A stretch of DNA of 64,000 bases from an uncultured Vicinamibacterales bacterium (GTDB taxonomy: Bacteria > Acidobacteriota > Vicinamibacteria > Vicinamibacterales > UBA8438): NCBI GenBank assembly GCA_958295905.1, contig OY282382.1:1698001-1762000 (forward strand), written 5' to 3'. Below the pieces are notes generated by a model that did no database searches, was not told where the DNA came from, and saw only the letters and a program-made list of their open reading frames with translations. This document shows, piece by piece, positions 1 to 64,000 of this stretch; positions within the stretch are counted from its first letter, which is position 1; every line of letters starts with the position of its first letter. The position numbers and the translations under genes are program-made.

Positions 1-19
1 GTTCTACGACGCAGATTCC
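1..19. repeat. Right end of a truncated MITE copy (GGAGTCTGCGCCG family)
   Basis: The window opens inside a short terminal-inverted-repeat element. The bases GTTCTACGACGCAGATTCC match the right end of the complete copies at 36047-36159, 48704-48814 and 50016-50126, with two or three differences. It is followed by TA (20-21) inside CTAG, the same target context as elsewhere in the window. A ~55-base segment after it (22-75) is also found, inverted, beside the 36047 copy. Confidence 0.7.
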
Positions 20-594
20 TAGCCCGAAAATCGTCGCCTGCGGCTCCGAATTGCCGCCCAACCAACCCTCCAAGTCGCCCCCGATTCGAGGGGTCGCCAC
101 CGTCTTGCCGCCCGGCCGGCGCCGCGTGAGGCCCACGATTCCGCCCGTCCCCGGAGCCCCAGGACCCGCCCCGATTCGGCCTGTGCACGGCTGTGGCGGA
201 GCGTGGGATGGTCCTGCCCGGTCGACCCGGCTCCGCGCCGGGGTTTGTGTTACGCTATTAGCCGGGGATATGTGTACAATCACGGATCGTCAGCCGTAGC
301 CCCGTCTCGACCGGATCAGGTAACAGCCCGTGGTAAAACTCCGCGGCGCGCCGGAAGGAACTGGCCGGCGGTGGCGCGGAAACGGCTCGGATCGGCCGGA
401 TTTCGACCGCTGTACGAACATTCTTGGGCCGAGTACGGCCCCGGCCGGATGCAGCGCAACTTTCTGCCACGGACTGGTAAATGCTAGCGGCAACGTGGCC
501 TCCCGCCCACGCCGACCGCACTAGCAGAGCTGCCGCAGGCACGATCGGCGCGAGGCACCAGCACCCAAAACTCCACCACGGTAGCCGGATCAAG
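20..594. other. Gene-free region with dispersed repeats upstream of the methylase
   Basis: No convincing gene is seen. Positions 22-75 match, inverted, the stretch 35990-36046 next to another MITE copy. Positions 79-196 match 14006-14110, with shared blocks such as GTCGCCACCGTC and GAGCCCCAG. The remaining 200-594 is GC-rich and carries only short overlapping frames without family resemblance. The promoter of the restriction operon should lie here, but no clear -35/-10 pair stands out. Confidence 0.5.
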
Positions 595-1755
595 ATGGCG
601 ATGACAGCTGAGCTGCCGGAGTCGTCTGACGGATGGGTGCGGGACGGTGCAAAAGAGCTCCCTGTCGAACAGCAGACGCTGCGAACCCGCCCGGAACTCC
701 AGGCCCCAAGTGACACGCCCCGCGCAAGCGTCGTCGATCTGTTCTGCGGAGCGGGAGGCCTCTCGCACGGATTTCGGCTGGAAGGGTTCGAGATCGCCGC
801 AGGCATCGACATCGACGAACGATGTCGGCACGCCTTCGAGCACAACAACGAGGCACCGTTCCTGCGCCGTGACGTCGCGTCGCTCAATGGCGAAGCCGTC
901 AAGGAACTCTTCGTTCCCGGCCGTCTGTCCGTGCTCGTAGGCTGCGCGCCGTGCCAACCATTCTCCGTTTACAACCAGAAGAACCACGATCCGCGATGGC
1001 AGCTGTTGGAGCATTTCGCGCGGATCATCGCCGAGGCAGAGCCTTCCGTGGTGTCCATGGAGAACGTGCCCCGCCTAGTTCACTTTAGAGGCGGAGAGGT
1101 GTTCACCCGATTCCTGGCCGCGCTGAAGCGCTTGGGTTATCACATCGACTGGAGGATCGCCTTCGCCCCGGACTACGGCGTACCGCAGCGAAGAGCACGG
1201 CTCGTGCTGCTGGCGTCGCAACTAGGAAAAATCGCTGTCGAGCAGCCGACGTACGCACCCTCCGAGTACAGAACGGTCGCGGACACCATCGGCGACCTGC
1301 CGATGCTGGCCGCCGGAGACATCGACGAAAAGGACCCGTTGCACCGCAGCAGCCGGCTGTCTCCTCTCAACCTCGATCGCATCAGAGCCGCCAAGGCCGG
1401 AGGTAGTTGGCAGGACTGGGACGAAGAGTTGATCGCCACCTGCCACAGGATACCCACTGGCAGGGGCTACACGTCCGTGTACGGTCGGATGGAGTGGGAC
1501 GCGCCTTCACCGACGATTACGACTCAGTTCTTCGGCTTCGGCAACGGCCGGTTCGGACATCCCGAACAGGACCGCGGTCTCTCGTTGCGCGAAGGTGCCA
1601 TGCTCCAGTCTTTCCCACGTCGGTACTCGTTCGTGGAATCCGACGACGAGATCGAATTCAAGAAACTAGGGCGCATGATCGGCAACGCGGTCCCGGTTCT
1701 TCTAGCCCGCGCGATCGCCCGATCGGTGCAGTGCCACGCCGAGGAGCACGCGTGA
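595..1755 (+). CDS. DNA (cytosine-5) methyltransferase of a restriction-modification operon
   Basis: This 386-residue enzyme should transfer a methyl group from S-adenosylmethionine to C5 of cytosine in a target sequence, marking self DNA. The C5-methylase motifs are in order: motif I DLFCGAGGLS (48-57), motif IV PCQPFS (119-124, catalytic Cys120), motif VI ENVPR (156-160), motif VIII QRRAR (198-202), and a C-terminal motif X-like IGNAVP. The short spacing between motif VIII and X fits a Dcm/type II enzyme. The frame is open upstream to 481, but the start is placed at ATG 595 (or 601) because the upstream stretch does not resemble the family. Its stop overlaps the ATPase start at 1755 (TGATG), so the two are co-translated. 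The recognition sequence cannot be inferred. Confidence 0.93.
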   Translation: MAMTAELPESSDGWVRDGAKELPVEQQTLRTRPELQAPSDTPRASVVDLFCGAGGLSHGFRLEGFEIAAGIDIDERCRHAFEHNNEAPFLRRDVASLNGEAVKELFVPGRLSVLVGCAPCQPFSVYNQKNHDPRWQLLEHFARIIAEAEPSVVSMENVPRLVHFRGGEVFTRFLAALKRLGYHIDWRIAFAPDYGVPQRRARLVLLASQLGKIAVEQPTYAPSEYRTVADTIGDLPMLAAGDIDEKDPLHRSSRLSPLNLDRIRAAKAGGSWQDWDEELIATCHRIPTGRGYTSVYGRMEWDAPSPTITTQFFGFGNGRFGHPEQDRGLSLREGAMLQSFPRRYSFVESDDEIEFKKLGRMIGNAVPVLLARAIARSVQCHAEEHA

Positions 1756-3779
1756 TGGCTACGTCGCCCGAACTGCGCATGACGATCAGCCTCAACGTGC
1801 TGGAACACCTGGGAATAAACCTGTACAGCAACGTACCTGCAGTGCTGTCGGAGATCGTTGCCAACGCTTGGGACGCGGACGCGGACGCGGTTCACATCGA
1901 GTGGGACCGGAACTCGGGCCGGATCACGATTCAGGACGACGGAATCGGGATGACGCCCGACGACATCAACGATCGCTTCCTGAACGTGGGCTACTGCCGT
2001 CGCGACGATCAACCCGGACGGACGGCCAAGGGGCGGATTCCGATGGGCCGGAAAGGCATCGGCAAGCTGTCTTCGTTCTCGATCGCCGAGACCATCGACG
2101 TCGAGACGGTGAAGGACGGCCGGAGGAGCGCCTTCCGAATGCAAGTGGAGAAAATACGGGACGCAGTCAAAGGCAAAGAGGGCAACGGCACCTACAAACC
2201 CGAAATCCTACCCACCGACGGAAGCTCGTTCACGACCGGAACCAGGATCAAACTCGACGACATCCGGCGACGGCAGACGATCAGAACCCCACAGGCGCTC
2301 CGAAAGAGAATCGCGCGGCGGTTCTCGATCATCGGGCCGAAGCACGGCTTCGCCGTGTTCATAGACGGCAAGAAAGTGGTTCCTTCCGACAGGGACTACT
2401 ACGACAAGATCCAGTACATCTGGACGTACGGCGACCAGCAGGAAACCCTGGATCTGTGCGAGGGACTCCGGGAAGAAAACGTGGATCGCCGCGATGATGC
2501 CATACGGGAAAGCCGGTTGACGATCGATGGCTGGCTGGCGACCGTGACGGAGGTGCGACACCTGAAGGACGAAGACGGAGACAACCTGAACCGCATAGCG
2601 ATATTCGTGCGGGGAAAGATGGCGCAGGAGGACATGCTGACCGATTTCTCCGAGCGCGGAATCTACGCGAGCTATCTCATCGGAGAATTGCGAGTAGACG
2701 ATCTAGACAGATACGACGGGCCGGGAACCGAGCGCGACGACGATGCCGCGACGAGCAGCCGGCAACGCATCGTCGAAGATGACGACCGCTACCGGAAACT
2801 GCGCGGAGTAATCGCTGGCGAGATGAAGCACATCCAGAACCGCTGGGAAGTGCTCCGAAGAAAGGAGGGTACCCGCAAGGCGCTACAAATACCGGAAGTG
2901 AAGGCATGGATCGAGGAGTTGAAGGCCCCGATACGCAAGAAAGCGGAGCGGTGGCTGGGCAAGCTCAACCGAATCCGAATCGACGACGACGGCGGCGAGC
3001 AACGGCAGATGATGAAGCACGCAGTGCTGGCCTTCGAGGTGTATCGCATCAACGAGAACCTGGAGAAGCTGGAAGGGATCGGCGACGACAACGTGCAGGC
3101 CGCACTCGACATCTTCGGCGAGCTGGACGACCTCGAGTCCAATCTCTACGGGCAGATCGTCAAGGAGAGGATCGAGGTCATCCGCACGTTGCAGGACAAA
3201 ATTGACGAGAACGCACGCGAGAAGGTCATACAGCAATATCTGTTCGATCACCTCTGGCTGCTCGACCCGTCATGGGAGCGGGCGGAGGGAAGCGAAGTCA
3301 TGGAGACACGCGTGCGCAAGATCTTCGGCGACGTTGACGCGGAGTTGAGTGAAGAAGAATTGAAGGGGCGTCTCGATATCGCGTACCGAAAAACGGCCGG
3401 CAAACACGTGATCATAGAACTCAAGAGACCGCAAACACGAATAGGAATACTCGATATCGTCCCGCGCCAGATAGAGAAGTACTACACCGGCATGCGCAAG
3501 ATGCTCGACCAACAGAATCTGCAAGATCCGATTGAAATCGTACTGCTTCTTGGCACGGAACCCCGCGAGTGGAACGACGAGACACGAAAGACACCGGCGC
3601 TCGGAACGCTGAGGCAGTATCACGCACGAATCGTATTTTACGATCAACTGCTTAACGACGCCTACGAGGCATACAGGAAGTACCTGGACCGGCGTCTGCT
3701 CGTGGATCGTCTGGCTAAAGTCATGCAGGCGATAGACGACTATGCCCCAGACGACTATGCCCCAGAAGACGGAAACTGA
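1755..3779 (+). CDS. MORC/MutL-like GHKL ATPase with C-terminal PD-(D/E)XK-like domain
   Basis: The 674-residue protein begins with a GHKL (Hsp90/MutL-type) ATP-binding domain: motif N EIVANAWDADA (33-43), motif G1 DDGIGM (61-66) and the lid GRKGIGKLS (98-106). A charged, probably coiled middle follows. Residues 539-557 have D541...E555-x-K557 in strand-like context (RLDIAY, VIIELKRP), the layout of a PD-(D/E)XK nuclease core. GHKL ATPases next to C5-methylases and Vsr-like nucleases are a known prokaryotic R-M arrangement related to eukaryotic MORC proteins. By inference this is the ATP-driven restriction component. It starts at the methylase stop (TGATG) and its last 38 bases overlap vsr. 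A short in-frame repeat (DDYAP twice) lies near the end. Confidence 0.88.
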   Translation: MATSPELRMTISLNVLEHLGINLYSNVPAVLSEIVANAWDADADAVHIEWDRNSGRITIQDDGIGMTPDDINDRFLNVGYCRRDDQPGRTAKGRIPMGRKGIGKLSSFSIAETIDVETVKDGRRSAFRMQVEKIRDAVKGKEGNGTYKPEILPTDGSSFTTGTRIKLDDIRRRQTIRTPQALRKRIARRFSIIGPKHGFAVFIDGKKVVPSDRDYYDKIQYIWTYGDQQETLDLCEGLREENVDRRDDAIRESRLTIDGWLATVTEVRHLKDEDGDNLNRIAIFVRGKMAQEDMLTDFSERGIYASYLIGELRVDDLDRYDGPGTERDDDAATSSRQRIVEDDDRYRKLRGVIAGEMKHIQNRWEVLRRKEGTRKALQIPEVKAWIEELKAPIRKKAERWLGKLNRIRIDDDGGEQRQMMKHAVLAFEVYRINENLEKLEGIGDDNVQAALDIFGELDDLESNLYGQIVKERIEVIRTLQDKIDENAREKVIQQYLFDHLWLLDPSWERAEGSEVMETRVRKIFGDVDAELSEEELKGRLDIAYRKTAGKHVIIELKRPQTRIGILDIVPRQIEKYYTGMRKMLDQQNLQDPIEIVLLLGTEPREWNDETRKTPALGTLRQYHARIVFYDQLLNDAYEAYRKYLDRRLLVDRLAKVMQAIDDYAPDDYAPEDGN

Positions 3780-3994
3780 GCCGGAACCGTCCGCGGAACG
3801 CCGTGCGCTCATGACGCGCATCCGTCAACGGGACACGGTGCCCGAGATGATCGTCCGCCGATTGCTGTACAAACTGGGCTATCGGTATCGCGTGCATAGA
3901 AGAGACCTGCCCGGAACACCGGACATCTGTTTCCCGGCCGCAAGCTCCCAGCGTCGTCCATGGCGTGCCCAGCATCCGGATGGCGAGAATTTGA
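3742..3994 (+). pseudogene. vsr: Vsr-like very-short-patch endonuclease, frameshifted and truncated
   Basis: The frame from ATG 3742 reads as a Vsr N-terminus: an arginine-rich helix, then residues 37-61 ending in RRDLPGTPDICFP, whose Asp61 matches the catalytic Asp of Vsr. After about 3935 the family sequence is lost in this frame. Pieces continue in the other two frames (PGRKL, then VVHG near 3957, resembling the FVHGCFWH core), so at least two small indels are present. A stop follows at about 3994, and the rest of the domain (His and zinc ligands) is missing. It overlaps the ATPase end by 38 bases. The remnant of a type I R-M gene begins only ~25 bases further on, on the other strand, so a deletion probably removed the vsr 3' end. 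Confidence 0.75.
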
Positions 3995-4019
3995 GGCGGA
4001 ACGGTTGTCCGAGCGGGCG

Positions 4020-5600
4020 TCAATAGTGCTGCCGGATGTAGCCGTAGGCCCGGTCGAACAGCTCCTGGTCCTGGTGCAGGCGGTACTTGAACAACGTCTT
4101 GCGGAGCGCCTTCTTTACCTCCCGCTCGCCGGCGTGGGTCGTTTGCCAGCCCTCGAAGCGGACGTGCCGGACGATCTCGTCGACGTCGTTGACGATCCGC
4201 TCGACCATGACGGGCGTACGGTCGTTGCGGGCCTCCTCGAACAGTTCCGTCAGGGCGGCCTTGCCGCGCTCCTCGGAGGTCGCCGGCTCGGTGGTCCGCT
4301 CCGCCTCGACCACGTCGCGGGCCAGATCGAGCAATGACTTCAGGAACTCGATACTGACCAGCAGCCCTTGCTCATGCTTCTGCCGCAGCGCTTCGAGCCG
4401 CTCGCCGAGCGCGCGAAAGCGCGGGTCGCGCAGGTGTTTGCGCAGGCGGTCGGCGACCTTGATCTCGATCTCCTTCGACTTCCTGCCGGGGTCGGGCGCG
4501 CCGAGCACGGCGTCCAGAACGTCGGCGTCGAGCACCAGCGTCTCCAGATCGTCGCGGACCGCGTCGACGTGGACGTGCCGGTGGATGAGGTCCACGGTCT
4601 TGGCGCCGAGGGTGTGCCAGAGGAGCTTGCCCGTGCCGGTCGAGGGCTTCACCGATTCATAGACTCGGCTCAACCAGCGGTAGTCGCTCTCGTGCGGCTC
4701 GAGGCTCGCGTCGGGGGAGATTGCCTCCCAGAGGCGCGCGAGGTAGCTGTAGTCGGCGGCGAAGCGGTTGCGCGCCGCATTGTCGGGGAGGCGTTCCTGG
4801 GCCGCAATCAACCCCTCGTAGCCGGTGACGGCGCGGTCCACGCCGGGGAACCACGCCAGGCCCTTCTGCACCGCCGCCGGGAGCGCCGCGGCCAGCTCGT
4901 TGATGTTCGTGACGACGCGGGTGATGCCCTCCTCGTCGAACTGGATCGCCTGGGCCACGTCGTCGAAGATCCCCAGGTAGTCGACGATCAGCCCATGCGT
5001 CTTGGCCTCGCCGTAGGGCCGGTTCGTGCGGCAGATCGCCTGCAGCAGCGTGTGGTCACGCAGCGGCTTGTCCAGGTACATCGCCTGCAGGATGGGCGCA
5101 TCGAAGCCGGTCAGCAGCTTCGACGTGACGATCAGCAACTTCAGCGGGTCGTTCGCATCGCGGAAGCGGTCGAGCAGCCGCTCCTCGGCGTCCCGGTCCC
5201 GGCGGTAGGCGGCGTAGTCGTCTTCGCCGCTGTTCACCGTCATGACGATGTCGGACATCTCCGCGGGCAGCACCTTGTCGAGCGCCTGCTTGTGCAGCAC
5301 GCAGCTCTCGCGGTCGTAGACCACCACCTGCGCGCCGAAGCCGTTGGGCGCCACCTTCTCCTGGAAGTGCCGGGCGACGTCCGCGCAGATCCGCTCGATC
5401 CGTGCCGGCGTCTTCAGCAGCACCGCCGTGCGGGCCGCGGTCTTCGAGAGTTGCTCCCGATCCAGATCGCCCAGGCCGCCGGTCAGCGTCTGGTACTCGG
5501 CGTCGATGGCGTCCCGGTCGATGTGCAGCTCGGGCAACCGCGGCTCGAAATGCAGCGGCTTCGTCGCGCCGTCGCGGACCGACTCCTCGAAGCCGTAGCG
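4020..5600 (-). pseudogene. hsdR: C-terminal part of type I restriction subunit HsdR
   Basis: About 527 residues match the C-terminal half of the type I restriction ATPase/translocase HsdR. Visible signatures are the end of the motor domain (DGATKPLHFEPRLPELHID), helicase motifs V-VI (LLTGFDAP and QAICRTNRPYG), and a helical C-terminal region ending in YGYIRQHY. The N-terminal nuclease and the Walker A/B half of the motor are absent. At about 5597-5603 the sequence switches abruptly, and out of frame, to the beginning of HsdM. The product cannot be functional as a restriction subunit. It points head-on at the broken vsr. Confidence 0.88.
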
Positions 5601-5712
5601 GGAGGATGTAGCCCTTCCAGTCGGTCCGGTCGACGGCGCTGCCGCGCAGAATCCCGGCACACCGCCAAAGCTCGGACTTCAGGTCCTTCAGGGTCAGCTC
5701 GTTCGCCGGCAT
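5598..5712 (-). pseudogene. hsdM: N-terminal remnant of type I methylase subunit HsdM
   Basis: From ATG 5712 about 37 residues match the start of HsdM (NELTLKDLKSELW, then AGILRGS and KGYILPL). Immediately after this the sequence continues as mid-HsdR in another frame. One deletion therefore removed most of hsdM, any hsdS and the first half of hsdR, leaving a hsdM'-'hsdR scar. The start codon and the N-terminal helix are intact. Confidence 0.85.
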
Positions 5713-6065
5713 GGGCCGGCGGATATCCTAGTCGTTCTCTCGATCTGCATCCACGTACCGACACGGCCCCGTCGAAGAGATCCCGGTTGTGCAGGGTGAT
5801 CGGCTGGATCCAAGCAGTCCGCGGAGGGTGTTCATTGGTCCGGGCAAGTCCGATTCACAACGGGGATGCAGCGCGGGAAACGGCCCGTCCAGAATGGCGC
5901 AAGAGACATATTATCAATATGTTGCGGGCTATTCGCGTCGGAAGCCCGACTGTCGAGAGCCGACGCACCCCGGTCTGGGGTTCCGGTCCGCCCAACGTCT
6001 CGACCATCCTGCTGGCCATCACCGAACGAACCGTTCGACCCAAGCCGAGTGCTGGCGGAGTGCGG
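5713..6065. other. Gene-free region with an AT-rich dyad
   Basis: No gene can be supported. At 5907-5921 there is a 15-base dyad (CATATT, 3-base centre, AATATG) that stands out in GC-rich DNA and could be an operator. It is far from an obvious promoter. On the minus strand, downstream of the RHH gene, no toxin-like frame is visible. Confidence 0.4.
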
Positions 6066-6302
6066 TTACCGCCCGTGCTCGCTCGGAATCCTGCCCGCTC
6101 GCCCTACCGCTCGCCGTCTGGTAGCATCCGCCGCTCCCGCTTTGATGCGTTGGCGGAGCATGTCCTGAAACGCAGCGTCGCGCTTGCGTTCCTCAATATG
6201 CTCGGCGATTGCCGAGCGGATCACGTGCGAAACCGGCTGACCGTCGACGGCCGCGATCGTGTCCAGCTCCATTGACTGGTCGGAAGACAGACGAATCGTC
6301 AT
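6066..6302 (-). CDS. Ribbon-helix-helix (CopG/Arc-type) DNA-binding protein
   Basis: A 78-residue protein starting MTIRLSSDQ, followed by a helix and the turn DGQPVSHVIRSAIAEHIEE, the pattern of a ribbon-helix-helix antitoxin or repressor: a beta-strand for DNA contact, then two helices. ATG 6302 is chosen because upstream residues of the open frame have no RHH character. The C-terminal tail is arginine-rich and may be disordered. No toxin partner is visible on either side, so it is either an orphan antitoxin left in the decaying defence island or a stand-alone repressor. Confidence 0.7.
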   Translation of the reverse strand: MTIRLSSDQSMELDTIAAVDGQPVSHVIRSAIAEHIEERKRDAAFQDMLRQRIKAGAADATRRRAVGRAGRIPSEHGR

Positions 6303-6642
6303 GGCTTTGAACGCACCGACTTCCGTGCGCCGCGTGGCCAGTGGCGTCGTCCGAATGGGAGGCTGAAGGCCCGGGAGTGCCGGGAGTTCCTGGAGCGGCT
6401 CGAGGCGCAGCGCGCGACGACCGTCGCCCGGGCGGGCGTCTCCGAAACAGTCCACCAATGTGGTGGATTGTCCACGGATCAGGTCAACGCCACGGCGCAG
6501 CCGTCAGCGCGTGCGTGCTTCCGCGAACACAACCCAACTTTGGATGCTCCCGCGGGGCTGGCGCGAGGTTTGCTTCTCTGTATTGGAGACTGCCGCATCC
6601 CCATGATTCAGAGAATGCGTCCATGCGGCTACGGAGGAAGGC
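6303..6642. other. Non-coding gap between RHH gene and outer-membrane gene
   Basis: No supported gene. A purine-rich ribosome-binding site (GGAGGAAG) ends just before the ATG at 6643. Short frames across 6341-6480 look like degenerate coding sequence (KARECREFLERLEAQ on the plus strand) but match no family I recognise. Confidence 0.4.
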
Positions 6643-7419
6643 ATGCGACGAAGACGAGCTGTCAGTTGCGGAGCCATCGCCGTCGCGTGTGGGTTGTGGC
6701 TCGCAGGCGCAACTGCCGCTGCGCAGACGGCGTCCGCCGCCCCCTCGGCGCCGCCGCCCAGACAGCTTCCTCCGCCGGAACCACTCGTGGTCGAGGTCCC
6801 GGCGCAACTGCGCTTCCAGGCCAGCCCGAAGTTCCTGGCCGGGGTTCCGGTCGGACCGTTCGGGAAGAAGGTCGGCGTGAGCCCGGGGGTGGCCGTCGAC
6901 TTCACGGCCCGCGTAGGCCGGACTCCCGTCTCCGTGGGTGCGGCTTTCGACTATCTGCTCTACGGCAGGGAGATCCGCCGCTTCGCGCTGTTTCCGGCCA
7001 TCCCCGAGGTGTTCAGCAACGTCAGCACCACCAACAACTTCATTCGGACTCATGCGCTCGTGCGGTTCCAGTCTCCCGCCGGCCGGGTGCGACCGTACGC
7101 CGACGTCCTCCTCGGGTTCAGCTACGTGTACACGCGAACGTCTGTCGACCTGGGCTATGAGAGTGGCGGTGCGGCGACCACGCATCTGGGCGCGTTCGCG
7201 CCGAGCTTCGGTGCGGGAGGCGGCGTGACGATCGGGTTCTGGTCGGGGCGCGCCGCCCGCCTGGGTCTCGACATCGGGCTCCGATATCTCACGGGCGGCA
7301 AGGTCGACTACCTGACGCGGGGAGAACTTCAACGCGATGAGACCGGGGTGACATTCGAGCCGACGCGGTCACCGGCCGCGTTGTTCGGCGTGCAGACGGG
7401 CATCACCGCTGACTTCTGA
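6643..7419 (+). CDS. Predicted outer-membrane beta-barrel protein
   Basis: 258 residues with an arginine-rich start, a hydrophobic signal segment (about 9-27, ending AAAQ) and a proline-rich linker (PSAPPPRQLPPPEPLV). Alternating short strands follow, with glycine turns and a C-terminal phenylalanine (TADF*), the usual mark of an outer-membrane barrel inserted by BamA. The central part (VGRTPVSVGAAFDYLLYG, VRFQSPAGRVRPYADVLLGFSYVY) resembles OmpA/OmpW-like barrels of about eight strands. A strong GGAGG stands before ATG 6643. It is monocistronic, and its substrate or function is not evident. Confidence 0.7.
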   Translation: MRRRRAVSCGAIAVACGLWLAGATAAAQTASAAPSAPPPRQLPPPEPLVVEVPAQLRFQASPKFLAGVPVGPFGKKVGVSPGVAVDFTARVGRTPVSVGAAFDYLLYGREIRRFALFPAIPEVFSNVSTTNNFIRTHALVRFQSPAGRVRPYADVLLGFSYVYTRTSVDLGYESGGAATTHLGAFAPSFGAGGGVTIGFWSGRAARLGLDIGLRYLTGGKVDYLTRGELQRDETGVTFEPTRSPAALFGVQTGITADF

Positions 7420-7514
7420 GCCCGTGCCGGCCTGAAGATCCGCGCGGACTGTTGAGCGCGTTGACGGGGATCGCGGCGCACGCCTTCCCTGCCCGCCGGG
7501 CGGGCGGGCGGCCG

Positions 7515-7982
7515 TCACGAGTTCCCGAGCGCCCCGGTCAGCGGATCCCCGCAGATCAGTTGCCGAACTATCTCCGGGTGCTTGCGGAATCGGACACTCG
7601 CGCGCCTCAGCTCGAACTGCTTGTTGCGTCGCATGTTCCTGGACACCAGGACGGGCCGGAAGCGCACGGCGGGATGTCGGGGAGGCAACTTGTCGTCGGC
7701 GGCGTCGGCGCCCGCCTGAAGCTGTTTGGTGACTTTGGCGATGTTCGGGGCGCCGTGCTCCTTGATCTCGATCGGCATGACCAGGTCGGGTTCTCCGAAG
7801 AACAGGAAGTCGCATTTGGTTTGAGCGGGCCCCAATGGGGACCCGGTTTCGTCGAGGTCGATGATGACGCGTGGATGCGGGGCGTCTGCCAGCGACACGC
7901 CGCATCCGCCCTTGTTGATGCCGTCGACCACACAGGAGAGAGCATCGATTCCGGCACGAACCGCGTCGGCGAAACCGTTCAT
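7515..7982 (-). CDS. Small putative PD-(D/E)XK nuclease paired with AAA ATPase
   Basis: 155 residues, start overlapping the stop of the upstream ATPase (ATGA at 7979-7982), so the two are translationally coupled. The middle shows D58 (KCDFLFFGEPD), then E72-I-K74 (MPIEIKEHG) and a following helix with KVTKQLQ (Gln88). This spacing is that of a PD-(D/E)XK nuclease core with the trailing helix of RecB-like enzymes. The basic C-terminal part (RNMRRNKQFELRRASVRFRK) could bind nucleic acid. I do not recognise a named family. The pairing suggests an effector controlled by the ATPase, as in two-gene anti-phage modules. The nuclease assignment is inference from motif spacing only. Confidence 0.6.
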   Translation of the reverse strand: MNGFADAVRAGIDALSCVVDGINKGGCGVSLADAPHPRVIIDLDETGSPLGPAQTKCDFLFFGEPDLVMPIEIKEHGAPNIAKVTKQLQAGADAADDKLPPRHPAVRFRPVLVSRNMRRNKQFELRRASVRFRKHPEIVRQLICGDPLTGALGNS

Positions 7983-9460
7983 TCGGTGTCTCCACGCGGT
8001 TCTGCGATCTCCGCCCAGACGTTGTGCAGGGCCGCCGCGACGGCGGCGAACCCAGACGGATAGAGGCCGGTATCGGCGTCCAGCTCGATCTCCTTCACTG
8101 TCGAGCCGCCGCCGTTCGCGGCCGGTTCGAACAGCCACACGCCGACGTCACGGGCGGCCAGGGACTCGGCGCTGGATTCCCCGTCGCGGTCGGTGCGCCG
8201 AGACCGTCCGACCACGTTGCCGAGCTCTTCGAGCAGCCACTCGCTGTGGGTGGTCACGATGACCCTCACGCCGGCTCTGACGATCTCTGCGATCTGCCGC
8301 ATGAACTTCACCTGCATGCCGGGATGCAGATGGGATTCCGGCTCGTCGATGATCAACACGTCGTCGGGGGCAACGACATGCCGCAGGTACAACACCACCG
8401 GCGCAAGCTCCGACACCATGGAGGACGTGTTCGTCAGTGGCAGGTTGGTCTCCCATCCACTGGGGCGATAGGTGAACCGCGGATACCCGACGCCGGGCAA
8501 AGTCTCGACCTCGACCGCGCCACGGAGAATCCCGTCTTCGATGCGCTTCCCGAGGCTGCGGAGACCCTCCCTGTCATGCCCGGACCGTGTGGGCCGAGAG
8601 GACGCGATCTCCGCCAGTTGTTCCAGGAAGTCGGCGCGGACCCCGGACAGCGCCGGCACCGGGTTGGTCCGACCCGTGCCGACCCTGGCCGCGCTCTGGA
8701 TGAGGGCCCGGACGATGGCGCTGTGGGCGTTCATCAGACCGGTCCGATCCGCGGGCAGATAGAACGCGCGATGGCGCTTCGGCAGCACGTCCCGAGCCAG
8801 CCCGCCGATGGCTTCCCATACCCGGCTTGTCTGTACGCCTTCCGGTTCGTTTTCCGCCTTCGCGCTGAGCAGATCCAGAAAGTCCGTCCACTTGTCGTCG
8901 CTGGCCCGAATCCGCGGGCGGTCTGGAATGGCCGACAGAAACGTCCATTCCTGATCGCCGAAAGCGAGCTCGTGCGCGGCGGGCGTGGGGACGCCTTCGA
9001 CCGCATGCCGAAGCAGGATGTGCATACCCCCGTCACTGCCGTGGCGCGCCAGATGGCCGCCGGTGTCGACGCCGAAGCAACGCTCGATCTCCGCGCCGAT
9101 TGGCGCGCCCTGTCGCCCGAGATGCAACCTGATGGCGGTCTCGACCGGGGCCGTCAGCGTGACGCCCTCCTCAACCACGTTGGAACCCCGGGATCCTGCC
9201 AGTGTCAAGCGCGCGAGAATCTCGAAGACATCCTTCCTTGCGCCTTCGGGAAGGGTTGGTTCCTCGAACCCTGTCCAGAACCAGGGGCGCGCGCTCCGCG
9301 GACCCGTCTCGAAGTGCCGGTGCAAGGCGTACGCCAGTGTCGCCAACCAGGACTTCCCGGTGTTACCGGGCCCGACGAACACGGTCAACGGCCGCAACTC
9401 CACACAGGCCCGGGCAACCGGTCCGCAATCGGTCACGTCGAGCGTCAACGGGCGATCCAT
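7979..9460 (-). CDS. AAA/SMC-like ATPase (OLD/PtuA-type) of a two-gene module
   Basis: A ~493-residue ATP-binding protein. Walker A GPGNTGKS lies near the N-terminus (about 30-37). Far downstream are Walker B with the conserved DEPESHLHP (LIIDEPESHLHP, about 370) and the H-switch TTHSEWLLEEL. This split arrangement, with a long insertion between the two halves, is typical of AAA_15/AAA_21 ATPases of the OLD, PtuA and RloC type. There is no TOPRIM domain, so the catalytic partner is probably the coupled small downstream protein. A GTG at 9466 is an equally possible start. Its position next to two R-M remnants supports a defence role. That role is inferred. Confidence 0.82.
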   Translation of the reverse strand: MDRPLTLDVTDCGPVARACVELRPLTVFVGPGNTGKSWLATLAYALHRHFETGPRSARPWFWTGFEEPTLPEGARKDVFEILARLTLAGSRGSNVVEEGVTLTAPVETAIRLHLGRQGAPIGAEIERCFGVDTGGHLARHGSDGGMHILLRHAVEGVPTPAAHELAFGDQEWTFLSAIPDRPRIRASDDKWTDFLDLLSAKAENEPEGVQTSRVWEAIGGLARDVLPKRHRAFYLPADRTGLMNAHSAIVRALIQSAARVGTGRTNPVPALSGVRADFLEQLAEIASSRPTRSGHDREGLRSLGKRIEDGILRGAVEVETLPGVGYPRFTYRPSGWETNLPLTNTSSMVSELAPVVLYLRHVVAPDDVLIIDEPESHLHPGMQVKFMRQIAEIVRAGVRVIVTTHSEWLLEELGNVVGRSRRTDRDGESSAESLAARDVGVWLFEPAANGGGSTVKEIELDADTGLYPSGFAAVAAALHNVWAEIAEPRGDTE

Positions 9461-9466
9461 GGTCAC

Positions 9467-9996
9467 CGGAGCGTCGGTCTGCGCGCTGAGGAAACGACCC
9501 CTTCTGGCCGCGGGTTGCGGGGCCGCCGATCCGTCATGCCCTGGGCGGACCCGATCGGACGATCGCGCGGATCCTGGTCACCGCCGGCCTCGGTAGCGGC
9601 AGCCGCAGTACCCGCATGCGCATCTGATCCAGCCGCATCTCGTGCAGAGGGAAGAAGTCCACGGCGTCGATGATTCTAATCTCCTGCCCTTGCCTGCAGG
9701 CTGGAGCAGGCCGGCGAGCCGGAATCGGCCCATGGTACACCGCTACCCAGGTATCGCCCGGCGGATCACCCGCGGGCGCCGGCGATGCGACGCGAAACGC
9801 TGGCGGGACGGGAACGTGGTCCTCGCGGACGTGATGCCGGCCCGAGCTGCCCACCTGTGCCGGACGCCGGCACGCACGGATCCTCGAGCCGCCGCGGGAC
9901 GTCGCGCCGGCCGGGGCCCCCGGACCACACCGGGCCACACCGGTGACGGTGCTACAATGTGGACGATTCGCAGGACTATTTTCCGAGGAGCCCGCC
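9467..9996. other. Gap with a possible gene remnant and the NHL-gene promoter
   Basis: On the minus strand about 9534-9700 reads as a plausible protein tail (EIRIIDAVDFFPLHEMRLDQ and onward), but it has no credible start and no family I recognise, so it may be a decayed C-terminus. On the plus strand a -10-like TACAAT lies at 9953-9958, some 38 bases before the ATG at 9997; no -35 box is clear. Confidence 0.4.
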
Positions 9997-10959
9997 ATGC
10001 TGCCAGTCCGCGTAGCCCGGACGCTCGCCACTGTTTTCGTCGCCGTGCTGGGATTCGCCGCCGTCGGCGGCGGCCAAGTCCTCGACGCGCCGGACCCCGC
10101 CCAGATGGAGGACGCGCCGGACCTCGGGTATCACCCCGTGCCGCACGGCTTGCAGATTCCGGACGACCAGGAGATGGGGGCGCCGTCCAGCGTCGTCTGG
10201 ACCACGAAGAACACCCTGCTCGTCTTCAACCGCGGCGCCAACCCCCTGATGGAGTTCAATCCCGACGGCAGCTTCGTGCGGTCGTGGGGGCAGGGCGAGT
10301 ACCTCCGGCCGCACGGCATGCGGCTCGACCCCGACGGCAACATCTGGACCACCGACGTCAACGGGCACACCGTGACGAAGATGGACCCGGACGGCAAGGT
10401 GCTGATGACCATCGGCACGCACGGCAAGGCCGGCGGGCCGGAGGACGGGCTGTTGAACGAGCCGACGGATCTGACCGTCAACGCGGCCGGCGAGATCTTC
10501 GTGCTGGTCGGTCACGGCCGCGGCACGCCGCAACTCGTGAAGTTCGCCCCCGACGGATCGCTGATCAAGACGTGGGGCGGGCCGGGCACGGGGCCGGGCG
10601 AGTTCGACACGCCGCACTCGATCGTGGTCGACGAGGCGGGGCTGATCTACGTGGCGGACCGGCAGAACCGGCGGGTGCAGATCTTCGACGCCGACGGCGC
10701 GTACATCAAGGAGTGGGCCTACAAGGGGCTGCCCTGCGGCCTGCACATCCACGGCGACGGGCAGATGTACATGGTGAGCGGGTTCGCGGGCGAGATTCTC
10801 AAGCTGGACGAGAACGGCAAGGCCGTCGGCGCCAACGGCCAGCCCGGCAAGGGCCTCGGCGAGTTCGGCGAGGCGCACTACATGACGATGGCGCCGAACG
10901 GGGACATCTTCGTGGCCGACACCGTGAAGCCGGCGCTGCACAAGTACGTCGAGAACTAG
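9997..10959 (+). CDS. Secreted NHL-repeat (six-bladed beta-propeller) protein
   Basis: 320 residues with a signal segment (VARTLATVFVAVLGFAAVGGGQ). Repeated blades follow, each with the NHL signature of hydrophobic-D-x-x-G-N/Y-I-x-V-x-D: DPDGNIWTTDVNGH, NAAGEIFVLVGHGRG, DEAGLIYVADRQNRRVQIF, APNGDIFVADTV. The layout matches the peptidyl-alpha-hydroxyglycine amidating-lyase/NHL proteins common in Acidobacteriota and Planctomycetota. Exact chemistry is unknown, and a structural or binding role outside the cytoplasm is equally possible. ATG 9997 is preferred over 9943 because it places the basic residues right before the signal helix and has GAGGAG upstream. The TAG stop lies in a CTAG that borders a mobile-element end. 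Confidence 0.82.
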   Translation: MLPVRVARTLATVFVAVLGFAAVGGGQVLDAPDPAQMEDAPDLGYHPVPHGLQIPDDQEMGAPSSVVWTTKNTLLVFNRGANPLMEFNPDGSFVRSWGQGEYLRPHGMRLDPDGNIWTTDVNGHTVTKMDPDGKVLMTIGTHGKAGGPEDGLLNEPTDLTVNAAGEIFVLVGHGRGTPQLVKFAPDGSLIKTWGGPGTGPGEFDTPHSIVVDEAGLIYVADRQNRRVQIFDADGAYIKEWAYKGLPCGLHIHGDGQMYMVSGFAGEILKLDENGKAVGANGQPGKGLGEFGEAHYMTMAPNGDIFVADTVKPALHKYVEN

Positions 10960-10985
10960 CGCATCGCCACGACTAAAAACAGGGT
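10957..10985. repeat. Left-end fragment of an IS630-derived short element at a stop codon
   Basis: The stretch after the NHL-gene TAG stop (GCATCGCCACGACTAAAAA) is nearly identical to 36161-36179 and similar to 15414-15436, which are the left ends of short non-autonomous elements. No matching right end is visible before 11261, so this is a solo end or degraded copy. The stop codon sits inside CTAG (10956-10959), the element's apparent target. Confidence 0.55.
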
Positions 10986-11261
10986 TGCCTGGCGCGACCT
11001 CGCCGGTCGCGTTGGAGGTTTCGCCGGCGGGAACTTCTAACGGCGTAAGCACCTGGCTCGACCTTGCGGTCGGGTTGGAAGTGTGCCGGCGGGAACTTCC
11101 ACGGCGCAAGCGTCTGGGCGTCCGCCAGAAACGGCGTGGACGCCTGGTAAGGTTGGTTGGGGCCGCAGGCGGAGCAGGTTTCCGGGCCGGCGTCCGGGGT
11201 TGAACCCCGCGGTGCGCCGAGAGCCGGTCGAATGTAGTGGGGACCGCCGCGGGCTGGTAGG
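10986..11261. repeat. GC-rich degenerate repeats between NHL and redoxin genes
   Basis: Contains two related ~50-base units (10997-11045 and 11060-11105) that share GTTGGA.GT and GCCGGCGGGAACTTC.A. A later block (11147-11185) resembles part of the repeat next to the MITE at 36000-36046. No gene or clear promoter is seen. Confidence 0.45.
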
Positions 11262-11807
11262 ATGACTTCGTCGCTCCTTGGCCGTCCCGCGGTTCCGTTC
11301 GAGTTGCGCGACGCCCAGGATCGGGTGCACCGGCTCGACGGGTACCGCGGCCGGTGGCTGCTGCTGGTGATGCATCGGCATCTCTTCTGACTGCCGTGCC
11401 GGCGGCATCTGCTGCAGTTGCGGCAGGCGGAGGGCGAGCTGGAACGGCTCGGCGTGCAGTTGCTGGCTGTCACGTTCGAGGGCGCGGAGGCGGCGCGTGC
11501 GTACGCGGCCGAGACCGGACTGCCCTGGCCGCTGCTCGTCGATACCGATCGGCGCCTCTATCACGCCTACGGCATGGGGAAGGCGCGGCTCCGGCATCTG
11601 TTCGGGCCCGCGACCTTGCGCGCCTACTGGCGGGAGGCCCTTCTCGGGCAGCTTCCCCGCCTGCCGCGCGCGGATACGGCGCAGCAGGGGGGCAACGTGC
11701 TGATCGATGGGGCGGGGCTGGTTCGGTTCCATCACGTCGGCCGCGGACCCGCCGACCGGCCGCCGGTCGCCAAGCTGCTGGCGGCGCGACGCGCCTTTCA
11801 GTCCTGA
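11262..11807 (+). CDS. Peroxiredoxin-like (AhpC-TSA_2) probable selenoprotein, UxxC active site
   Basis: A thioredoxin-fold redox protein of 181 residues if the in-frame TGA at 11388-11390 is read as selenocysteine (residue 43). Upstream codons give an ordinary redoxin N-terminus (MTSSLLGRPAVPFELRDAQD, then WLLLVMHRHLF). Right after the TGA comes LPCRRHLLQL, so the site reads F-U-L-P-C, where relatives carry C-x-x-C. The downstream part is typical AhpC-TSA_2: GLPWPLLVDTDRRLYHAYG and QGGNVLIDGAGLVRFHH. Bases after the TGA can fold: CTGCCG (11391-11396) with CGGCAG (11421-11426), or a smaller hairpin 11392-11407, compatible with a bacterial SECIS element. The gene ends two bases before a universal stress protein. 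The alternative is a nonsense mutation in an otherwise intact gene. selA/B/C/D are not in the window. Confidence 0.75.
11391..11426 (+). promoter_or_regulatory. Candidate bacterial SECIS hairpin after the in-frame TGA
   Basis: Immediately 3' of the TGA codon, CTGCCG at 11391-11396 can pair with CGGCAG at 11421-11426. The apical part falls 20-28 bases after the TGA, where bacterial SECIS loops usually sit. An alternative 5-bp stem with a 6-base loop occupies 11392-11407. Neither shows the exact E. coli GGUC loop, and bacterial SECIS sequences vary. Folding was judged by eye only. Confidence 0.45.
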
Positions 11808-11809
11808 CC

Positions 11810-12277
11810 ATGATTCCGCCGACGACCATTCTCGTTGCGACCGACTTCAGCGACGCCTCCGGGCTGGCCCTGACCTACGCCAAAGCGCTGGCTCGACGGT
11901 TCGAATCGACGCTCCATCTGCTGCACGTCGTCGCCGATGCCGACGTCAGCCCGGGAACCGAGGCGTTGTGGGGGTTCTCCGAGACCGAGGTGCAGCGCCG
12001 CTGGGTCGACGAGGCGACGGCGAAGCTGGTCGGCTTGTGCTCGGCGGAGGAACAGGCGGCGTTCCCGGTGCGCACGGCCGTCGAGATCGGGCCCCCGGCG
12101 GACGGCGTCTTGCGGTACGCCGGCGACCATCAAGTCGATCTGGTCGTCGTGGGGACCCGGGGGCGCGGCGCCGTCGAGCAGTTGCTGTTGGGAAGCGTCG
12201 CGGCAGAGGTCGTGCGGCGCGCGCCCTGTCCCGTCCTGACGGTGCGCGACTCGGCCCCCTCCGCTCGGGAACCGTAG
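11810..12277 (+). CDS. Universal stress protein (UspA family)
   Basis: 155 residues with the Usp fold: ILVATDFSDAS at the start and the ATP-binding signature G-x2-G-x9-GS seen as GTRGRGAVEQLLLGS, then RRAPCPVLTVR. It should bind ATP and act in stress tolerance in the cytoplasm. It starts two bases after the stop of the predicted selenoprotein redoxin, so the two form an operon and probably respond to the same oxidative stress. Confidence 0.9.
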   Translation: MIPPTTILVATDFSDASGLALTYAKALARRFESTLHLLHVVADADVSPGTEALWGFSETEVQRRWVDEATAKLVGLCSAEEQAAFPVRTAVEIGPPADGVLRYAGDHQVDLVVVGTRGRGAVEQLLLGSVAAEVVRRAPCPVLTVRDSAPSAREP

Positions 12278-12621
12278 TCGGGCTGCGGCGCGGTGACGCC
12301 ATGGAAGACCCGCGGTAGAGAGGCGACCGATATCCAGGGGCCGCATCTCCGGGAAGCCGCAGCCCAGAGAGAGCACGGCGGTTCGGGCAGGACCTGATTG
12401 TTCCGATACGGTTCCCAACGTCGGTCGCGGCTCCCTCATCGTTTCACCGACGCTTCCCGCGCCGCGCTGCTTGCCTTCCTCGGGCCGCTGTGAGACCGTG
12501 CCCGCGGACCGGGTTCAAGCCTCGCCCGGTGTCGGGCCGCTGCCGGCGCGGGCCCGAGCCATCCAGGTTGCCGGGGCCGGCCGATGGTAACCGGCATGTT
12601 CCGACGGAGGTGCGCCGGCTG
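12278..12621. other. Gene-free region upstream of the CoA-transferase
   Basis: No supported gene, repeat or clear promoter. A GGAGG at 12606-12610 serves as ribosome-binding site for the ATG at 12622. Confidence 0.5.
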
Positions 12622-13806
12622 ATGCCAGGTGTTCTCGACGGCGTCCGCGTGCTCGATTTCGGCCGCTATATCGCGGGACCGTTCTGCGCGGCGCTGCTCG
12701 GGGACCTCGGGGCCGACGTCGTGCGGGTCGAGAAGGTCCGAGGCGGGGAAGACCGTTTCCTCGTGCCGCTGACCCCGGCCGGCGACGGCGCGCTCTTCAT
12801 GCAGGTCAACCGGAACAAGCGCGGGATGACCCTGAACCCGATGAAGCCGGCGGGGCGCGACGTGTTGCGGCGGCTCGCCGCGGGGGCGGACGTGGTCGTC
12901 GCCAACCTGCCCGACCCCGCCCTGCGGGCGCTCGGGCTCGACTACGCGTCGCTTGCCACGGTCAATGACCGCATCGTGCTGACCAGCGTGTCGGCGTTCG
13001 GCGCCGGGGGGCCGTACTCGGACAAGGTCGGCTTCGACGGCGTCGGCCAGGCGATGTCGGGGGCGATGTACCTGTCGGGGCAGCCGGGCCAGCCCACCAA
13101 GAGCTACGTGCCGTGGGTCGATTTCATGACCGCGCTCTCCGCCTTCGCCGGCACGCTGGCCGCGCTCATGGCGCGCGGGCAGACCGGCCGGGGCCGGGAA
13201 GTCCGGGGCTCCCTGCTCGGCGCGGCCCTCACCGTCGCCAACGCGGCGCTGATCGAGCAGGCGGTGCGCGCGCCCGACAGGGTCGCTTCGCTGAATCGGA
13301 GCCAGGTGTCGGCCCCGTCCGACACCCACCGGACCCGCGACGGGTGGATTCTCGTGCAGACCATCGGCCAGCCCCTGTTCGAGCGGTGGGCGGCGCTGGT
13401 CGGCGAGCCGGCATGGATCGACGATCCCCGCTTCCGGGACGACATGGCGCGCGGCGACCACGGCGAGGCCATCAGCGCCCGGATGGCCCAGTGGTGCGCC
13501 GCGCGCACGACGGCCGAGGCGCTGGCCGCGCTCGAGGACGCCCGCATCCCCGCCGGACCGGTGTTGTCCCCCCAGCAGACCCTCGACGATCCGCACGTGG
13601 CGGCGGCTGGCTTGCTCAAGGCGCTGGCGTTTCCGGGCGCTCCCGTTCCCGCCCCGGTCGCCGACACGCCGTTCTCGCTGTCCGCGGGCGCGCCCGGCAT
13701 CAGGACGCGGGCACCGCGGCTCGGCGAGCACACCGACGAGATTCTCGACGAGCTCGGGTACCCCGCGGCCGGGATCGCGGCGCTTCGCGCCGCCCGGGTG
13801 GTATAG
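12622..13806 (+). CDS. CaiB/BaiF family (class III) CoA-transferase
   Basis: 394 residues. Class III CoA-transferases move CoA between an acyl-CoA donor and a carboxylic acid through an aspartyl intermediate. The family pattern is complete: N-terminal LDGVRVLDFGRYIAGPFCAALLGDLGADVVRVE, then NRNKRGMTLNP, and the segment SYVPWVDFMTAL with Asp167 as the likely nucleophile. It ends with a substrate-domain region and GEHTDEILDELGY. ATG 12622 is chosen for its Shine-Dalgarno and because family homology begins there. Its substrate is unknown. It is apparently monocistronic. A second, different CaiB homologue lies at 59408. Confidence 0.9.
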   Translation: MPGVLDGVRVLDFGRYIAGPFCAALLGDLGADVVRVEKVRGGEDRFLVPLTPAGDGALFMQVNRNKRGMTLNPMKPAGRDVLRRLAAGADVVVANLPDPALRALGLDYASLATVNDRIVLTSVSAFGAGGPYSDKVGFDGVGQAMSGAMYLSGQPGQPTKSYVPWVDFMTALSAFAGTLAALMARGQTGRGREVRGSLLGAALTVANAALIEQAVRAPDRVASLNRSQVSAPSDTHRTRDGWILVQTIGQPLFERWAALVGEPAWIDDPRFRDDMARGDHGEAISARMAQWCAARTTAEALAALEDARIPAGPVLSPQQTLDDPHVAAAGLLKALAFPGAPVPAPVADTPFSLSAGAPGIRTRAPRLGEHTDEILDELGYPAAGIAALRAARVV

Positions 13807-14362
13807 GCGATCGAGGTGTAAGCCTCGTTGCTTTCGACCGGGCATGCATCCCGCGGGGGCTGCGATGCTCCGAGGACGTGCCGGGTCCGCCGTTGCCCGT
13901 GCCGAATGGGCGCCCTCGTCGTGTCCTGCCAAGCGCGGCCCCAGCCCGCTGGGGCCGGCCCACGACCAGGGGCGTCCCACGCTGACGGCGCGTGACGGTT
14001 CGCCGCCGATTCGAGGGTCGCCACCGTCTGCCCGCCGCGTGAGACCCACGATTCCGCACGTCCGGAGCCCCAGAACCCGCCACGATGCTGCCTGCGCACG
14101 GCGGCGGCGGGTCCCCACGACCCGCTGGGCTCGCCGGCTCGGCGCGACGCGGTTCGCCGCGGGCTCCTGGAGCCGCAGGGTCTTCCGCGGGGCGCCCCGG
14201 CGGGCAACGCGGCGCCGAAATTGGTGCTGTGCACGCGCGCCGTTTTCTGGCAGCATGGGGTTGGCGGCGTCGGAGCGATCGGGAGGGGGCGGCGCCGGCG
14301 TCGCGCAGGTGAGGGGGTTGGCCGCGTCAGGCGGCGTCGGTGCGATCGTGAGGGTGGATACC
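13807..14362. repeat. Repeat-rich gap between CoA-transferase and secreted protein
   Basis: 13825-13862 is a degenerate copy of the dispersed repeat containing GATGCATC (better copies at 15709-15755, 43360-43402 and 60775-60812). 14006-14110 matches 79-196 near the window start. 14225-14345 holds two imperfect GC-rich repeats around GGCGTCGG.GCGATCG. No gene is supported, although long frames run through on both strands because of base composition. Confidence 0.5.
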
Positions 14363-15019
14363 ATGCGTCTCCTGCGACTCATTCCCGTCGCGTTGGTTCT
14401 GTGCGGTCCGGGACCGCTGTTCGCCCAGGGGTGGGCCGAGTACGACAGCCCCGCGGACTTCTTCAGCGTCAATCTTCCCGGCGAGCCCTCCGTGGAAGAG
14501 GTCACCTACACGTCGGAGTACGAGGCCGAGTTCCCGGCCCGCGTGCACGCCTACGCGGACGGCGCGATCCGGTACTCGATCACCGTGGTCGACTACACCG
14601 AAGCCGAACGCATCCACACCGAGCGCGCCCGGAACTGCCCGCCCGACGCGCACACCGGCTGCTCGGGCGCGCAGTACACCGGCGTCGGGTCATGGATCAT
14701 CGATGTGCGGGGCGCCATGGACTACGCGACGTGGCAGCTCCTGCGGCGGGACGTGACGCCGACGTTCTTCGGCTGGAACTTCGTGGACCTCGTCGAGGGC
14801 CGTCACCTCCAGCTCACCAACCCGGATGGTTCCCGGACGTTCGCGGCCATCTACATGCACGAGGACCGGCTGTACATCCTCGAGGCGACGGCGCCCCGCG
14901 GTCGGCCGGGTCCCGAGCTGTTCCAGCAGTCGCTGCGGTTTCTGGACGCGGACGGCAACGGCATCCGCTACCAGACCGTGTACGTCAACGGCTTTCCGCC
15001 GCCTCCCCGAGTCAGATGA
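14363..15019 (+). CDS. Secreted protein of unknown function
   Basis: 218 residues with a clear signal peptide (MRLLRLIPVALVLCGPGPLFAQG). The mature part resembles the start of small lipid- or cell-surface-associated proteins (YDSPADFFSVNLPGEPSVEE) and has two nearby cysteines (C95-PPDAHTG-C103) that may form a disulfide. It ends with a proline-rich tail. I do not recognise the family. The stop overlaps the start of the DUF6152 gene by four bases (ATGA), so the two are co-translated and both exported. Confidence 0.75.
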   Translation: MRLLRLIPVALVLCGPGPLFAQGWAEYDSPADFFSVNLPGEPSVEEVTYTSEYEAEFPARVHAYADGAIRYSITVVDYTEAERIHTERARNCPPDAHTGCSGAQYTGVGSWIIDVRGAMDYATWQLLRRDVTPTFFGWNFVDLVEGRHLQLTNPDGSRTFAAIYMHEDRLYILEATAPRGRPGPELFQQSLRFLDADGNGIRYQTVYVNGFPPPPRVR

Positions 15020-15414
15020 TGTCTTTGAAGCTCCCGACGTTCGCGGCCCTCTGCGCGGTTGCCGTCGCCCTTCCGGGCTGGGCGCATCATTCCCACGGCA
15101 ACTACGAGCTCACCGACTTCACGCATCTGGAAGGGACGGTCCAGGAAGTGCACCTGATCAACCCGCACTCCTGGATCTTCCTCGAGGTGCCCGGTGAAGG
15201 GGAGGGCGGGCCCACCCTCTGGGCGATGGAGGCCACCACCCCCGGGGGGCTCCGCCGGAACGGCATCGAGCGTGACGACGTCCTGCCGGGCGACCTTATC
15301 CGCGTGCGCTGCCACCAGCTCAAGGACGGGTCGGACGGGTGCCTGCTCGGGTTCGTCACGCCGCTGCACGGCGATCCGGCGCGGGGACACGGCATCGAAA
15401 AGGAGTGGGACTAG
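15016..15414 (+). CDS. DUF6152 family exported protein
   Basis: 132 residues: signal peptide (MMSLKLPTFAALCAVAVALPG) followed by HHSHGNYEL, LEGTVQEVHLINPHSWIFLEV and DDVLPGDLIRV. This is the DUF6152 layout: HHS motif, GTV...NPH, and a small beta-barrel-like domain ending in a cysteine-containing DG-x-G-C-LLG strand. Family members are abundant in Acidobacteriota; the molecular role is unknown. It overlaps the preceding gene (ATGA). The stop TAG (15412-15414) lies in CTAG exactly where a short mobile element begins, so that insertion did not alter the protein. Confidence 0.85.
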   Translation: MMSLKLPTFAALCAVAVALPGWAHHSHGNYELTDFTHLEGTVQEVHLINPHSWIFLEVPGEGEGGPTLWAMEATTPGGLRRNGIERDDVLPGDLIRVRCHQLKDGSDGCLLGFVTPLHGDPARGHGIEKEWD

Positions 15415-15520
15415 TGTTGCGCCATGACTAAACGTTCGGGTTTTGCGGTGCGGTGATTCGTCGATGATTGCACGCTGCAGGCCGATGCCCGTGTCCGCAT
15501 ATTATGGCGTGACGGACCAC
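15414..15520. mobile_element. Short non-autonomous IS630-related element (~107 bp)
   Basis: Bordered by TA on both sides (15412-15413 and 15521-15522), within C-TA...TA-G. The right end (ATTATGGCGTGACGGACCAC) is that of the IS630 copies and of the short elements at 36160-36286 and 43204-43312. The left end (GTGTTGCGCCATGACTAAA) resembles that at 36160. It has no coding capacity. It is inserted precisely at the TAG stop of the DUF6152 gene. Confidence 0.7.
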
Positions 15521-15523
15521 TAG

Positions 15524-15755
15524 GAAGAGCGCCCGCGGGCAAAGAACGCCCGTGCCTGACAAGGCGCGGGGAGGGGCATATCGCTGCGAACATGTCCCGA
15601 CGTTTCGTGGCGTTGGGTTTCGTGGCGTTGGGGTGATCGGCTGTCCCTGATCATGACGGTTTGGGCATAGGCGTTTGGGCATAGGCGACCGACGAACGAC
15701 GCCGTCAGGCGGGGATGCATCGCCGCTCGAAGGCAGCGGGGTCTTTCGCCGCGGT
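15524..15755. repeat. Dispersed palindromic repeats (two modules)
   Basis: 15524-15566 is a 43-base GC-rich palindromic module, identical in inverted orientation to 60861-60903; its arms GCCCGCGGGC and GCCCGTGCC can form a hairpin. 15679-15755 is a second module around GATGCATCGCCGCTCGAA, matched inverted at 60765-60840 with few differences and again at 43360-43402. Between them are two direct repeats (TTTCGTGGCGTTGGG twice; TTTGGGCATAGGCG twice). Confidence 0.75.
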
Positions 15756-15764
15756 CTCCTGGGG

Positions 15765-16226
15765 GTGGCGGGACTGGTGGCTGCAGTGGCGGCACTGATG
15801 GCCGGGGTCGCGGTGCGGGCGCAGTTCGGGCCGGAGAACGCGGCGATGGGGGTGCTCGACCGCTATCTGGACGCGGTCAATGCCCGGGACGCGGCGGCGC
15901 TGTGCCGGACATGGCACTATCCCCACGTCCGCTTCGCTGACGGCGAGGTCGAGACCTGGGACACCCCCGGCGACTGCGCCGCCCGGCGCGGCTTCGACGC
16001 GCCCGCGGCGGAGACCGGTTGGGACCGCAGCGGTTGGGACCGGAGGACGGTCGTGCAGGCCTACCCCGACAAGGTGCACGTCGCGGTCATCTTCAGCGAG
16101 TACGACGCCGCCGGCCGCCGCCTCGCGCAGCTCGATGCGCTGCACATCGTGACACGGGTGGACGGGCGGTGGGGCCTTCGGGCCCGCTCGCGCTTCGCGG
16201 CGGTGCAGCCCGAGGCGCCGCCGTGA
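15765..16226 (+). CDS. Exported NTF2/SnoaL-like domain protein
   Basis: About 153 residues from GTG 15765: a signal segment (AGLVAAVAALMAGVAVRAQ) followed by VLDRYLDAVNARDAAALCRTWHYPHVRFADGEVETWDTPGD, the cone-shaped NTF2-like fold seen in SnoaL and steroid-isomerase-type proteins. The frame is open upstream to a TTG at 15675, but that stretch is a dispersed repeat. ATG 15798 is another option. Function is not evident; such domains bind small ligands or act as enzymes. Confidence 0.65.
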   Translation: MAGLVAAVAALMAGVAVRAQFGPENAAMGVLDRYLDAVNARDAAALCRTWHYPHVRFADGEVETWDTPGDCAARRGFDAPAAETGWDRSGWDRRTVVQAYPDKVHVAVIFSEYDAAGRRLAQLDALHIVTRVDGRWGLRARSRFAAVQPEAPP

Positions 16227-16518
16227 AGCGGGCGGTGACGGACCCGTCCGGCCTCGGTCGACGGTTTCGGTGAGACCGCCCGGTTCACGGGGTCGCGCGG
16301 CGTGGCGGTGCGGCCGGATGAAGACTCGCCGCCCGAACAACGCTCCGCCGCGCATAACCCGCCCGCCAAGCGGAGACCCGCCTGCGGATGAAGACCGCCG
16401 CTCGACGACGGTCCGCTGCTCAAGCCGCCGGAAGTCGTCCGGATCCGCTGCTCAAGCCGCCGGAAGTCGTCTGGCCTCGGCCGGACTCCGGTCGGCGGCC
16501 GTCGGTGAGCCCGGCCGC
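16227..16518. repeat. Tandem duplications of the 3' end of the downstream minus-strand gene
   Basis: 16287-16340 and 16513-16570 are imperfect direct copies (shared GCGCGGCGTGGCGGTGCGG), and 16590-16625 is a weaker third. Two 31-base copies of a CCGCTGCTCAAGCCGCCGG unit lie at 16408-16470. On the minus strand they encode the SSGRTATPRDP tail of the preceding gene, so its 3' end has been repeatedly duplicated. Confidence 0.65.
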
Positions 16519-17934
16519 TCACGGGTCGCGCGGCGTGGCGGTGCGGCCGGACGAAGACCCGCCGCTCCGTCCGCCGCCCGTCGAGCGCGGCGCGGCGGAG
16601 CGGCCGGATGAAGTCGACGACCCGCCGCGGCTCCAGCCGCCGGTGCTCACGCCTCTGCCCCCGCCCGATCCGCTCGATCCGCTCGATCCGCCGGTCGCGC
16701 GCGGCGCGCTCGACGAGCCTCCGCCCGACGCCGCGGCGACGGGGGCGCCCATCCCGCGGGGCTGGGCGCGGCGTTCCCCGCCGTCCCGCGCCCGGGCCGC
16801 CCGCGTGTAGCCGTACCCCTCGTAGACCCGGCCCCCGCCCGCGTCCGGCGGGTCGCGGAAACCCGACCCCGGTCCACCGTAGTAGGGCGCGTCGAGGTAG
16901 TAGTAGTCGCCCCACCCGTACAGCGACCGATAGGGCGACCACCCGTAGTAGTAGCCGAACGGCATGGCGTAGTACGGGTACCAACTGTCGTATCCGTAGC
17001 CGCTCCAGGAACTCAGGAATCCGCCGCCCCCGCCGCCGGTCGGCGTGGAACGACGCACCGAGAAGTCGTCCGGGAACGAGAGCGCCACCAGCATGTCGAT
17101 GATCTCTTCCGGCACGCCCCCGTCGTCGAGCCGGACCAGGGTGCGTCCGTCGAGGTCGAACCTCGCGCCGGTCTCCACCAGCATCGCTTCGAGCACCGCG
17201 GGTTCGACCGCGGCGCCGGTTTCGATGACCGCGTCGATCGTCAGGTCCGCCGCGGCGGCCCGGACCGCCGCGGTCCGGGCCGCCGCGAGCAGACCCGCGG
17301 TGAGGGTCGGACCGGCCGCCCCCAGGGTCGCGACGTCGCCGGCGCGGCGGTAGCGCCGGACGGTGACCGCGGCGCGCTGGCCGGCTTCCACCAGCTCCAG
17401 GCCCAGCCACTCCCCGTTATCCCGGAAGAGTCCGACTCCGGACACCCTGCGGTCGTCGTTCTCGCCGCTGCACGTCAGCGCCGCCCGCGTGAACAGGCGC
17501 GCGCCGTCGTCCGACCAGCCGACGCGCCGCCGTCCGCGGCACTCGGTCTGGTCCACGGCGTGCTCGAGCCCGTCCGCCGACAGGGTCTCCACGAGCACCG
17601 GCTCGCCGTCGGCCAGCGTCGTGACGACGACGTCGGTGGCGGCGGCCGGCGGTCCGGCCGGCGTCACGCACACCAGGACGCGGCTGGCGAAAGCCGAGAA
17701 GTTGTCGGCCGATTCCGGCAGGGGGGCCGTCTCTTCGACGAGTTGCCAGCAGCCGAGCCACGGCAGCCAGCGCGCATCCACCGCCGCGGCGGGCGTCGGC
17801 GTCTGCGCGGCTGCGACGGCCGGCAGCGCCGCCGCGATGGCCGCGGCGACCAGCGCCAAGCGCCGCGGCGTGCTCGTCCGCGGCGTGCTCGATGCTTCGG
17901 AACCACGAGTCCGGGTTGCGATCGGGATGGTCAT
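16519..17934 (-). CDS. Exported protein with low-complexity Gly/Ser/Tyr-rich C-terminus
   Basis: 471 residues. After a basic N-terminus and signal segment (RRLALVAAAIAAALPAVAAAQ) comes a conserved-looking domain (WLPWLGCWQLVEE, with DQTECRGRRRVGW and LTCSG, three or four cysteines) up to about residue 300. A tyrosine/glycine region follows (SGYGYDSWYPYYAMPFGYYYG), then a long Ser/Gly/Arg/Pro tail to the end. Such tails are often disordered or surface-exposed. The start is well supported by GGAGGTGAG before ATG 17934. The 3' end overlaps tandem duplications, so the tail length is probably variable. Family not recognised. Confidence 0.72.
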   Translation of the reverse strand: MTIPIATRTRGSEASSTPRTSTPRRLALVAAAIAAALPAVAAAQTPTPAAAVDARWLPWLGCWQLVEETAPLPESADNFSAFASRVLVCVTPAGPPAAATDVVVTTLADGEPVLVETLSADGLEHAVDQTECRGRRRVGWSDDGARLFTRAALTCSGENDDRRVSGVGLFRDNGEWLGLELVEAGQRAAVTVRRYRRAGDVATLGAAGPTLTAGLLAAARTAAVRAAAADLTIDAVIETGAAVEPAVLEAMLVETGARFDLDGRTLVRLDDGGVPEEIIDMLVALSFPDDFSVRRSTPTGGGGGGFLSSWSGYGYDSWYPYYAMPFGYYYGWSPYRSLYGWGDYYYLDAPYYGGPGSGFRDPPDAGGGRVYEGYGYTRAARARDGGERRAQPRGMGAPVAAASGGGSSSAPRATGGSSGSSGSGGGRGVSTGGWSRGGSSTSSGRSAAPRSTGGGRSGGSSSGRTATPRDP

Positions 17935-18124
17935 GTCTCACCTCCACGGGTTGAGAGGCACGGTTCCGGTGGGAGTCCGCGGCCGCGTCCGGATCGAGGT
18001 TGGCCGGGGACTCCGGGTATTTCCCTGAACGGTGGTTCGCCGTACGGCGCGCGGCGGCCTCCGCCGAACGCCCGCCGTCCGCTCCCGCGATCACGGACTT
18101 TCACGAACTCGCGCCCCGAGCGGC

Positions 18125-18946
18125 TCAGAACAGGAATTCGATGCCGCCGGTCATCTGCAGTCCGTCCAGGTCCAGGCGGTCTGTGAAGTCGTCGGCCAAG
18201 TCTCTTCGGGACCAGACTCTGCGCAGTTCCGCGACGGCGAACACCCGGCGCGACAGTCTGATGCTGGCGCCGGTCGAGAAGTGTCGGCTCGCGGCCCACC
18301 CCCGCGATTCGTACCGGTCGCTGAAGATCACGAGGTCCCTGTAATCCACGAATTCTCCGAACTGCGCGAGTTGATACCGCCGCGCGCCGCCGCCGACGCC
18401 GATGTGGAACGCCAGCGTGTTCGGCACCCAGGCCAGCCGCCCGATCCGGCGTCCCCGCGGCACCACCCAGAACCGCACGCCGACGTTCAACGGCACCTGC
18501 GTCAACTCGGTCGTCTGCACTATCGGCAGATCGCCGTCTGTAAAGTCCCGGTCTTCCGACACCGCCCGGCTCCGCGACACGTCCACGTCGAAGACCAGAT
18601 CGACCCGGGGGGCGACCGAGACGCCGCCCGTGAAGCGGAAGAGCAGGGCGTCGTACCCCCGGTCGCCGATGGTCAGCTCCTCGCGGAAAAAACCGAGAAG
18701 GCCGTCTTTGTCCCCCCCCTCGGCGCGGAACAAGCCGCCCGACAACCCGATCATGCCACGCGGTTGGCCGAACAGGAAGTCGGGCCGGTTCACGGCGTCC
18801 GGGGTCTGCGCGGCGGCGGGCGGCGGCGCTTCCGGTCCGTCTGCGGCGTACGCGGTTGCGCCGCCCGCGGTCAGGGCGCCTGCCCCGAGGCAGGCCGCGA
18901 GCATCCACCGGGCGGTGCGCATCGGTGCGAGGTTCATTCTGGGCAT
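18125..18946 (-). CDS. Predicted outer-membrane beta-barrel protein
   Basis: 273 residues with a signal peptide (MRTARWMLAACLGAGALTAGGATAYAA), a short proline/alanine linker, then PRGMIGLSGGLFRAE and many amphipathic strands (LLFRFTGGVSVAPRVDLVFDVDVSRSR, VPLNVGVRFWVVP, LAFHIGVGGGARRYQL). It ends in F-L-F*, the outer-membrane C-terminal signal. It resembles OmpA/porin-like proteins without a recognisable specificity. It lies upstream of, and on the same strand as, the Gly/Tyr-rich exported gene and may be co-transcribed with it across a ~190-base gap. Confidence 0.7.
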   Translation of the reverse strand: MPRMNLAPMRTARWMLAACLGAGALTAGGATAYAADGPEAPPPAAAQTPDAVNRPDFLFGQPRGMIGLSGGLFRAEGGDKDGLLGFFREELTIGDRGYDALLFRFTGGVSVAPRVDLVFDVDVSRSRAVSEDRDFTDGDLPIVQTTELTQVPLNVGVRFWVVPRGRRIGRLAWVPNTLAFHIGVGGGARRYQLAQFGEFVDYRDLVIFSDRYESRGWAASRHFSTGASIRLSRRVFAVAELRRVWSRRDLADDFTDRLDLDGLQMTGGIEFLF

Positions 18947-19862
18947 TGATCGGATGATCCGCGATGGTGGCGATCAGGTGCTCCGTGGACGCGTCAGCCG
19001 GCCGGTGTGCCCCGGCTTGGCTGAATCCATGCCGCCATTCACCTGTTCGCGTGTTCTCATCAACCTGTTTACCTTCTTACCTGCGTCACTGGTATGCACC
19101 GATCGTGCCACCGCCGGGGAAGCCCGTGGTTCGGGGGCCCGATGCGCACCGGCGACAACCGCCCGATGGTTCGGAGATCACCGCCCGTCGTGCGCGCGGC
19201 ATGCCCCGTGGTCTGCAGGTGCAGCGATTGCCCGCCAGCCCGGAAGCCATTGTAGCAGTCCGCGGTTGCCGGATGCCGTCGGCGGACCTGGTGCCGGGCC
19301 CGCCGACGGCATGCGGTGCCCGCGGCCCCCGATGGCCGCCGCCCGCCTGCCGCCGGTTCCGCCGCGGGCTCCCCGGCTGCGCCCCGGGGGCTGCACCCTT
19401 GTCCGTTGCGGCGGTCAGCCCACCGGCGCGGTTCCCGGCGCATGCGGTGGTCCGCGGCTCCCGATGGCCGCCGCCCGCCAGCCGCCGGTTCCGCCGCGGG
19501 CTCCCCGGCTGCGCCCCGGGGGCTGCACCCTTGTCCGTTGCGGCGGTCAGCCCGCCGGCGCGGTTCCCGGCGCATGCGGTGCCTGCGGCTCCCGATGGCT
19601 GCCGCCCGCCTGCCGCCGGTTCCGTCGCGGGCTCCCCGGCTGCCCCCCCGGGGCTACACCCCTGTCCGTTGCGGCGGTCAGCCCGCCGGGGCCTCCGCGG
19701 TTCCGGCGGCGGCACGGTGTTCCACCACGGCGGTTGCGGCCTGGGGCGTCTCAGCCGTACCGATCGCGCAACTTGGCGGCGCCGAGCCGCGACCCGCCGG
19801 CGCGGGCGCTATAATTGGGTCTGTTCATCCTGTACCGGTCAGGAGCATTTCCAGGAGCAGCT
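18947..19862. repeat. 916-base gap with three ~131-bp tandem repeats
   Basis: No gene is supported in 18947-19310. From about 19310 to 19720 three tandem units of 131-132 bp occur, with GATGGC at 19331, 19463 and 19594. Each contains CCGCGGGCTCCCCGGCTG and TTGTCCGTTGCGGCGGTCAG. Frames run through them on both strands, but the translations are simple Pro/Ala/Arg-rich and the repeats differ mainly without a codon pattern, so I read them as non-coding. Confidence 0.7.
19810..19815 (+). promoter_or_regulatory. -10 box (TATAAT) for the TPR gene
   Basis: A consensus TATAAT in very GC-rich surroundings, 48 bases before the ATG at 19863. Transcription would start near 19822 and leave a ~40-base leader with AGGAG at 19853-19857. 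No good -35 box is visible. Confidence 0.55.
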
Positions 19863-21416
19863 ATGAAGCGATTTTTCGTCGTCGCGGCGGTGTTGACCCT
19901 GCTCGCGGGCGCATCGGCGGCCGAGGCGCAGTTCGACAGCGTCGGTTCGCTCGACTTCCCGACGTCCGGCTCTCCCGAGGCGCAGCAGCACTTCCTGCGC
20001 GGCGTCGCGATTCTCCACAGCTTCGGCTGGAAGCAGGCGATTGCCGAGTTCCAGGCCGCGCAAGAGATCGATCCCGATTTTGCGATGGCCTACTGGGGCG
20101 AGACGCTGTGCTACAACCATCCTCTGTTCGGTTCGCCGTCGGACGACGAGAATCCCCGCGCGGTGTTGAAACGCCTGGGCGCGACACGGGAGGAGCGGCT
20201 GGCCAAGGCCCCCACCGAGCGCGAGAAGGGGTTCCTGGAGGCGGTCGAGATCCTGTGGGGCGAGGGCGACTACGACGACCGGCGGGTGGCGTACATGGAG
20301 GCGATGCTGCGGCTCGCCGAGCGGTATCCCGGCGACGACGAGGTCGCCACCTTCGCCGCGGTGGCCACCCTCAGCGGGGCGCGCGCCCTCGACGACCGCA
20401 CGTTCCGCTACGAGATGCGCGCCGGCGCCCTCGCCCTGCCGGTCTTCGAGGGGAACCGGGACCACCCGGGAGCCCCCCACTACGTGATCCACGCGTTCGA
20501 CGATCCGATCCACGCGCCCCTCGCGCTGCCCGCGGCGCTCCGCTACGCGGAGATCGCGCCGGCCGTCGCGCACGCCCGCCACATGCCGACCCACATCTTC
20601 ATCCAGCACGGAATGTGGGACTACGTGTCGAACCACAACCAGAGCGCGTACGACGCCGCCCGCGACCTGTGGGCACCGGGCGACAGCGTGGGCGACACCG
20701 TGCATCCCCTCGACTGGGGCCAGTACGGCGACCTGCAGCTCGGCGACTACGCCAAGGCGCGCACCTGGATCGAACGGCTGGAGATGGTCATCCGCGAGAG
20801 CGACGGGCAGGCCCGCGCGGTCAACACCCTGCCGCTGCTGAACGCGCGTTACGTGGTCGAGACCGAGGAGTGGAACGTGCTGCCCGTGACCGACGACTCG
20901 TCGGCCGCCGAGCTGCTGGCCACCGGCATCAGCGCCGTCAAGACCGGCGACCTCGCCACCGCCGAGGCGGCGGCGGAGCGCCTGATGGGGCTGGCCGAGG
21001 GCGGTAATCTCGGCAACCAGATCATGTACCGCGAGGTCGCGGCGCTCGTGCACGTCGCGAAGGGCGGGGCCGACGCGGCGACCGCCCTGATGGACGAGGC
21101 GCTGGAGATCACCGGCCGCATGCGGCTGCCCAACGGGGCGGCCAGCCCCGTCAAGCCGCCCTACGAGCTCTACGGCGAGATCCTGCTCGAGCTCGGCCGG
21201 CCGGCGGAAGCGGCCGCGAAGTTCGAGACGTCGCTGGAACGGATGTCGGGCCGGGTCCGGTCGGTGCTCGGTCTCGCCCGCGCCGCCGCCGAGACCGGCG
21301 ACGCCGCCGCCGCGGCCGAGCAGTACGCCAGGCTGTTGTCCACGTGGCAGGGCCGCGACGACCTGCCGGGCTATCAGGAGGCCAGCCGATTCCTGCAGCA
21401 GACGAACGACCAGTAA
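19863..21416 (+). CDS. Exported TPR-repeat protein
   Basis: 517 residues: signal peptide (MKRFFVVAAVLTLLAGASAAEA), then helical repeats beginning SPEAQQHFLRGVAILHSFGWKQAIAEFQAAQEIDPDFAMAYWGET, a classic TPR pair. More TPR-like helices occur at residues ~380-500 (GRPAEAAAKFETSLERM, DAAAAAEQYARLL). The middle carries conserved HYVIHAFDDPIHA and HARHMPTHIFIQHGMWD, typical of a large family of predicted periplasmic TPR proteins in Acidobacteriota. The conserved histidines hint at metal binding. TPRs usually mediate protein contacts; the partner is unknown. ATG 19863 is chosen because it begins the signal peptide and has AGGAG upstream. Confidence 0.82.
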   Translation: MKRFFVVAAVLTLLAGASAAEAQFDSVGSLDFPTSGSPEAQQHFLRGVAILHSFGWKQAIAEFQAAQEIDPDFAMAYWGETLCYNHPLFGSPSDDENPRAVLKRLGATREERLAKAPTEREKGFLEAVEILWGEGDYDDRRVAYMEAMLRLAERYPGDDEVATFAAVATLSGARALDDRTFRYEMRAGALALPVFEGNRDHPGAPHYVIHAFDDPIHAPLALPAALRYAEIAPAVAHARHMPTHIFIQHGMWDYVSNHNQSAYDAARDLWAPGDSVGDTVHPLDWGQYGDLQLGDYAKARTWIERLEMVIRESDGQARAVNTLPLLNARYVVETEEWNVLPVTDDSSAAELLATGISAVKTGDLATAEAAAERLMGLAEGGNLGNQIMYREVAALVHVAKGGADAATALMDEALEITGRMRLPNGAASPVKPPYELYGEILLELGRPAEAAAKFETSLERMSGRVRSVLGLARAAAETGDAAAAAEQYARLLSTWQGRDDLPGYQEASRFLQQTNDQ

Positions 21417-21857
21417 CCGGTTCGCCGCAGCGATTCCGGAGCCTGGAGTCAGGGGGCGACGGGCGTGGCCGCGCCGGTCACGCCCGTTGCGTTCCGGCAT
21501 GCCCGGCGCCGGTTCGGGTCGCCGATTCATCCGCTTGCGGAGGTCGCCGAGTTTGCCGAGTTCGCGGCTGACGGGTCGAAGCGTTTGTGGATCTCGAGGC
21601 TCCGCCCTCAGACCGACGAGGACCTGTCGTCTTCGCAGTCGCCGATGCCGGGGCCGCTCCCATGGCAGCGAATAAAACACGATCAAAGCTTGACTCAACG
21701 GTGACAATTCGTTTCCGATTCCGCCGACGTCGTGCCGCCACACGGCGGCGCTGGGAGTCGCTGGCGCACCTCGATCCGACGGTCTGAATCCAACCGGGCG
21801 GATCGCACGGATTTCACGGCGGTCCCGACTACGAGTCGCACGAGGCGCCGTTGCCCC
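21417..21857. other. Convergent gap between TPR gene and transporter operon
   Basis: No gene seen. 21665-21720 is unusually AT-rich for this genome (AAAACACGATCAAAGCTTGA and onward). As the genes on both sides end here, terminators are expected, but no strong hairpin followed by a T-run is visible. Confidence 0.4.
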
Positions 21858-22697
21858 TCACCGGCCCCCGGCGGCGGCGGCGCGCCGCCGCAGTCCGTCG
21901 ACGGTGAGCAGCAGCAGCACCGCGAAGACGATGAGGAACGTGGCGACGGCGAGGATGGCGGGGCTGATCTGCTCGCGGATGCCGCCCCACATCTGCCGCG
22001 GCAGGGTGCGCTGATCCTCGCCGGCCATGAAGAGCACGACGACGACCTCGTCGAACGAGGTGGCGAACGCGAAGAGGGCGCCGGATACGACGCCGGGCGC
22101 AATCAGCGGCAACTGCACCCGGCGAAAGATCTGCAGGGGGCCGGCTCCGAGGCTGGCTGCGGCGCGGGTGAGGTTGGTGTCGAAGGCGGACAGGGCCGCG
22201 GTCACCGTGATGACGACGAACGGCGTGCCGAGGGCGGCGTGGGCGAGGATGAGCCCGGCATGGGTCTGGGACAGGCCGAGAGTCGAGTAAAAGAAGAACA
22301 TCCCGGTTGCCGAGATGATGAGCGGCGTGACCATCGGCGAGATCATCAGGCCCATCGCGAGCCGGCGGGCGGGCATGTCGGGGCTCGACAGTCCGAGGGC
22401 GGCGAGGGTGCCGAGGACCGTCGCGAGCGCCGTCGACGCGACGCCGATGAACAGGCTGTTGGCGAACGCGCGCCGCCAGGCGTCGTCGCCGAGGATCTGC
22501 CGGTACCAGCGGAGGGACCAGGCGTCCGGATCGAGGCGCAGCATTCCCTCGGTGAACGTGAAGTACGGCTCGGCGTTGAAGCTGAGGGGCACGATGACCA
22601 GGATGGGCGCCATCAGGAAGGTGAAGATCAGCGCGCACGCGGTCCGGTGGACGATCCGTCCGATGCGCTGTCCGGGCTCGGCCGCGGTCATGTTCAT
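21858..22697 (-). CDS. potC: Spermidine/putrescine-type ABC transporter permease (PotC-like)
   Basis: 279 residues with six predicted membrane helices. The EAA loop GAGPLQIFRRVQLPLIAPGVVSGALFAF contacts the ATPase. The N-terminal LSFNAEPYFTFTEG...WSLRWYRQIL motif is typical of PotC/YdcV permeases. It is the last gene of the operon ATPase-binding protein-PotB-PotC on the minus strand and should form the inner-membrane channel with the PotB-like subunit. It is separated from potB by about 290 bases of tandem repeats. Polyamine uptake is inferred from family membership, and other small cationic or organic substrates remain possible. Confidence 0.88.
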   Translation of the reverse strand: MNMTAAEPGQRIGRIVHRTACALIFTFLMAPILVIVPLSFNAEPYFTFTEGMLRLDPDAWSLRWYRQILGDDAWRRAFANSLFIGVASTALATVLGTLAALGLSSPDMPARRLAMGLMISPMVTPLIISATGMFFFYSTLGLSQTHAGLILAHAALGTPFVVITVTAALSAFDTNLTRAAASLGAGPLQIFRRVQLPLIAPGVVSGALFAFATSFDEVVVVLFMAGEDQRTLPRQMWGGIREQISPAILAVATFLIVFAVLLLLTVDGLRRRAAAAGGR

Positions 22698-22986
22698 CCC
22701 GGCCTCATGCGCTCCAGGCTGCCCGCCCGGTCGAAGCGCGGATGGAGGACCGCCGCGCCGGTCGGCGGAATCCGGTTGAAGGCGCCCGCCAGCTCATCCC
22801 GGCCCCATGGCTCCAGGCCGCCCACCCGGTCGAAGGCAGATGGAGGACCGCCGCGCCGGCCGGCGGAATCCGGTTGAAGGTGCCCGCCAGCTCATCCCGG
22901 CCTCATGCGCTCCAGGCCGCCCGCCCGCCCGGTCGAAGAGCACGCCGCGCCGGCCGGCGGAATCCGGTTTGAAGGCGCCCGCCAGC
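22698..22986. repeat. Tandem ~95-bp duplications of the potB 3' end
   Basis: Three imperfect copies of a ~95-100-base unit, with the end of potB itself as a fourth. Each unit contains CTCCAGGC.GCCC.CCCGGTCG and GGCGGAATCCGG. On the minus strand each reads as the final potB residues (GGLERMR) and a stop, so the potB terminus has been tandemly multiplied into the potB-potC spacer. Confidence 0.8.
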
Positions 22987-24171
22987 TCATCTCAGCCTCA
23001 TGCGTTCCAGGCCGCCCACCCGGTCGAAGAGCAGATAGAGGACCGCCACACAGGCCAGCAGTATCCCGCCGAGGGCGCCCGCGAGCCCCCAGTTCAGCGA
23101 CGTCTGCATGTGGTAGGCGATGAAGTTGGAGATGAGCTGGCCGCTCTGGCCGCCCACCAAGGCGGGGGTGATGTAGTAGCCGATGGCGAGGATGAAGACC
23201 AGCAGCGACCCCGCGCCGACGCCGGACAGGGTCTGCGGCCAGTAGACGCGCAGGAACGCACGGGGGAAGCCGGCCCCCAGGGAGGCGGCGGCGCGCATCT
23301 GCTGCGGCGGAATGGCGCGCATGATCGAGTACACCGGCAGCACCATGAAGGGCAGCAGCACATGGGTCATCGCCACCACCGTGCCGGTCATGTTGTAGAC
23401 GAGGGCGATGCGGCCGTCGTCGGCGACCAGCCCGACCGCGACCAGCAGGTCGTTCACCACCCCCTGGGTCTGGAGCAGCACGATCCACGAAGTGGTCCTG
23501 ACGAGCAGCGACGTCCAGAAGGGCAGCAGCACCAGCCCGAGGAGGAAGCCGGCGCGGCCCGGGGGCGCGTGCGCGATCAGATAGGCGATCGGATAGCCCA
23601 GCGCGAGGCACAGTCCGGTGATGCCGAGACTGACGGTGAGGGTGCGCCACAGCAGGGGCAGGTAGATGCGCTGGTCCGGCGGCTGGCGGGCTATCGACCC
23701 GTCGGACAACCGCTGCAGGTCGGCGGCGTTCAGATAGTGCCGCGCGGTGAAGCGATCGCCGGCGGTGCGGATGGCGCGCCACGTCGCGGGGTCGCCCCAG
23801 TCGTCGTCGATGTCCAGCATGACCGCGCGCCAGGGGCCGTCCGGGAAGTCCTGCAGCCGCCTCGCGCTGCGCACGACGACGCTCCGCAGCCCGCTCCGCA
23901 CCCGGTTCATCCGGCTCGCCACGCGGCCGAGGGTCCGTTCTTCCCGTGCGCGCAGCAGCTCGCGCGCGGCCGCGGCGTACGCCGCCTCGCCGGGGTCGGA
24001 CTGCCCGTCCCAGCCGCGCAGCCGGTCGAGGGTGTCGGGCAGCGCATCGGCGACCACCGGGTCGTGGACGCTGCGCACCAGCATCGTCGCCAGCGGGATC
24101 ACGAAAGTGACCCCGGTGAAGGCGACGAGGGGCAGCGTCAGGGCGGCCGCGCGCCGGGCGGGTCGGGTCAC
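22987..24171 (-). CDS. potB: Spermidine/putrescine-type ABC transporter permease (PotB-like) with large periplasmic insertion
   Basis: 394 residues. The GTG start at 24171 overlaps the TGA of the binding-protein gene (GTGA). Helix 1 (LTLPLVAFTGVTFVIPLATMLVRSV) is followed by an insertion of ~150 charged residues. Then five membrane helices follow (first IYLPLLWRTLTVSLGITGLCLALGY). The EAA motif is AAASLGAGFPRAFLRVYWPQTLSGVGAG. A long loop after the first helix is known in a subset of PotB proteins and may contact the binding protein. It pairs with the PotC-like permease. The 3' end has been tandemly duplicated into the following spacer. Confidence 0.88.
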   Translation of the reverse strand: MTRPARRAAALTLPLVAFTGVTFVIPLATMLVRSVHDPVVADALPDTLDRLRGWDGQSDPGEAAYAAAARELLRAREERTLGRVASRMNRVRSGLRSVVVRSARRLQDFPDGPWRAVMLDIDDDWGDPATWRAIRTAGDRFTARHYLNAADLQRLSDGSIARQPPDQRIYLPLLWRTLTVSLGITGLCLALGYPIAYLIAHAPPGRAGFLLGLVLLPFWTSLLVRTTSWIVLLQTQGVVNDLLVAVGLVADDGRIALVYNMTGTVVAMTHVLLPFMVLPVYSIMRAIPPQQMRAAASLGAGFPRAFLRVYWPQTLSGVGAGSLLVFILAIGYYITPALVGGQSGQLISNFIAYHMQTSLNWGLAGALGGILLACVAVLYLLFDRVGGLERMRLR

Positions 24172-25271
24172 CGCGCCAGCCACGCGCTGAAGCGCTCGTT
24201 CATGTCGTCCCTGTTGTCGCTCCACCAAGCCCAGTCGTTCTGCAGGGCGCGTCTGGTGTTCTCCGGGTGGGCGGGCATGTGCGGATCCATGTCGACGCCG
24301 GTCTCGGCGTGCGTCGAGACGAGCGGCGCACCGGAACGGCGGGTGGGGCTGTAGGCGATGTGGCGGCTGACCGCGGCCATCGACGCCGCGGTCGAGGCGA
24401 ACCTCACGAGGTCCAGCGCCGCCTCGATGTCGGGGGTGCCCGCGACGATGGCGAGCTGGGAGACGTCCAGCAACTGGCCGTCCCAGACGATCACGAACGG
24501 CTGGTTCTCCAGATTCTGCGCGTTGAAGATGCGGCCGTTGAAGGCGGTGCTCATCACCACCTCGCCGTCCGCCAGCATCTGCGGAGGCTGCGCCCCCGCA
24601 TCGTACCACACCACTTGGTCCTTGATCGTGTCGAGCTTGCGGAAGGCCCGATCGATCCCTGCCGGCGTGTCGAGCGTGGCGTACACCTCGTCCAGCGGCA
24701 CGCCGTCGGCGATCAGGGCGAACTCGAGGTTCGCGAAGGGTACGCGCCGCAGGCCGCGGCGGCCGGGGAAGCGCTCGAGATCGAAGAAGTCCTCCAGCGT
24801 GGCCGGCTTCCCGCCGGTCAGGCGCTCGGCGTTGTAGGCGTAGATGGTGGAGTAGAACAACGTGCCGACGCTGCATTCCAGCAGCGTGCCGGGCAGGAAG
24901 TCGTCCTCGGCGGGGACGCCGTCCGGCCCCGGTGCGAGAAGGGCGGGGTCGATGGGTTCCAGAAGGCCCTCGTCGCAGCCGCTCACCGCGTCGGCGGTCT
25001 CGAAGTCGACGACGTCCCAGTGCACGTTGCCCGTTTCGACCTGCGCACGCACCTGGGCGAGCCCGCCGTTGTAGTCGTCGAGACGAATCTCGACGCCGGT
25101 CTCGGCCGTGAAGGGCTCCAGGTAGCCCTTGACGAGGGCCTGCCCGTACGAACCGCCCAACGAGACGACGGTCAGCGACCCGCTGGGCGGCGGGGCGCAA
25201 CCGCACGCCAGCGCCGCCGTCAACGCGGCGACCCGCACCGCCGCGGCGGAGGGTCCGCCGGTGGGGGTCAC
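24168..25271 (-). CDS. potD: Extracellular polyamine-type substrate-binding lipoprotein (PotD/YdcS-like)
   Basis: About 367 residues. The likely start is GTG 25271, giving a lipoprotein signal (VRVAALTAALACGCAPP) with a lipobox cysteine. The mature protein begins LTVVSLGGSYGQALVKGYLEPFTAETGVEI, the opening of PotD/PotF-type binding proteins. It includes VHWDVVDFETADAV and FAIIADGV-like segments that line the ligand cleft. The frame is open to 25388, but that extra ~39 residues is a duplicate of the ATPase C-terminus and not a genuine leader. It delivers substrate to the two permeases. It overlaps potB by four bases. Confidence 0.85.
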   Translation of the reverse strand: MTPTGGPSAAAVRVAALTAALACGCAPPPSGSLTVVSLGGSYGQALVKGYLEPFTAETGVEIRLDDYNGGLAQVRAQVETGNVHWDVVDFETADAVSGCDEGLLEPIDPALLAPGPDGVPAEDDFLPGTLLECSVGTLFYSTIYAYNAERLTGGKPATLEDFFDLERFPGRRGLRRVPFANLEFALIADGVPLDEVYATLDTPAGIDRAFRKLDTIKDQVVWYDAGAQPPQMLADGEVVMSTAFNGRIFNAQNLENQPFVIVWDGQLLDVSQLAIVAGTPDIEAALDLVRFASTAASMAAVSRHIAYSPTRRSGAPLVSTHAETGVDMDPHMPAHPENTRRALQNDWAWWSDNRDDMNERFSAWLAR

Positions 25272-25384
25272 GGCGCGCCCGCGGTCGGCGTCCAGGACGC
25301 GGCTGTCGGCGGGGGTCCAGCCGATACGGACGCGGTCGCCCTCCAGCACTGCGCGGTGCCCGACGACGTTCGGAATGGGGGTCA

Positions 25385-26539
<1,155 letters not shown>

Positions 26540-26546
26540 CGGCAAA

Positions 26547-26552
26547 ATTATA
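26547..26552 (-). promoter_or_regulatory. -10 box (TATAAT) of the pot operon, leaderless transcript likely
   Basis: Minus-strand TATAAT eight bases upstream of the GTG at 26539. Transcription would begin at or next to the start codon, which implies a leaderless mRNA. No clear -35 element is seen. Two direct repeats around AATCGCGATGCGCGC (26562-26578 and 26634-26650) lie upstream and could be operator sites or simple duplications. Confidence 0.5.
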
Positions 26553-26744
26553 CTGTCGGCGAATCGCGATGCGCGCGCGGGCGCCGGTTCGCCGCGCGCG
26601 TCTCCCAGGCAGGGCGCAATCAGACGGTCGGCCAATCGCGATGCGCGCACGGGATCAGCGGGTCGCCGGCATCCCGGCGGCAGCCCGAGGCGGCGGGTGC
26701 GCGCGAGCCGGACCCGCCCAACCCACCCGGCGGATTCAGGCTAA

Positions 26745-27716
26745 ATGATCGTTACCGTCCTCCTCGCTCTTTCCGGCTCTCTGGTGTTTGGAGTCGTCGA
26801 CCACCTGGGAATCGAGTTGGGTCGGAAGAGCCGCCTGATGACGGTGATGCTTTGGATCTACCTGTTCGCCGTACCCTTCGTGATCGGGTTGGCAGTACTG
26901 GTGGGGGGCGAGCCCACCCTGTTCGACCTGTTGTTGGGCGCCCTTTCGGGGCTGGGTGCGAGCCTGGGGGTCATACAGCTCTACCGCGGTTACACCACCA
27001 AGGGGGTCGCGATCGTCGGGCCGGTAGCGGCGATAACGGGTGCGGTGATCCCGGTAATCGCATCCATGATCTTCGAAGACCCGCCCTCGGTGACCGTCAG
27101 GTTCGGCATACTGGTGGGTGTTGCCGCCGTCTGGATGATCAGCCTCTCTGGACCGGTCGATTTCAGCGAATGGCGCCGTGCCGTCATGCGCTGCATCCGG
27201 CGCGGCGAAGACCGGGCGAATTTTTCCAACCTCTGGAATTGGGTCGCCGTACGGCACGGTCTGGCGGCCGGGGCGCTGCTCGGGCTGCAGATCGCCCTGC
27301 TGGGCATGACCAGTAACGCCTCGGGGATCTGGCCGGTGGTGCCGGGACGGGTGGTATCCGTCGGCGTGGTGGCGTTGGTGATTCTCTTCCGCCGGCCTCG
27401 ACCTCCGTGGAGGTGGTGGACGTTGAGACGGGCCGGCTGGGTCCTGGACGTGGTTCTCCTCGGCCTTCACACCACCAAGTGGCTGAAGAGCATCATGCTG
27501 GGAACGGCTCTGATAGGGTTGGGCTGGTCGGTGAGCATGGGTCTCATCACACTGGCGGCTCAACGGAATATCGCCGTCGCCGGACTGCTCTTCCAGATGA
27601 CGTACGGGTTCACCCTGATATTTCAAGTTCTCTTCGCCGGCGAACGCACCTCCCGCACCCAGGTGGCCGGGTTCGGGCTGGCGGCCGCCGCCCTGGCCAT
27701 CATCATTCTCGGCTGA
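26745..27716 (+). CDS. EamA/DMT-superfamily membrane transporter
   Basis: 323 residues, about ten hydrophobic helices in two similar halves (first MIVTVLLALSGSLVFGVVDH, last GFGLAAAALAIIILG). The first-half end GVAIVGPVAAITGAVIPVIASMIF and the second-half GLLFQMTYGFTLIFQVLFAGERTS have the positions expected of drug/metabolite transporters. Substrate is unknown. It is monocistronic and divergent from the pot operon. Confidence 0.75.
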   Translation: MIVTVLLALSGSLVFGVVDHLGIELGRKSRLMTVMLWIYLFAVPFVIGLAVLVGGEPTLFDLLLGALSGLGASLGVIQLYRGYTTKGVAIVGPVAAITGAVIPVIASMIFEDPPSVTVRFGILVGVAAVWMISLSGPVDFSEWRRAVMRCIRRGEDRANFSNLWNWVAVRHGLAAGALLGLQIALLGMTSNASGIWPVVPGRVVSVGVVALVILFRRPRPPWRWWTLRRAGWVLDVVLLGLHTTKWLKSIMLGTALIGLGWSVSMGLITLAAQRNIAVAGLLFQMTYGFTLIFQVLFAGERTSRTQVAGFGLAAAALAIIILG

Positions 27717-27991
27717 GAAGCGAGTCGGGCGGATATCCGATACGTCGCAATCCGCGTCCGGCGGATGGGATCGGACCGCCTGCCGGGCGGCGGATGAACG
27801 GGACCGCGGGCCGGCGTCGCAATCCGCGTCCGGCGGATGGGATCGGACCGCCGTGCGCCGCCGCCCGACAGGCGGGGTCATGTTCGGGACCCCGGGCTGG
27901 ATGCCTGGTCACGAGCGAATCAAGTCACGGTGAGCGGGGCCGGCGGGTGCCGGCGCAGAATCGCACGTTTGCGAACTTACGAGACGGCGCA
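27717..27991. repeat. Convergent gap with a 38-bp direct repeat
   Basis: GTCGCAATCCGCGTCCGGCG and onward occurs at about 27745-27781 and again at 27814-27852 (38 bases, essentially identical), separated by a partial third copy. No gene is seen. The two flanking genes converge here. Confidence 0.65.
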
Positions 27992-29338
27992 TCAGATGAG
28001 CCCGGTCGTCCAGAGCAGGTAGACCACCACCATCGCGGTGACTCCATTGACCAGGGTGACGCCGCCGTACGACAGCAGGGCCGACTTGAGGGGCATGCGG
28101 GACAGCGACGCGCAGACCCAGAAGTAGCTCGAGTTCACATACTTGATGATCATCGAGCCGGCCGCCCCCGCGAGCATCGTCGCCTCGGGGCTCAGCCCCA
28201 GGGTGTCCATCATCGGGGCGGCGACCGAGGCGGCGGTGATGACCCCGACCGTGGTCGATCCGGTGATCATGTTGCCGGCCACCCCGAGCACGAACGGCAG
28301 GAAGATCGCGGGCAGGCCGGTGGAGGCGACGGCGCCGGCGATGGCGTCGACGGCGGGCGTCTCCCGCAGAATCTGGCTCAGGGCGCCGCCGAGGCCGGTC
28401 ACCATGATGATCATCGCCGAAGCGCGCAGGGCGTCCTCGATCCACTGTCCGGTGCGCGCCTCGGCCTGGTCGGCCCTGGTGTTCCGATAGGCGAGCAGGA
28501 TGCCGATGCCGAGCGCGACGACCGGCCAGCCCAGATAGCGCATGGCGATGTTGACGGGATGGTCTTCGGGCAGCGCGAGGGCGGTCACGCTCTGCCCGGC
28601 GATGAGGGCGAGGGGAATCAGGATCGGGGCGTAGGCGCGCCACGTCGACGGCAGCTCCGACTCGCGTCCCTGCTCGATGAACGACTGTCCGACGAACTCC
28701 CGGGACGGCGGCGACTCGATGCGCGGTCCCGCGAGGCGCGCGTAGACCCACCCCGCCAACGACGCGATCAGGGTGACGATGCCCCCGTACAGGATGACCC
28801 GGCCGATGTCGGCGCCGACGAGGGCGACGGCGGCCAGCGGCCCCGGCGTCGGGGGGACCATGGCGTGGGTAAGTTGCATCGCCCCCACGAGGCCCGTCGC
28901 CATCACGCTCATGTTCAGGCCGCTGTTGAGGGCGGCGGAGTGGACCAGCGGGTTGAGGATGAGATAGCCGACGTCGGAGAAGATGGCGAGACCGATGACG
29001 AATCCGCTCAGCGTGAGGGCCAGCGGCATCCGGGTCTCGCCGACCCACCGGATCATCGAGGCCGTGATCCGTTCGATGCCCCCGGTATGCTTGAGGGCCT
29101 CGGCGAGAATCGACCCGAGCACGATCACCACCGCGATCCCCTGGATGGTCCGGCCGAATCCCTGCTCGAAGGCGTCGATGAACGCCTGGCGGTCGAGGCC
29201 CGGAATCAGCGCGAAGAGCACGATCGGCAAGAGCAGCGCGATGAAGACGTGCCAGTTGAAGCGTGTGATCAGCAGGAAGAGCAGCGCGACCACGGCGACG
29301 AGACCGGCAAGGGCGATGAACGCGCTTTCGGTAATCAT
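27992..29338 (-). CDS. GntP-family gluconate/hydroxy-acid:H+ symporter
   Basis: 448 residues with 12-14 hydrophobic helices. Typical GntP features are seen: GFGRTIQGIAVVIVLGSILAEALKHTGGIERI, HAMVPPTPGPLAAVALVGADIG, and LGGALSQILRETP near the second half. The family imports gluconate, D-serine, fructuronate and related acids with protons. The exact substrate cannot be read from sequence. No sugar-acid catabolic gene is adjacent. ATG 29338 gives a natural membrane N-terminus (MITESAFIALAGLVAVVALLFLL). Confidence 0.88.
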   Translation of the reverse strand: MITESAFIALAGLVAVVALLFLLITRFNWHVFIALLLPIVLFALIPGLDRQAFIDAFEQGFGRTIQGIAVVIVLGSILAEALKHTGGIERITASMIRWVGETRMPLALTLSGFVIGLAIFSDVGYLILNPLVHSAALNSGLNMSVMATGLVGAMQLTHAMVPPTPGPLAAVALVGADIGRVILYGGIVTLIASLAGWVYARLAGPRIESPPSREFVGQSFIEQGRESELPSTWRAYAPILIPLALIAGQSVTALALPEDHPVNIAMRYLGWPVVALGIGILLAYRNTRADQAEARTGQWIEDALRASAMIIMVTGLGGALSQILRETPAVDAIAGAVASTGLPAIFLPFVLGVAGNMITGSTTVGVITAASVAAPMMDTLGLSPEATMLAGAAGSMIIKYVNSSYFWVCASLSRMPLKSALLSYGGVTLVNGVTAMVVVYLLWTTGLI

Positions 29339-29711
29339 GATGTATGGCCCGCCGGGACATCGGGGCTCAGCTCACCGCGCGACCGGCCCGGAGGGAGCTG
29401 CGCCGTTCTGCCGGGGCAGACGCCTGCCCCGGAACCGTGGCCCGATCCTATATCAGTCGGCCGGCGCGTTTCCGCAGATGGAATGCGCGATCGGGAGCGG
29501 GGACGCCCCGTCCCGCGGCGAGGGCTCTCGGAGACCGGCCGCGCGCGGGCGGTCTCCGAGAGAGAGCCCGCTGGGAGAGGCGGCGCGCGAAAAGACCGGC
29601 CGCGCGCGGCCGGCGGCGCCCGTTCCGCAATCTGTCTCGACAGGTCGGTTCGAGACCGGCATGCGCGGCCGGCGGGACCGCGGGCCGGTATGACGGAGAT
29701 GGAACCCGAGC
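29339..29711. other. Divergent gap with a strong hairpin upstream of aspartate kinase
   Basis: No gene. Several near-copies of GACCGGCCGCGCGC and GAGACCGG occur. The most striking is a 13-bp perfect stem (29525-29537 with 29550-29562) and an outer GGG/CCC extension; see the separate entry. The rest is arginine-codon-like GC-rich sequence. Confidence 0.5.
29522..29569 (+). promoter_or_regulatory. Stable hairpin in the leader region of aspartate kinase
   Basis: CTCTCGGAGACCG (29525-29537) pairs perfectly with CGGTCTCCGAGAG (29550-29562) around a 12-base GC-rich loop. The outer GGG at 29522-29524 can pair with CCC at 29567-29569 after a small bulge. It has no T-run, so it is not a standard terminator. 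It lies ~145 bases before the lysC start and could be a leader structure or a palindromic repeat. Confidence 0.4.
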
Positions 29712-31079
29712 ATGATCGTGATGAAGTTCGGCGGCAGCTCGCTCGCGACCAGCGACGCGTTGACCCGGGTCGCCGGTTTGATCGCGGCCCGCGTGCGGCG
29801 GGCGCCGGTGGTCGTCGTGTCGGCGATGGGTCGGACCACGGACCGCCTGGTGGACGCCGTCGATCTCGCGGCCCGCGGCGAGCCGGCGGCCGCCCGGCGG
29901 CGCGTCGCGGCTCTTCGCGACGACCTGCTGGCGGCCGCGGCGCCGGTCCTCGCCGACGTGGCGGGTCTCGAGGGTCTGCTTGACGCGCACTGCGACGAGC
30001 TCGATCGGGCGCTGGCCGAACTGGCCGCGGGGGACGAGCGGGCCCGCCCGCGGTTGACCGACGCGGCGCTCTCGCACGGGGAACGCATCTCCAGCCGGGT
30101 GATGACGCGGCTGCTCCGCCAGCACGGGCTCGACGCGGCGTACGTGGATGCGCGCGACGTGCTGGTGACCGACGACCGGTTCACCGAAGCGGCGCCGCTG
30201 TTCGGGCCGACGAACGAGCGGATTGGACGCCTGGTCCGGCCGCACGGGGCAGCCGGGCGCGTCGTGGTGATGGGCGGGTTCATCGCGCGGACGGCGGACG
30301 GGCGGCCGTCGACCCTGGGCCGCGGCGGCTCCGATTTCAGCGCTTCCATCGTGGGCGCGGGGATCGGGGCCGAGGAGATTCAGATCTGGACCGACGTCGA
30401 CGGCGTCATGACCGCGGACCCCTCGCTGGTCCCCGACGCGCAGCCCCTGCCGCGGCTGTCGTTCGCCGAGGCGTCGGAGCTGGCCTACTTCGGCGGCCGG
30501 GTGCTGCATCCCCGCACCGTGCTGCCCGCCGTCGAAGGGGACATCCCGGTGCGGGTGCTGAACTCGCGGAAGCCGGAGGTCGAAGGCACCCTGATCGTCG
30601 CGGCGTGCCCGCCGTCGGGGCTGACCGTCAAGTCGATCGCGCACAAGGAGGGCATCACCGTCATCGACGTCCGGTCGACGCGCATGCTGATGGCGCACGG
30701 CTTTCTCGCCGCGATCTTCGAGGTCTTCGACCGCCTGCAGACCGCCGTCGACGTCGTGTCGACGTCGGAGGTCGCGGTGTCGCTGACCATCGACCGCACG
30801 GACCGGCTGGCGGACCTCCTGGCCGCGCTGCGGCGCATCGCCGAGGTCCGGCACACCGGAGGCCAGGCCATCGTCTGTCTCGTCGGCGAGGCGATTCGGG
30901 ACACCCCCGGGGTCGCCGCGACCCTCTTCTCGGCGTTGCCGGAGATCAACGTCCGCATGGTGTCGCAGGGCAGCGCCCGCAACAACGTCAGCCTCGTCAT
31001 CGACGAACGGGACGTGCCCGCCGCCGTCCGCGCCCTGCACGCCGCGTTCTTCGACGCGCCGGCGGCGGAGAGCGCGTGA
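29712..31079 (+). CDS. lysC: Aspartate kinase
   Basis: 455 residues. It phosphorylates L-aspartate, the first step towards lysine, threonine, methionine and diaminopimelate. It starts with the kinase signature VMKFGGSSLA, has SHGERISSRVM and GRGGSDFSASIVGAG in the nucleotide/aspartate site, and ends in two ACT domains (ITVIDVRSTRMLMAHGFLAAIFEVFDR; AIVCLVGEAIRDTPGVAATLF and INVRMVSQGSARNNVSLVI) for feedback control. The length fits a monofunctional enzyme, with no homoserine-dehydrogenase part. Monocistronic. Confidence 0.93.
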   Translation: MIVMKFGGSSLATSDALTRVAGLIAARVRRAPVVVVSAMGRTTDRLVDAVDLAARGEPAAARRRVAALRDDLLAAAAPVLADVAGLEGLLDAHCDELDRALAELAAGDERARPRLTDAALSHGERISSRVMTRLLRQHGLDAAYVDARDVLVTDDRFTEAAPLFGPTNERIGRLVRPHGAAGRVVVMGGFIARTADGRPSTLGRGGSDFSASIVGAGIGAEEIQIWTDVDGVMTADPSLVPDAQPLPRLSFAEASELAYFGGRVLHPRTVLPAVEGDIPVRVLNSRKPEVEGTLIVAACPPSGLTVKSIAHKEGITVIDVRSTRMLMAHGFLAAIFEVFDRLQTAVDVVSTSEVAVSLTIDRTDRLADLLAALRRIAEVRHTGGQAIVCLVGEAIRDTPGVAATLFSALPEINVRMVSQGSARNNVSLVIDERDVPAAVRALHAAFFDAPAAESA

Positions 31080-31219
31080 ACGAGCGGGTTCCGGGAAAGC
31101 GGGGTCCCGGCGGTCCGTGTCACGTTGCGTCGGCACCGGCCGCAGTGACGGCGTTGCCTGCCGTTCCGCCCGCCGCCCAACCCTGCCGCCGGGGAGTCCG
31201 CCCCGTATTCCGCAGACTC

Positions 31220-32188
31220 CTACCGCCAGTCGTCGATGACGAAGAGGCCGGCGCGATGATAGCCCGGCTCGTGCGGGCGATGCATGCAGACGCCCTGGAT
31301 GACGGTGCGGAAGCCGGCCGCGCGCAGGGCGCGGTAGGCCTCGACGCGGGCCAGGCTGACCCCGGCATCAAGGTGGGCGAGACCGCGCGATGCGGCCAGG
31401 GACAGGCAGTCGGCCAGCAGCCGCTCGAAGCGCGCGGCCGATCCGGGGCCGGGGCGTACCGCGCCGAACTTCACGTAGCAGCGTCCGGCGCCGGCCTCGG
31501 AGCCGGCGCCGCAGTGGCAGATCGCGAAACCGTCCGGCCGGCCGGGGTCGCCCTGCAACACCGTGTCGCCCAGCGACTGGGCGGCGGCGGCCTGTACCTC
31601 GCGCTCGAGATCCAGTCCGTCGTGGAGCAGGGCGGTCAGGTCCCGGCAGGCGTCGAGCACGGCCGGCCGGTCGGCGGGCGCGACCCCCGAGTACCGCCGC
31701 CCGGCGGCGCGCGCCGGGGCCTCGGACACCGGCCTGGACATGACCGCGGTGAGATAGCGGGGCCAGAACCCGAACTTCTGGTACAGCCCCACATGCTTCG
31801 GGCTGTGGGGGAAGGTGAACAGCCCCGCGTGGGTGACGTTCCAGGCGGTGAACAGGCCGAGCGTCGGTTCGAGCAGGCGCGAGGCCACGCCGCGGTCCCA
31901 ACGGTCCGGGGCGACCGTCAGCGGACCGAAGTAGCCGACGCTGCCCCATCGGGTCGCGAGGTTCGAGCCGACGACCTCGCCGTCGATGACGGCGGCCAGC
32001 GCCGCCGACGGATCCGCCCGCCATCGCGACTGCACGTAGTTGCGGTCCGCCATGAAACGGGCGGGGTCGGCGGCGCCGAGAAACGCGCCGAACGCCTGCC
32101 GCATGATGCGGGTGGCGGCCGGCAAATCCGGCTCGCGGAGCGCCCGCACGTGGATCGCCGGTCTGCCGGTCCGCGGCCCGTCCGTCAT
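31220..32188 (-). CDS. GNAT-family N-acetyltransferase
   Basis: 322 residues. An N-terminal GNAT domain is seen: VRALREPDLPAATRIMRQAFGAF, then DGEVVGSNLATRWGSVGYFGPLTVAPDRWDRGVASRLLEPTLGLF with an R-G-V-A-S acetyl-CoA loop (usual Q/R-x-x-G-x-G/A). A second, degenerate half follows (about 200-310: FAICHCGAGSEAGAGRCYVKFGAVRPG, EAYRALRAAGFRTVIQGVCMHR), so it is a double-GNAT protein. ATG 32188 is fixed by a GGAAGGAGG just upstream. The acceptor is unknown. Confidence 0.82.
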   Translation of the reverse strand: MTDGPRTGRPAIHVRALREPDLPAATRIMRQAFGAFLGAADPARFMADRNYVQSRWRADPSAALAAVIDGEVVGSNLATRWGSVGYFGPLTVAPDRWDRGVASRLLEPTLGLFTAWNVTHAGLFTFPHSPKHVGLYQKFGFWPRYLTAVMSRPVSEAPARAAGRRYSGVAPADRPAVLDACRDLTALLHDGLDLEREVQAAAAQSLGDTVLQGDPGRPDGFAICHCGAGSEAGAGRCYVKFGAVRPGPGSAARFERLLADCLSLAASRGLAHLDAGVSLARVEAYRALRAAGFRTVIQGVCMHRPHEPGYHRAGLFVIDDWR

Positions 32189-32573
32189 CGCCGGCCTCCT
32201 TCCGCCCGGTGGGTTCCGGGTCCCACGATGGTTGTTCATCCGGCGGCGCCGGACCCGCGCGGTGTGAAATCACCGCGCGGCGTGGTGATGGGGCGCCGGC
32301 ACGGGCGGAGCGGAGCGCGCGGGGGGCTGCCGATCATCACTGAGTTCTCTGTAGAATGGGATTAAGGATCGGCGCGGGAATAAACTCCCGGTTTCGCGGC
32401 GCAGTTCGCTTCGGCCGCATCCATGCCGCGCATCCGAAGGAAGTTGTCCTTGCGCGGACCCCAAGTTGCGGTCCATCGTGAAAACCCTGCGCGGCGCCGG
32501 TCGAATGCGGAGCCTCTTGCCGCGCCGGACCATGATGACACCGCGGCCGTCCCAACCGGCGTACGCGTGACCC
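32189..32573. other. Divergent gap between GNAT and acyl-CoA dehydrogenase
   Basis: No gene. A -10-like TAGAAT lies at 32352-32357 on the plus strand without a clear -35. 32437-32462 (GAAGGAAGTTGTCCTTGCGC) is a short repeat shared with 60634-60660. Confidence 0.45.
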
Positions 32574-33749
32574 ATGACCCAGACCAGCCTCCTCCGGCGC
32601 ATGGCCGATTTCGATCTGACCGACACCCAGCGGCAGGTGCGGGCGGCGGTCCGCGAATTCGCAGAACGCGAGATCCTGCCCACCGTCGAGCGGAACGAGA
32701 GGGACGGGCGCTATCCACGGGAGTTGATCGCCCGCCTGGCCCCGTTGGGCTACCTCGCGCCGCTCATTCCCGAAGAGTACGGCGGCTCGTTCAGCGACGT
32801 GGTGACCTACGGCATCGTCTGCGAAGAGCTGGCGCGTGTCGACTGGGTGATCGCCTCGGCGGTGTCGGTCGCCAACTCGCTGGTCGGCAGCTCGATTCTG
32901 CGGTTCGGGACGCCGGCGCAGCGGCAGCGGTGGCTCCCGCCGCTGGCCGCCGGCGGGATCCTGGCGTCGGCCTGCCTCACCGAGCCCGGCGGGGGCACGG
33001 ATCTGGCGTCCCTGCGCACGCGGGCCCGCGCCGCTGACGGCGGCTGGGTGCTGAGCGGCAGCAAGGTCTTCATCTCCCACGCGGCCGAGGCGGGGGTGTT
33101 TCTGGTGCCGGCGACCGTCGATCCCGGGCAGGGACATCGCGGGGTCACCCTGTTTCTCGTCGAGCCGTCGGCGCCGGGCATCGAGATCGCTCCGTTGCCG
33201 ATGCGGACGCTGCAGCGCGACAACATCGCGGAGGTCCACTTCTCGGAGGTCCGGGTGGGCGGCGAAGCGCTCCTGGGCGAGCCGGGCCGCGGGTTCCCGA
33301 TTCTCGGCGCCGCTCTCGACACCGGGCGATTCTCGGTGGCGGCCCGGTGCGTCGGGCAGGCGCAGCGCGCCATCGATCTGACGTTGCCCTATGCCCGCGA
33401 TCGGCGGGCGTTCGGACAGGCGATCGGGGAGTTCCAGATGGTGCAGCAGAAGATCGCCGACATGATCTGCCGAACCGAGGCGGCGCGCGGGCTGGTCTAC
33501 CGGCTCGGCCGGATGAAGGACGCAGGGCTGGATCGGTGCTCGATGGAAGCGTCGATGGCCAAGCTCACCGCGAGCGAGGCCGCCACACAGAACGCGCTCG
33601 ACGCCATCCAGATCTTCGGGGGCTACGGATTCTCGGCGGAGTACGAGGTCGGCCGGCTGCTGCTCGAGGCGAAGACCCTCGAGGTGGGCGAGGGGACCAG
33701 CGAGCTTCATCGCAAGTTGATTGCCGAGTTCAGTCTCGGACTGCGCTGA
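32574..33749 (+). CDS. Acyl-CoA dehydrogenase
   Basis: 391 residues, the normal family length. It oxidises an acyl-CoA to the 2,3-enoyl-CoA with FAD, passing electrons to ETF. The family signatures are present: LTEPGGGTDLASL, the flavin region GSKVFISHA, GRFSVAARCVGQAQRAIDLTLPYARDR, and the active-site region EVGEGTSELHRKLIAEF where the catalytic glutamate is expected. FGGYGFSAEYEVGRLLLEAK completes the FAD/adenine site. ATG 32601 (MADFDLT) is an alternative start closer to the usual family beginning. The chain-length or branched substrate cannot be told. Confidence 0.92.
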   Translation: MTQTSLLRRMADFDLTDTQRQVRAAVREFAEREILPTVERNERDGRYPRELIARLAPLGYLAPLIPEEYGGSFSDVVTYGIVCEELARVDWVIASAVSVANSLVGSSILRFGTPAQRQRWLPPLAAGGILASACLTEPGGGTDLASLRTRARAADGGWVLSGSKVFISHAAEAGVFLVPATVDPGQGHRGVTLFLVEPSAPGIEIAPLPMRTLQRDNIAEVHFSEVRVGGEALLGEPGRGFPILGAALDTGRFSVAARCVGQAQRAIDLTLPYARDRRAFGQAIGEFQMVQQKIADMICRTEAARGLVYRLGRMKDAGLDRCSMEASMAKLTASEAATQNALDAIQIFGGYGFSAEYEVGRLLLEAKTLEVGEGTSELHRKLIAEFSLGLR

Positions 33750-33853
33750 CGTGCGGGCCGGTGGGCCGGCGGGTTGGGTCGCCGCGCTTCCCCGAGGCCG
33801 ATCGAGGTGTTCCCGCGAATATCCGCCCCCGGGATGCGTATGGGTCATCAACA

Positions 33854-34231
33854 ATGCGACACGAGGAGGCAGCAGCGGCTCGGCCGCTCCCACGGACGCC
33901 CGCCCGGGCGGTCCGCGTGGTGCGGCTGTTCCTCCTGACCGTCGCCGCGATACTCGGGTTGGCGGCGGCGGTGGTGCTGCTCGGGCCCGTCTTGGTCAGG
34001 CAGGTCGTCCGACTGTTGAACTTCTCGGTGCAGGGATTCGTCTGGATCGTTGGCGGGCTCGAGCAGGGGCTCGATGCCGGGAGCTTGGTGGCCGAGATCG
34101 CGCGCGCGATCGGCGCGAGCCTGACCACCCCGGAGTTCGGGGGGGGAATCGTCTTCATCGAGATCGTCGGGGTCGCGGCGCTCTACGCGTTGCATCGGTT
34201 GCTGTCGAACGACAGAGGGACGGGGCGATGA
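33854..34231 (+). CDS. Small membrane protein of unknown function
   Basis: 125 residues with two hydrophobic segments (VRLFLLTVAAILGLAAAVVLLGPVLV and IVFIEIVGVAALYALHRLL) joined by an amphipathic stretch. The ATG at 33854 is preceded at a distance by CGAGGAGG. The stop overlaps the next gene by four bases (ATGA), so it is co-translated with the bactofilin-like protein and may be a membrane partner of it. Family not recognised. Confidence 0.6.
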   Translation: MRHEEAAAARPLPRTPARAVRVVRLFLLTVAAILGLAAAVVLLGPVLVRQVVRLLNFSVQGFVWIVGGLEQGLDAGSLVAEIARAIGASLTTPEFGGGIVFIEIVGVAALYALHRLLSNDRGTGR

Positions 34232-35796
34232 TCACGGGTACCGTCGGACAGGGCGCACGGCCGCTCGCCTCACGGGTTCTGACCCTCGGCGTGCTGACGG
34301 TGGGAGCGCCGCTGTTCGCGCAGCCTCCCGGGCCGGAGGGATTGCGGGACGAGGTCGACGCCCAGTACCGGGTGACCGAGACCAGCGGCGGAATCGGGCT
34401 CCTGCCGCGCAACGACGATCGGGGCGTCGCGTTGATCGAGCTCCGGGGCGAGGCGGTCTACGTGGATGGCGAAGGCCCGTTGAGCGTGCAGCGGCTCACT
34501 GACGAGTTCGGTGCGGATGCCGCCCCGCTGCTCCGGTTGCGGCTTCTCGACGTTCCGGTGCAGCGATCCGTTCTGGGGTTGCCGTTGCGCACCGGGGACA
34601 CCGCGGCCGGGGATACCGCGCCCGGCGTCGCCGCGGCGGTCGACACGGCGGACGCCGGGACCGCTGCCGACGGGGCGGCGGCCGATGCTGCGGTTGCCGA
34701 TACCGCCGTGGCCGAGGAAGCTGCCAACGCTCCGCCCCCCCCCGCGGCGCCGGCCGTCGCTGAAGCGCCGCCCCTCCCCCCCGCGGCGCCGGCCGTCGCT
34801 GAAGCGCCGCCCCTCCCCCCCGCGGTACCGGATTCGGAGCCGCAGCGCCGCACGGTGCGTCGCAACATCGTGCGGTTCGGCGGCGACGTGCACGTCCCCG
34901 TCGATGAACGGCTGGTCGGCGACGTGGTCCTCATCGGCGGCCGCCTCCGCGTGGACGGTGAGGTCACTCGAGAGGTCACGGTGATCGGCGGGTCGGCGGA
35001 GTTCGGACCCGAGGCGGTGGCCCGACGCGAGGTCACGATTGTCGGCGGCGGCGTGACGCGGCATCCCGGCGCCCGTTTCGATCGCGGCCTGAACGAAGTG
35101 AGCTTCAACGGCTTCGATTTCGACCTGAGCGGTCTAAGCGGCCGGCGGTTCCGCTGGCTGCGCCCGCCGACGCCGATGCTGTACCGCTCGAGCGATTTGA
35201 TGGGGACGTTCATCCGGTTCGCGTTTCTCGGCCTGCTGGGGTCGGTGGTGCTGCTGGTCGCGTCCGGCAGCACGCGCCGCGTGGCGGAGCGGGTGACCCG
35301 CGAGCCGGTCAAGGCCGGCATGGTCGGCTTTCTCGCCCAGCTTCTGTTTCTACCCCTGCTGATCATCGGCACGGTGGTTCTCGTCGTCACCCTCATCGGG
35401 ATTCCGCTGCTGGCGCTGGTGCCGGTGGTCTGCGTGGCGGCCCTGGTGGTTCTCGTGCTTGGATTCACCGGCGCCGTCCAGTTGGTCAGCCGCGTGTTGG
35501 CCCGGGGCGAGCGGTCCGATTTCGTGTTGTTCTGGGTCGGTCTGGTGCTGTTGATGACCCCCGCGCTGTTCGGCGACGCGCTGGGTCTGATAGGGGGGCC
35601 GTTTCGCCTGTTCGCGGTGATTCTGGGGGTGACCGGATTCGTCGTCGAGTACCTGGCCTGGACCGCCGGTTCCGGCGCCGTCATTCTGAACTGGTTCGGC
35701 GGCGTGGCGGCTCCCGCCGGAGGCGGGTCGATTCCGCCTCCGGTTCAGCCTCAAGCGCCGCCGGCGTCCCTGCCCCCGGCCGGGGAGCCGGACTGA
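34228..35796 (+). CDS. Membrane protein with bactofilin-like beta-repeat domain
   Basis: 522 residues in four parts. A signal/anchor (VLTLGVLTVGAPLFAQPPG) is followed by a short globular domain (RGVALIELRGEAVYVDGEG) and a low-complexity Ala/Pro linker with an in-frame duplicated unit (AAPAVAEAPPLPP twice). Next comes a right-handed-helix-like region (FGGDVHVPVDERLVGDVVLIGGRLRVDGEVTREVTVIGGSAEF) as in bactofilins. The C-terminal half has about five membrane helices (FLAQLLFLPLLIIGTVVLVV and others). This layout is common in Acidobacteriota and may shape or sense the cell envelope, which is an inference. Overlaps the preceding small membrane protein. Confidence 0.7.
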   Translation: MITGTVGQGARPLASRVLTLGVLTVGAPLFAQPPGPEGLRDEVDAQYRVTETSGGIGLLPRNDDRGVALIELRGEAVYVDGEGPLSVQRLTDEFGADAAPLLRLRLLDVPVQRSVLGLPLRTGDTAAGDTAPGVAAAVDTADAGTAADGAAADAAVADTAVAEEAANAPPPPAAPAVAEAPPLPPAAPAVAEAPPLPPAVPDSEPQRRTVRRNIVRFGGDVHVPVDERLVGDVVLIGGRLRVDGEVTREVTVIGGSAEFGPEAVARREVTIVGGGVTRHPGARFDRGLNEVSFNGFDFDLSGLSGRRFRWLRPPTPMLYRSSDLMGTFIRFAFLGLLGSVVLLVASGSTRRVAERVTREPVKAGMVGFLAQLLFLPLLIIGTVVLVVTLIGIPLLALVPVVCVAALVVLVLGFTGAVQLVSRVLARGERSDFVLFWVGLVLLMTPALFGDALGLIGGPFRLFAVILGVTGFVVEYLAWTAGSGAVILNWFGGVAAPAGGGSIPPPVQPQAPPASLPPAGEPD

Positions 35797-36046
35797 CCCC
35801 GGCTGCGGGCGACCCTGACCGCCCGGGAGCTCCGGGGCAAGAGAACCGCCGCATTCGATCGGCGACAGATCCCGCGTGGATCCGCGCTACCCGCGCCCCA
35901 AGCAGTCCGTGGCAGAAGTTGTGCCGCCTCCGGCCGGGGCCGTATTCGGCCTAATCACTAACGCTGGCCATCCTCGCCGTAGAAGGGCGCGGATTCCTGG
36001 AGGGTTGGTTGGGCGGCAATCGGAGCCGCAGGCGGCGATTTCCGGG
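35797..36046. repeat. Repeat-rich gap before the MITE
   Basis: 35990-36046 matches, inverted, 22-75 at the window start, in both cases directly beside a MITE end. It includes GGGTTGGTTGGGCGGCAAT. No gene is seen. Confidence 0.6.
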
Positions 36047-36159
36047 CTGGGAGTCTGCGCCGCAGGAAATCAGCTACCACATATAGTGGAGTTGAAGGTC
36101 TGCAACTACTATATACAGCGTCTAATCGTGCCTAATCGTTCCACGGCGCAGACTCCCAG
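36047..36159. mobile_element. MITE, complete copy (113 bp, CTGGGAGTCTGCGCCG termini)
   Basis: Perfect inverted termini CTGGGAGTCTGCGCCG and CGGCGCAGACTCCCAG enclose about 80 bases of AT-richer sequence that includes ATATAGT.GA-type stretches and a possible stem. It is related to the copies at 48704-48814 and 50016-50126 and the partial one at 1-19. It has no coding capacity. The internal sequence has diverged more than the ends. Confidence 0.85.
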
Positions 36160-36286
36160 TGCATCGCCACGACTAAAAATCAGGGTCTCCAGGATACTCA
36201 CCGCGAACCGCAAGGGTCCTATGCAGAAGAAAATACGTCGTTCGACTCAAGTCCGTCTATCCGAAAATTATGACGTGACGGACCAC
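36160..36286. mobile_element. Internally deleted IS630 derivative
   Basis: From about 36218 it reads like the start of the IS630 transposase gene (ATGCAGAAGAAAATACGTCG), and from 36250 it switches to the end of the same IS (CAAGTCCGTCTATCCGAAAA, then TGACGTGACGGACCAC). The switch occurs at CTCA, which is present at both places in the full IS. The same junction is found at 43204-43312. It abuts a MITE on the left. The right border TA (36287-36288) forms part of the TAG stop of the minus-strand gene. Confidence 0.78.
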
Positions 36287-36858
36287 TAGCCGGGCCGGCA
36301 ACCGGGGGGGGGCGGCGCCTCCACCCGCACGGTCCGCAGGAAGGTGCTGAACGACGCGTCCCAGCGGGCGATGGTGCGGGCCGGCCCCGTCAGCTTGAAG
36401 AAATAGGGACCGAGCGGGGTCTCCACCACCGCGGCGAGCAGCCGGAAATCCGGTTTGTCGAGGCGTTCGGCCGCACCCGGGCGCACCGCCGCCACGTACG
36501 TGCCCGGCACGTCCAACAGGGTGACGTCGAGCCCGTCGGCGTCGAACGCGGTCGTCGACGCGACCGCGAACGAGGAGCGGCCGTCCGGCTGCTCCATCTG
36601 TCCGATCCACCGCTGCAGATTGGCGTCGACCGTACCGCCGCTTCCGCCGAAGTAGAACACCACCAGTTCGCCGTCCTCCGGGTCGCCGGGGACCTTGGGC
36701 AGCCGGAACTGCGTGACCCGCATCGCCGAGGGGGCGGGCTCTTCGATCCAGTCTCCCGGCGGGTCGTAGCGCAACACGGACTGGCCCGCCGCCGATCCGA
36801 CCAGGACGTTGGCGGCGACCACGACCATCACGAGGCGAACCGGCAAGGTACGAAGCAT
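36286..36858 (-). CDS. Exported protein of unknown function
   Basis: 190 residues: signal peptide (MLRTLPVRLVMVVVAANVLVGSAAGQ), then a domain with DWIEEPAPSAMRVTQFRLPK, DGELVVFYFGGSGGTVDANLQRWIGQM, and FFKLTGPARTIARWDASFSTFLRTVR. Related proteins are found in Planctomycetota and Acidobacteriota, but I know no function. ATG 36858 is chosen to start the signal peptide. The TAG stop lies in CTAG at the border of an IS630 derivative. Divergent from the yjbQ-like gene, 43 bases away. Confidence 0.72.
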   Translation of the reverse strand: MLRTLPVRLVMVVVAANVLVGSAAGQSVLRYDPPGDWIEEPAPSAMRVTQFRLPKVPGDPEDGELVVFYFGGSGGTVDANLQRWIGQMEQPDGRSSFAVASTTAFDADGLDVTLLDVPGTYVAAVRPGAAERLDKPDFRLLAAVVETPLGPYFFKLTGPARTIARWDASFSTFLRTVRVEAPPPPGCRPG

Positions 36859-36901
36859 GGCTCGATCGTACCATGGAGTTGACCGCGGTATGATCCGTTC
36901 G

Positions 36902-37318
36902 ATGATGGCGACCACCCGGCATCATGTCCGGACCACCGGTCAGGGGGACGCGCACGACATCACCGCCCTCGTGGCCCGGGTGGTGTCCGAGTCCGGCCTG
37001 TCGAGCGGCCTGGCGACGACCAGTGTAATCGGGTCGACGGCGGTGGTGACCACCATCGAGTTCGAACCGGGGGCGGTCGCCGACCTGAACCAGGTCCTCG
37101 ACCGGCTCGTGCCGCGGGACGGCCGCTATGCGCACCACGCGCGCTGGGGGGACGACAACGGCTCCAGTCACGTCCGGGCGGCGCTGATGGGACCCTCCCT
37201 CACGGTTCCGTTCGAGCGCCGGGAGCTGATCCTGGGGACTTGGCAACAGATCGTGCTGCTCGAATGCGATACCCGCCCGCGGCGGCGTCCTTTCGTCGTC
37301 CAGCTCATGGGCGAGTAG
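36902..37318 (+). CDS. YjbQ/UPF0047 family protein
   Basis: About 138 residues. The conserved family elements are visible: DITALVARVVSESGLSSGLATTSV, HARWGDDNGSSHVRAALMGPSLTVPFERRELILGTWQQIVLLECD, and the end RRRPFVVQLMGE. YjbQ-type proteins have a small beta-rich fold and weak thiamine-phosphate-synthase activity; the physiological role is unsettled. ATG 36902 or 36905 begin the family region; ATG 36890 is a longer option. Confidence 0.87.
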   Translation: MMATTRHHVRTTGQGDAHDITALVARVVSESGLSSGLATTSVIGSTAVVTTIEFEPGAVADLNQVLDRLVPRDGRYAHHARWGDDNGSSHVRAALMGPSLTVPFERRELILGTWQQIVLLECDTRPRRRPFVVQLMGE

Positions 37319-37362
37319 GCCCGGTCGCCCGCGGCCGTTCGGCGCCCGCACCCGAAGTCATC

Positions 37363-38685
37363 ATGATGCTCGACTGGACCCGGCAGACGCTCGACAACGG
37401 CCTCGACGTCATCGTGCACGAAGACCACCGCTGTCCGATCGCGGCCGTGAACCTTTGGTATCACGTCGGTTCCCGGAACGAGTCTCCCGGTCGGACCGGC
37501 CTCGCCCACCTGTTCGAGCATCTGATGTTCGAGGGATCGCTCCACCACGACCGCAACTACTTCACGCCGTTGCAGCAGGCCGGCGCGGCCGTCAACGGGT
37601 CGACGAACTGCGACCGCACCAACTATTGGGAGGTCCTGCCCGCGAACGCCCTCGATCTCGCCCTGTGGCTGGAGTCCGACCGCATGGGCTACCTGCTGCC
37701 GGCGCTGACCGCGGCGAAGTTCGAGAACCAGCGCGACGTGGTCCTGAACGAGCGCCGGCAACAGTACGAGAACCGGCCCTACGGACTCGCCCTGATCGCC
37801 CTGATGTCCGCCCTGTTCCCCCCGGATCACCCGTATCACTGGACCACCATCGGGGAGACCGCGGATATCCGGACGGCCACCCTCGAGGACGCCCACGCGT
37901 TCTTTCGCGCCTGGTACCGCCCGGGCAACGCCTCGCTGACGGTGGCCGGCGATGTGGAGACGGAGCGGACGATGGACGCGGTGCGGCGCCATTTCGAGGA
38001 GATTCCCGCCGGGCCGGCCGTCCCCCCCGCGGAGCCCCGGGAGGGAGCGGCGTCTCCGGCCGGCGGCGTGGAGACGGAACGGCGTCTCCGGCTCGAGGAC
38101 CGCGTGGAGTTGCCGCGGCTGTACCTGGCGTGGCGGACACCGGCGCTGTTCGGCGAAGGCGATGCCGGGATGGACCTGCTGGCCCATGTCCTGGCCGGCG
38201 GGAAGACCTCGCGGCTGTACCGGGCGCTGGTGCGCGACCGCCGCATCGCCACCGACGTCAGCGCCGCGCAGAACTCGCGGGAGCGGGCCGGCTGGTTCTG
38301 CATCACCGCGACCGCGGCGCCCGGTCACGGGCTGCCCGAGGTCGACGAGGCGATCAGCGGCCAGCTCGCGGCGCTCGCCGCCGATGGCCCCGGGGCGGAC
38401 GAGCTCGAGCGCGGCCTGGCCCAGGTGGAGGCGCAGTTCGTATACGGTCTCCAGACGGTGGGCGGATTCAGCGGCCGGTCCGATCAGTTGAACGCCTACA
38501 ACGTCTTCACCGGGGATCCCGGGTTCCTGGCCCGCGACCGGGCCCGCTATCGCGAGACCGGGGTGGACCAGGTGCGGTACCTTGCGCGGCGTCTCACGCC
38601 GGGCCGCCGGGTGGCGTTGAGCATAGTACCGGCGGGCGACCCCCGCCGCGCCCTGGCGGGGTCGGCGCCTGCGGGGGTGTCCTGA
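37363..38685 (+). CDS. M16 family zinc metallopeptidase, catalytic subunit
   Basis: 440 residues. The inverted zinc motif HxxEH is present as HLFEHLMFEG, with the downstream glutamate region ENQRDVVLNERRQQYENRPYG. It should degrade peptides in the manner of pitrilysin or mitochondrial processing peptidase. It starts at ATG 37363 and lacks an obvious signal peptide. Its stop overlaps the start of a second M16 gene (TGATG), which lacks the zinc motif, so the two should form the usual active/inactive heterodimer. Confidence 0.92.
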   Translation: MMLDWTRQTLDNGLDVIVHEDHRCPIAAVNLWYHVGSRNESPGRTGLAHLFEHLMFEGSLHHDRNYFTPLQQAGAAVNGSTNCDRTNYWEVLPANALDLALWLESDRMGYLLPALTAAKFENQRDVVLNERRQQYENRPYGLALIALMSALFPPDHPYHWTTIGETADIRTATLEDAHAFFRAWYRPGNASLTVAGDVETERTMDAVRRHFEEIPAGPAVPPAEPREGAASPAGGVETERRLRLEDRVELPRLYLAWRTPALFGEGDAGMDLLAHVLAGGKTSRLYRALVRDRRIATDVSAAQNSRERAGWFCITATAAPGHGLPEVDEAISGQLAALAADGPGADELERGLAQVEAQFVYGLQTVGGFSGRSDQLNAYNVFTGDPGFLARDRARYRETGVDQVRYLARRLTPGRRVALSIVPAGDPRRALAGSAPAGVS

Positions 38686-40070
38686 TGGCGGTGGACCGCA
38701 GCCGCCTGCCCGCGCCCGGCGCGGCTCAGGCGGTGCGTTTCCCCGCCGTGGGCGCGCATCGCCTGACCTCCGGCATGGTCCTCCGCGCCGGCCGGCATCC
38801 GGGGCCGCCGGTGGTCCACTGGCTGCTGCTGTGGCCGGCCGGGACGGCCTCGGATCCGGCGGCGCAGCCGGGCTTGGCCGCGCTCACCGCGGACCTCCTC
38901 GACGAAGGCACCCGGACGCGGTCGTCCCTGGATCTGCATGCCGCCGTCGACCGCATCGGCGGGCGGCTCGGCGCGCAGGTCGGCGCGGACGCGACGATGG
39001 TGTCCCTCACGACCCTCGAGCGGCATGCCGCCGAGGGGCTGGCGCTGCTGTTCGAGATCGTGACGGAACCGCGCTTCGCCGCCGCCGACTTCGATCGCGT
39101 GCGGGAGCTCCGGCGCAGCCGGGTGCGCCAGATGCGCATGGTTCCCGCCGCCGTCGCGGAGCGGGTCTATCTGGAGACCCTGTATCCCGGACACCCTTAC
39201 GGGCATCTCGGCATCGGCACCGACGCGGCGCTGGCCCAACTGACCATCGACGACGTCCGGCGTTTCCACCGCGCGCAGTATCGGCTCGGCGCCGCGACGT
39301 TGATTGCCACGGGGCCGTTCTCGGAGGCCGCGGTCGGGGACATGGCCGAGCGGGCCCTGGGCGGGCTGCCGGCGCTGGAGACGGACGCGCCGGCGCCGGA
39401 TGTCCGGCCCGACGCGGGCGCGCCGGGACCGCCGCCCGCCCGGCTGGTGCTCGTCGACCGCCCCGGCGCGGTGCAGTCGGAGCTGCGGATCGGCCACGTG
39501 GCGGCGGCCCGACGGACCCCCGCGTATCCTGCCCTGCAGGTGCTCAACATGGTGTTGGGCGGCCAGTTCGTCAGTCGTCTCAACCGGAGCCTGCGCGAGG
39601 AGAAGGGGTACACCTACGGGGTGCGGACGGCGTTCCAATATCGGCGCGCGCCCGGTCCGTTCGTGATGCAGGGCAGCGTGCAGGCGGATGCCACCGTCGA
39701 AACGATCCGGGAGGTGATCGAGGAGATGGCGGCGATCGGCGGGGACCGGCCGGTGACGCGGCCGGAGCTCGACCTCGCGCGGTCCGCCCTGACGCGCGGA
39801 TTCGCCCGGAGTTTCGAGACCGCGGGGCAGGTGGCGCGGGGGGTGGCCCAGGTCGTGCAGTACGATCTGCCGGCCGACGAGTACGATCGCTTCGTGCCCG
39901 CGGTGACCGCGGTCGACGCGCCGGCGGTGACCGCCGCCGCCGCGCGCTACCTCCAGGCCGACCGCGCCGTCGTCGTGGTCGTCGGACCCGCGGCGCAGAT
40001 CGCGCCGGGGCTTGATGCGCTGCCGCTCGGGAGTGCGCAGCGCGTGGACGATCAGGAGTCCGCGGCGTAG
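38685..40070 (+). CDS. M16 family peptidase, non-catalytic subunit
   Basis: 461 residues with the M16 fold but without HxxEH at the expected site (LAALTADLLDEGTRTRSSLDLHAAVDRIGG). The C-terminal substrate-binding motif R..Y is kept (LNRSLREEKGYTYGVRTAFQYRR). It overlaps the catalytic partner by one base and presumably supplies the second half of the peptide-closing clamp. Confidence 0.9.
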   Translation: MAVDRSRLPAPGAAQAVRFPAVGAHRLTSGMVLRAGRHPGPPVVHWLLLWPAGTASDPAAQPGLAALTADLLDEGTRTRSSLDLHAAVDRIGGRLGAQVGADATMVSLTTLERHAAEGLALLFEIVTEPRFAAADFDRVRELRRSRVRQMRMVPAAVAERVYLETLYPGHPYGHLGIGTDAALAQLTIDDVRRFHRAQYRLGAATLIATGPFSEAAVGDMAERALGGLPALETDAPAPDVRPDAGAPGPPPARLVLVDRPGAVQSELRIGHVAAARRTPAYPALQVLNMVLGGQFVSRLNRSLREEKGYTYGVRTAFQYRRAPGPFVMQGSVQADATVETIREVIEEMAAIGGDRPVTRPELDLARSALTRGFARSFETAGQVARGVAQVVQYDLPADEYDRFVPAVTAVDAPAVTAAAARYLQADRAVVVVVGPAAQIAPGLDALPLGSAQRVDDQESAA

Positions 40071-40242
40071 GTTCACGCTTGGGGGGGCGGTCGCGCGGGA
40101 AGCGGCGCCGCGGGGCGGCGGTGTCCGAGCCAAGGAATCCGCGGCGCAGAACGGTGCGGATTCCTGCAGGTTTGGTGGGGGCGGGCAGCGGCGCCGCGGG
40201 GCGGCGGTGTCGGGGCCGGCTGTCTGCCGGGAGAATGCCGGG
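40071..40242. repeat. Short gap with direct and inverted repeats
   Basis: GCGGCGCCGCGGGGCGGCGG occurs at 40103-40122 and again at 40189-40208. Between them GGAATCCGCGGCGCAGAACG and a complementary GCGGATTCC form a small palindrome resembling the MITE ends. No gene. Confidence 0.45.
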
Positions 40243-41259
40243 ATGAAGGCTGTCCGCTTCCACGAACACGGCGGGCTCGACGTGCTGCGGTGCGAGGAGG
40301 TTCCGGATCCGGAGCCCGCGCCCGGCGAGGTGCTGGTCCGCGTGCGCGCCTGCGCGCTCAACCATCTCGATCTGTGGCAGCGCCGCGGCATTCCCGGGGT
40401 GCGGTTACCGCACTGTCCCGGCACCGACGTCGCCGGCGAAGTCGTGCGCGGCGAGGCCCACGGGGTCGGCGAGGGGGTGCGGGTCCTGCTGCAGCCGGGC
40501 ATCAGTTGCGGGAGATGCGTCGCCTGTCTCAATGGTCAGGACAATCTGTGCCGGAGCTTCGGCCTGATCGGGCACCAGTCGGAAGGCGGCTATGCCGAGC
40601 TGGTCACGGTCCCGGTCGAGAACGTGGTCCCGATCCCGGACGGGATCGGTTTCGTCGAGGCGGCGGCGTTCCCCCTGACCTTCCTGTCGGCGTGGCACAT
40701 GCTGGTCACCCGCGCGCAATTGCGGCCGGGAGAGACGGTGCTCATTCTCGCCGCCGGCAGCGGCGTCGGGCAGGCGGCGATCCAGGTGGCGCGCGCCCAG
40801 GGCGCCCGCATCATCGTGACCGCCGGGTCGGCCGAGAAGCTCGAGCGGGCCAAGGCGCTCGGGGCGGACGAAGGCATCGACCACTACCAGCAGGACATCG
40901 CCCGGGAGGTGCGGCGGTTCACCGACCGCCGCGGCGTGGACGTGGTGCTCGAGCACGTCGGACAGGCGACCTGGGAGCAGTCGACCAAGAGTCTGCGGCG
41001 GGGGGGGCGGCTGGTCACCTGCGGCGCCACCACCGGCCCCGTCGGGTCGCTCGACATCCGGCATCTGTTCACGCGGCAGATCTCGCTGATGGGATGCTAC
41101 GTCGGATCGAAGGGGGAGCTGCTCCGGGCGGCCGAGCTGTTCTTCGAGGGCCGATTCGAGCCCGTCGTCGACCGGACCTACCCGCTGGAGGAGGCCGCCG
41201 AGGCCCAGCGCCGGGTGGAGGACCGGGCGCAGTTCGGAAAGGTCGTCCTGCTGCCCTGA
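40243..41259 (+). CDS. Zinc-containing quinone oxidoreductase/alcohol dehydrogenase (MDR family)
   Basis: 338 residues. Catalytic domain: CALNHLDLWQRRGIPG, HCPGTDVAGEVV. A structural zinc site has four cysteines in SCGRCVACLNGQDNLCRSFG. The NAD(P) Rossmann motif is AAGSGVGQAAIQVARAQGA, followed by GADEGIDHYQQD. The protein should reduce a quinone or carbonyl with NAD(P)H. The substrate is unknown. Monocistronic, or with the tiny membrane-protein gene that follows. Confidence 0.9.
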   Translation: MKAVRFHEHGGLDVLRCEEVPDPEPAPGEVLVRVRACALNHLDLWQRRGIPGVRLPHCPGTDVAGEVVRGEAHGVGEGVRVLLQPGISCGRCVACLNGQDNLCRSFGLIGHQSEGGYAELVTVPVENVVPIPDGIGFVEAAAFPLTFLSAWHMLVTRAQLRPGETVLILAAGSGVGQAAIQVARAQGARIIVTAGSAEKLERAKALGADEGIDHYQQDIAREVRRFTDRRGVDVVLEHVGQATWEQSTKSLRRGGRLVTCGATTGPVGSLDIRHLFTRQISLMGCYVGSKGELLRAAELFFEGRFEPVVDRTYPLEEAAEAQRRVEDRAQFGKVVLLP

Positions 41260-41327
41260 ACCGATGTCCGGTAAACCGATTCCCTTGGTCTTCCGTCCAA
41301 AGGGATCGGATGTCCGGGAGTTCGGCC

Positions 41328-41534
41328 ATGCGGAGTCTCACCCGGATCAGCGTCAGCATCATCGGCGTCGTGGGAGTCCTGGCGGTGACGGTGGCCGCGG
41401 CCACGATCTGGCTGTTGCTGACCGATCCGGTGACGGTGGCCGATGCCGTCAACGAGCAGGACGTCACCCCGCTGGTCCGCGAGCTGGCCGCGGTCATCTA
41501 CGAGGCCATCCAGCGCCTCATCGGTTATCTCTGA
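41328..41534 (+). CDS. Small single-span membrane protein
   Basis: 68 residues, starting MRSLTRISVSIIGVVGVLAVTVAAATIWLLLTDPV, one clear membrane helix, then a short acidic/amphipathic tail (VTPLVRELAAVIYEAIQRLIGYL). A GGGAG precedes ATG 41328. No family is recognised. It is given as a real gene on the strength of the membrane helix, start signal and spacing after the oxidoreductase. Confidence 0.5.
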   Translation: MRSLTRISVSIIGVVGVLAVTVAAATIWLLLTDPVTVADAVNEQDVTPLVRELAAVIYEAIQRLIGYL

Positions 41535-41696
41535 CCCCGCAAGCAAGACCCCCGGGCCGCTGTTCGCAGGAGCCCCGGCGGGGTTCCTGCCGCGCCGGCC
41601 GCCGACGGGCTCCATCGTCGCGCTTGGTTGCGCGGGCGCTTTGCCGGCCCGCCGGAGTCCGCGCCGGTCCGGGGGCGACGCGGGGTCCGCCGGTTG

Positions 41697-42701
41697 CTAC
41701 AGGTTGCGCCGCAGGAACTGGATCAGGACATAGCCGTCGAGCCACTTGAACGGCGTCTCGCCGGTCGTGTAGTGTCCGCACGGCAGGGCGAACACCCGCG
41801 GGTGGAGACGGCGCCGCTCGCATTCCGCGACGAACCGGCGTGACAGGTGGACCGGGAACGACAGATCGTACCGCGCGTACACGAGGAGCACCCGGGTCCC
41901 CCGCAGCCGGTCGATGTAGGGGTACGGACTGATCGGGAGCCACAGTCGGCGAAGCCGGTCGAGGTCGATGGCCCCGTCGAGGCCGGCGCGCACGTGCGCG
42001 GTGGACAGGCCGTCCCAGACGACGTCGGCGAAGTACGGCGAGACGTGGTTGAGGGCCGCGGCGGTGACCCGCGGCTCGTGCGCGGCGGTGAGCGAGGCCA
42101 GACACGACCCGAGGCTGGTGCCGAGAATGCCGATGCGGTCGTGGCCTTGGGCGTCCAGCCACGCGATAGCCCGCCGGGCGTCGAGGACCGCCTGCCGATT
42201 CACCTGCAGCGTCCGGCCGATGTTGGCGCTGACGATATAGTCGGCCCGTTCGAGCTCCGGCGGCATGCGGGCATCGTGGTACGGCAGGCTCAGGCGCAGG
42301 GCGCTGATCCCCACCCGCGCGAGAAAGCGGCACAGGCCGGCGTGCGCGTCCGTATCCGCGTTCCACTGCGGCAGGACCAGCACCGCCCGGCGCCGGTCCC
42401 CCGATTCGGCCGGGAAGTATCGGGCATGCACGGTGTTGTTGGCGGCATGCGGCGTCTCGATCTGGCTCGGAAAGGTCAGCCGCCCGTCTCTCAGGACGTA
42501 GTCCGGACCGGGCGCCGATGCGAACCAGCCCGGGTCGGCGAGGGCGGCCGCCGCCCCCTGCTCCATGCGCTGCGCCGGGTCGGCGGACGAATCGCCCCGG
42601 TGATCCATCCAGTCGAGTCCCCACTCGAAGGGACGCACGACGCGATTCGTGGTGGCGGCGGCGAGCCGGCGTTCCCAGGCATGAAAGAATCTCCCGATCA
42701 C
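41697..42701 (-). CDS. Alpha/beta-hydrolase family protein
   Basis: About 334 residues. Nucleophile elbow GTSLGS (Ser), acid in LLVYARYDLSFP, and histidine in PCGHYTTGETPF form a complete Ser-Asp-His triad in family order. The earlier HARYFPAESGDRRRAVLVLPQWNAD resembles the oxyanion-hole strand of large dienelactone-hydrolase-like enzymes. Substrate not evident. GTG 42701 is preferred because the frame further upstream to 42752 would overlap the divergent rhodanese gene start; the true start could still be there. Confidence 0.82.
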   Translation of the reverse strand: MIGRFFHAWERRLAAATTNRVVRPFEWGLDWMDHRGDSSADPAQRMEQGAAAALADPGWFASAPGPDYVLRDGRLTFPSQIETPHAANNTVHARYFPAESGDRRRAVLVLPQWNADTDAHAGLCRFLARVGISALRLSLPYHDARMPPELERADYIVSANIGRTLQVNRQAVLDARRAIAWLDAQGHDRIGILGTSLGSCLASLTAAHEPRVTAAALNHVSPYFADVVWDGLSTAHVRAGLDGAIDLDRLRRLWLPISPYPYIDRLRGTRVLLVYARYDLSFPVHLSRRFVAECERRRLHPRVFALPCGHYTTGETPFKWLDGYVLIQFLRRNL

Positions 42702-42742
42702 CCGTGTAGTATGACCGCGGACCGTCGAACCAAGGAGTGGCG

Positions 42743-43204
42743 ATGAGCGCAAGGAACGTCGGCGTGCACGAGGCCCGACGCCTCCAGACCGAGGAACAGT
42801 ATTCCTACATCGACGTCCGGTCGATTCCCGAGTTCGAGAACGGGCATCCCGAGGGGGCCTCGAGCGTGCCGCTGCTGCATCTGAACGAGCAGACCCGGCA
42901 GATGCAGCCGAACCCCGATTTCCTCGCCGTCATGCAGGCGCATTTCCCCCCCGGCGCCAAGCTGCTGATCGGCTGCCAGATGGGGGGGCGCTCGGCCCGC
43001 GCGGCGCAGCTGCTGGCCGGTGCCGGCTACGAGACGGCGGTCAACGTCGACGGCGGGTTCGGCGGGCGCCGGGACCCCGCCACCGGCCAAGTGATCGCGG
43101 AGGGATGGGCGCCGGCGGGGCTGCCGGTGGAGACCGGAGACGCGGACGACCGGGGCTACGAGGCTCTCCGGCGGCAGGCCGTCGAGGGGGGCGGGCCGGC
43201 CTAG
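42743..43204 (+). CDS. Rhodanese-domain protein (sulfurtransferase)
   Basis: 153 residues with a single rhodanese domain: YSYIDVRSIPEFENGHPEGASSVPLLHL and the active-site loop LLIGCQMGGRSARAAQLL, where the cysteine takes up persulfide sulfur. AAGGAG sits seven bases before ATG 42743. Divergent from the hydrolase with only ~40 bases between, so control may be shared. Its TAG stop (43202-43204) lies in CTAG at the edge of an IS630-derived element. Confidence 0.9.
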   Translation: MSARNVGVHEARRLQTEEQYSYIDVRSIPEFENGHPEGASSVPLLHLNEQTRQMQPNPDFLAVMQAHFPPGAKLLIGCQMGGRSARAAQLLAGAGYETAVNVDGGFGGRRDPATGQVIAEGWAPAGLPVETGDADDRGYEALRRQAVEGGGPA

Positions 43205-43312
43205 TGTTTTGTCACTGGGAACTCACCTCGAACCCAGGAGAGTTTCCCCATGCAAGGAGGGAACGCATCATTCGACTCAAGTCCGTCTATCCGAATATTA
43301 TGACGTGACAAG
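43204..43312. mobile_element. Internally deleted IS630 derivative (~110 bp)
   Basis: The left part resembles the 5' region of the full IS630 copies (GGGAACTC, GAGAGTT, ATG and CATTCGACTCA). At CTCA it changes to the IS 3' end (AGTCCGTCTATCCGAATATT, then TGACGTGACA). It is the same deletion junction as in the 36160 copy, so both descend from one deleted founder. Ends are degenerate (TTTTGTCAC and GTGACAA). Sited at the TAG stop of the rhodanese gene. Confidence 0.75.
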
Positions 43313-43339
43313 CCGCGGCGGCCCGTGGCGAACCCCGCG

Positions 43340-43440
43340 TCGCACCGAGAGCGGCGGGGCGGGATGCATCGCCGCTCGAATGCAGCGGGACTTTCGCCAC
43401 GGGCATTGCCCGGGCGGCGATTTCCGGCTGGGAGCGCCGC
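43340..43440. repeat. Dispersed GATGCATC repeat downstream of the amidase
   Basis: 43360-43402 carries the GGGATGCATCGCCGCTCGAA module shared with 15709-15755 and 60765-60812. The following 43405-43436 resembles part of the MITE-associated repeat (GGCGGCGATTTCCGG, as at 36033-36046). No coding function. Confidence 0.6.
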
Positions 43441-44790
43441 TCAGTCGGACAACACCGCCTCGCACGCCTCCGCCACGTCCAGGAGGTGGTCGGTGCGGTT
43501 CCGCAATCCGACGAGCTGCAGGCCGCACGGCAGTCCGCCGCAGGTCAGCCCGCAGGGTATCGAGATGGCCGGGTGTCCGGTGGCGTTGAAGAGCTGGGTC
43601 AGCCGGAGCATGAGCGGTCGCAGAGGTGCCGACCGGCCGTCGATCTCGACGGCGTCCGCGCCCAGCCGCGGCGCCGGCAGCGCCAGGGCCGGCAGCACGA
43701 GGGCGTCGCAGCCCGTCAATGCGGCGTCGACGGCGGCGGCGAGCACCGCCCGCCCGCGTTGGGCGCGCACGTAGTCTTCGCCCAGCACGTACCGCCCGAG
43801 CTCCAGCCGCAACCGCACATCGGTGGAGTAGCTGCCCGCATGGTGTTCGAGGCCGTGCGCGTGGGCGGCGGCGGCCTCCGCCAGGACCAGATGCAGACAG
43901 ACCGCGGGGGTGTCCTCGGCGTGGCGGATGGGGGTGTCGCGCAGGTCCCACCCGGCGTCGCGCAGGCGTTCCATGGCCCGGTCGAAGGTCTCCCGCACCG
44001 CCGGATCGAGCTCGTCCAGGAAGAACGGGCGCGGGCAGCCGAGCCGCCGCGTCACCGGGTCGCACGCGGCGGGGCGGACCGGGGCAGGCGGCCGCAGGGC
44101 GTGGAGGACCAGCCGGGCGTCGGCCACGCAGCGCGCGAGCGGTCCCACGTGATCGAGACTCGGCGCGAGGGGGACGACGCCGTCGCACGACACCTCTCCG
44201 AACGTCGGCTTCAACCCCACCAGGCCGCAGGCGGCGGCGGGAATCCGGATGGACCCGCCGGTATCGGTGCCGATCGAGGTCCAGGCCATGCCGGCGGCCA
44301 CCGAGACCGCCGACCCGCTGCTCGACCCGCCCGGCGACCGGCCCGGGTCGAGGGGATGGAGGGTGGGGCCGAAGGCCGAGTCCTCTCCGGTGGTGCCGAA
44401 GGCGAACTCGTGCAGGTTGCACTTGCCGATGAGGATGGCGCCGGCCGCCCGCAGCCGTCCCACCGCCGCCGCGTCGGCGGCCGGCGGCGGGCCGGCCGGC
44501 ACCCGCGAGGCGGCGGTGGTCGGAATGCCCGCGACGTCGATGAGGTCCTTGACGGAGACGGGCACGCCGTGCAGCGGACCCCGGTACCGGCCCGACGCGA
44601 TCTCCCGGGCCGCCGTGTCGGCCTGGGCCGCGGCCTCGGCGTCGAGCACGGTGGTGAAGGCGTTGAGGGTCCGTTCGCGGGCCCGGATGCGATCGAGGGC
44701 GGCGTCGACGACCTTGCGCACCGGGACCGCGCCGGTGCTGATGGCGGTCGCGATCCGGTGCAACGGCTGATCGCACCAGGACGTGTTCAC
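43441..44790 (-). CDS. Amidase-signature hydrolase (AtzE/GatA-like)
   Basis: 449 residues. The Ser-cisSer-Lys triad is visible: Lys in GVPVSVKDLIDVAG, the Gly/Ser-rich GRSPGGSSSGSAVSVAAGMAW, and the nucleophile region SIGTDTGGSIRIPAAACG. GTG 44790 overlaps the stop of a 57-residue gene (GTGA). That small partner is like AtzG/GatC, which precedes AtzE (1-carboxybiuret hydrolase). The pair suggests a nitrogen-compound amidohydrolase that needs a small structural subunit. Exact substrate is an inference. Confidence 0.88.
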   Translation of the reverse strand: MNTSWCDQPLHRIATAISTGAVPVRKVVDAALDRIRARERTLNAFTTVLDAEAAAQADTAAREIASGRYRGPLHGVPVSVKDLIDVAGIPTTAASRVPAGPPPAADAAAVGRLRAAGAILIGKCNLHEFAFGTTGEDSAFGPTLHPLDPGRSPGGSSSGSAVSVAAGMAWTSIGTDTGGSIRIPAAACGLVGLKPTFGEVSCDGVVPLAPSLDHVGPLARCVADARLVLHALRPPAPVRPAACDPVTRRLGCPRPFFLDELDPAVRETFDRAMERLRDAGWDLRDTPIRHAEDTPAVCLHLVLAEAAAAHAHGLEHHAGSYSTDVRLRLELGRYVLGEDYVRAQRGRAVLAAAVDAALTGCDALVLPALALPAPRLGADAVEIDGRSAPLRPLMLRLTQLFNATGHPAISIPCGLTCGGLPCGLQLVGLRNRTDHLLDVAEACEAVLSD

Positions 44791-44960
44791 GGCTCTTCCG
44801 GAGCGCGCGGGGTGCGGTTCGGCGGCACCGCTTCCCGGTGCCAGGCCGCGTCGCGCAGGTGGCGGGTGGCCGCGGCCAGCGCCGCAAGGTGCGGTATCAG
44901 GCCGGGCCGCCGCCGCCCGGCGTCCTCCGCGGCGTCGCGCAACCATTGTTCGAGGGTCAT
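44787..44960 (-). CDS. Small AtzG/GatC-like (DUF4089-type) subunit
   Basis: 57 residues: MTLEQWLRDAAEDAGRRRPGLIPHLAALAAATRHLRDAAWHREAVPP, two short helices and a proline-rich tail. Size, position and coupling to the amidase (GTGA overlap) match AtzG, a GatC-like protein that stabilises AtzE. It lies inside a longer open frame to 45455, whose upstream part is only a shadow of the methyltransferase gene. Confidence 0.6.
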   Translation of the reverse strand: MTLEQWLRDAAEDAGRRRPGLIPHLAALAAATRHLRDAAWHREAVPPNRTPRAPEEP

Positions 44961-45016
44961 GGCAGGGGACCCGTCCCGTCGGCGCGCGGCTCGGCCGGCC
45001 GTCTCCCGGCGGCGCG

Positions 45017-45658
45017 TCATCGGGGTTTGACCGACACCGCGATGCCGTTCCGCAGCGGGAGGAAGCTCGTCACGAGACGGGAATCCGCCGCGAGCCGCCG
45101 GTTGTAGGCGGCGAGCGCGTCCCCGTCGCCGCCCGGCCGGCGCGGCGATTCCTCGCGTCCGGGCACCACGGCGCCCGCCCCGAGCACGTTTTCGGTAATC
45201 AGCACCCCGCCCGGCCGGAGCAGGGCCACCAGCCGGTCGAGCAGCGCCCCGTACTGCCGTTTGTCGCCGGCGTTGAAGATGACGTCGAAGGGACCGGCCA
45301 CCTTGTGCACCATGCGGGCGGCGTCGCCGACGATGACGTGCGCCCGGTCGCCGAGCCCCGCCGCCTCCAGATGGGTCCGCGCCATCGCGGCGCGGCGGGG
45401 ATCGATCTCCATCGAGATGAGTCCGCCGTCCTCGGGCAGGGAGCGGGCGAGCCACAGGGCGGAGTAGCCGTTGGCGGCGCCGATTTCGAGCACCCGGCGG
45501 GCGCGGCTGGCCAGGACCACCGTTTCGAGGAACCGCCCGACGGTGCGGTCGACGATCGGCAGGCGTTCCGCGAGCCCCTCCGCCGCGGCGCGGGCCAGCA
45601 ACGGATCTTCCGGCGTCAGCGACGCCAGGTAGTCTTCGATCTCCAGAGCGGCGATCAT
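45017..45658 (-). CDS. SAM-dependent O-methyltransferase (class I, caffeoyl-CoA type)
   Basis: 213 residues. SAM-binding motif VLEIGAANGYSALWLARSLP, then SMEIDPRRAAMARTHLEAAGLGDR and FDVIFNAGDKRQYGALLDRLVALLRPGGVLITENVL. This is the small O-methyltransferase_3 fold, where a metal-binding Asp is usual; here the site reads FNAGDK. It may methylate a catechol-like small molecule. It lies 56 bases upstream of the AtzG-like gene on the same strand and could be the first gene of that operon. Confidence 0.85.
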   Translation of the reverse strand: MIAALEIEDYLASLTPEDPLLARAAAEGLAERLPIVDRTVGRFLETVVLASRARRVLEIGAANGYSALWLARSLPEDGGLISMEIDPRRAAMARTHLEAAGLGDRAHVIVGDAARMVHKVAGPFDVIFNAGDKRQYGALLDRLVALLRPGGVLITENVLGAGAVVPGREESPRRPGGDGDALAAYNRRLAADSRLVTSFLPLRNGIAVSVKPR

Positions 45659-45714
45659 GGAATCAGGCCATTATACGGAGCCGCGGGGACGATTGCGGGG
45701 AGGTCGGGGAGCGG

Positions 45715-46905
45715 TCAGATCATCGCCTCGTCGTGCACCGCTTCCCCGCGGTCGAACCGGTCGGGTGCGAAGCAGCTCACGTCGACGGTCTCGGTCCGGC
45801 CCAGACGGATCATCTCGGACAGGACCTTGCCGATGGCGGGGGCGATCATCAGGCCGTGGCCGCTGAACCCGTTGGCGAGAACGAGGCCGGGGGCGGCGGG
45901 GTGCTCTCCGAGCACCGGGTTGTGGTCGGGAGTCATGGCGTAGAGACCGGCCCACCCTTCGATCACCTCGATGGGGGCCAGCCGGGGCATCCGCGCCTCG
46001 AGCGGCGGCCGGAAGTCCGATTCCCAGCGGTGGTGGTCGCAGGCGAAGTTCTCGCCGGGGGGCTCGTCGAGCCTCGTGCGGGCGACGACCAGCCGGTCGG
46101 GCCCCGGCCGGTTCCCGGTGTCGTCGTGCCGCCAGTGCACGCCGCTGGGGTCGACGACCATCGGGAGCCGGTAGGACAGCCGCACCGGCAGGGCGCACCG
46201 GAACAAGTGCTGGCGCACCGGCTGGACGGGGAGGTCGAGGCCGGCCAGCGCCGCGAGCCGGCTGGCGAACGGTCCGGCCGCGTTGACGACGGTGTCGGCC
46301 GCCATCCGTTCGCCGTCGTCGAGGACGACGCCGGCGACGCGGCCCGCCTGCCGCACGACGTCGACGACCTCCGCGGCGACGTAACGGACGCCGGCGGCGC
46401 CGGCCGCGGCGCGGAACCCCGCGAGCACCTCGCGCGGCTCGCCGTAGCCGTCGTCGGGGCCGAAGACGCCGAACCGGATGTCGTCGAGCTCCAGATCGGG
46501 GGCCATCGCCCGGATCTCGCCGCACTCGATCCGCCGCACGCGTGCCCCGAGCCGGCGTTGCCGCTCGACCCGCGCCGAGAAGCGGTCCGCCGCCGCCCCG
46601 TCGACGAGAAAGAGGTAGCCGCGCTGCCGGAAGTCGGCGCGGGGGGTGTGCTCCGGCACCCGCATGGTCCGGTCGAACGCGGCGTAGAACCGCGTGCCGT
46701 ACTGCGCGAGCCGGATGTTGACGGCCGAGCTGAACTGCTGGCGGATGCCTCCCATGGCGAGGAAGGACGAGGCGCGGGCGTAGGTGGCGTCGCGCTCGAC
46801 GACCACCACGCGTCCCGGATAGCCGTCGCGGATCAGGTGGTACGCGATGCTCGACCCGATCACCCCGCCGCCCACGATCACGGTGCGTCCGGCCGGCGCC
46901 GTCAC
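45715..46905 (-). CDS. FAD-dependent amine/glycine oxidase-type oxidoreductase (DAO family)
   Basis: 396 residues. Dinucleotide-binding motif VIVGGGVIGSSIAYHLIRDGYPGRVVVVERD at the start; the DAO-family end EGWAGLYAMTPDHNPVLGEHPAAPGLVLANGFSGHGLMIAPAIGKVLSEMI is also complete. It oxidises a secondary amine or amino acid with FAD. GTG 46905 overlaps the TGA of the upstream SRPBCC gene (GTGA), so the two are one transcription unit. Confidence 0.9.
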   Translation of the reverse strand: MTAPAGRTVIVGGGVIGSSIAYHLIRDGYPGRVVVVERDATYARASSFLAMGGIRQQFSSAVNIRLAQYGTRFYAAFDRTMRVPEHTPRADFRQRGYLFLVDGAAADRFSARVERQRRLGARVRRIECGEIRAMAPDLELDDIRFGVFGPDDGYGEPREVLAGFRAAAGAAGVRYVAAEVVDVVRQAGRVAGVVLDDGERMAADTVVNAAGPFASRLAALAGLDLPVQPVRQHLFRCALPVRLSYRLPMVVDPSGVHWRHDDTGNRPGPDRLVVARTRLDEPPGENFACDHHRWESDFRPPLEARMPRLAPIEVIEGWAGLYAMTPDHNPVLGEHPAAPGLVLANGFSGHGLMIAPAIGKVLSEMIRLGRTETVDVSCFAPDRFDRGEAVHDEAMI

Positions 46906-47441
46906 CGGCGTTTCTCCACGGGCGCGGCGCCGCGCGCCGCGGGCCGGCCGGCGCCGCGCCGCGCCGGATGCCGGTGCTCCAAGTGGGTCTTGAGGGCGAG
47001 AAGCGAGGCCTTCCAGCCGGTGGTGATGATTCGATAGTAGCGTTCCCAGCGCGGTCCCTCGTAGGAACCGCTCTGCCGGACCTGTAGGCGGGTGGCCGGG
47101 CCCACCACCGCGCAGCGCACGTCGAGGGCCATCGGACCGAAGGCGAGGGAGTCCGGCGGCAGCCAGTAGGCGCCGGCGAGCGAGAACGCCCGTCCTGGAC
47201 GAAAGTCCATCACCGTGCCGTAGAACACGCCGCCGAGGGTGCCCAGCAGCTCGTCGCGGAACGGGGTGGCGCGCCATTCGACGGCGTACACCCCGAGGGG
47301 CCGGGGCGTGGTCACCGAACGGACGGTATCCCACCACTGCGGCAGCGCCGACGGGTCGAAGAACGCCCCGAGGACCGCGTCGGGCCGCGCCGTGATGAGA
47401 ATCGTGTGTTCGAACGCCAGCGGCGGGGGGGGGGAGGCCAT
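46902..47441 (-). CDS. SRPBCC-family (START/AHSA1-like) protein
   Basis: 179 residues. FEHTILITARPDAVLGAFFDPSALPQWWDTVRSVTTPRPLG is the usual N-terminus of polyketide-cyclase/AHSA1-type SRPBCC domains. Later strands (GTVMDFRPGRAFSLAGAYWLP; ATRLQVRQSGSYEGPRWERYYRIITTGWKASLLALKTHLE) and the long C-terminal helix complete the hydrophobic-ligand fold. The ligand is unknown. Coupled to the FAD oxidoreductase by a four-base overlap. Confidence 0.82.
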   Translation of the reverse strand: MASPPPPLAFEHTILITARPDAVLGAFFDPSALPQWWDTVRSVTTPRPLGVYAVEWRATPFRDELLGTLGGVFYGTVMDFRPGRAFSLAGAYWLPPDSLAFGPMALDVRCAVVGPATRLQVRQSGSYEGPRWERYYRIITTGWKASLLALKTHLEHRHPARRGAGRPAARGAAPVEKRR

Positions 47442-47503
47442 GATGGGAGCCGGTTCAGAGGGTACTCCATGCCCGGCCGGCTATCGATCGCTGGGTACTC
47501 ATG

Positions 47504-48673
47504 TCAGTACGAGAGAAAGCGCCCGCGCACCCTCAGGAACGCGTCGAGGTCCGCCGCCCATTCATCGGCGATCGCGGCAAACGGCACGTCGTCGTCGAGG
47601 GACCGCCGCAGCGCGTCCGAGCCGGACAGGATGTCGATGGGCGGAATGACCGTCTCGTACTCGTAGGGCGGCTCGCGCCAGGCGAACCGGTCCGGGGCGA
47701 GCCGGCGGCAGACCTGCAGGAAGGCCACCGCGGTCAGGACCGGCCGGAACGCGGCGCGGTCGGTCACGTGGAGCTGGCAGCCGCCGCAGCTCTCGCCGGC
47801 ATGCTTCTGGAAAGTGGGCTGGAACTCGGCGGGGCGGAACCATACCCCGGGCAGGTCGAGGTCGTTCAGGGCCGCGGCCAGCCCGTGCGCGTCGAGCCAC
47901 GGCGCCCCCGCGATCTCGAACGGCCGGGTCGTGCCGCGGCCCTCCGACAGGTTGGTGCCCTCGAGCAGCACCATGCCGGGATAGACGACGGCGCTGTCCA
48001 GGGTCGGCAGGTTGGGCGACGGCAGCACCCACGGCAGGCCCGTCTCGTCGTGATAAAGGTCCCGGCGCCAGCCGGAGACGGGCAGCACCTCGACGTCGGC
48101 CCCCAGCTCGAAGGTCTCGTTGCACAGGCGGGCCAGCTCGCCGATGGTCAGGCCGTGGCGCAGGGGTATCGGAAACTGTCCGACGAACGACTCGTAGCCG
48201 GGCCGCAGCATCGGGCCCTCGACGGCGGTTCCGCCGATCGGGTTCGGCCGGTCGCAGATGATCGCCGGCACCCCGCCCGCGGCGCAGGCCTGCAGGCAGT
48301 TGGTCATCGTGTGGATGTAGGTGTAGACGCGCGTGCCGACGTCCTGCAGGTCGATGACGAGCAGGTCGATCCCGGCCAGCATCGCCGGCGTGGGGGTGCG
48401 GGTCTCGCCGTAGAGGGAGTACACCGGCACGTCGAGGCGCGGATGCCGCGCGTGGTCCGTCTCGATCATGTTGTCCTGCACGTCCGACCGGAACCCGTGC
48501 TGCGGGCCGAAGAGGGCCGTCAGGGTGACGTCGGGCACCGACGCGGCGACCTCGACGACGTGGCGGCGGTCGGCGTCCAGCGAGGCGGGGTTCGCGACGA
48601 GGCCGACGCGCCGTCCCGCCGCCCGTGCCGACAGGTGCGCCGCCAGCCGCGCCGAACCGGTGGTGACCGGCAT
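47504..48673 (-). CDS. namZ: DUF1343/NamZ-type exo-beta-N-acetylmuramidase
   Basis: 389 residues, the expected length. Family motifs: GRRVGLVANPASLD, LFGPQHGFRSDVQDNM, VYSLYGETRTPTPAML, DLLVIDLQDVGTRVYTYIHTM, ICDRPNPIGGTAVEGPML and LLEGTNLSEGRGTTRPFEIAGAPW. NamZ releases terminal N-acetylmuramic acid from peptidoglycan fragments for cell-wall recycling. No signal peptide is clear here, so location is uncertain. No mur catabolic genes are adjacent. Confidence 0.9.
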   Translation of the reverse strand: MPVTTGSARLAAHLSARAAGRRVGLVANPASLDADRRHVVEVAASVPDVTLTALFGPQHGFRSDVQDNMIETDHARHPRLDVPVYSLYGETRTPTPAMLAGIDLLVIDLQDVGTRVYTYIHTMTNCLQACAAGGVPAIICDRPNPIGGTAVEGPMLRPGYESFVGQFPIPLRHGLTIGELARLCNETFELGADVEVLPVSGWRRDLYHDETGLPWVLPSPNLPTLDSAVVYPGMVLLEGTNLSEGRGTTRPFEIAGAPWLDAHGLAAALNDLDLPGVWFRPAEFQPTFQKHAGESCGGCQLHVTDRAAFRPVLTAVAFLQVCRRLAPDRFAWREPPYEYETVIPPIDILSGSDALRRSLDDDVPFAAIADEWAADLDAFLRVRGRFLSY

Positions 48674-48703
48674 GCTGTCGATTATAAGTGAGGGCAGGCA
48701 CTA

Positions 48704-48814
48704 GGAGTCTGCGCCGCAGGAAATTATGACCACCATATGTTGCGCAAGCGCCGGGGATTGACCGCTGCATATTGTGTCAGATCGGACCTAGAACCGTTCT
48801 GGGGCGCAAACTCC
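48704..48814. mobile_element. MITE copy (111 bp) at the left side of the IS630 copy
   Basis: Starts GGAGTCTGCGCCGCAGG and ends GGGGCGCAAACTCC, flanked by TA at 48702-48703 and 48815-48816. The right TA is also the left TA of the IS630 element, so the two abut exactly. Same orientation as the copy on the other side (50016-50126). Internal blocks CACCATATGTTGCGCAAGCG and GCATATTGTG are shared with that copy. Confidence 0.85.
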
Positions 48815-48816
48815 TA

Positions 48817-50013
48817 GTGGTCCGTCACATTATAATCTTCGGATAGACGGACTTGAGTTTACAGCGCGCGTCGTCGATCTTCATCTGCCAGTCGACACCG
48901 CGCTGCGTGCCGTTGGTGTCGGTGGACCACGCCGACACTTCGCCGTGCAGCGTCCCGAGGTCGCCGATGCGGCGACCTGACGCGTCATGGCGCTCAGCTC
49001 GTTCTCTGCGATGTTCAGCCAACTCCCGTGTTTCGGCGTGTAGCAGAACTCGAGGCGACGGACCAACTGCCGGGCCCGGGCCGGCTCGAACACTTCGTAG
49101 AAGGCCCCCTTCGTGTGCGTGTTGAGGTTGTCGCACACCAAGGTGACCTTCGGGCATTCGGCGTAGCGCCCTTCCAACAGCCCGGCGACCTCCACCGCCC
49201 AGTCCGCCTTCGTACGCCGGGCCCGGGCCGTTGCCTGCCGCCAACCCGCCAGCGGTTCGCTGAACAGGAAGACCGAGGCGGTGCCGGTCCGTTCGTATTC
49301 GTAGTCGACGCGGCGGGGCTGCTGCGTGGCGGCAATAGGCGGGTGGGTCTCCTTGACCAGCTGCACCGGCTGCTCATCCATGCACACGACAGGGCATGCC
49401 GGGTCGTATGGTCGCGCATAGATGTCCAGAACCTGCTCCATGTGCGCCACGAACTCGGCATCGGTCTGCGGCGGGATCACCCAGTATTCGATTTTCCGCC
49501 GGGTTAATTCGTTTTTTTTAGCGTCCGCCGGATGGTCTCGTGGCTGACCGACTCGACGATCTCCAGCTCGACGACCCGGCGCGCCAACAGCCGCAGCGAC
49601 CAGTTGGCATAGCCCTCCGGGGGCGGCCCCATCCGCAGGGCGATGATGTGCGCCTCCTGCTCGCCGTCGAGCAATTTCGGGACCGGCGGGGACGCCCGCC
49701 GCTTTCTCTCCAGCGCCCGCTCGAACCCTGCCTGCACGCATCGTTGGCGAATATTTTCGACCGTTTTGGTGCGGCACGAAAACGCGTCGGCGATCTGCTG
49801 GTCGGTCCACGCCGGCCCGTCCGCATCGGCCTTCAAGAGCATCTGCGCGCGGCGCACTTTCTGGCTGCTGCCGTTGAGCTTGCGGACCGTCTGTCGGCAG
49901 ACCTCGCGTTCCTGGTCGGTGAGTCGAACGATGTACTTTTTCTGCGGCATGAGAACTCTCTCGGCTCGAGACGAGTTCCCCGGTAGTCCTATTGATTATT
50001 TTTGACGAACCAC
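48817..50013 (-). mobile_element. IS630-family insertion sequence, defective copy
   Basis: 1,197 bp with inverted ends GTGGTCCGTCA and TGACGAACCAC, flanked by TA (48815-48816, 50014-50015) that lies in CTAG on each side. It contains orfA and orfB on the minus strand (below). Compared with the intact copy at 54132-55341 it has a 10-base deletion near 48978 and a 3-base deletion near 49318. Confidence 0.92.
48825..49950 (-). pseudogene. IS630 transposase, frameshifted
   Basis: orfA (49504-49950, 148 residues, MPQKKYIVRLTDQEREVC...) holds the helix-turn-helix part and ends at a run of eight A where a -1 shift would join orfB, as in the sister copy. orfB has DDE parts CMDEQPVQL and VCDNLNTHT, then HGSWLNIAENEL. 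About 25 codons later a 10-base deletion (near 48978) throws the last ~50 residues out of frame, so the conserved end MKIDDARCKLKSVYPK is now in another frame. Probably inactive. Confidence 0.9.
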
Positions 50014-50015
50014 TA

Positions 50016-50126
50016 GGAGTCTGCGCCGCAGGAAATCTGACTACCATATGTTGCGCAAGCGCTGGCGATTGACTACTACATATTGTGCCATATCGGACCC
50101 AAAATCGTTCTACGGCGCAGACTCCC
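50016..50126. mobile_element. MITE copy (111 bp) at the right side of the IS630 copy
   Basis: Starts GGAGTCTGCGCCGCAGG directly after the TA shared with IS630 and ends TTCTACGGCGCAGACTCC. Direct orientation relative to 48704-48814 and about 85 per cent similar by eye. The right flank has no TA (CCAAGCC). Confidence 0.85.
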
Positions 50127-50410
50127 AAGCCTGGATTATTCATGGCGGTCTGAAAACGGTCAATGGGAGTGCCCGAGAGGGGCCGAAAACGGTTCCCGAC
50201 AGGGGCGTGGGCGACCCGTGGACGGCTTCGGGCCATGTGGCCGGCGAATATCGGCGTGATGGGGCGGGCCGGCGGGCATGATGGCGGGTGCGGACGGTGG
50301 GGCGGCGACAGCTTCACCCCGGGGACGGTTTTCTGTCCCTCCGCCAGGAGACGGTTGCGGCGCCGCGGGGGCTATCCGGTCCGCGCCCCGAGCTCGAGGG
50401 CGATATGCCG
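50127..50410. other. Gap between MITE and IS1380 remnant
   Basis: No gene. It probably holds the 3' end of the IS1380 element (a short GGGGACGGTTTTCTGTCCC palindrome lies at 50319-50337), but its exact border is not clear. Confidence 0.4.
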
Positions 50411-51753
50411 CTAAGCATCGAGGTGCGGCGTCGCGCGCGGCAGATGCAGAACAAGGCGGCGCGCCGAGCGGACAACGTGCACCCCCAGCTTGAGCAGCCG
50501 GTCCCGCAGCCAGCTCACCCGGGTGCGGGCGCAGGCGGTGCGCGCCGCCCGCCGCCGCAGTTCCTGCATGAGCACATACGCCGCGGCAGTCAGCAGGACG
50601 CGGAACTGGTTCGCCGAGAAGAGGGAGCAACTCGTGCGGTCGATCTGCAGGCCGTCGAGCAACTCCTTGATCCGGTTCTCGATGTCCCCGCGGGCGCAGT
50701 AGATCTTCTCGTAGATGAAGCGCGGCGTCTGCCGCATGTTCGTCACCACGAAGCGCGGGTTGTCCCGCGGCTTGCGGTCGCCGAGGCGGACGACTTCCGC
50801 CTTGATCACCACCCGGCGCGCGCCACCCCACGTGCGCGCCGCATAACAGGTGTCGGTGTAGACGTGCGCCGTCTCCCCGCCCACCTCACTCCGCCCCGCG
50901 CGACCTCCATGGCCGGCTCGGCCCGCCGCACCAACACCGCGTTCTTCGCCATCGCCACCACGTAGTCGAGCCGCGGTTCGGCATCCAGGAAGTCGAAGAG
51001 CGCCGGGGTCGCGAAACCGCCGTCGAGCCGCACGAGAAACCGCACCCGCGGAAACGCCGCCCGCAGCAGGGGCAGCAGCAGCCGACGCAGCAGGCCGACG
51101 GCCCCGTCGGAGGCCACCGCCCTTCGGGGCGCAGCACCGCCGCGCACAGATACTGCTCCGCCCCGCGGTCGAAGGTCAGGAACGCCAACTGCGGCAGGTA
51201 ACACCACGCGCCGTAGTGCCCGTTTGAAGAACGAGTACTGCTGCGCGCCGTGCGTCCGGTCGTCGGTCGGGTCCAGAGCGATCGTGATACGCCGCGCCCG
51301 CCCGTGCAGGCGGCGCCGATGCCGGTCGATGACGCCGGCCGCCAACTCCCGGCCCATCCGATAGAGGGCGGTGCGGCTCACCCCGTTCTCGAACCGCGGG
51401 ATCGTCGGTTGCGACGCCAAGCGCGCGCCCGTCACCGGGTCCCGCCCGAGCAGCAGCTTGTGGACGGGGTCGTCGGCGGGGTGGTCGGCATCGTTGCCGT
51501 CCGGGTGGCCGCACGCGATGCCGAAGATCCGCTGGCCGATCACGTCCGCGAGGGTGTGCCGAATCTTCTCCGGGGCGCGTTTGTCGGTCAGACATCCTGC
51601 GAACGCCTTGACCAAGCCGTACACCCGCTCGGCCGCCTTGAGCAGCACCCCGCCGCCGTCAGAGCTTGCCTGCTGTTGGTCGAACGTGGCGACGAGGGGC
51701 TTGTCGAAGAGATCCGGGAACAGGACAGTCTGTGATATGGTGTGAGGTGTCAC
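50411..51753 (-). pseudogene. IS1380-family transposase, multiply frameshifted
   Basis: From GTG 51753 the protein is IS1380-like (MTPHTISQTVLFPDLFDKP..., ASSDGGGVLLKAAE, HGAQQYSFF), and it must change frame at about 51220 (to HYGAWCYLPQLAFLTFDRGAEQYL). It changes again near 51122 (to LLPLLRAAFPRVRFLVRLDGGFATPALFDFL) and near 50890 (to GGETAHVYTDTCYAARTW). The tail, FVVTNMRQTPRFIYEKIYCARGDIENRIKELL, is the conserved IS1380 C-terminal region with its catalytic glutamate. At least three frameshifts make it non-functional. Confidence 0.85.
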
Positions 51754-51831
51754 GCAGGGGCCTCCGTTGTGGCTAAAGCGTTGAGTGCACTACATTTATA
51801 CCACACGGTGGCTCCTGTGTCTCCCCCAAAA

Positions 51832-53144
51832 TCAACTCCTCGCGCATAGCAGCCCGAGGTAGAAGTCCCCGGTGTTCAGATGGCTGGCTGAAGGGGCCGA
51901 TGGCTCGATAGCGCGGCGATCCGCGCCGAATTGGGCCGGGAATCGCGTCAAGAGCCGCTCCAGACCGCTCCACAGGCCCACAAACCGCCCGATCAGCCCG
52001 CAGACGGCGGATGCCGCCCCGCAGGCCGCGGGGCGGCATCCGCCGATCGCCTGACGCAGAAGCAGCCCGAGGTTGAGGCCCGCGACGTGCACCAGAAGGT
52101 GCTTCAGAATGTTCGAATGCCCCCGAAGGTGCACCCGGCGCATCCCTCCGGTCTCAAACAGGTGCGCAAACGGACGCTCAACCAGCTCGCCACGACACCG
52201 CAGCAAACGCCGGCCCCGCTTGCCCCGGACCCGGCGCCGGTTCCCATACACCGCGTCCCGAGCCTCCGGCGCGTGCTTCCAGCACCGCCGGCCCCGGTCC
52301 GGCTCCGCAATATAGCTCCGAACCTCCACCGCCGCCGGATCCACCATCGTCTCGTTGCTGTGGTAGCCCCTTGTCCGCAACCACCTCCGAAACCCCCGCC
52401 GCCTCCGGCAACACCGTCTCCACCTGCTCCGTCGCCGTCACGAGGGTCTCGGCCATCGTCGCCGTATCCCCCTTGTCCGCCCCCTGGATCGTCACACCCA
52501 CCACCGCACCCGTCTCCAGATCCACCGCATGCTCCACCTTGTGGGCCAGGTGGGTGCTGCCGTCCTTCATCTTCGCGACCTTCGCGTCCGGGTCGTGGGG
52601 GTGCGTCCAATCCTTGTTCGACTTCTTCTTCCGCTTCAAAACGCGCCAACTCCTCCGCCGTCGGCGTCTCGATGCCGGAAGCTTTCGCCAAACGGGTCAG
52701 GAACGCCGTGTATTCCCCGCCCGTGTCTCGACGAACGATGCTCCGCATCGCCGCGTTCGCCTCCAGCGTCGTCGCATCGACGCCCAACGTCTTCCCCGCC
52801 ACCAAGCCCGACGCCGCCAACTGCTCCAGCACCCACGTGAACACCGCCTGATGGGTCTCCACCGGGAACAGCCGACGCGTCCGCGAAATCGCCGAATGGT
52901 CCGGGGGCGCCGCCGGCGCCGCCAAACGCAGAAACGCCCGCATGCTCAGCGAATCCTCCGCGCGCCACGCGATGCCCCGCTCCGAGTCCAGCCCTTCGAA
53001 GTACCCGATGAGCAGCAATCGGAAGTAGCGTCCGGGAGCCAGACTCGGCCGGCCCATCACCGCGTCACTTCTGTCCCACACACCTTCAGGTGAAGGCGGC
53101 TTGAACCTTCCATGTCTGATAGAATGATTGGTAGCATAAGTCAT
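51832..53144 (-). pseudogene. IS1182-family transposase, frameshifted
   Basis: The first part reads SLAPGRYFRLLLIGYFEGLDSERGIAWRAEDSLSMRAFL and LGVDATTLEANAAMRSIVRRDTG. A shift at about 52640 leads to KDWTHPHDPDAKVAKMKDGSTHLAHKVEHAVDLETGAVV, and a second at about 52375 to GYHSNETM and RRLLRCRGELVERPFAHLFETGGMRR, ending at 51832. The order and motifs are those of IS1182 transposases. Two frameshifts suggest inactivation. The last ~143 bases also occur as an inverted fragment at 53452-53597. Confidence 0.85.
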
Positions 53145-53167
53145 TCAAAAGACAGGAGATCCAAGCC

Positions 53168-53440
53168 GTGGCTCATCATAACACAGTCTTCGCGCAGCTT
53201 CTCAAGTTCCTTCCGAGACATGAATTCGAGGCCGAAGCTCGCCGGCACCAGCGCGGTCAGGGGTTGCGCGTCATGAGCCGCTGGGTTCAGTCGCTCGTAG
53301 AACGGATGCCCGCGCTCTGCGGCAGATCCGCCGTCGCGACCCACATCGATTGCTGCGACCCGTCGTCGCGCACCCTGCCCATCGCCATGCCCGCCAGTGT
53401 AGAACGTGAGGGCCGCCCTGTCGATCCCTGGACGCCGACT
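53168..53440 (+). pseudogene. N-terminal fragment of an IS4-type transposase (DUF4372)
   Basis: Begins GTG (MAHHNTVFAQLLKFLPRHEFEAEARRHQ), the DUF4372 opening of IS4-group transposases, with an AGGAG ribosome-binding site. Family similarity fades after about residue 45, and the frame then runs into unrelated sequence and a fragment of IS1182, so only the 5' end remains. Confidence 0.7.
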
Positions 53441-53451
53441 TTCACTGCGGA

Positions 53452-53597
53452 CTGATCGGGCGGTTTGCGGCCTGTGGAGCGGTCTGAAGCGGCTCTTGAC
53501 GCGATTCCGGGCCAATTACGGTGCGGGTCGCCGCGCTATTGAGCCACCGGCCCCTTCAGCCAGCCACCTGAACACCGGGGACTTCTACCTTGATGCT
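53452..53597 (+). mobile_element. Inverted fragment of the IS1182 3' end
   Basis: About 143 bases, matching the reverse complement of 51857-51999 with some differences; it encodes the end of the IS1182 transposase (LLTRFRANYGAGRRAIEP..., ASHLNTGDFYL) on the plus strand. It indicates a second, mostly lost IS1182 copy in opposite orientation. Confidence 0.8.
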
Positions 53598-53634
53598 ATG
53601 CCTCGCGGGGCTTTCGGAGGAATAGGCACCCTCC

Positions 53635-53997
53635 TCATGCCTTGTCAGGCGGGCGCCTCACCGCTCTCGATGCGACGCGGGATTTCACCACGATTGCTGG
53701 GGGGGTGCCTGACTCGATCCAGGTGAGGATGGCGTCGGCGTCGAGGGTCCAGCAATCCTGAGGAAGGAGCGAGGTGACTTCCAGGTAGAACTGATGGCAC
53801 CGTTTGTCTGCCGTGGCTTGGTCGGTGCTGGCCAAGAGGAGCGCGTGGGCGAGTTGCCGAGGCCCCGCGCCACAGTAGCCCCATTCCAAACCGGTGGGGG
53901 AGATGGGCCGCATGGCCACCGATTCGCGCCAGTCGACCGGTTCCCCGTCGCAGGTGACGAGAACCCGATCGTCTTGCCGCACACCGCGGAATGTCAT
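53635..53997 (-). CDS. DUF6166-like protein, cargo within the IS cluster
   Basis: 120 residues. ISPTGLEWGYCGAGPRQLAHALLLASTDQATADKRCHQFYLEVTSLLPQDCWTL matches the DUF6166 pattern (G-x-E-W-G-Y-x-G-x-GP, helix, LP...W-x-L). These proteins are often carried by plasmids, phages and integrative elements; their function is unknown. ATG 53997 is chosen for the AAGGAGG seven bases upstream; ATG 54039 is a longer alternative. It is the only non-transposase gene in the IS graveyard. Confidence 0.7.
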   Translation of the reverse strand: MTFRGVRQDDRVLVTCDGEPVDWRESVAMRPISPTGLEWGYCGAGPRQLAHALLLASTDQATADKRCHQFYLEVTSLLPQDCWTLDADAILTWIESGTPPAIVVKSRVASRAVRRPPDKA

Positions 53998-54131
53998 CTT
54001 CGCCTCCTTGCTTGCCGGTCGCCGGTCAGGCTGCTTCATGGTGTAGGTGTAGATTGGCGTCTGATATTCCAGCGTATTCAGTTAATTTAACAGGGTGACG
54101 ATACTACAGGATCGAATTGAATTGCAAACTA

Positions 54132-55341
54132 GTGGTCCGTCAAAAATAATCAATAGGACTACCGGGGAACTCGTCTCGAGCCGAGAGAGTTCTCATGCCG
54201 CAGAAAAAGTACATCGTTCGACTCACCGACCAGGAACGCGAGGTCTGCCGACAGACGGTCCGCAAGCTCAACGGCAGCAGCCAGAAAGTGCGCCGCGCGC
54301 AGATGCTCTTGAAGGCCGATGCGGACGGGCCGGCGTGGACCGACCAGCAGATCGCCGACGCGTTTTCGTGCCGCACCAAAACGGTCGAAAATATTCGCCA
54401 ACGATGCGTGCAGGCAGGGTTCGAGCGGGCGCTGGAGAGAAAGCGGCGGGCGTCCCCGCCGGTCCCGAAATTGCTCGACGGCGAGCAGGAGGCGCACATC
54501 ATCGCCCTGCGGATGGGGCCGCCCCCGGAGGGCTATGCCAACTGGTCGCTGCGGCTGTTGGCGCGCCGGGTCGTCGAGCTGGAGATCGTCGAGTCGGTCA
54601 GCCACGAGACCATCCGGCGGACGCTAAAAAAAACGAATTAACCCGGCGGAAAATCGAATACTGGGTGATCCCGCCGCAGACCGATGCCGAGTTCGTGGCG
54701 CACATGGAGCAGGTTCTGGACATCTATGCGCGACCGTACGACCCGGCATGCCCCGTCGTGTGCATGGATGAGCAGCCGGTGCAGCTGGTCAAGGAGACCC
54801 GCCCGCCTATTGCCGCCACGCAGCAGCGCCCCCGCCGCGTCGACTACGAATACGAACGGGCCGGCACCGCCTCGGTCTTCCTGTTCAGCGAACCGCTGGC
54901 GGGTTGGCGGCAGGCGGCGGCCCGGGCTCGGCGTACGAAGGCGGACTGGGCGGTGGAGGTCGCCGGGCTGTTGGAAGGGCGCTACGCCGAATGCCCGAAG
55001 GTCACCTTGGTGTGCGACAACCTCAACACGCACACGAAGGGGGCCTTCTACGAAGTGTTCGAGCCGGCCCGGGCCCGGCAGTTGGTCCGTCGCCTCGAGT
55101 TCTGCTACACGCCGAAACACGGGAGTTGGCTGAACATCGCAGAGAACGAGCTGAGCGCCATGACGCGGCAATGCCTGCACGGTCGCCGCATCGGCGACCT
55201 CGGGACGCTGCACGGCGAAGTGTCGGCGTGGTCCACCGACACCAACGGCACGCAGCGCGGTGTCGACTGGCAGATGAAGATCGACGACGCGCGCTGTAAA
55301 CTCAAGTCCGTCTATCCGAAGATTATAATGTGACGGACGAC
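54132..55341 (+). mobile_element. IS630-family insertion sequence, intact copy
   Basis: 1,210 bp with ends GTGGTCCGTCA and TGACGGACGAC, flanked by TA (54130-54131 and 55342-55343), reading C-TA-[IS]-TA-G. Target is therefore the CTAG tetranucleotide with TA duplicated. It carries orfA and orfB with an A8 slippery site. About 97 per cent alike to the defective copy 4 kb away, in opposite orientation. Confidence 0.93.
54195..55333 (+). CDS. IS630 transposase (orfA/orfB joined by -1 frameshift)
   Basis: orfA is 54195-54641 (148 residues; helix-turn-helix, TDQQIADAFSCRTKTVENIRQR). Just before its stop is CTAAAAAAAACG (54624-54635), a run of eight A, in which a -1 slip (A-AAA-AAA) leads into orfB and gives a ~379-residue DDE transposase. 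Catalytic residues: Asp in CMDEQPVQL, Asp in LVCDNLNTHT, Glu in HGSWLNIAENEL. The C-terminus is MKIDDARCKLKSVYPKIIM. This programmed slip is usual for many IS630 members. Probably the active copy that supplies transposase to the short derivatives. Confidence 0.9.
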
Positions 55342-55347
55342 TAGGGG

Positions 55348-57396
55348 TTAGGCGGGCGTGTCGGGCGCGTCCCGCGCGTAGCGGTCCAGGCTGCACACCC
55401 GCCAAGCCGTGACGGCGTCGAACGCCAGGCACTTGACCAGCGCGTCGGCATCCCGCAGCCGCCGGTCTTCGATCCGCGTCCCGCTCTTGAGGACCCGGAA
55501 ATACTCCTCGATCTCCCAGCGGGCCTCATACCAGCCCACGATACGTTCCGCCCATTCCGCCGTCGGCCCCCCCTCGCTCGACAACAGCAGCCACTCCAAC
55601 GGTTCCTTCCCCGCCGGCGGCTCGGTCTCCAGAACGCGCACCAGCCACGCCGCCACCGGACCGTCCCCGAGTCGGTCCTGCGGCGGCTGCAGTTCCACCC
55701 GCCCGATGCTCAGCTCGGTCTCCGCCGTCCGTTGTGACCGCGCCCGCTTCCCGCCCTGCGAGTCGATCGACACCTTCCGCCCGGTCTTCACCGGCGTCTC
55801 GAAGTCCGGCTGCGACGCCAGCGTCCGCCGCATCGTCGCCCGCAACTGCGGGTCCCACACCTGCACCCGCCGCCGCCGGCCCGCGTTCGCCCGGACCACC
55901 AGCCCCGCCTCGTCCGCATGCGCCGCCTGCCACTTCAACAACCCGTAAATGTCGCTCTCCCGGTCCCCGACCACCACCACCCGCGTCCCGGGACTCGCCC
56001 GCCCCAACGCCCGGCCCTGATCGAAGCCCCGGAACCAGCGCCGACTCTCCTTCTCAAGTTCCGCCGCCGGTTCCGCTTCCGGCCGCGCCCACGTCTCCAG
56101 CCCGCTCACCCCCAACGCCCGCCGCCCCTCGGTGAACACCACCGCCGCATGCACGAACAGACCCCGCGCGCTGCCCGTCCGCTCCCGAAGCGGTCCCAAC
56201 CCCGCCGTGCTCTCCCGCAGACCCGTGTAGTTCAACGTCGTCGTGTCCTGCAACAGCAGTACCGCCGACTCCGGCCGGCAGCGCTCCACCAGCGCCTCCC
56301 GATGCGGTTGCAGGATGTCCTCGCCGGCCACCTTCTTATTGTGCAGGAAACGATACACCGCCTGTTGTTCGGCACTGCCCGGGAAAACCGCCGGCAGCGG
56401 TTCGCCCGGATGCCGCGCCCACGCCGACCCCAACCGCACCAGACGCGACCGCAACCGCCCGTCGGCCATGTCCGACCGCCCGAACTCGCACCACGCCCAA
56501 CCCGACTCGTCTGCCGCGCCAAGCGCCGGAAATGACCCCGGCGCCTGCGACGGCGCCCGCCGCAGCGTCTCCTCCCAATCGGCCGCCAAGCCCCGCAGCC
56601 ACACCCCCTTCGGCGCGACCGGCGCCGATGCCCCCGGCGGCAAACCCGACGTCCGGCCCACGCACCGCCAGCCCGCCGCCCGGTAGCTCGTCGCCGGACG
56701 GGACGCCTCCACGCACGTCTCCACCAACACCGGCCGAACCCCGTGCCGCGCTTCCCAGTCCGACGCCAGACGACCCGCCGCCCGACCCAACACGTGCGAG
56801 GCCAGGTGCGGCACCCGAACCCCGGGCAACAGCAGAAAACGGTCGTTGGAAACCACCTCCCCGATGTGAGCACCCCGCGTCCGGTCGTCCCAACCCAGGT
56901 GCGCGTCGCGGGGACCCAACCGCAACGGCGCCGACACGAAGCTCAGAACACCCAGCACCCCCGACGACGCTTCCAGCACATACGTCAGACGGCACCCCGG
57001 CGCACGACCCCGACCCCGCGGATGGCACGCCGCCAGCAGATGACCGCACAACCGGCGCTCCGCCGCCGTTTCCGCCATCCGCACATCGACCGCCCCCAAC
57101 GACGACAAGCTGCCGCAGAATTCCGTCAGCGGCAACCGCGACCCGCACGCCGACGGACCGCAACCGCGACGCGGCGGACCCGGTTGCGCGGGCGGCAGCC
57201 CCAACCCCAACGCCGCCGCCAGCTCCGGCAGCGCCTTGCGCGCCGAGGCCGTGCACAACGCCCCCCGCGGGTTGCGCCACCCGTCCCGCTCGCACAACTC
57301 ACGCCCCAGCGCAGCCCGCGACAGTTCTCCGTCCCCCAACGCCCCGCGCAACCACTCCACCGTCTCCGGCCGCAAAACCCGCAGACCAATCCGCAT
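55348..57396 (-). CDS. Tn5-like (IS4 superfamily) transposase with DruA-like DUF4338 N-terminus
   Basis: 682 residues, uninterrupted. Residues ~105-260 resemble DUF4338/DruA (ERRLCGHLLAACHPRGRG, SNDRFLLLPGVRVPHLASHVLGRAAGRLASDWEARHG, then ETCVEASRPATSYRAAGWRCVGRTSG). From ~290 it is a Tn5-type DDE transposase: LRSRLVRLGSAWARHPGEPLP, QQAVYRFLHNKKV, Asp in LLQDTTTLNYTG, Asp in VVVGDRESDIYGLL and the YREK-type motif YEARWEIEEYFRVLK. It sits next to the IS630 end. Its own inverted repeats are not clearly identified. The fusion is the only intact long transposase of the cluster besides IS630. Confidence 0.85.
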   Translation of the reverse strand: MRIGLRVLRPETVEWLRGALGDGELSRAALGRELCERDGWRNPRGALCTASARKALPELAAALGLGLPPAQPGPPRRGCGPSACGSRLPLTEFCGSLSSLGAVDVRMAETAAERRLCGHLLAACHPRGRGRAPGCRLTYVLEASSGVLGVLSFVSAPLRLGPRDAHLGWDDRTRGAHIGEVVSNDRFLLLPGVRVPHLASHVLGRAAGRLASDWEARHGVRPVLVETCVEASRPATSYRAAGWRCVGRTSGLPPGASAPVAPKGVWLRGLAADWEETLRRAPSQAPGSFPALGAADESGWAWCEFGRSDMADGRLRSRLVRLGSAWARHPGEPLPAVFPGSAEQQAVYRFLHNKKVAGEDILQPHREALVERCRPESAVLLLQDTTTLNYTGLRESTAGLGPLRERTGSARGLFVHAAVVFTEGRRALGVSGLETWARPEAEPAAELEKESRRWFRGFDQGRALGRASPGTRVVVVGDRESDIYGLLKWQAAHADEAGLVVRANAGRRRRVQVWDPQLRATMRRTLASQPDFETPVKTGRKVSIDSQGGKRARSQRTAETELSIGRVELQPPQDRLGDGPVAAWLVRVLETEPPAGKEPLEWLLLSSEGGPTAEWAERIVGWYEARWEIEEYFRVLKSGTRIEDRRLRDADALVKCLAFDAVTAWRVCSLDRYARDAPDTPA

Positions 57397-57485
57397 GCAT
57401 CCGTTCTACACGCAACCCCTGCCTGTGTTAACCGTGATTGAGTGTTAGCCGGGGGGACCGGCGTGTGTGCTACAGTTGATGGGCT

Positions 57486-58058
57486 GTGCAGAGGATCGAG
57501 CGGGCGGCTGGTTGGATTCGCAGAAACGCGGGCGTACTTGCGTTGACCGTGGCGGTGCTCACGTTCATCGGCGGAGTCTTCGGCGGAATCGGCGCCGCAG
57601 TCCGGTATTTGTCGACGCTGGCGACCACGGCGCACGTCGACAACACGGTGAGCGGGGCGATGGACCCGCTGAACAGAACAGTCGCCAGCCTGAACGGAAC
57701 AGTCGCCAACCTGAGTGGAACGGTCGACAACCTGAAGGAGACGGTCGGGGGGCTTGAAGGGACGGTCGGGGGGCTGGAGACCGCCGTCGGCGCGTTGAAC
57801 GCGCTGAGCAGCACCGTCGGGACCCTGTCTGAACTGGTCGGTACCCTGAACCGCACGGTCGAAGAGCTGGGCGGTTCGGTCGATACGTTGAGCAACACGT
57901 TTCCGCGGCTCGCGTCATGCGTCATAGAACTCCATGGCCCGTGGGATGGCGGTAGGGTCGATGCGCGGCCTTATCGTCGCGGTCAGCGTTTCGAGCTACC
58001 CGACATCTGCCGCCAGGCCCGTGACTTCGTGAACCCGCGACCTGCATCCGGCCGCTGA
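57486..58058 (+). CDS. Membrane-anchored protein with exact heptad-like repeats
   Basis: 190 residues from GTG 57486. A membrane helix (GVLALTVAVLTFIGGVFGGIGAAV, about 15-38) is followed by seven-residue repeats of the form x-x-T-V-x-x-L: NRTVASL NGTVANL SGTVDNL KETVGGL EGTVGGL ETAVGAL, continuing more loosely to residue ~140. This predicts a long parallel coiled coil outside the membrane. A short globular tail with a cysteine pair (ASCVIEL, LPDICRQ) ends the protein. It resembles stalk-like parts of phage or surface proteins. No family recognised. It borders the IS cluster. Confidence 0.6.
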   Translation: MQRIERAAGWIRRNAGVLALTVAVLTFIGGVFGGIGAAVRYLSTLATTAHVDNTVSGAMDPLNRTVASLNGTVANLSGTVDNLKETVGGLEGTVGGLETAVGALNALSSTVGTLSELVGTLNRTVEELGGSVDTLSNTFPRLASCVIELHGPWDGGRVDARPYRRGQRFELPDICRQARDFVNPRPASGR

Positions 58059-58250
58059 GCTTCTTCGAATTACGCCGAGATCGCGAGTCGACCACCGGGC
58101 TGCGGTTCCCCCCGCCTCCGGAAGTCGCCCGTGCCCGGAACGGCAAGGCCGGACCGGGGGGTCGGTCGACGAGATCGGTTCCCTGGTGACGTGAGCAATG
58201 GGGAGTGATCCCCGGGGGCGTGCCCCCTGGCCTGGGAGGATGGAGCCGCC

Positions 58251-59408
58251 GTGGCGAACGCCGAGCTGCATGCCGATCTTCGAACCGCGGTGCGCGAGCT
58301 CTGCGCGCGGTTTCCCGACACCTACTGGCGCGAGCTCGACGCCGGCGAAGCGTACCCCGAAGAGTTCGTCCGGACCCTGACCGAGGCGGGCTATCTGGCC
58401 GCCCTGATACCGGAGGAGCTGGGCGGGTCGGGGCTCGGCATCGCCGAAGCGTCGATCATCCTCGAGGAGGTCAACCGGTCGGGGGGCAACTCCGCCGCCT
58501 GCCACGCCCAGATGTACATCATGGGCACCCTGCTCCGGCACGGGTCGGAGGCGCAGCGCCGCCACTATCTCCCGAAGATCGCCGGCGGCGAGCTGCGGCT
58601 GCAGGCGTTCGGGGTGACCGAGCCGACGACCGGCACCGACACCACCCAGATGAAGACGATGGCGGTGCGTCGCGGCGACCGCTACGTCGTGAACGGACAG
58701 AAGGTGTGGATCTCACGGGTCGATTATTCCGACCTGATGCTGCTGGTGGCCCGCACCACCCCGCTGGAAGACGTCAAGAAGCGCACGGACGGGCTCTCGG
58801 TGCTGCTCGTGGACCTGAAGAAGGCCGTCGGCCACGGCATGACCGTGCGCCCGATCCGCGCCATGATCAACCACGCCACGACCGAGGTCTTCTTCGACAA
58901 CCTCGAAGTGCCGGTCGAGAACCGGGTGGGCGAGGAAGGCCAGGGGTTCCGCTATCTGCTCGACGGGCTGAACGCCGAGCGGATCCTGATCGCGGCCGAA
59001 TGCGTCGGCGACGGGCGCTGGTTCGTCGATCGGGCCTGCCGCTACGCGCGCGACCGGGTGGTGTTCGGCCGCCCCATCGGCCAGAACCAGGGCATACAGT
59101 TCCCGATCGCCCGCGCCCACGTCAACGTCGAGGCGGCCGACCTGATGCGGGTGCGGGCGGCCGAGCTGTTCGACGCCGGCCGGCCGTGCGGGGCCGAGGC
59201 GAACATGGCCAAGCTGCTCGCGGCCGACGCCTCGTGGGAGGCGGCGAACGTCACCATGCAGACCTACGGCGGTTTCGGGTTCGCCGAGGAGTACGACGTC
59301 GAACGGAAGTTCCGCGAGACGCGGCTCTACCAGACGGCACCCATCTCGACCAACCTGATCCTGTCGTACATCGGCCAGCACGTGCTGGACCTGCCGCGGT
59401 CGTTCTGA
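58251..59408 (+). CDS. Acyl-CoA dehydrogenase
   Basis: 385 residues from GTG 58251 (GGGAGGA upstream). Flavin and substrate motifs are complete: FGVTEPTTGTDTTQMKT, GQKVWISRVDYSDLMLLVART, CRYARDRVVFGRPIGQNQGIQFPIA and the C-terminal QTYGGFGFAEEYDVERKFRETRLYQTAPISTNLI. The usual GEGTSE-type glutamate site is replaced by TAPIST, so the catalytic base may be elsewhere, as in some branched-chain relatives. Its stop overlaps the CoA-transferase start (TGATG), so it oxidises the CoA ester made by the next enzyme or its product. Confidence 0.9.
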   Translation: MANAELHADLRTAVRELCARFPDTYWRELDAGEAYPEEFVRTLTEAGYLAALIPEELGGSGLGIAEASIILEEVNRSGGNSAACHAQMYIMGTLLRHGSEAQRRHYLPKIAGGELRLQAFGVTEPTTGTDTTQMKTMAVRRGDRYVVNGQKVWISRVDYSDLMLLVARTTPLEDVKKRTDGLSVLLVDLKKAVGHGMTVRPIRAMINHATTEVFFDNLEVPVENRVGEEGQGFRYLLDGLNAERILIAAECVGDGRWFVDRACRYARDRVVFGRPIGQNQGIQFPIARAHVNVEAADLMRVRAAELFDAGRPCGAEANMAKLLAADASWEAANVTMQTYGGFGFAEEYDVERKFRETRLYQTAPISTNLILSYIGQHVLDLPRSF

Positions 59409-60583
59409 TGCGACCGCTCGACGGGGTCACGGTACTGTCGCTCGAGCAGGCGGTGGCGGCGCCGTTCGCCACCCGCCAGTTGGCCGATCTCGGCGCCCGG
59501 GTCATCAAGATCGAGAGGCCCGGGGTGGGAGACTTCGCGAGGAGCTACGACGCCGCGGCGGGCGGGCTCTCGTCTCACTTCGTCTGGTTGAACCGGTCGA
59601 AGGAGTCGCTGACCCTCGACGTGAAGCACCCCGGGGCGGGGGCGGTGTTGCGGCGGCTGCTCGGCGAGGCCGACGTCTTCGTCGAGAACCTCGCCCCCGG
59701 GGCCACCGGGCGCCTGGGGCTGTCCGCGGCGGAGCTGCGGGCCGCGCATCCCCGGCTCGTCGTGTGCGAGATCTCGGGGTACGGCTCGACCGGCCCCTAC
59801 CGCGACCGCAAGGCGTACGACCTGCTCGTCCAGGCCGAGGCGGGGCTGCTGACGATCACCGGCACCCCGGACGAGCCGGTCAAGGTGGGCATCTCCGTCG
59901 CGGACATCGCGGCCGGCATGTACGCCTACGCGGGCGTCCTCACCGCGCTCCTGATGCGGGCGCGCACCGGCGCGGGCACGGTGGTCGAGGTGTCGATGCT
60001 CGAGGCGCTGGGCGAGTGGATGGGCTATCCGCTCTACTACGCTTCGGGCGGGACCGCGCCCCGCCGCTCGGGCGCCCGCCACGCGGTCATCGCCCCCTAC
60101 GGGCCGTTCGCGGGGGGAGACGGCGACGTGGTGTATCTGGGCATCCAGAACGAACGCGAGTGGCGGGCGTTCTGCGGGCAGGTGCTGCGCCGGCCGGCGC
60201 TGACCGCGGACCCGCGGTTCGCGGCCAATGCGTTGCGCTTGGCGAACCGCCGGGAGCTCGACGCGGAGATCGAGGCGGTCTTCGCGCGGCTCGACACCCC
60301 CGAGATCGTGGAGCGCCTCGAGACGGCGCGGATCGCGAACGCGCGGATGCGGACGGTGCAGCAGTTCGCCGAGCATCCGCAACTGGCGGCGCGGGGCCGC
60401 TGGCGCAACGTGGAGACGTCGGTCGGGCCCCTGCCGGCGACGCTGCCCCCGGCGACCATCGGGGACGTCGAGCCGGTCATGGGGCCGATCCCCGAGCTGG
60501 GGGCGCACACCGACGCGGTTCTCGGCGGTCTGGGGTTCGACCCCGCCACCATCGCGGGATGGCGGGCCGACGGCATGGTGTAG
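59408..60583 (+). CDS. CaiB/BaiF family (class III) CoA-transferase
   Basis: 391 residues. LDGVTVLSLEQAVAAPFATRQLADLGARVIKIERPG, NRSKESLTLDVKHPGAG, and KVGISVADIAAGMYAYAGVLTALL with the Asp of SVADIA as expected nucleophile. It starts within the TGA of the acyl-CoA dehydrogenase. With the MaoC protein downstream it outlines activation, oxidation and hydration of a dicarboxylic or branched acid (as in mesaconate, itaconate or methylsuccinate routes). The exact acid is inference. Confidence 0.9.
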   Translation: MRPLDGVTVLSLEQAVAAPFATRQLADLGARVIKIERPGVGDFARSYDAAAGGLSSHFVWLNRSKESLTLDVKHPGAGAVLRRLLGEADVFVENLAPGATGRLGLSAAELRAAHPRLVVCEISGYGSTGPYRDRKAYDLLVQAEAGLLTITGTPDEPVKVGISVADIAAGMYAYAGVLTALLMRARTGAGTVVEVSMLEALGEWMGYPLYYASGGTAPRRSGARHAVIAPYGPFAGGDGDVVYLGIQNEREWRAFCGQVLRRPALTADPRFAANALRLANRRELDAEIEAVFARLDTPEIVERLETARIANARMRTVQQFAEHPQLAARGRWRNVETSVGPLPATLPPATIGDVEPVMGPIPELGAHTDAVLGGLGFDPATIAGWRADGMV

Positions 60584-60972
60584 CCCGGCGCGTGGTCTGC
60601 CACTGACCGTAACGGCGTGATTGCGCGGCCTTTGAAGGAAGTTGTTCTTGCGCGAACCCTTACGGTCGCGTTGGCAGTTTGGCTGTCGCGAACTTTTACG
60701 GAGCAGGCTCCTTGCCTCCGGGCGGTGCGGGCGCGGTCAGGGACTATCATGGAGCCTGAACAGCCCGTGGCGATAGTCCCCGCTGCCTTCGAGCGGCGAT
60801 GCATCCCGCCGGACTGCGTTGTTCGTCGGTTGCCTATGCTCCAATCTGCGCCCTCACTCACGCCTTGTCAGGCACGGGCGTTCTTTGCCCGCGGGCGCTC
60901 TTCAGCCCGCTGGCGCCCCCGCCGCCCTCGGGGCGGCGCGGGATTCACCACGGGCTGTGAAGGGAGTCACCA
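60584..60972. repeat. Repeat-filled gap before the MaoC gene
   Basis: 60634-60710 contains a palindrome-like unit around ACGGTCGCGTTGGCAG with short matches at 10990-11050 and 32437-32462. 60765-60840 and 60861-60903 are inverted copies of the two modules at 15524-15755, the second one identical over 43 bases. No gene. AAGGGAG before ATG 60973 serves as ribosome-binding site. Confidence 0.7.
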
Positions 60973-61476
60973 ATGCCAGTGAAGGAAGGATGGACCGGCC
61001 GGGTCTTCGAGGACTTCGAGGTCGGCGACATCTACGAGCACCCCCTCGGCCGGACGGTGCTCGCGGCCGACAACACGTGGGCGACGCTGCTGTCCATGAA
61101 CACCAACCCCATTCACTTCGACCACGCCTTCGCCGCGAACACCCCGTACGGCCGGACCCTGGTCGACTCGACGTTCACCCTCGCGGTGGTGACCGGGCAG
61201 TCGGTCATCGACCTGTCGCAGAACGTCATGGCGAACCTGGGGTGGGACGAGGTGCGCCTGCCGAACCCGGTCTTCGACGGCGACACCATCTACTCGCGCA
61301 GCGAGGTCCTGTCGAAGCGGGAGTCGAAGTCGCGGCCGTACGTCGGCATCGTGACCGTGAAGTCGACCGGCTTCAACCAGGACGGCAAGATCGTGATCGC
61401 GTTCAAGCGGACGTTCATGGTCTACAAGCGCGGACACGTGCCGCAGCGGTTCCGGCCCGCCGCGCCCGCCGCATGA
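60973..61476 (+). CDS. MaoC-like (R)-specific enoyl-CoA hydratase/dehydratase
   Basis: 167 residues with a hot-dog fold: GRVFEDFEVGDIYEHPLGRTVLAADNTWATLLSMNTNPIHFDHAFAANTPYGRTLVDSTFTLAVVTG, in which NPIHFD and the following His are the catalytic dyad region. This is the MaoC/mesaconyl-CoA-hydratase type. It belongs with the acyl-CoA dehydrogenase and CoA-transferase upstream, separated by a repeat-filled gap. Its stop overlaps the next start by four bases (ATGA). Confidence 0.88.
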   Translation: MPVKEGWTGRVFEDFEVGDIYEHPLGRTVLAADNTWATLLSMNTNPIHFDHAFAANTPYGRTLVDSTFTLAVVTGQSVIDLSQNVMANLGWDEVRLPNPVFDGDTIYSRSEVLSKRESKSRPYVGIVTVKSTGFNQDGKIVIAFKRTFMVYKRGHVPQRFRPAAPAA

Positions 61477-62903
61477 GGCGATTCCGGAAGGACCCTGGCG
61501 TGAGAGCGCGCACGAGGCGGGTTGCCGGCGCAGCGGGGCTCCTCGCCGCCCTCGCGGCCGCGGCGGGGTGCGGCGATCCCCTGCCGCAGGTCCAGGGAGA
61601 CCTGGCGTTCGTGGGGGTGAACGTCATCCCGATGACCGAGCCGGGAGTTCCCCTGGTCGTCGAGAACCGGACGGTGGTGGTGACCGGCCGGCGCATCGCC
61701 TCGATGCATCCCGCGGACGACGTTGAGGTCGCTGACGGTACCGCGGTGGTCGACGCCGAGGGGATGTACCTGATGCCCGGACTGGCCGAGATGCACGGGC
61801 ATCTGCCCGGGCCGCGCACGGTGCAGTCCGACGCCGGGAACCTGCTCTTCCTCTACGTCGCCAACGGCGTCACCACGGTCCGGGGCATGCAGGGCGAGCG
61901 CTCGCAGCTCGGGCTGCGGGCCCGCATCGCCCGCGGCCAGTCCCTGGGGCCGCGGCTGTTCGTCGGCAGCCCGTCGATGACCGGGGGGCGCGTCACCACC
62001 CCCGCGCAGGGCGGGCAGTTGGTGCGCGAGCACAACGAGCGCGGCTACGACCTCGTGAAGATGCACGAGGGGCTGGCGCCCGACGTCTTCGACGCGGTGG
62101 CGGCGACCGCCAACGAGGTCGGCCTGTCGTTCGGGGGCCACGTGCCCGACGCCGTCGGGCTGCGCCACGCCCTCGCGTCGGGACAGGTCTCGATCGACCA
62201 CCTCGACAACTACGTCGAGGCCCTCGTGCCGGACGGGCAGCTTCCCGCGGCGGGAGGCGGGCTCTTCGGGGTCGGCGATCTGCTCGACCGGGTGGACATG
62301 ACCCTGCTTCCGCCGCTCGTCGACGCCACCCGCGCGGCCGGGGCCTGGGTGGTGCCGACGATGGTGCTCTGGGAGACGGTGTTCTTCGGCGACCGGTCCG
62401 CCGCCGAGCTCCGCGCCGCCCGCCCCGAGGTGCGCTACATGCCGCCGGAGACGGTCGAGCAGTGGGAGCGGGTGGTGGACGAGCGGGCCGCGGCGGCCGA
62501 CCCCGAGACCAACCGGCGGGTCGCGGCGTTGCGCCGGCGCATTCTCCAGGCCCTGCACGAGGGCGGCGTCCCCATCGTGCTCGGGACCGACTCGCCGCAG
62601 ATCTTCAGCGTGCCCGGCTTCTCGGTGCATCACGAGATGGCGCTGTGGGTCGAGGTCGGCATGACCCCCTACGAGGTGCTGGAAGCCGGGACCCGGCGGG
62701 TCGCCGAGCACTTCGACGCGCTCAACGATTTCGGGACCATCGAGATCGGCCGGCGCGCGGATCTGCTGCTGCTGACCGCCAACCCCGTCGACGACGTCGC
62801 CAACGTCGCGCGGCGCGCTGGCGTCATGGTGCACGGCAATTGGTGGTCCGAGGAACGGATTCAGGAACGGCTGGCGGGCATCGCCCAGTTCTACGGAAAC
62901 TGA
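61473..62903 (+). CDS. Exported lipoprotein amidohydrolase (imidazolonepropionase/prolidase type)
   Basis: 476 residues with a lipoprotein signal (GAAGLLAALAAAAGCGD). Amidohydrolase-superfamily metal ligands are seen: MPGLAEMHGHLPGP (HxH), Lys in GYDLVKMHEG, His in GLSFGGHVPD and ISIDHLDNY-like VSIDHLDNYVE, and the final Asp in IVLGTDSP. The C-terminus GTIEIGRRADLLLLTANP is the composite beta-sandwich. It should hydrolyse a cyclic amide or peptide in the periplasm. It overlaps the MaoC gene (ATGA). Confidence 0.88.
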   Translation: MRRFRKDPGVRARTRRVAGAAGLLAALAAAAGCGDPLPQVQGDLAFVGVNVIPMTEPGVPLVVENRTVVVTGRRIASMHPADDVEVADGTAVVDAEGMYLMPGLAEMHGHLPGPRTVQSDAGNLLFLYVANGVTTVRGMQGERSQLGLRARIARGQSLGPRLFVGSPSMTGGRVTTPAQGGQLVREHNERGYDLVKMHEGLAPDVFDAVAATANEVGLSFGGHVPDAVGLRHALASGQVSIDHLDNYVEALVPDGQLPAAGGGLFGVGDLLDRVDMTLLPPLVDATRAAGAWVVPTMVLWETVFFGDRSAAELRAARPEVRYMPPETVEQWERVVDERAAAADPETNRRVAALRRRILQALHEGGVPIVLGTDSPQIFSVPGFSVHHEMALWVEVGMTPYEVLEAGTRRVAEHFDALNDFGTIEIGRRADLLLLTANPVDDVANVARRAGVMVHGNWWSEERIQERLAGIAQFYGN

Positions 62904-63177
62904 GGGAGCGTGGCGGCGACCAATCGGGCCGTGGAGGAGGGGGTGAGAGATGGCCTGTCGACGTTCCGCCTCAGACCGCCGAGACATGCTGGTCAGGCGT
63001 GATCGCCGCGCGCGCCCAATGGCCGTCGGGACGGGCAGCGGCGAAACGGTCGGAACCTGAACTTGACTCGACTCAGATGGCCCTGGCCGGGAAGGGGACT
63101 GGTCACGAAGCGGGTGATTCCGTCCACGCGAAAGGAGCCGGAAGAGCCGTCGGCACCGCCGGCCAACCGGAGACAGC
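62904..63177. other. Short gap before the MmgE/PrpD gene
   Basis: No gene or repeat recognised. AAAGGAGCCGG at 63131 is too far from the ATG to be its ribosome-binding site, and CGGAGA at 63169-63174 is a weak candidate. Confidence 0.4.
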
Positions 63178-64000
63178 ATGACTGACGAGACCTTGCCGGC
63201 GTTGACCCGGTTCGGCGAGTTCGTGGCCAACTGCGACGTACCGGCGGCGGCGCGCCGGGCCGCCCGCGACGCGGTTCTCGACACCGTAGGGGTCGCCCTC
63301 GCCGGATCCGTCGAGCCCGCGGCCCGCATGGTGCGCAGCCTTGCCGACGAGGAGGGCGGCGCGCCCCGGTGCAGCGTCCTCGGCGCGTCGGCGCGCACCG
63401 GCGCGGGGTGGGCCGCCCTCGCCAACGGCACCGCCGCCCACGCGCTGGACTTCGACGACATGTGCTTCGTGTCGATGGCGCACCCCAGCGCGCCCCTGGT
63501 GGCGGCGGGTCTCGCCGCGGCCGAGTTGGCCGACGCCGGCGGCGCGGCGCTGCTCGACGCCTACTGCGTCGGCTTCGAGGTCGAGGCGGTGCTGGGGCGG
63601 GTGATGAACCCCACCCACTACGAGCAGGGGTGGCACGCCACCTCGACCCTGGGCACCCTCGGCGCGGCCGCCGCCGCGGCGCGGCTGCTGGGGCAGGACG
63701 CCGCGACCACCGTCCGCGCCCTCGCCATCGCCGCCGCCGAAGCGTCCGGCTTGAAAGAGAGCTTCGGCACGATGGTCAAGCCGCTCCAAGCGGGGTTGGC
63801 GGGGCGGAACGGGGTGCTCGCGGCGATGCTCGCCCGCGCCGGGTTCACCGCCCCCGACCGCGCCGTCGACGGCGCGCAGGGCCTGTTCGTCGCCATGCAG
63901 GGACACGCGCGGGACCTCGGGGACGCCGCGGACGGGTTGGGGCGCGACTGGGAAATCGTCGACGGCGGCATCACCGTCAAGCTCTATCCGTCGTGCGCCG
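63178..64000 (+). CDS. MmgE/PrpD family protein (5' part; runs off the window)
   Basis: 274 residues are visible from ATG 63178 and the frame is still open at the window end. AVLDTVGVALAGSVEPAARMV, NGTAAHALDFDDMCFVSMAHPSAPLVAAGLAAAE, GWHATSTLGTLGAAAAAARLLG, GLKESFGTMVKPLQAGLAGRNGVLAAMLARAGFTAP and the start of ITVKLYPSCA are all typical of the 2-methylcitrate dehydratase/cis-aconitate decarboxylase fold. Such enzymes act on tricarboxylic or dicarboxylic acids, fitting the CoA-ester cluster upstream. Substrate unknown. Its 3' third lies outside. Confidence 0.88.
   Translation, partial: MTDETLPALTRFGEFVANCDVPAAARRAARDAVLDTVGVALAGSVEPAARMVRSLADEEGGAPRCSVLGASARTGAGWAALANGTAAHALDFDDMCFVSMAHPSAPLVAAGLAAAELADAGGAALLDAYCVGFEVEAVLGRVMNPTHYEQGWHATSTLGTLGAAAAAARLLGQDAATTVRALAIAAAEASGLKESFGTMVKPLQAGLAGRNGVLAAMLARAGFTAPDRAVDGAQGLFVAMQGHARDLGDAADGLGRDWEIVDGGITVKLYPSCA

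Follow-up and report, generated by a model that had tools for sequence, protein, structure and literature searches.

According to two papers that cite its original description, SelL is found in fish, invertebrates and marine bacteria and carries a UxxU motif (PMC2397514, PMC3316567). The animal PRXL2 (SelU) proteins occur in selenocysteine (Sec) and Cys forms, and the mammalian SelU proteins carry Cys (PMC3473315). A catalogue of prokaryotic selenoproteins published in 2026 contains peroxiredoxin (Prx)-like thiol:disulfide oxidoreductases (PF00578, UxxC/UxxU) and a cd02970 family (UxxS); neither NF040769 nor SelL is found by name among its entries (PMC13188914). In the Sec peroxiredoxins (TxxU), Sec stands second, after Thr.

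In the 64,000-nucleotide stretch of DNA that was analysed (the window), we identified a gene for a protein of 181 residues at 11262-11807 (+), running from an ATG at 11262 to a TGA stop at 11805-11807. The frame is interrupted by a TGA at 11388-11390 and continues in the same frame for 138 further codons up to the stop, in agreement with the coordinates of the original prediction. Translation with this TGA as Sec gives residue 43 and an active site U43-L-P-C46 in the context RHLFULPC, with Cys46, the putative resolving Cys, encoded by TGC at 11397-11399 as the second redox position of the motif. The reading frame on either side of the TGA had been predicted to encode one redoxin family, and this was borne out by two profiles that span the TGA, AhpC-TSA (residues 7-111, 69.8 bits, over its cut-off) and NF040769 SelL_rel_redox (residues 9-175, 158.2 bits against a curated cut-off of 120). 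AhpC-TSA_2 (PF13911) matched residues 53-161 with 54.8 bits against a gathering cut-off of 27. In comparison to five relatives, and wherever dS was computable, dN/dS was 0.19-0.44 before the TGA and 0.04-0.27 after it, and the codons flanking the TGA are under purifying selection on both sides. Based on these and the following comparisons, the gene was confirmed as that of a true selenoprotein, with the in-frame TGA predicted to encode the active-site Sec. We consider it highly probable that the product is a soluble thioredoxin-fold selenoprotein, SelL-related and PRXL2 (SelU)-like, in which Sec43 would be delivered through SelB and an RNA hairpin and would act in redox chemistry together with Cys46. 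The selenoprotein is well supported and not unprecedented, since relatives in at least six phyla share both the codon and the hairpin that reads it.

The match to the SelL-related family NF040769, which has Sec and Cys forms, is full-length and above the curated cut-off, and within this family the window protein belongs to a group, here called HRHL-UxxC, in which Sec is near-universal. With SelL, the window protein shares a Prx-like thioredoxin fold and a Sec at the first motif position, and four relatives carry UxxU. However, the window protein has one Sec (UxxC) and not two, and its SECIS element is bacterial and in frame; because SelL has UxxU and the window protein U43-L-P-C46, it does not qualify as SelL sensu stricto. 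With the PRXL2/SelU proteins, including human prostamide/prostaglandin F synthase (PGFS), it shares the passed AhpC-TSA_2 cut-off and a U/CxxC at the start of a helix; it differs in being bacterial, in having 21% identity to the human structure 9usa and in the presence of Sec in nearly all relatives. The label peroxiredoxin-like, given originally, holds for the AhpC-TSA fold, but the protein falls in the SelL-related/PRXL2 (SelU)-like branch and the typical Prx motif PxxxTxxC is missing, RHLFULPC having no Pro and having Sec at the Thr position. Similarly, the Sec peroxiredoxins have the same fold (AhpE and Bcp, Z ~20), whereas in the window protein Sec replaces the Thr and Cys comes second. 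The catalogued Prx-like thiol:disulfide oxidoreductases, compared by their description, have the same Pfam domain and the same motif types, and this PF00578 entry may be the same group as HRHL-UxxC or overlap with it.

A structural model was made with AlphaFold2 from 43 family members, with Sec modelled as Cys (pLDDT 93.7, pTM 0.90), and in this model residue 43 directly precedes a helix at 44-55. The best Foldseek match was 9usa, human PGFS (PRXL2B), which was solved as a C44S/C47S mutant and thus has CxxC at the place of U43 and C46; the TGA had been predicted to lie at the position of the first active-site Cys, and this agrees with the human protein. The next fold neighbours were the peroxiredoxins Bcp4, AhpE and Bcp1 (Z ~20). 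When the sequence was aligned with that of AhpE, U43 lay opposite the Thr and C46 opposite the peroxidatic Cys of F-T-G-I-C, indicating that Sec holds the thioredoxin-type first position. This position, together with the presence of ResA among the sequence matches, would also suit a protein thiol-disulfide oxidoreductase of the ResA/TlpA kind, in which Sec is assigned correctly and the enzyme is not a peroxide reductase. We regard such an activity as a serious possibility at somewhat less than an even chance, as the strongest fold neighbours are PGFS and peroxiredoxins and no signal peptide was seen in the N-terminal sequence MTSSLLGRPAVPF. PGFS reduces an endoperoxide. The window protein likely acts as a putative thioredoxin-type reductase for peroxides or disulfides, with a selenenylsulfide as intermediate. 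As suggested by the fold and the motif, the Sec43 selenolate, placed where the active-site helix begins, would attack the peroxide or disulfide; Cys46 would resolve this step by forming a selenenylsulfide with Sec43, which thioredoxin or a comparable reductase would then reduce.

A possible hairpin had been predicted right after the TGA. A hairpin is indeed present, but it lies further downstream, at 11409-11426 (+), with a 7 bp stem (11409-11415 with 11420-11426) and an AGUU loop (11416-11419) that starts 25 nt after the UGA. The published criteria for a bacterial SECIS (bSECIS) are a loop of 3-9 nt with a G in the first two loop positions, a stem of 4-16 bp, a distance of 16-37 nt from the UGA to the loop and an energy of -7.5 kcal/mol or lower (PMC13188914). 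The hairpin agrees with the bSECIS model throughout, having a loop of 4 nt with G second, the above stem and distance, and an energy by itself of -10.4 kcal/mol. When the gene's own 45-nt stretch was folded whole, another structure was the best one and the stability was not significant (z -1.0), and we therefore set single-sequence folding aside for covariation. The hairpin became the minimum-energy fold only without the first nucleotides after the UGA, which would be expected to be covered by the ribosome standing at this codon. An Rfam scan of the window at the gathering threshold found no RNA family. The short string GCAGTTGC has 7 occurrences in the window and is thus no signal alone; it is position and covariation that carry the case for a SECIS.

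RNAalifold with 30 sequences gave a single helix as consensus, with seven pairs closing the AGUU loop. Paired cells amounted to 92.4% in comparison to 77.8% in shuffled alignments, changes on both sides of a pair were seen in 29 cells in comparison to 10.8, and the covariation score was 0.473 in comparison to 0.214. For each of these three measures none of 500 shuffles was as high, and slid versions were far below; the shuffles leave the kinship among the sequences in place, but the same pairings nonetheless recur across phyla. In the larger set of 78 distinct sequences, 99.4% of cells formed the four inner pairs, as compared to 81% after shuffling (shuffled maximum 86%). The codons at +8 and +11 from the TGA were mostly CTG-CAG, ACG-CGT, TCG-CGG or CGA, GCG-CGC, GTG-CGC and TCA-TGG in these sequences, so that with the inner pairs kept, the residue at +8 (L, T, S, A or V) tracks the residue at +11 (Q, R or W). 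Judging from this anatomy, its conservation and the gene content of the genome, SelB with Sec-tRNA would bind the in-frame hairpin and deliver Sec to the UGA at 11388 during translation.

The codons of the loop are invariant as well. The Gln codon at +9 was CAG in all 24 close orthologues, and the Leu codon at +10 was TTG in 24/24 close orthologues and in 78/78 of the wider set, whereas TTG made up 77 of the 565 Leu codons across the same genes of the close orthologues. This TTG (11418-11420 (+), Leu53) is also a false start: under translation table 11, 11418-11807, with a TTG start and 129 aa, is the sole remaining downstream open reading frame in this frame, and the expectation that an annotation pipeline would call only this part was correct. 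The same open reading frame would fit a genuine stop at the TGA followed by a shorter protein of 129 aa that starts at TTG 11418 and is missing the active site. We consider this very improbable, as the 42 codons preceding the TGA show protein-level conservation within the same family, the supposed start codon is the invariant codon of the hairpin loop, and the Sec machinery is present.

The source genome (6.3-Mb, 98% complete) was found to encode all four components named in the original prediction. The tRNA-Sec gene (selC) scored 63 bits, above the Rfam cut-off, and ARAGORN reported a tRNA-SeC with anticodon tca; selB (303 bits), selA (542 bits) and selD (290 bits) were over their curated cut-offs. 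In an 837-aa frame that lacks in-frame TGA codons (L044:1384-3897, minus strand; C1 ~874147-875073), SelD follows an NADH-dehydrogenase-like N-terminal portion; such Ndh-SelD fusions have already been described (PMC2398784). A second likely selenoprotein was observed in the same genome, a redoxin with FHRSADWUPYC (L156:478-2001 (+); C1 ~4864477 onward), suggesting that the Sec pathway serves more than the gene at 11262-11807. Across 25 genomes bearing this gene, selB was over the cut-off in 20 and two more had truncated copies at contig ends; it was not found in the other 3, whose assemblies are fragmented or incomplete. The frame would equally be open if the organism had reassigned TGA to another amino acid such as Trp or Gly, but this is hardly credible: the gene's own stop at 11805 is TGA, the relatives stop with TGA, TAG and TAA, where Sec is naturally replaced at the site, it is by Cys rather than Trp or Gly, and a tRNA-Sec with anticodon TCA is present.

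We determined the conservation of the in-frame TGA at two levels. Among 100 related genomes of the family and order, all loci that cover the active site at 55% identity or above carry a single in-frame TGA, always at this codon, which goes far beyond what chance would give. For the wider scan, approximately 85,000 bacterial and archaeal species genomes were searched with the patterns WLLL[VM][MFL]HRH and LY..YGM, from which the active-site codon was excluded. This gave 79 loci, mostly from metagenome-assembled genomes, and codon 43 was readable in 78 of them, being TGA in 77 and TGC in 1. According to their records they come from at least six phyla (Acidobacteriota, Planctomycetota, Thermodesulfobacteriota, Pseudomonadota, Myxococcota, Verrucomicrobiota, Hydrogenedentota). 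It has practically no weight that the TGA, one base from TGC/TGT in the assembled window sequence, is a nonsense mutation or a miscalled Cys codon in a pseudogene or artefact, since the same codon is TGA in 77/78 independent assemblies from at least six phyla and there is purifying selection on either side of it.

With the TGA read as Sec, Cys orthologues had been expected at the same position, and it was found that Sec is usual and Cys rare. Codons besides TGA, TGC and TGT were not seen at the site among the relatives examined. Within the phylum, more remote members of the family include CxxC forms, and six such remote members have TGC or TGT at the site. The second position is Cys in every relative, except for four in which both positions are TGA (UxxU), namely L130 from Planctomycetaceae and L051, L054 and L063 from Acidobacteriota. 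These four have the diselenide motif of the SelL type, and one AGUU hairpin was observed downstream of both TGA codons. L131 (L131:1501-2031), the only orthologue with Cys that was found among the HRHL sequences, has TGC at codon 43 and reads CTCGATCTGAAA at the position of the hairpin, which is gone. It is placed among Sec-bearing rows in the tree and its genome retains selB, which suggests that Sec and hairpin disappeared jointly while selB was kept. A second, frame-broken copy with TGA (L154:1501-1761), likely a pseudogene or an assembly break, was observed in the Acidobacteria genome assembly that also contains L123. Additionally, the order includes a distinct redoxin group (L035-L038 and similar) with a TGA in a GTWUPNC motif, followed by a different hairpin sequence.

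A gene for a universal stress protein (Usp, 123 bits) was observed at 11810-12277 (+), beginning 2 nt past the selenoprotein stop codon. In the flanks of 1500 bases of the pattern-scan loci, Usp was beside the gene in only two and an upstream NHL-repeat gene was mainly seen in close relatives; no functional link was found from these neighbours. Elsewhere in the window, 7979-9466 (-) encodes an ATPase of the AAA_15/AAA_21 type that partially matches ATPases of defence systems (PD-T4-4_A, 99 bits).

What is added to a known kind of selenoprotein is the near-exclusive use of Sec, the breadth of phyla and the occurrence of UxxU in Acidobacteriota and Planctomycetota. We lean slightly towards the view that HRHL-UxxC is a broad, near-purely Sec bacterial family, unlisted as NF040769 or SelL in the 2026 catalogue and with UxxU members in these two phyla, in which the SECIS has steered the protein, the residues at +8 and +11 changing together because their codons must pair. 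Since a gene finder that takes every TGA as a stop loses the active site, members of the family can readily be mistaken for short, inactive fragments. The alignment clearly illustrates how an RNA signal within a coding region forces paired amino-acid changes, and the natural series of UxxC, UxxU and CxxC forms makes the benefit of Sec over Cys directly measurable.
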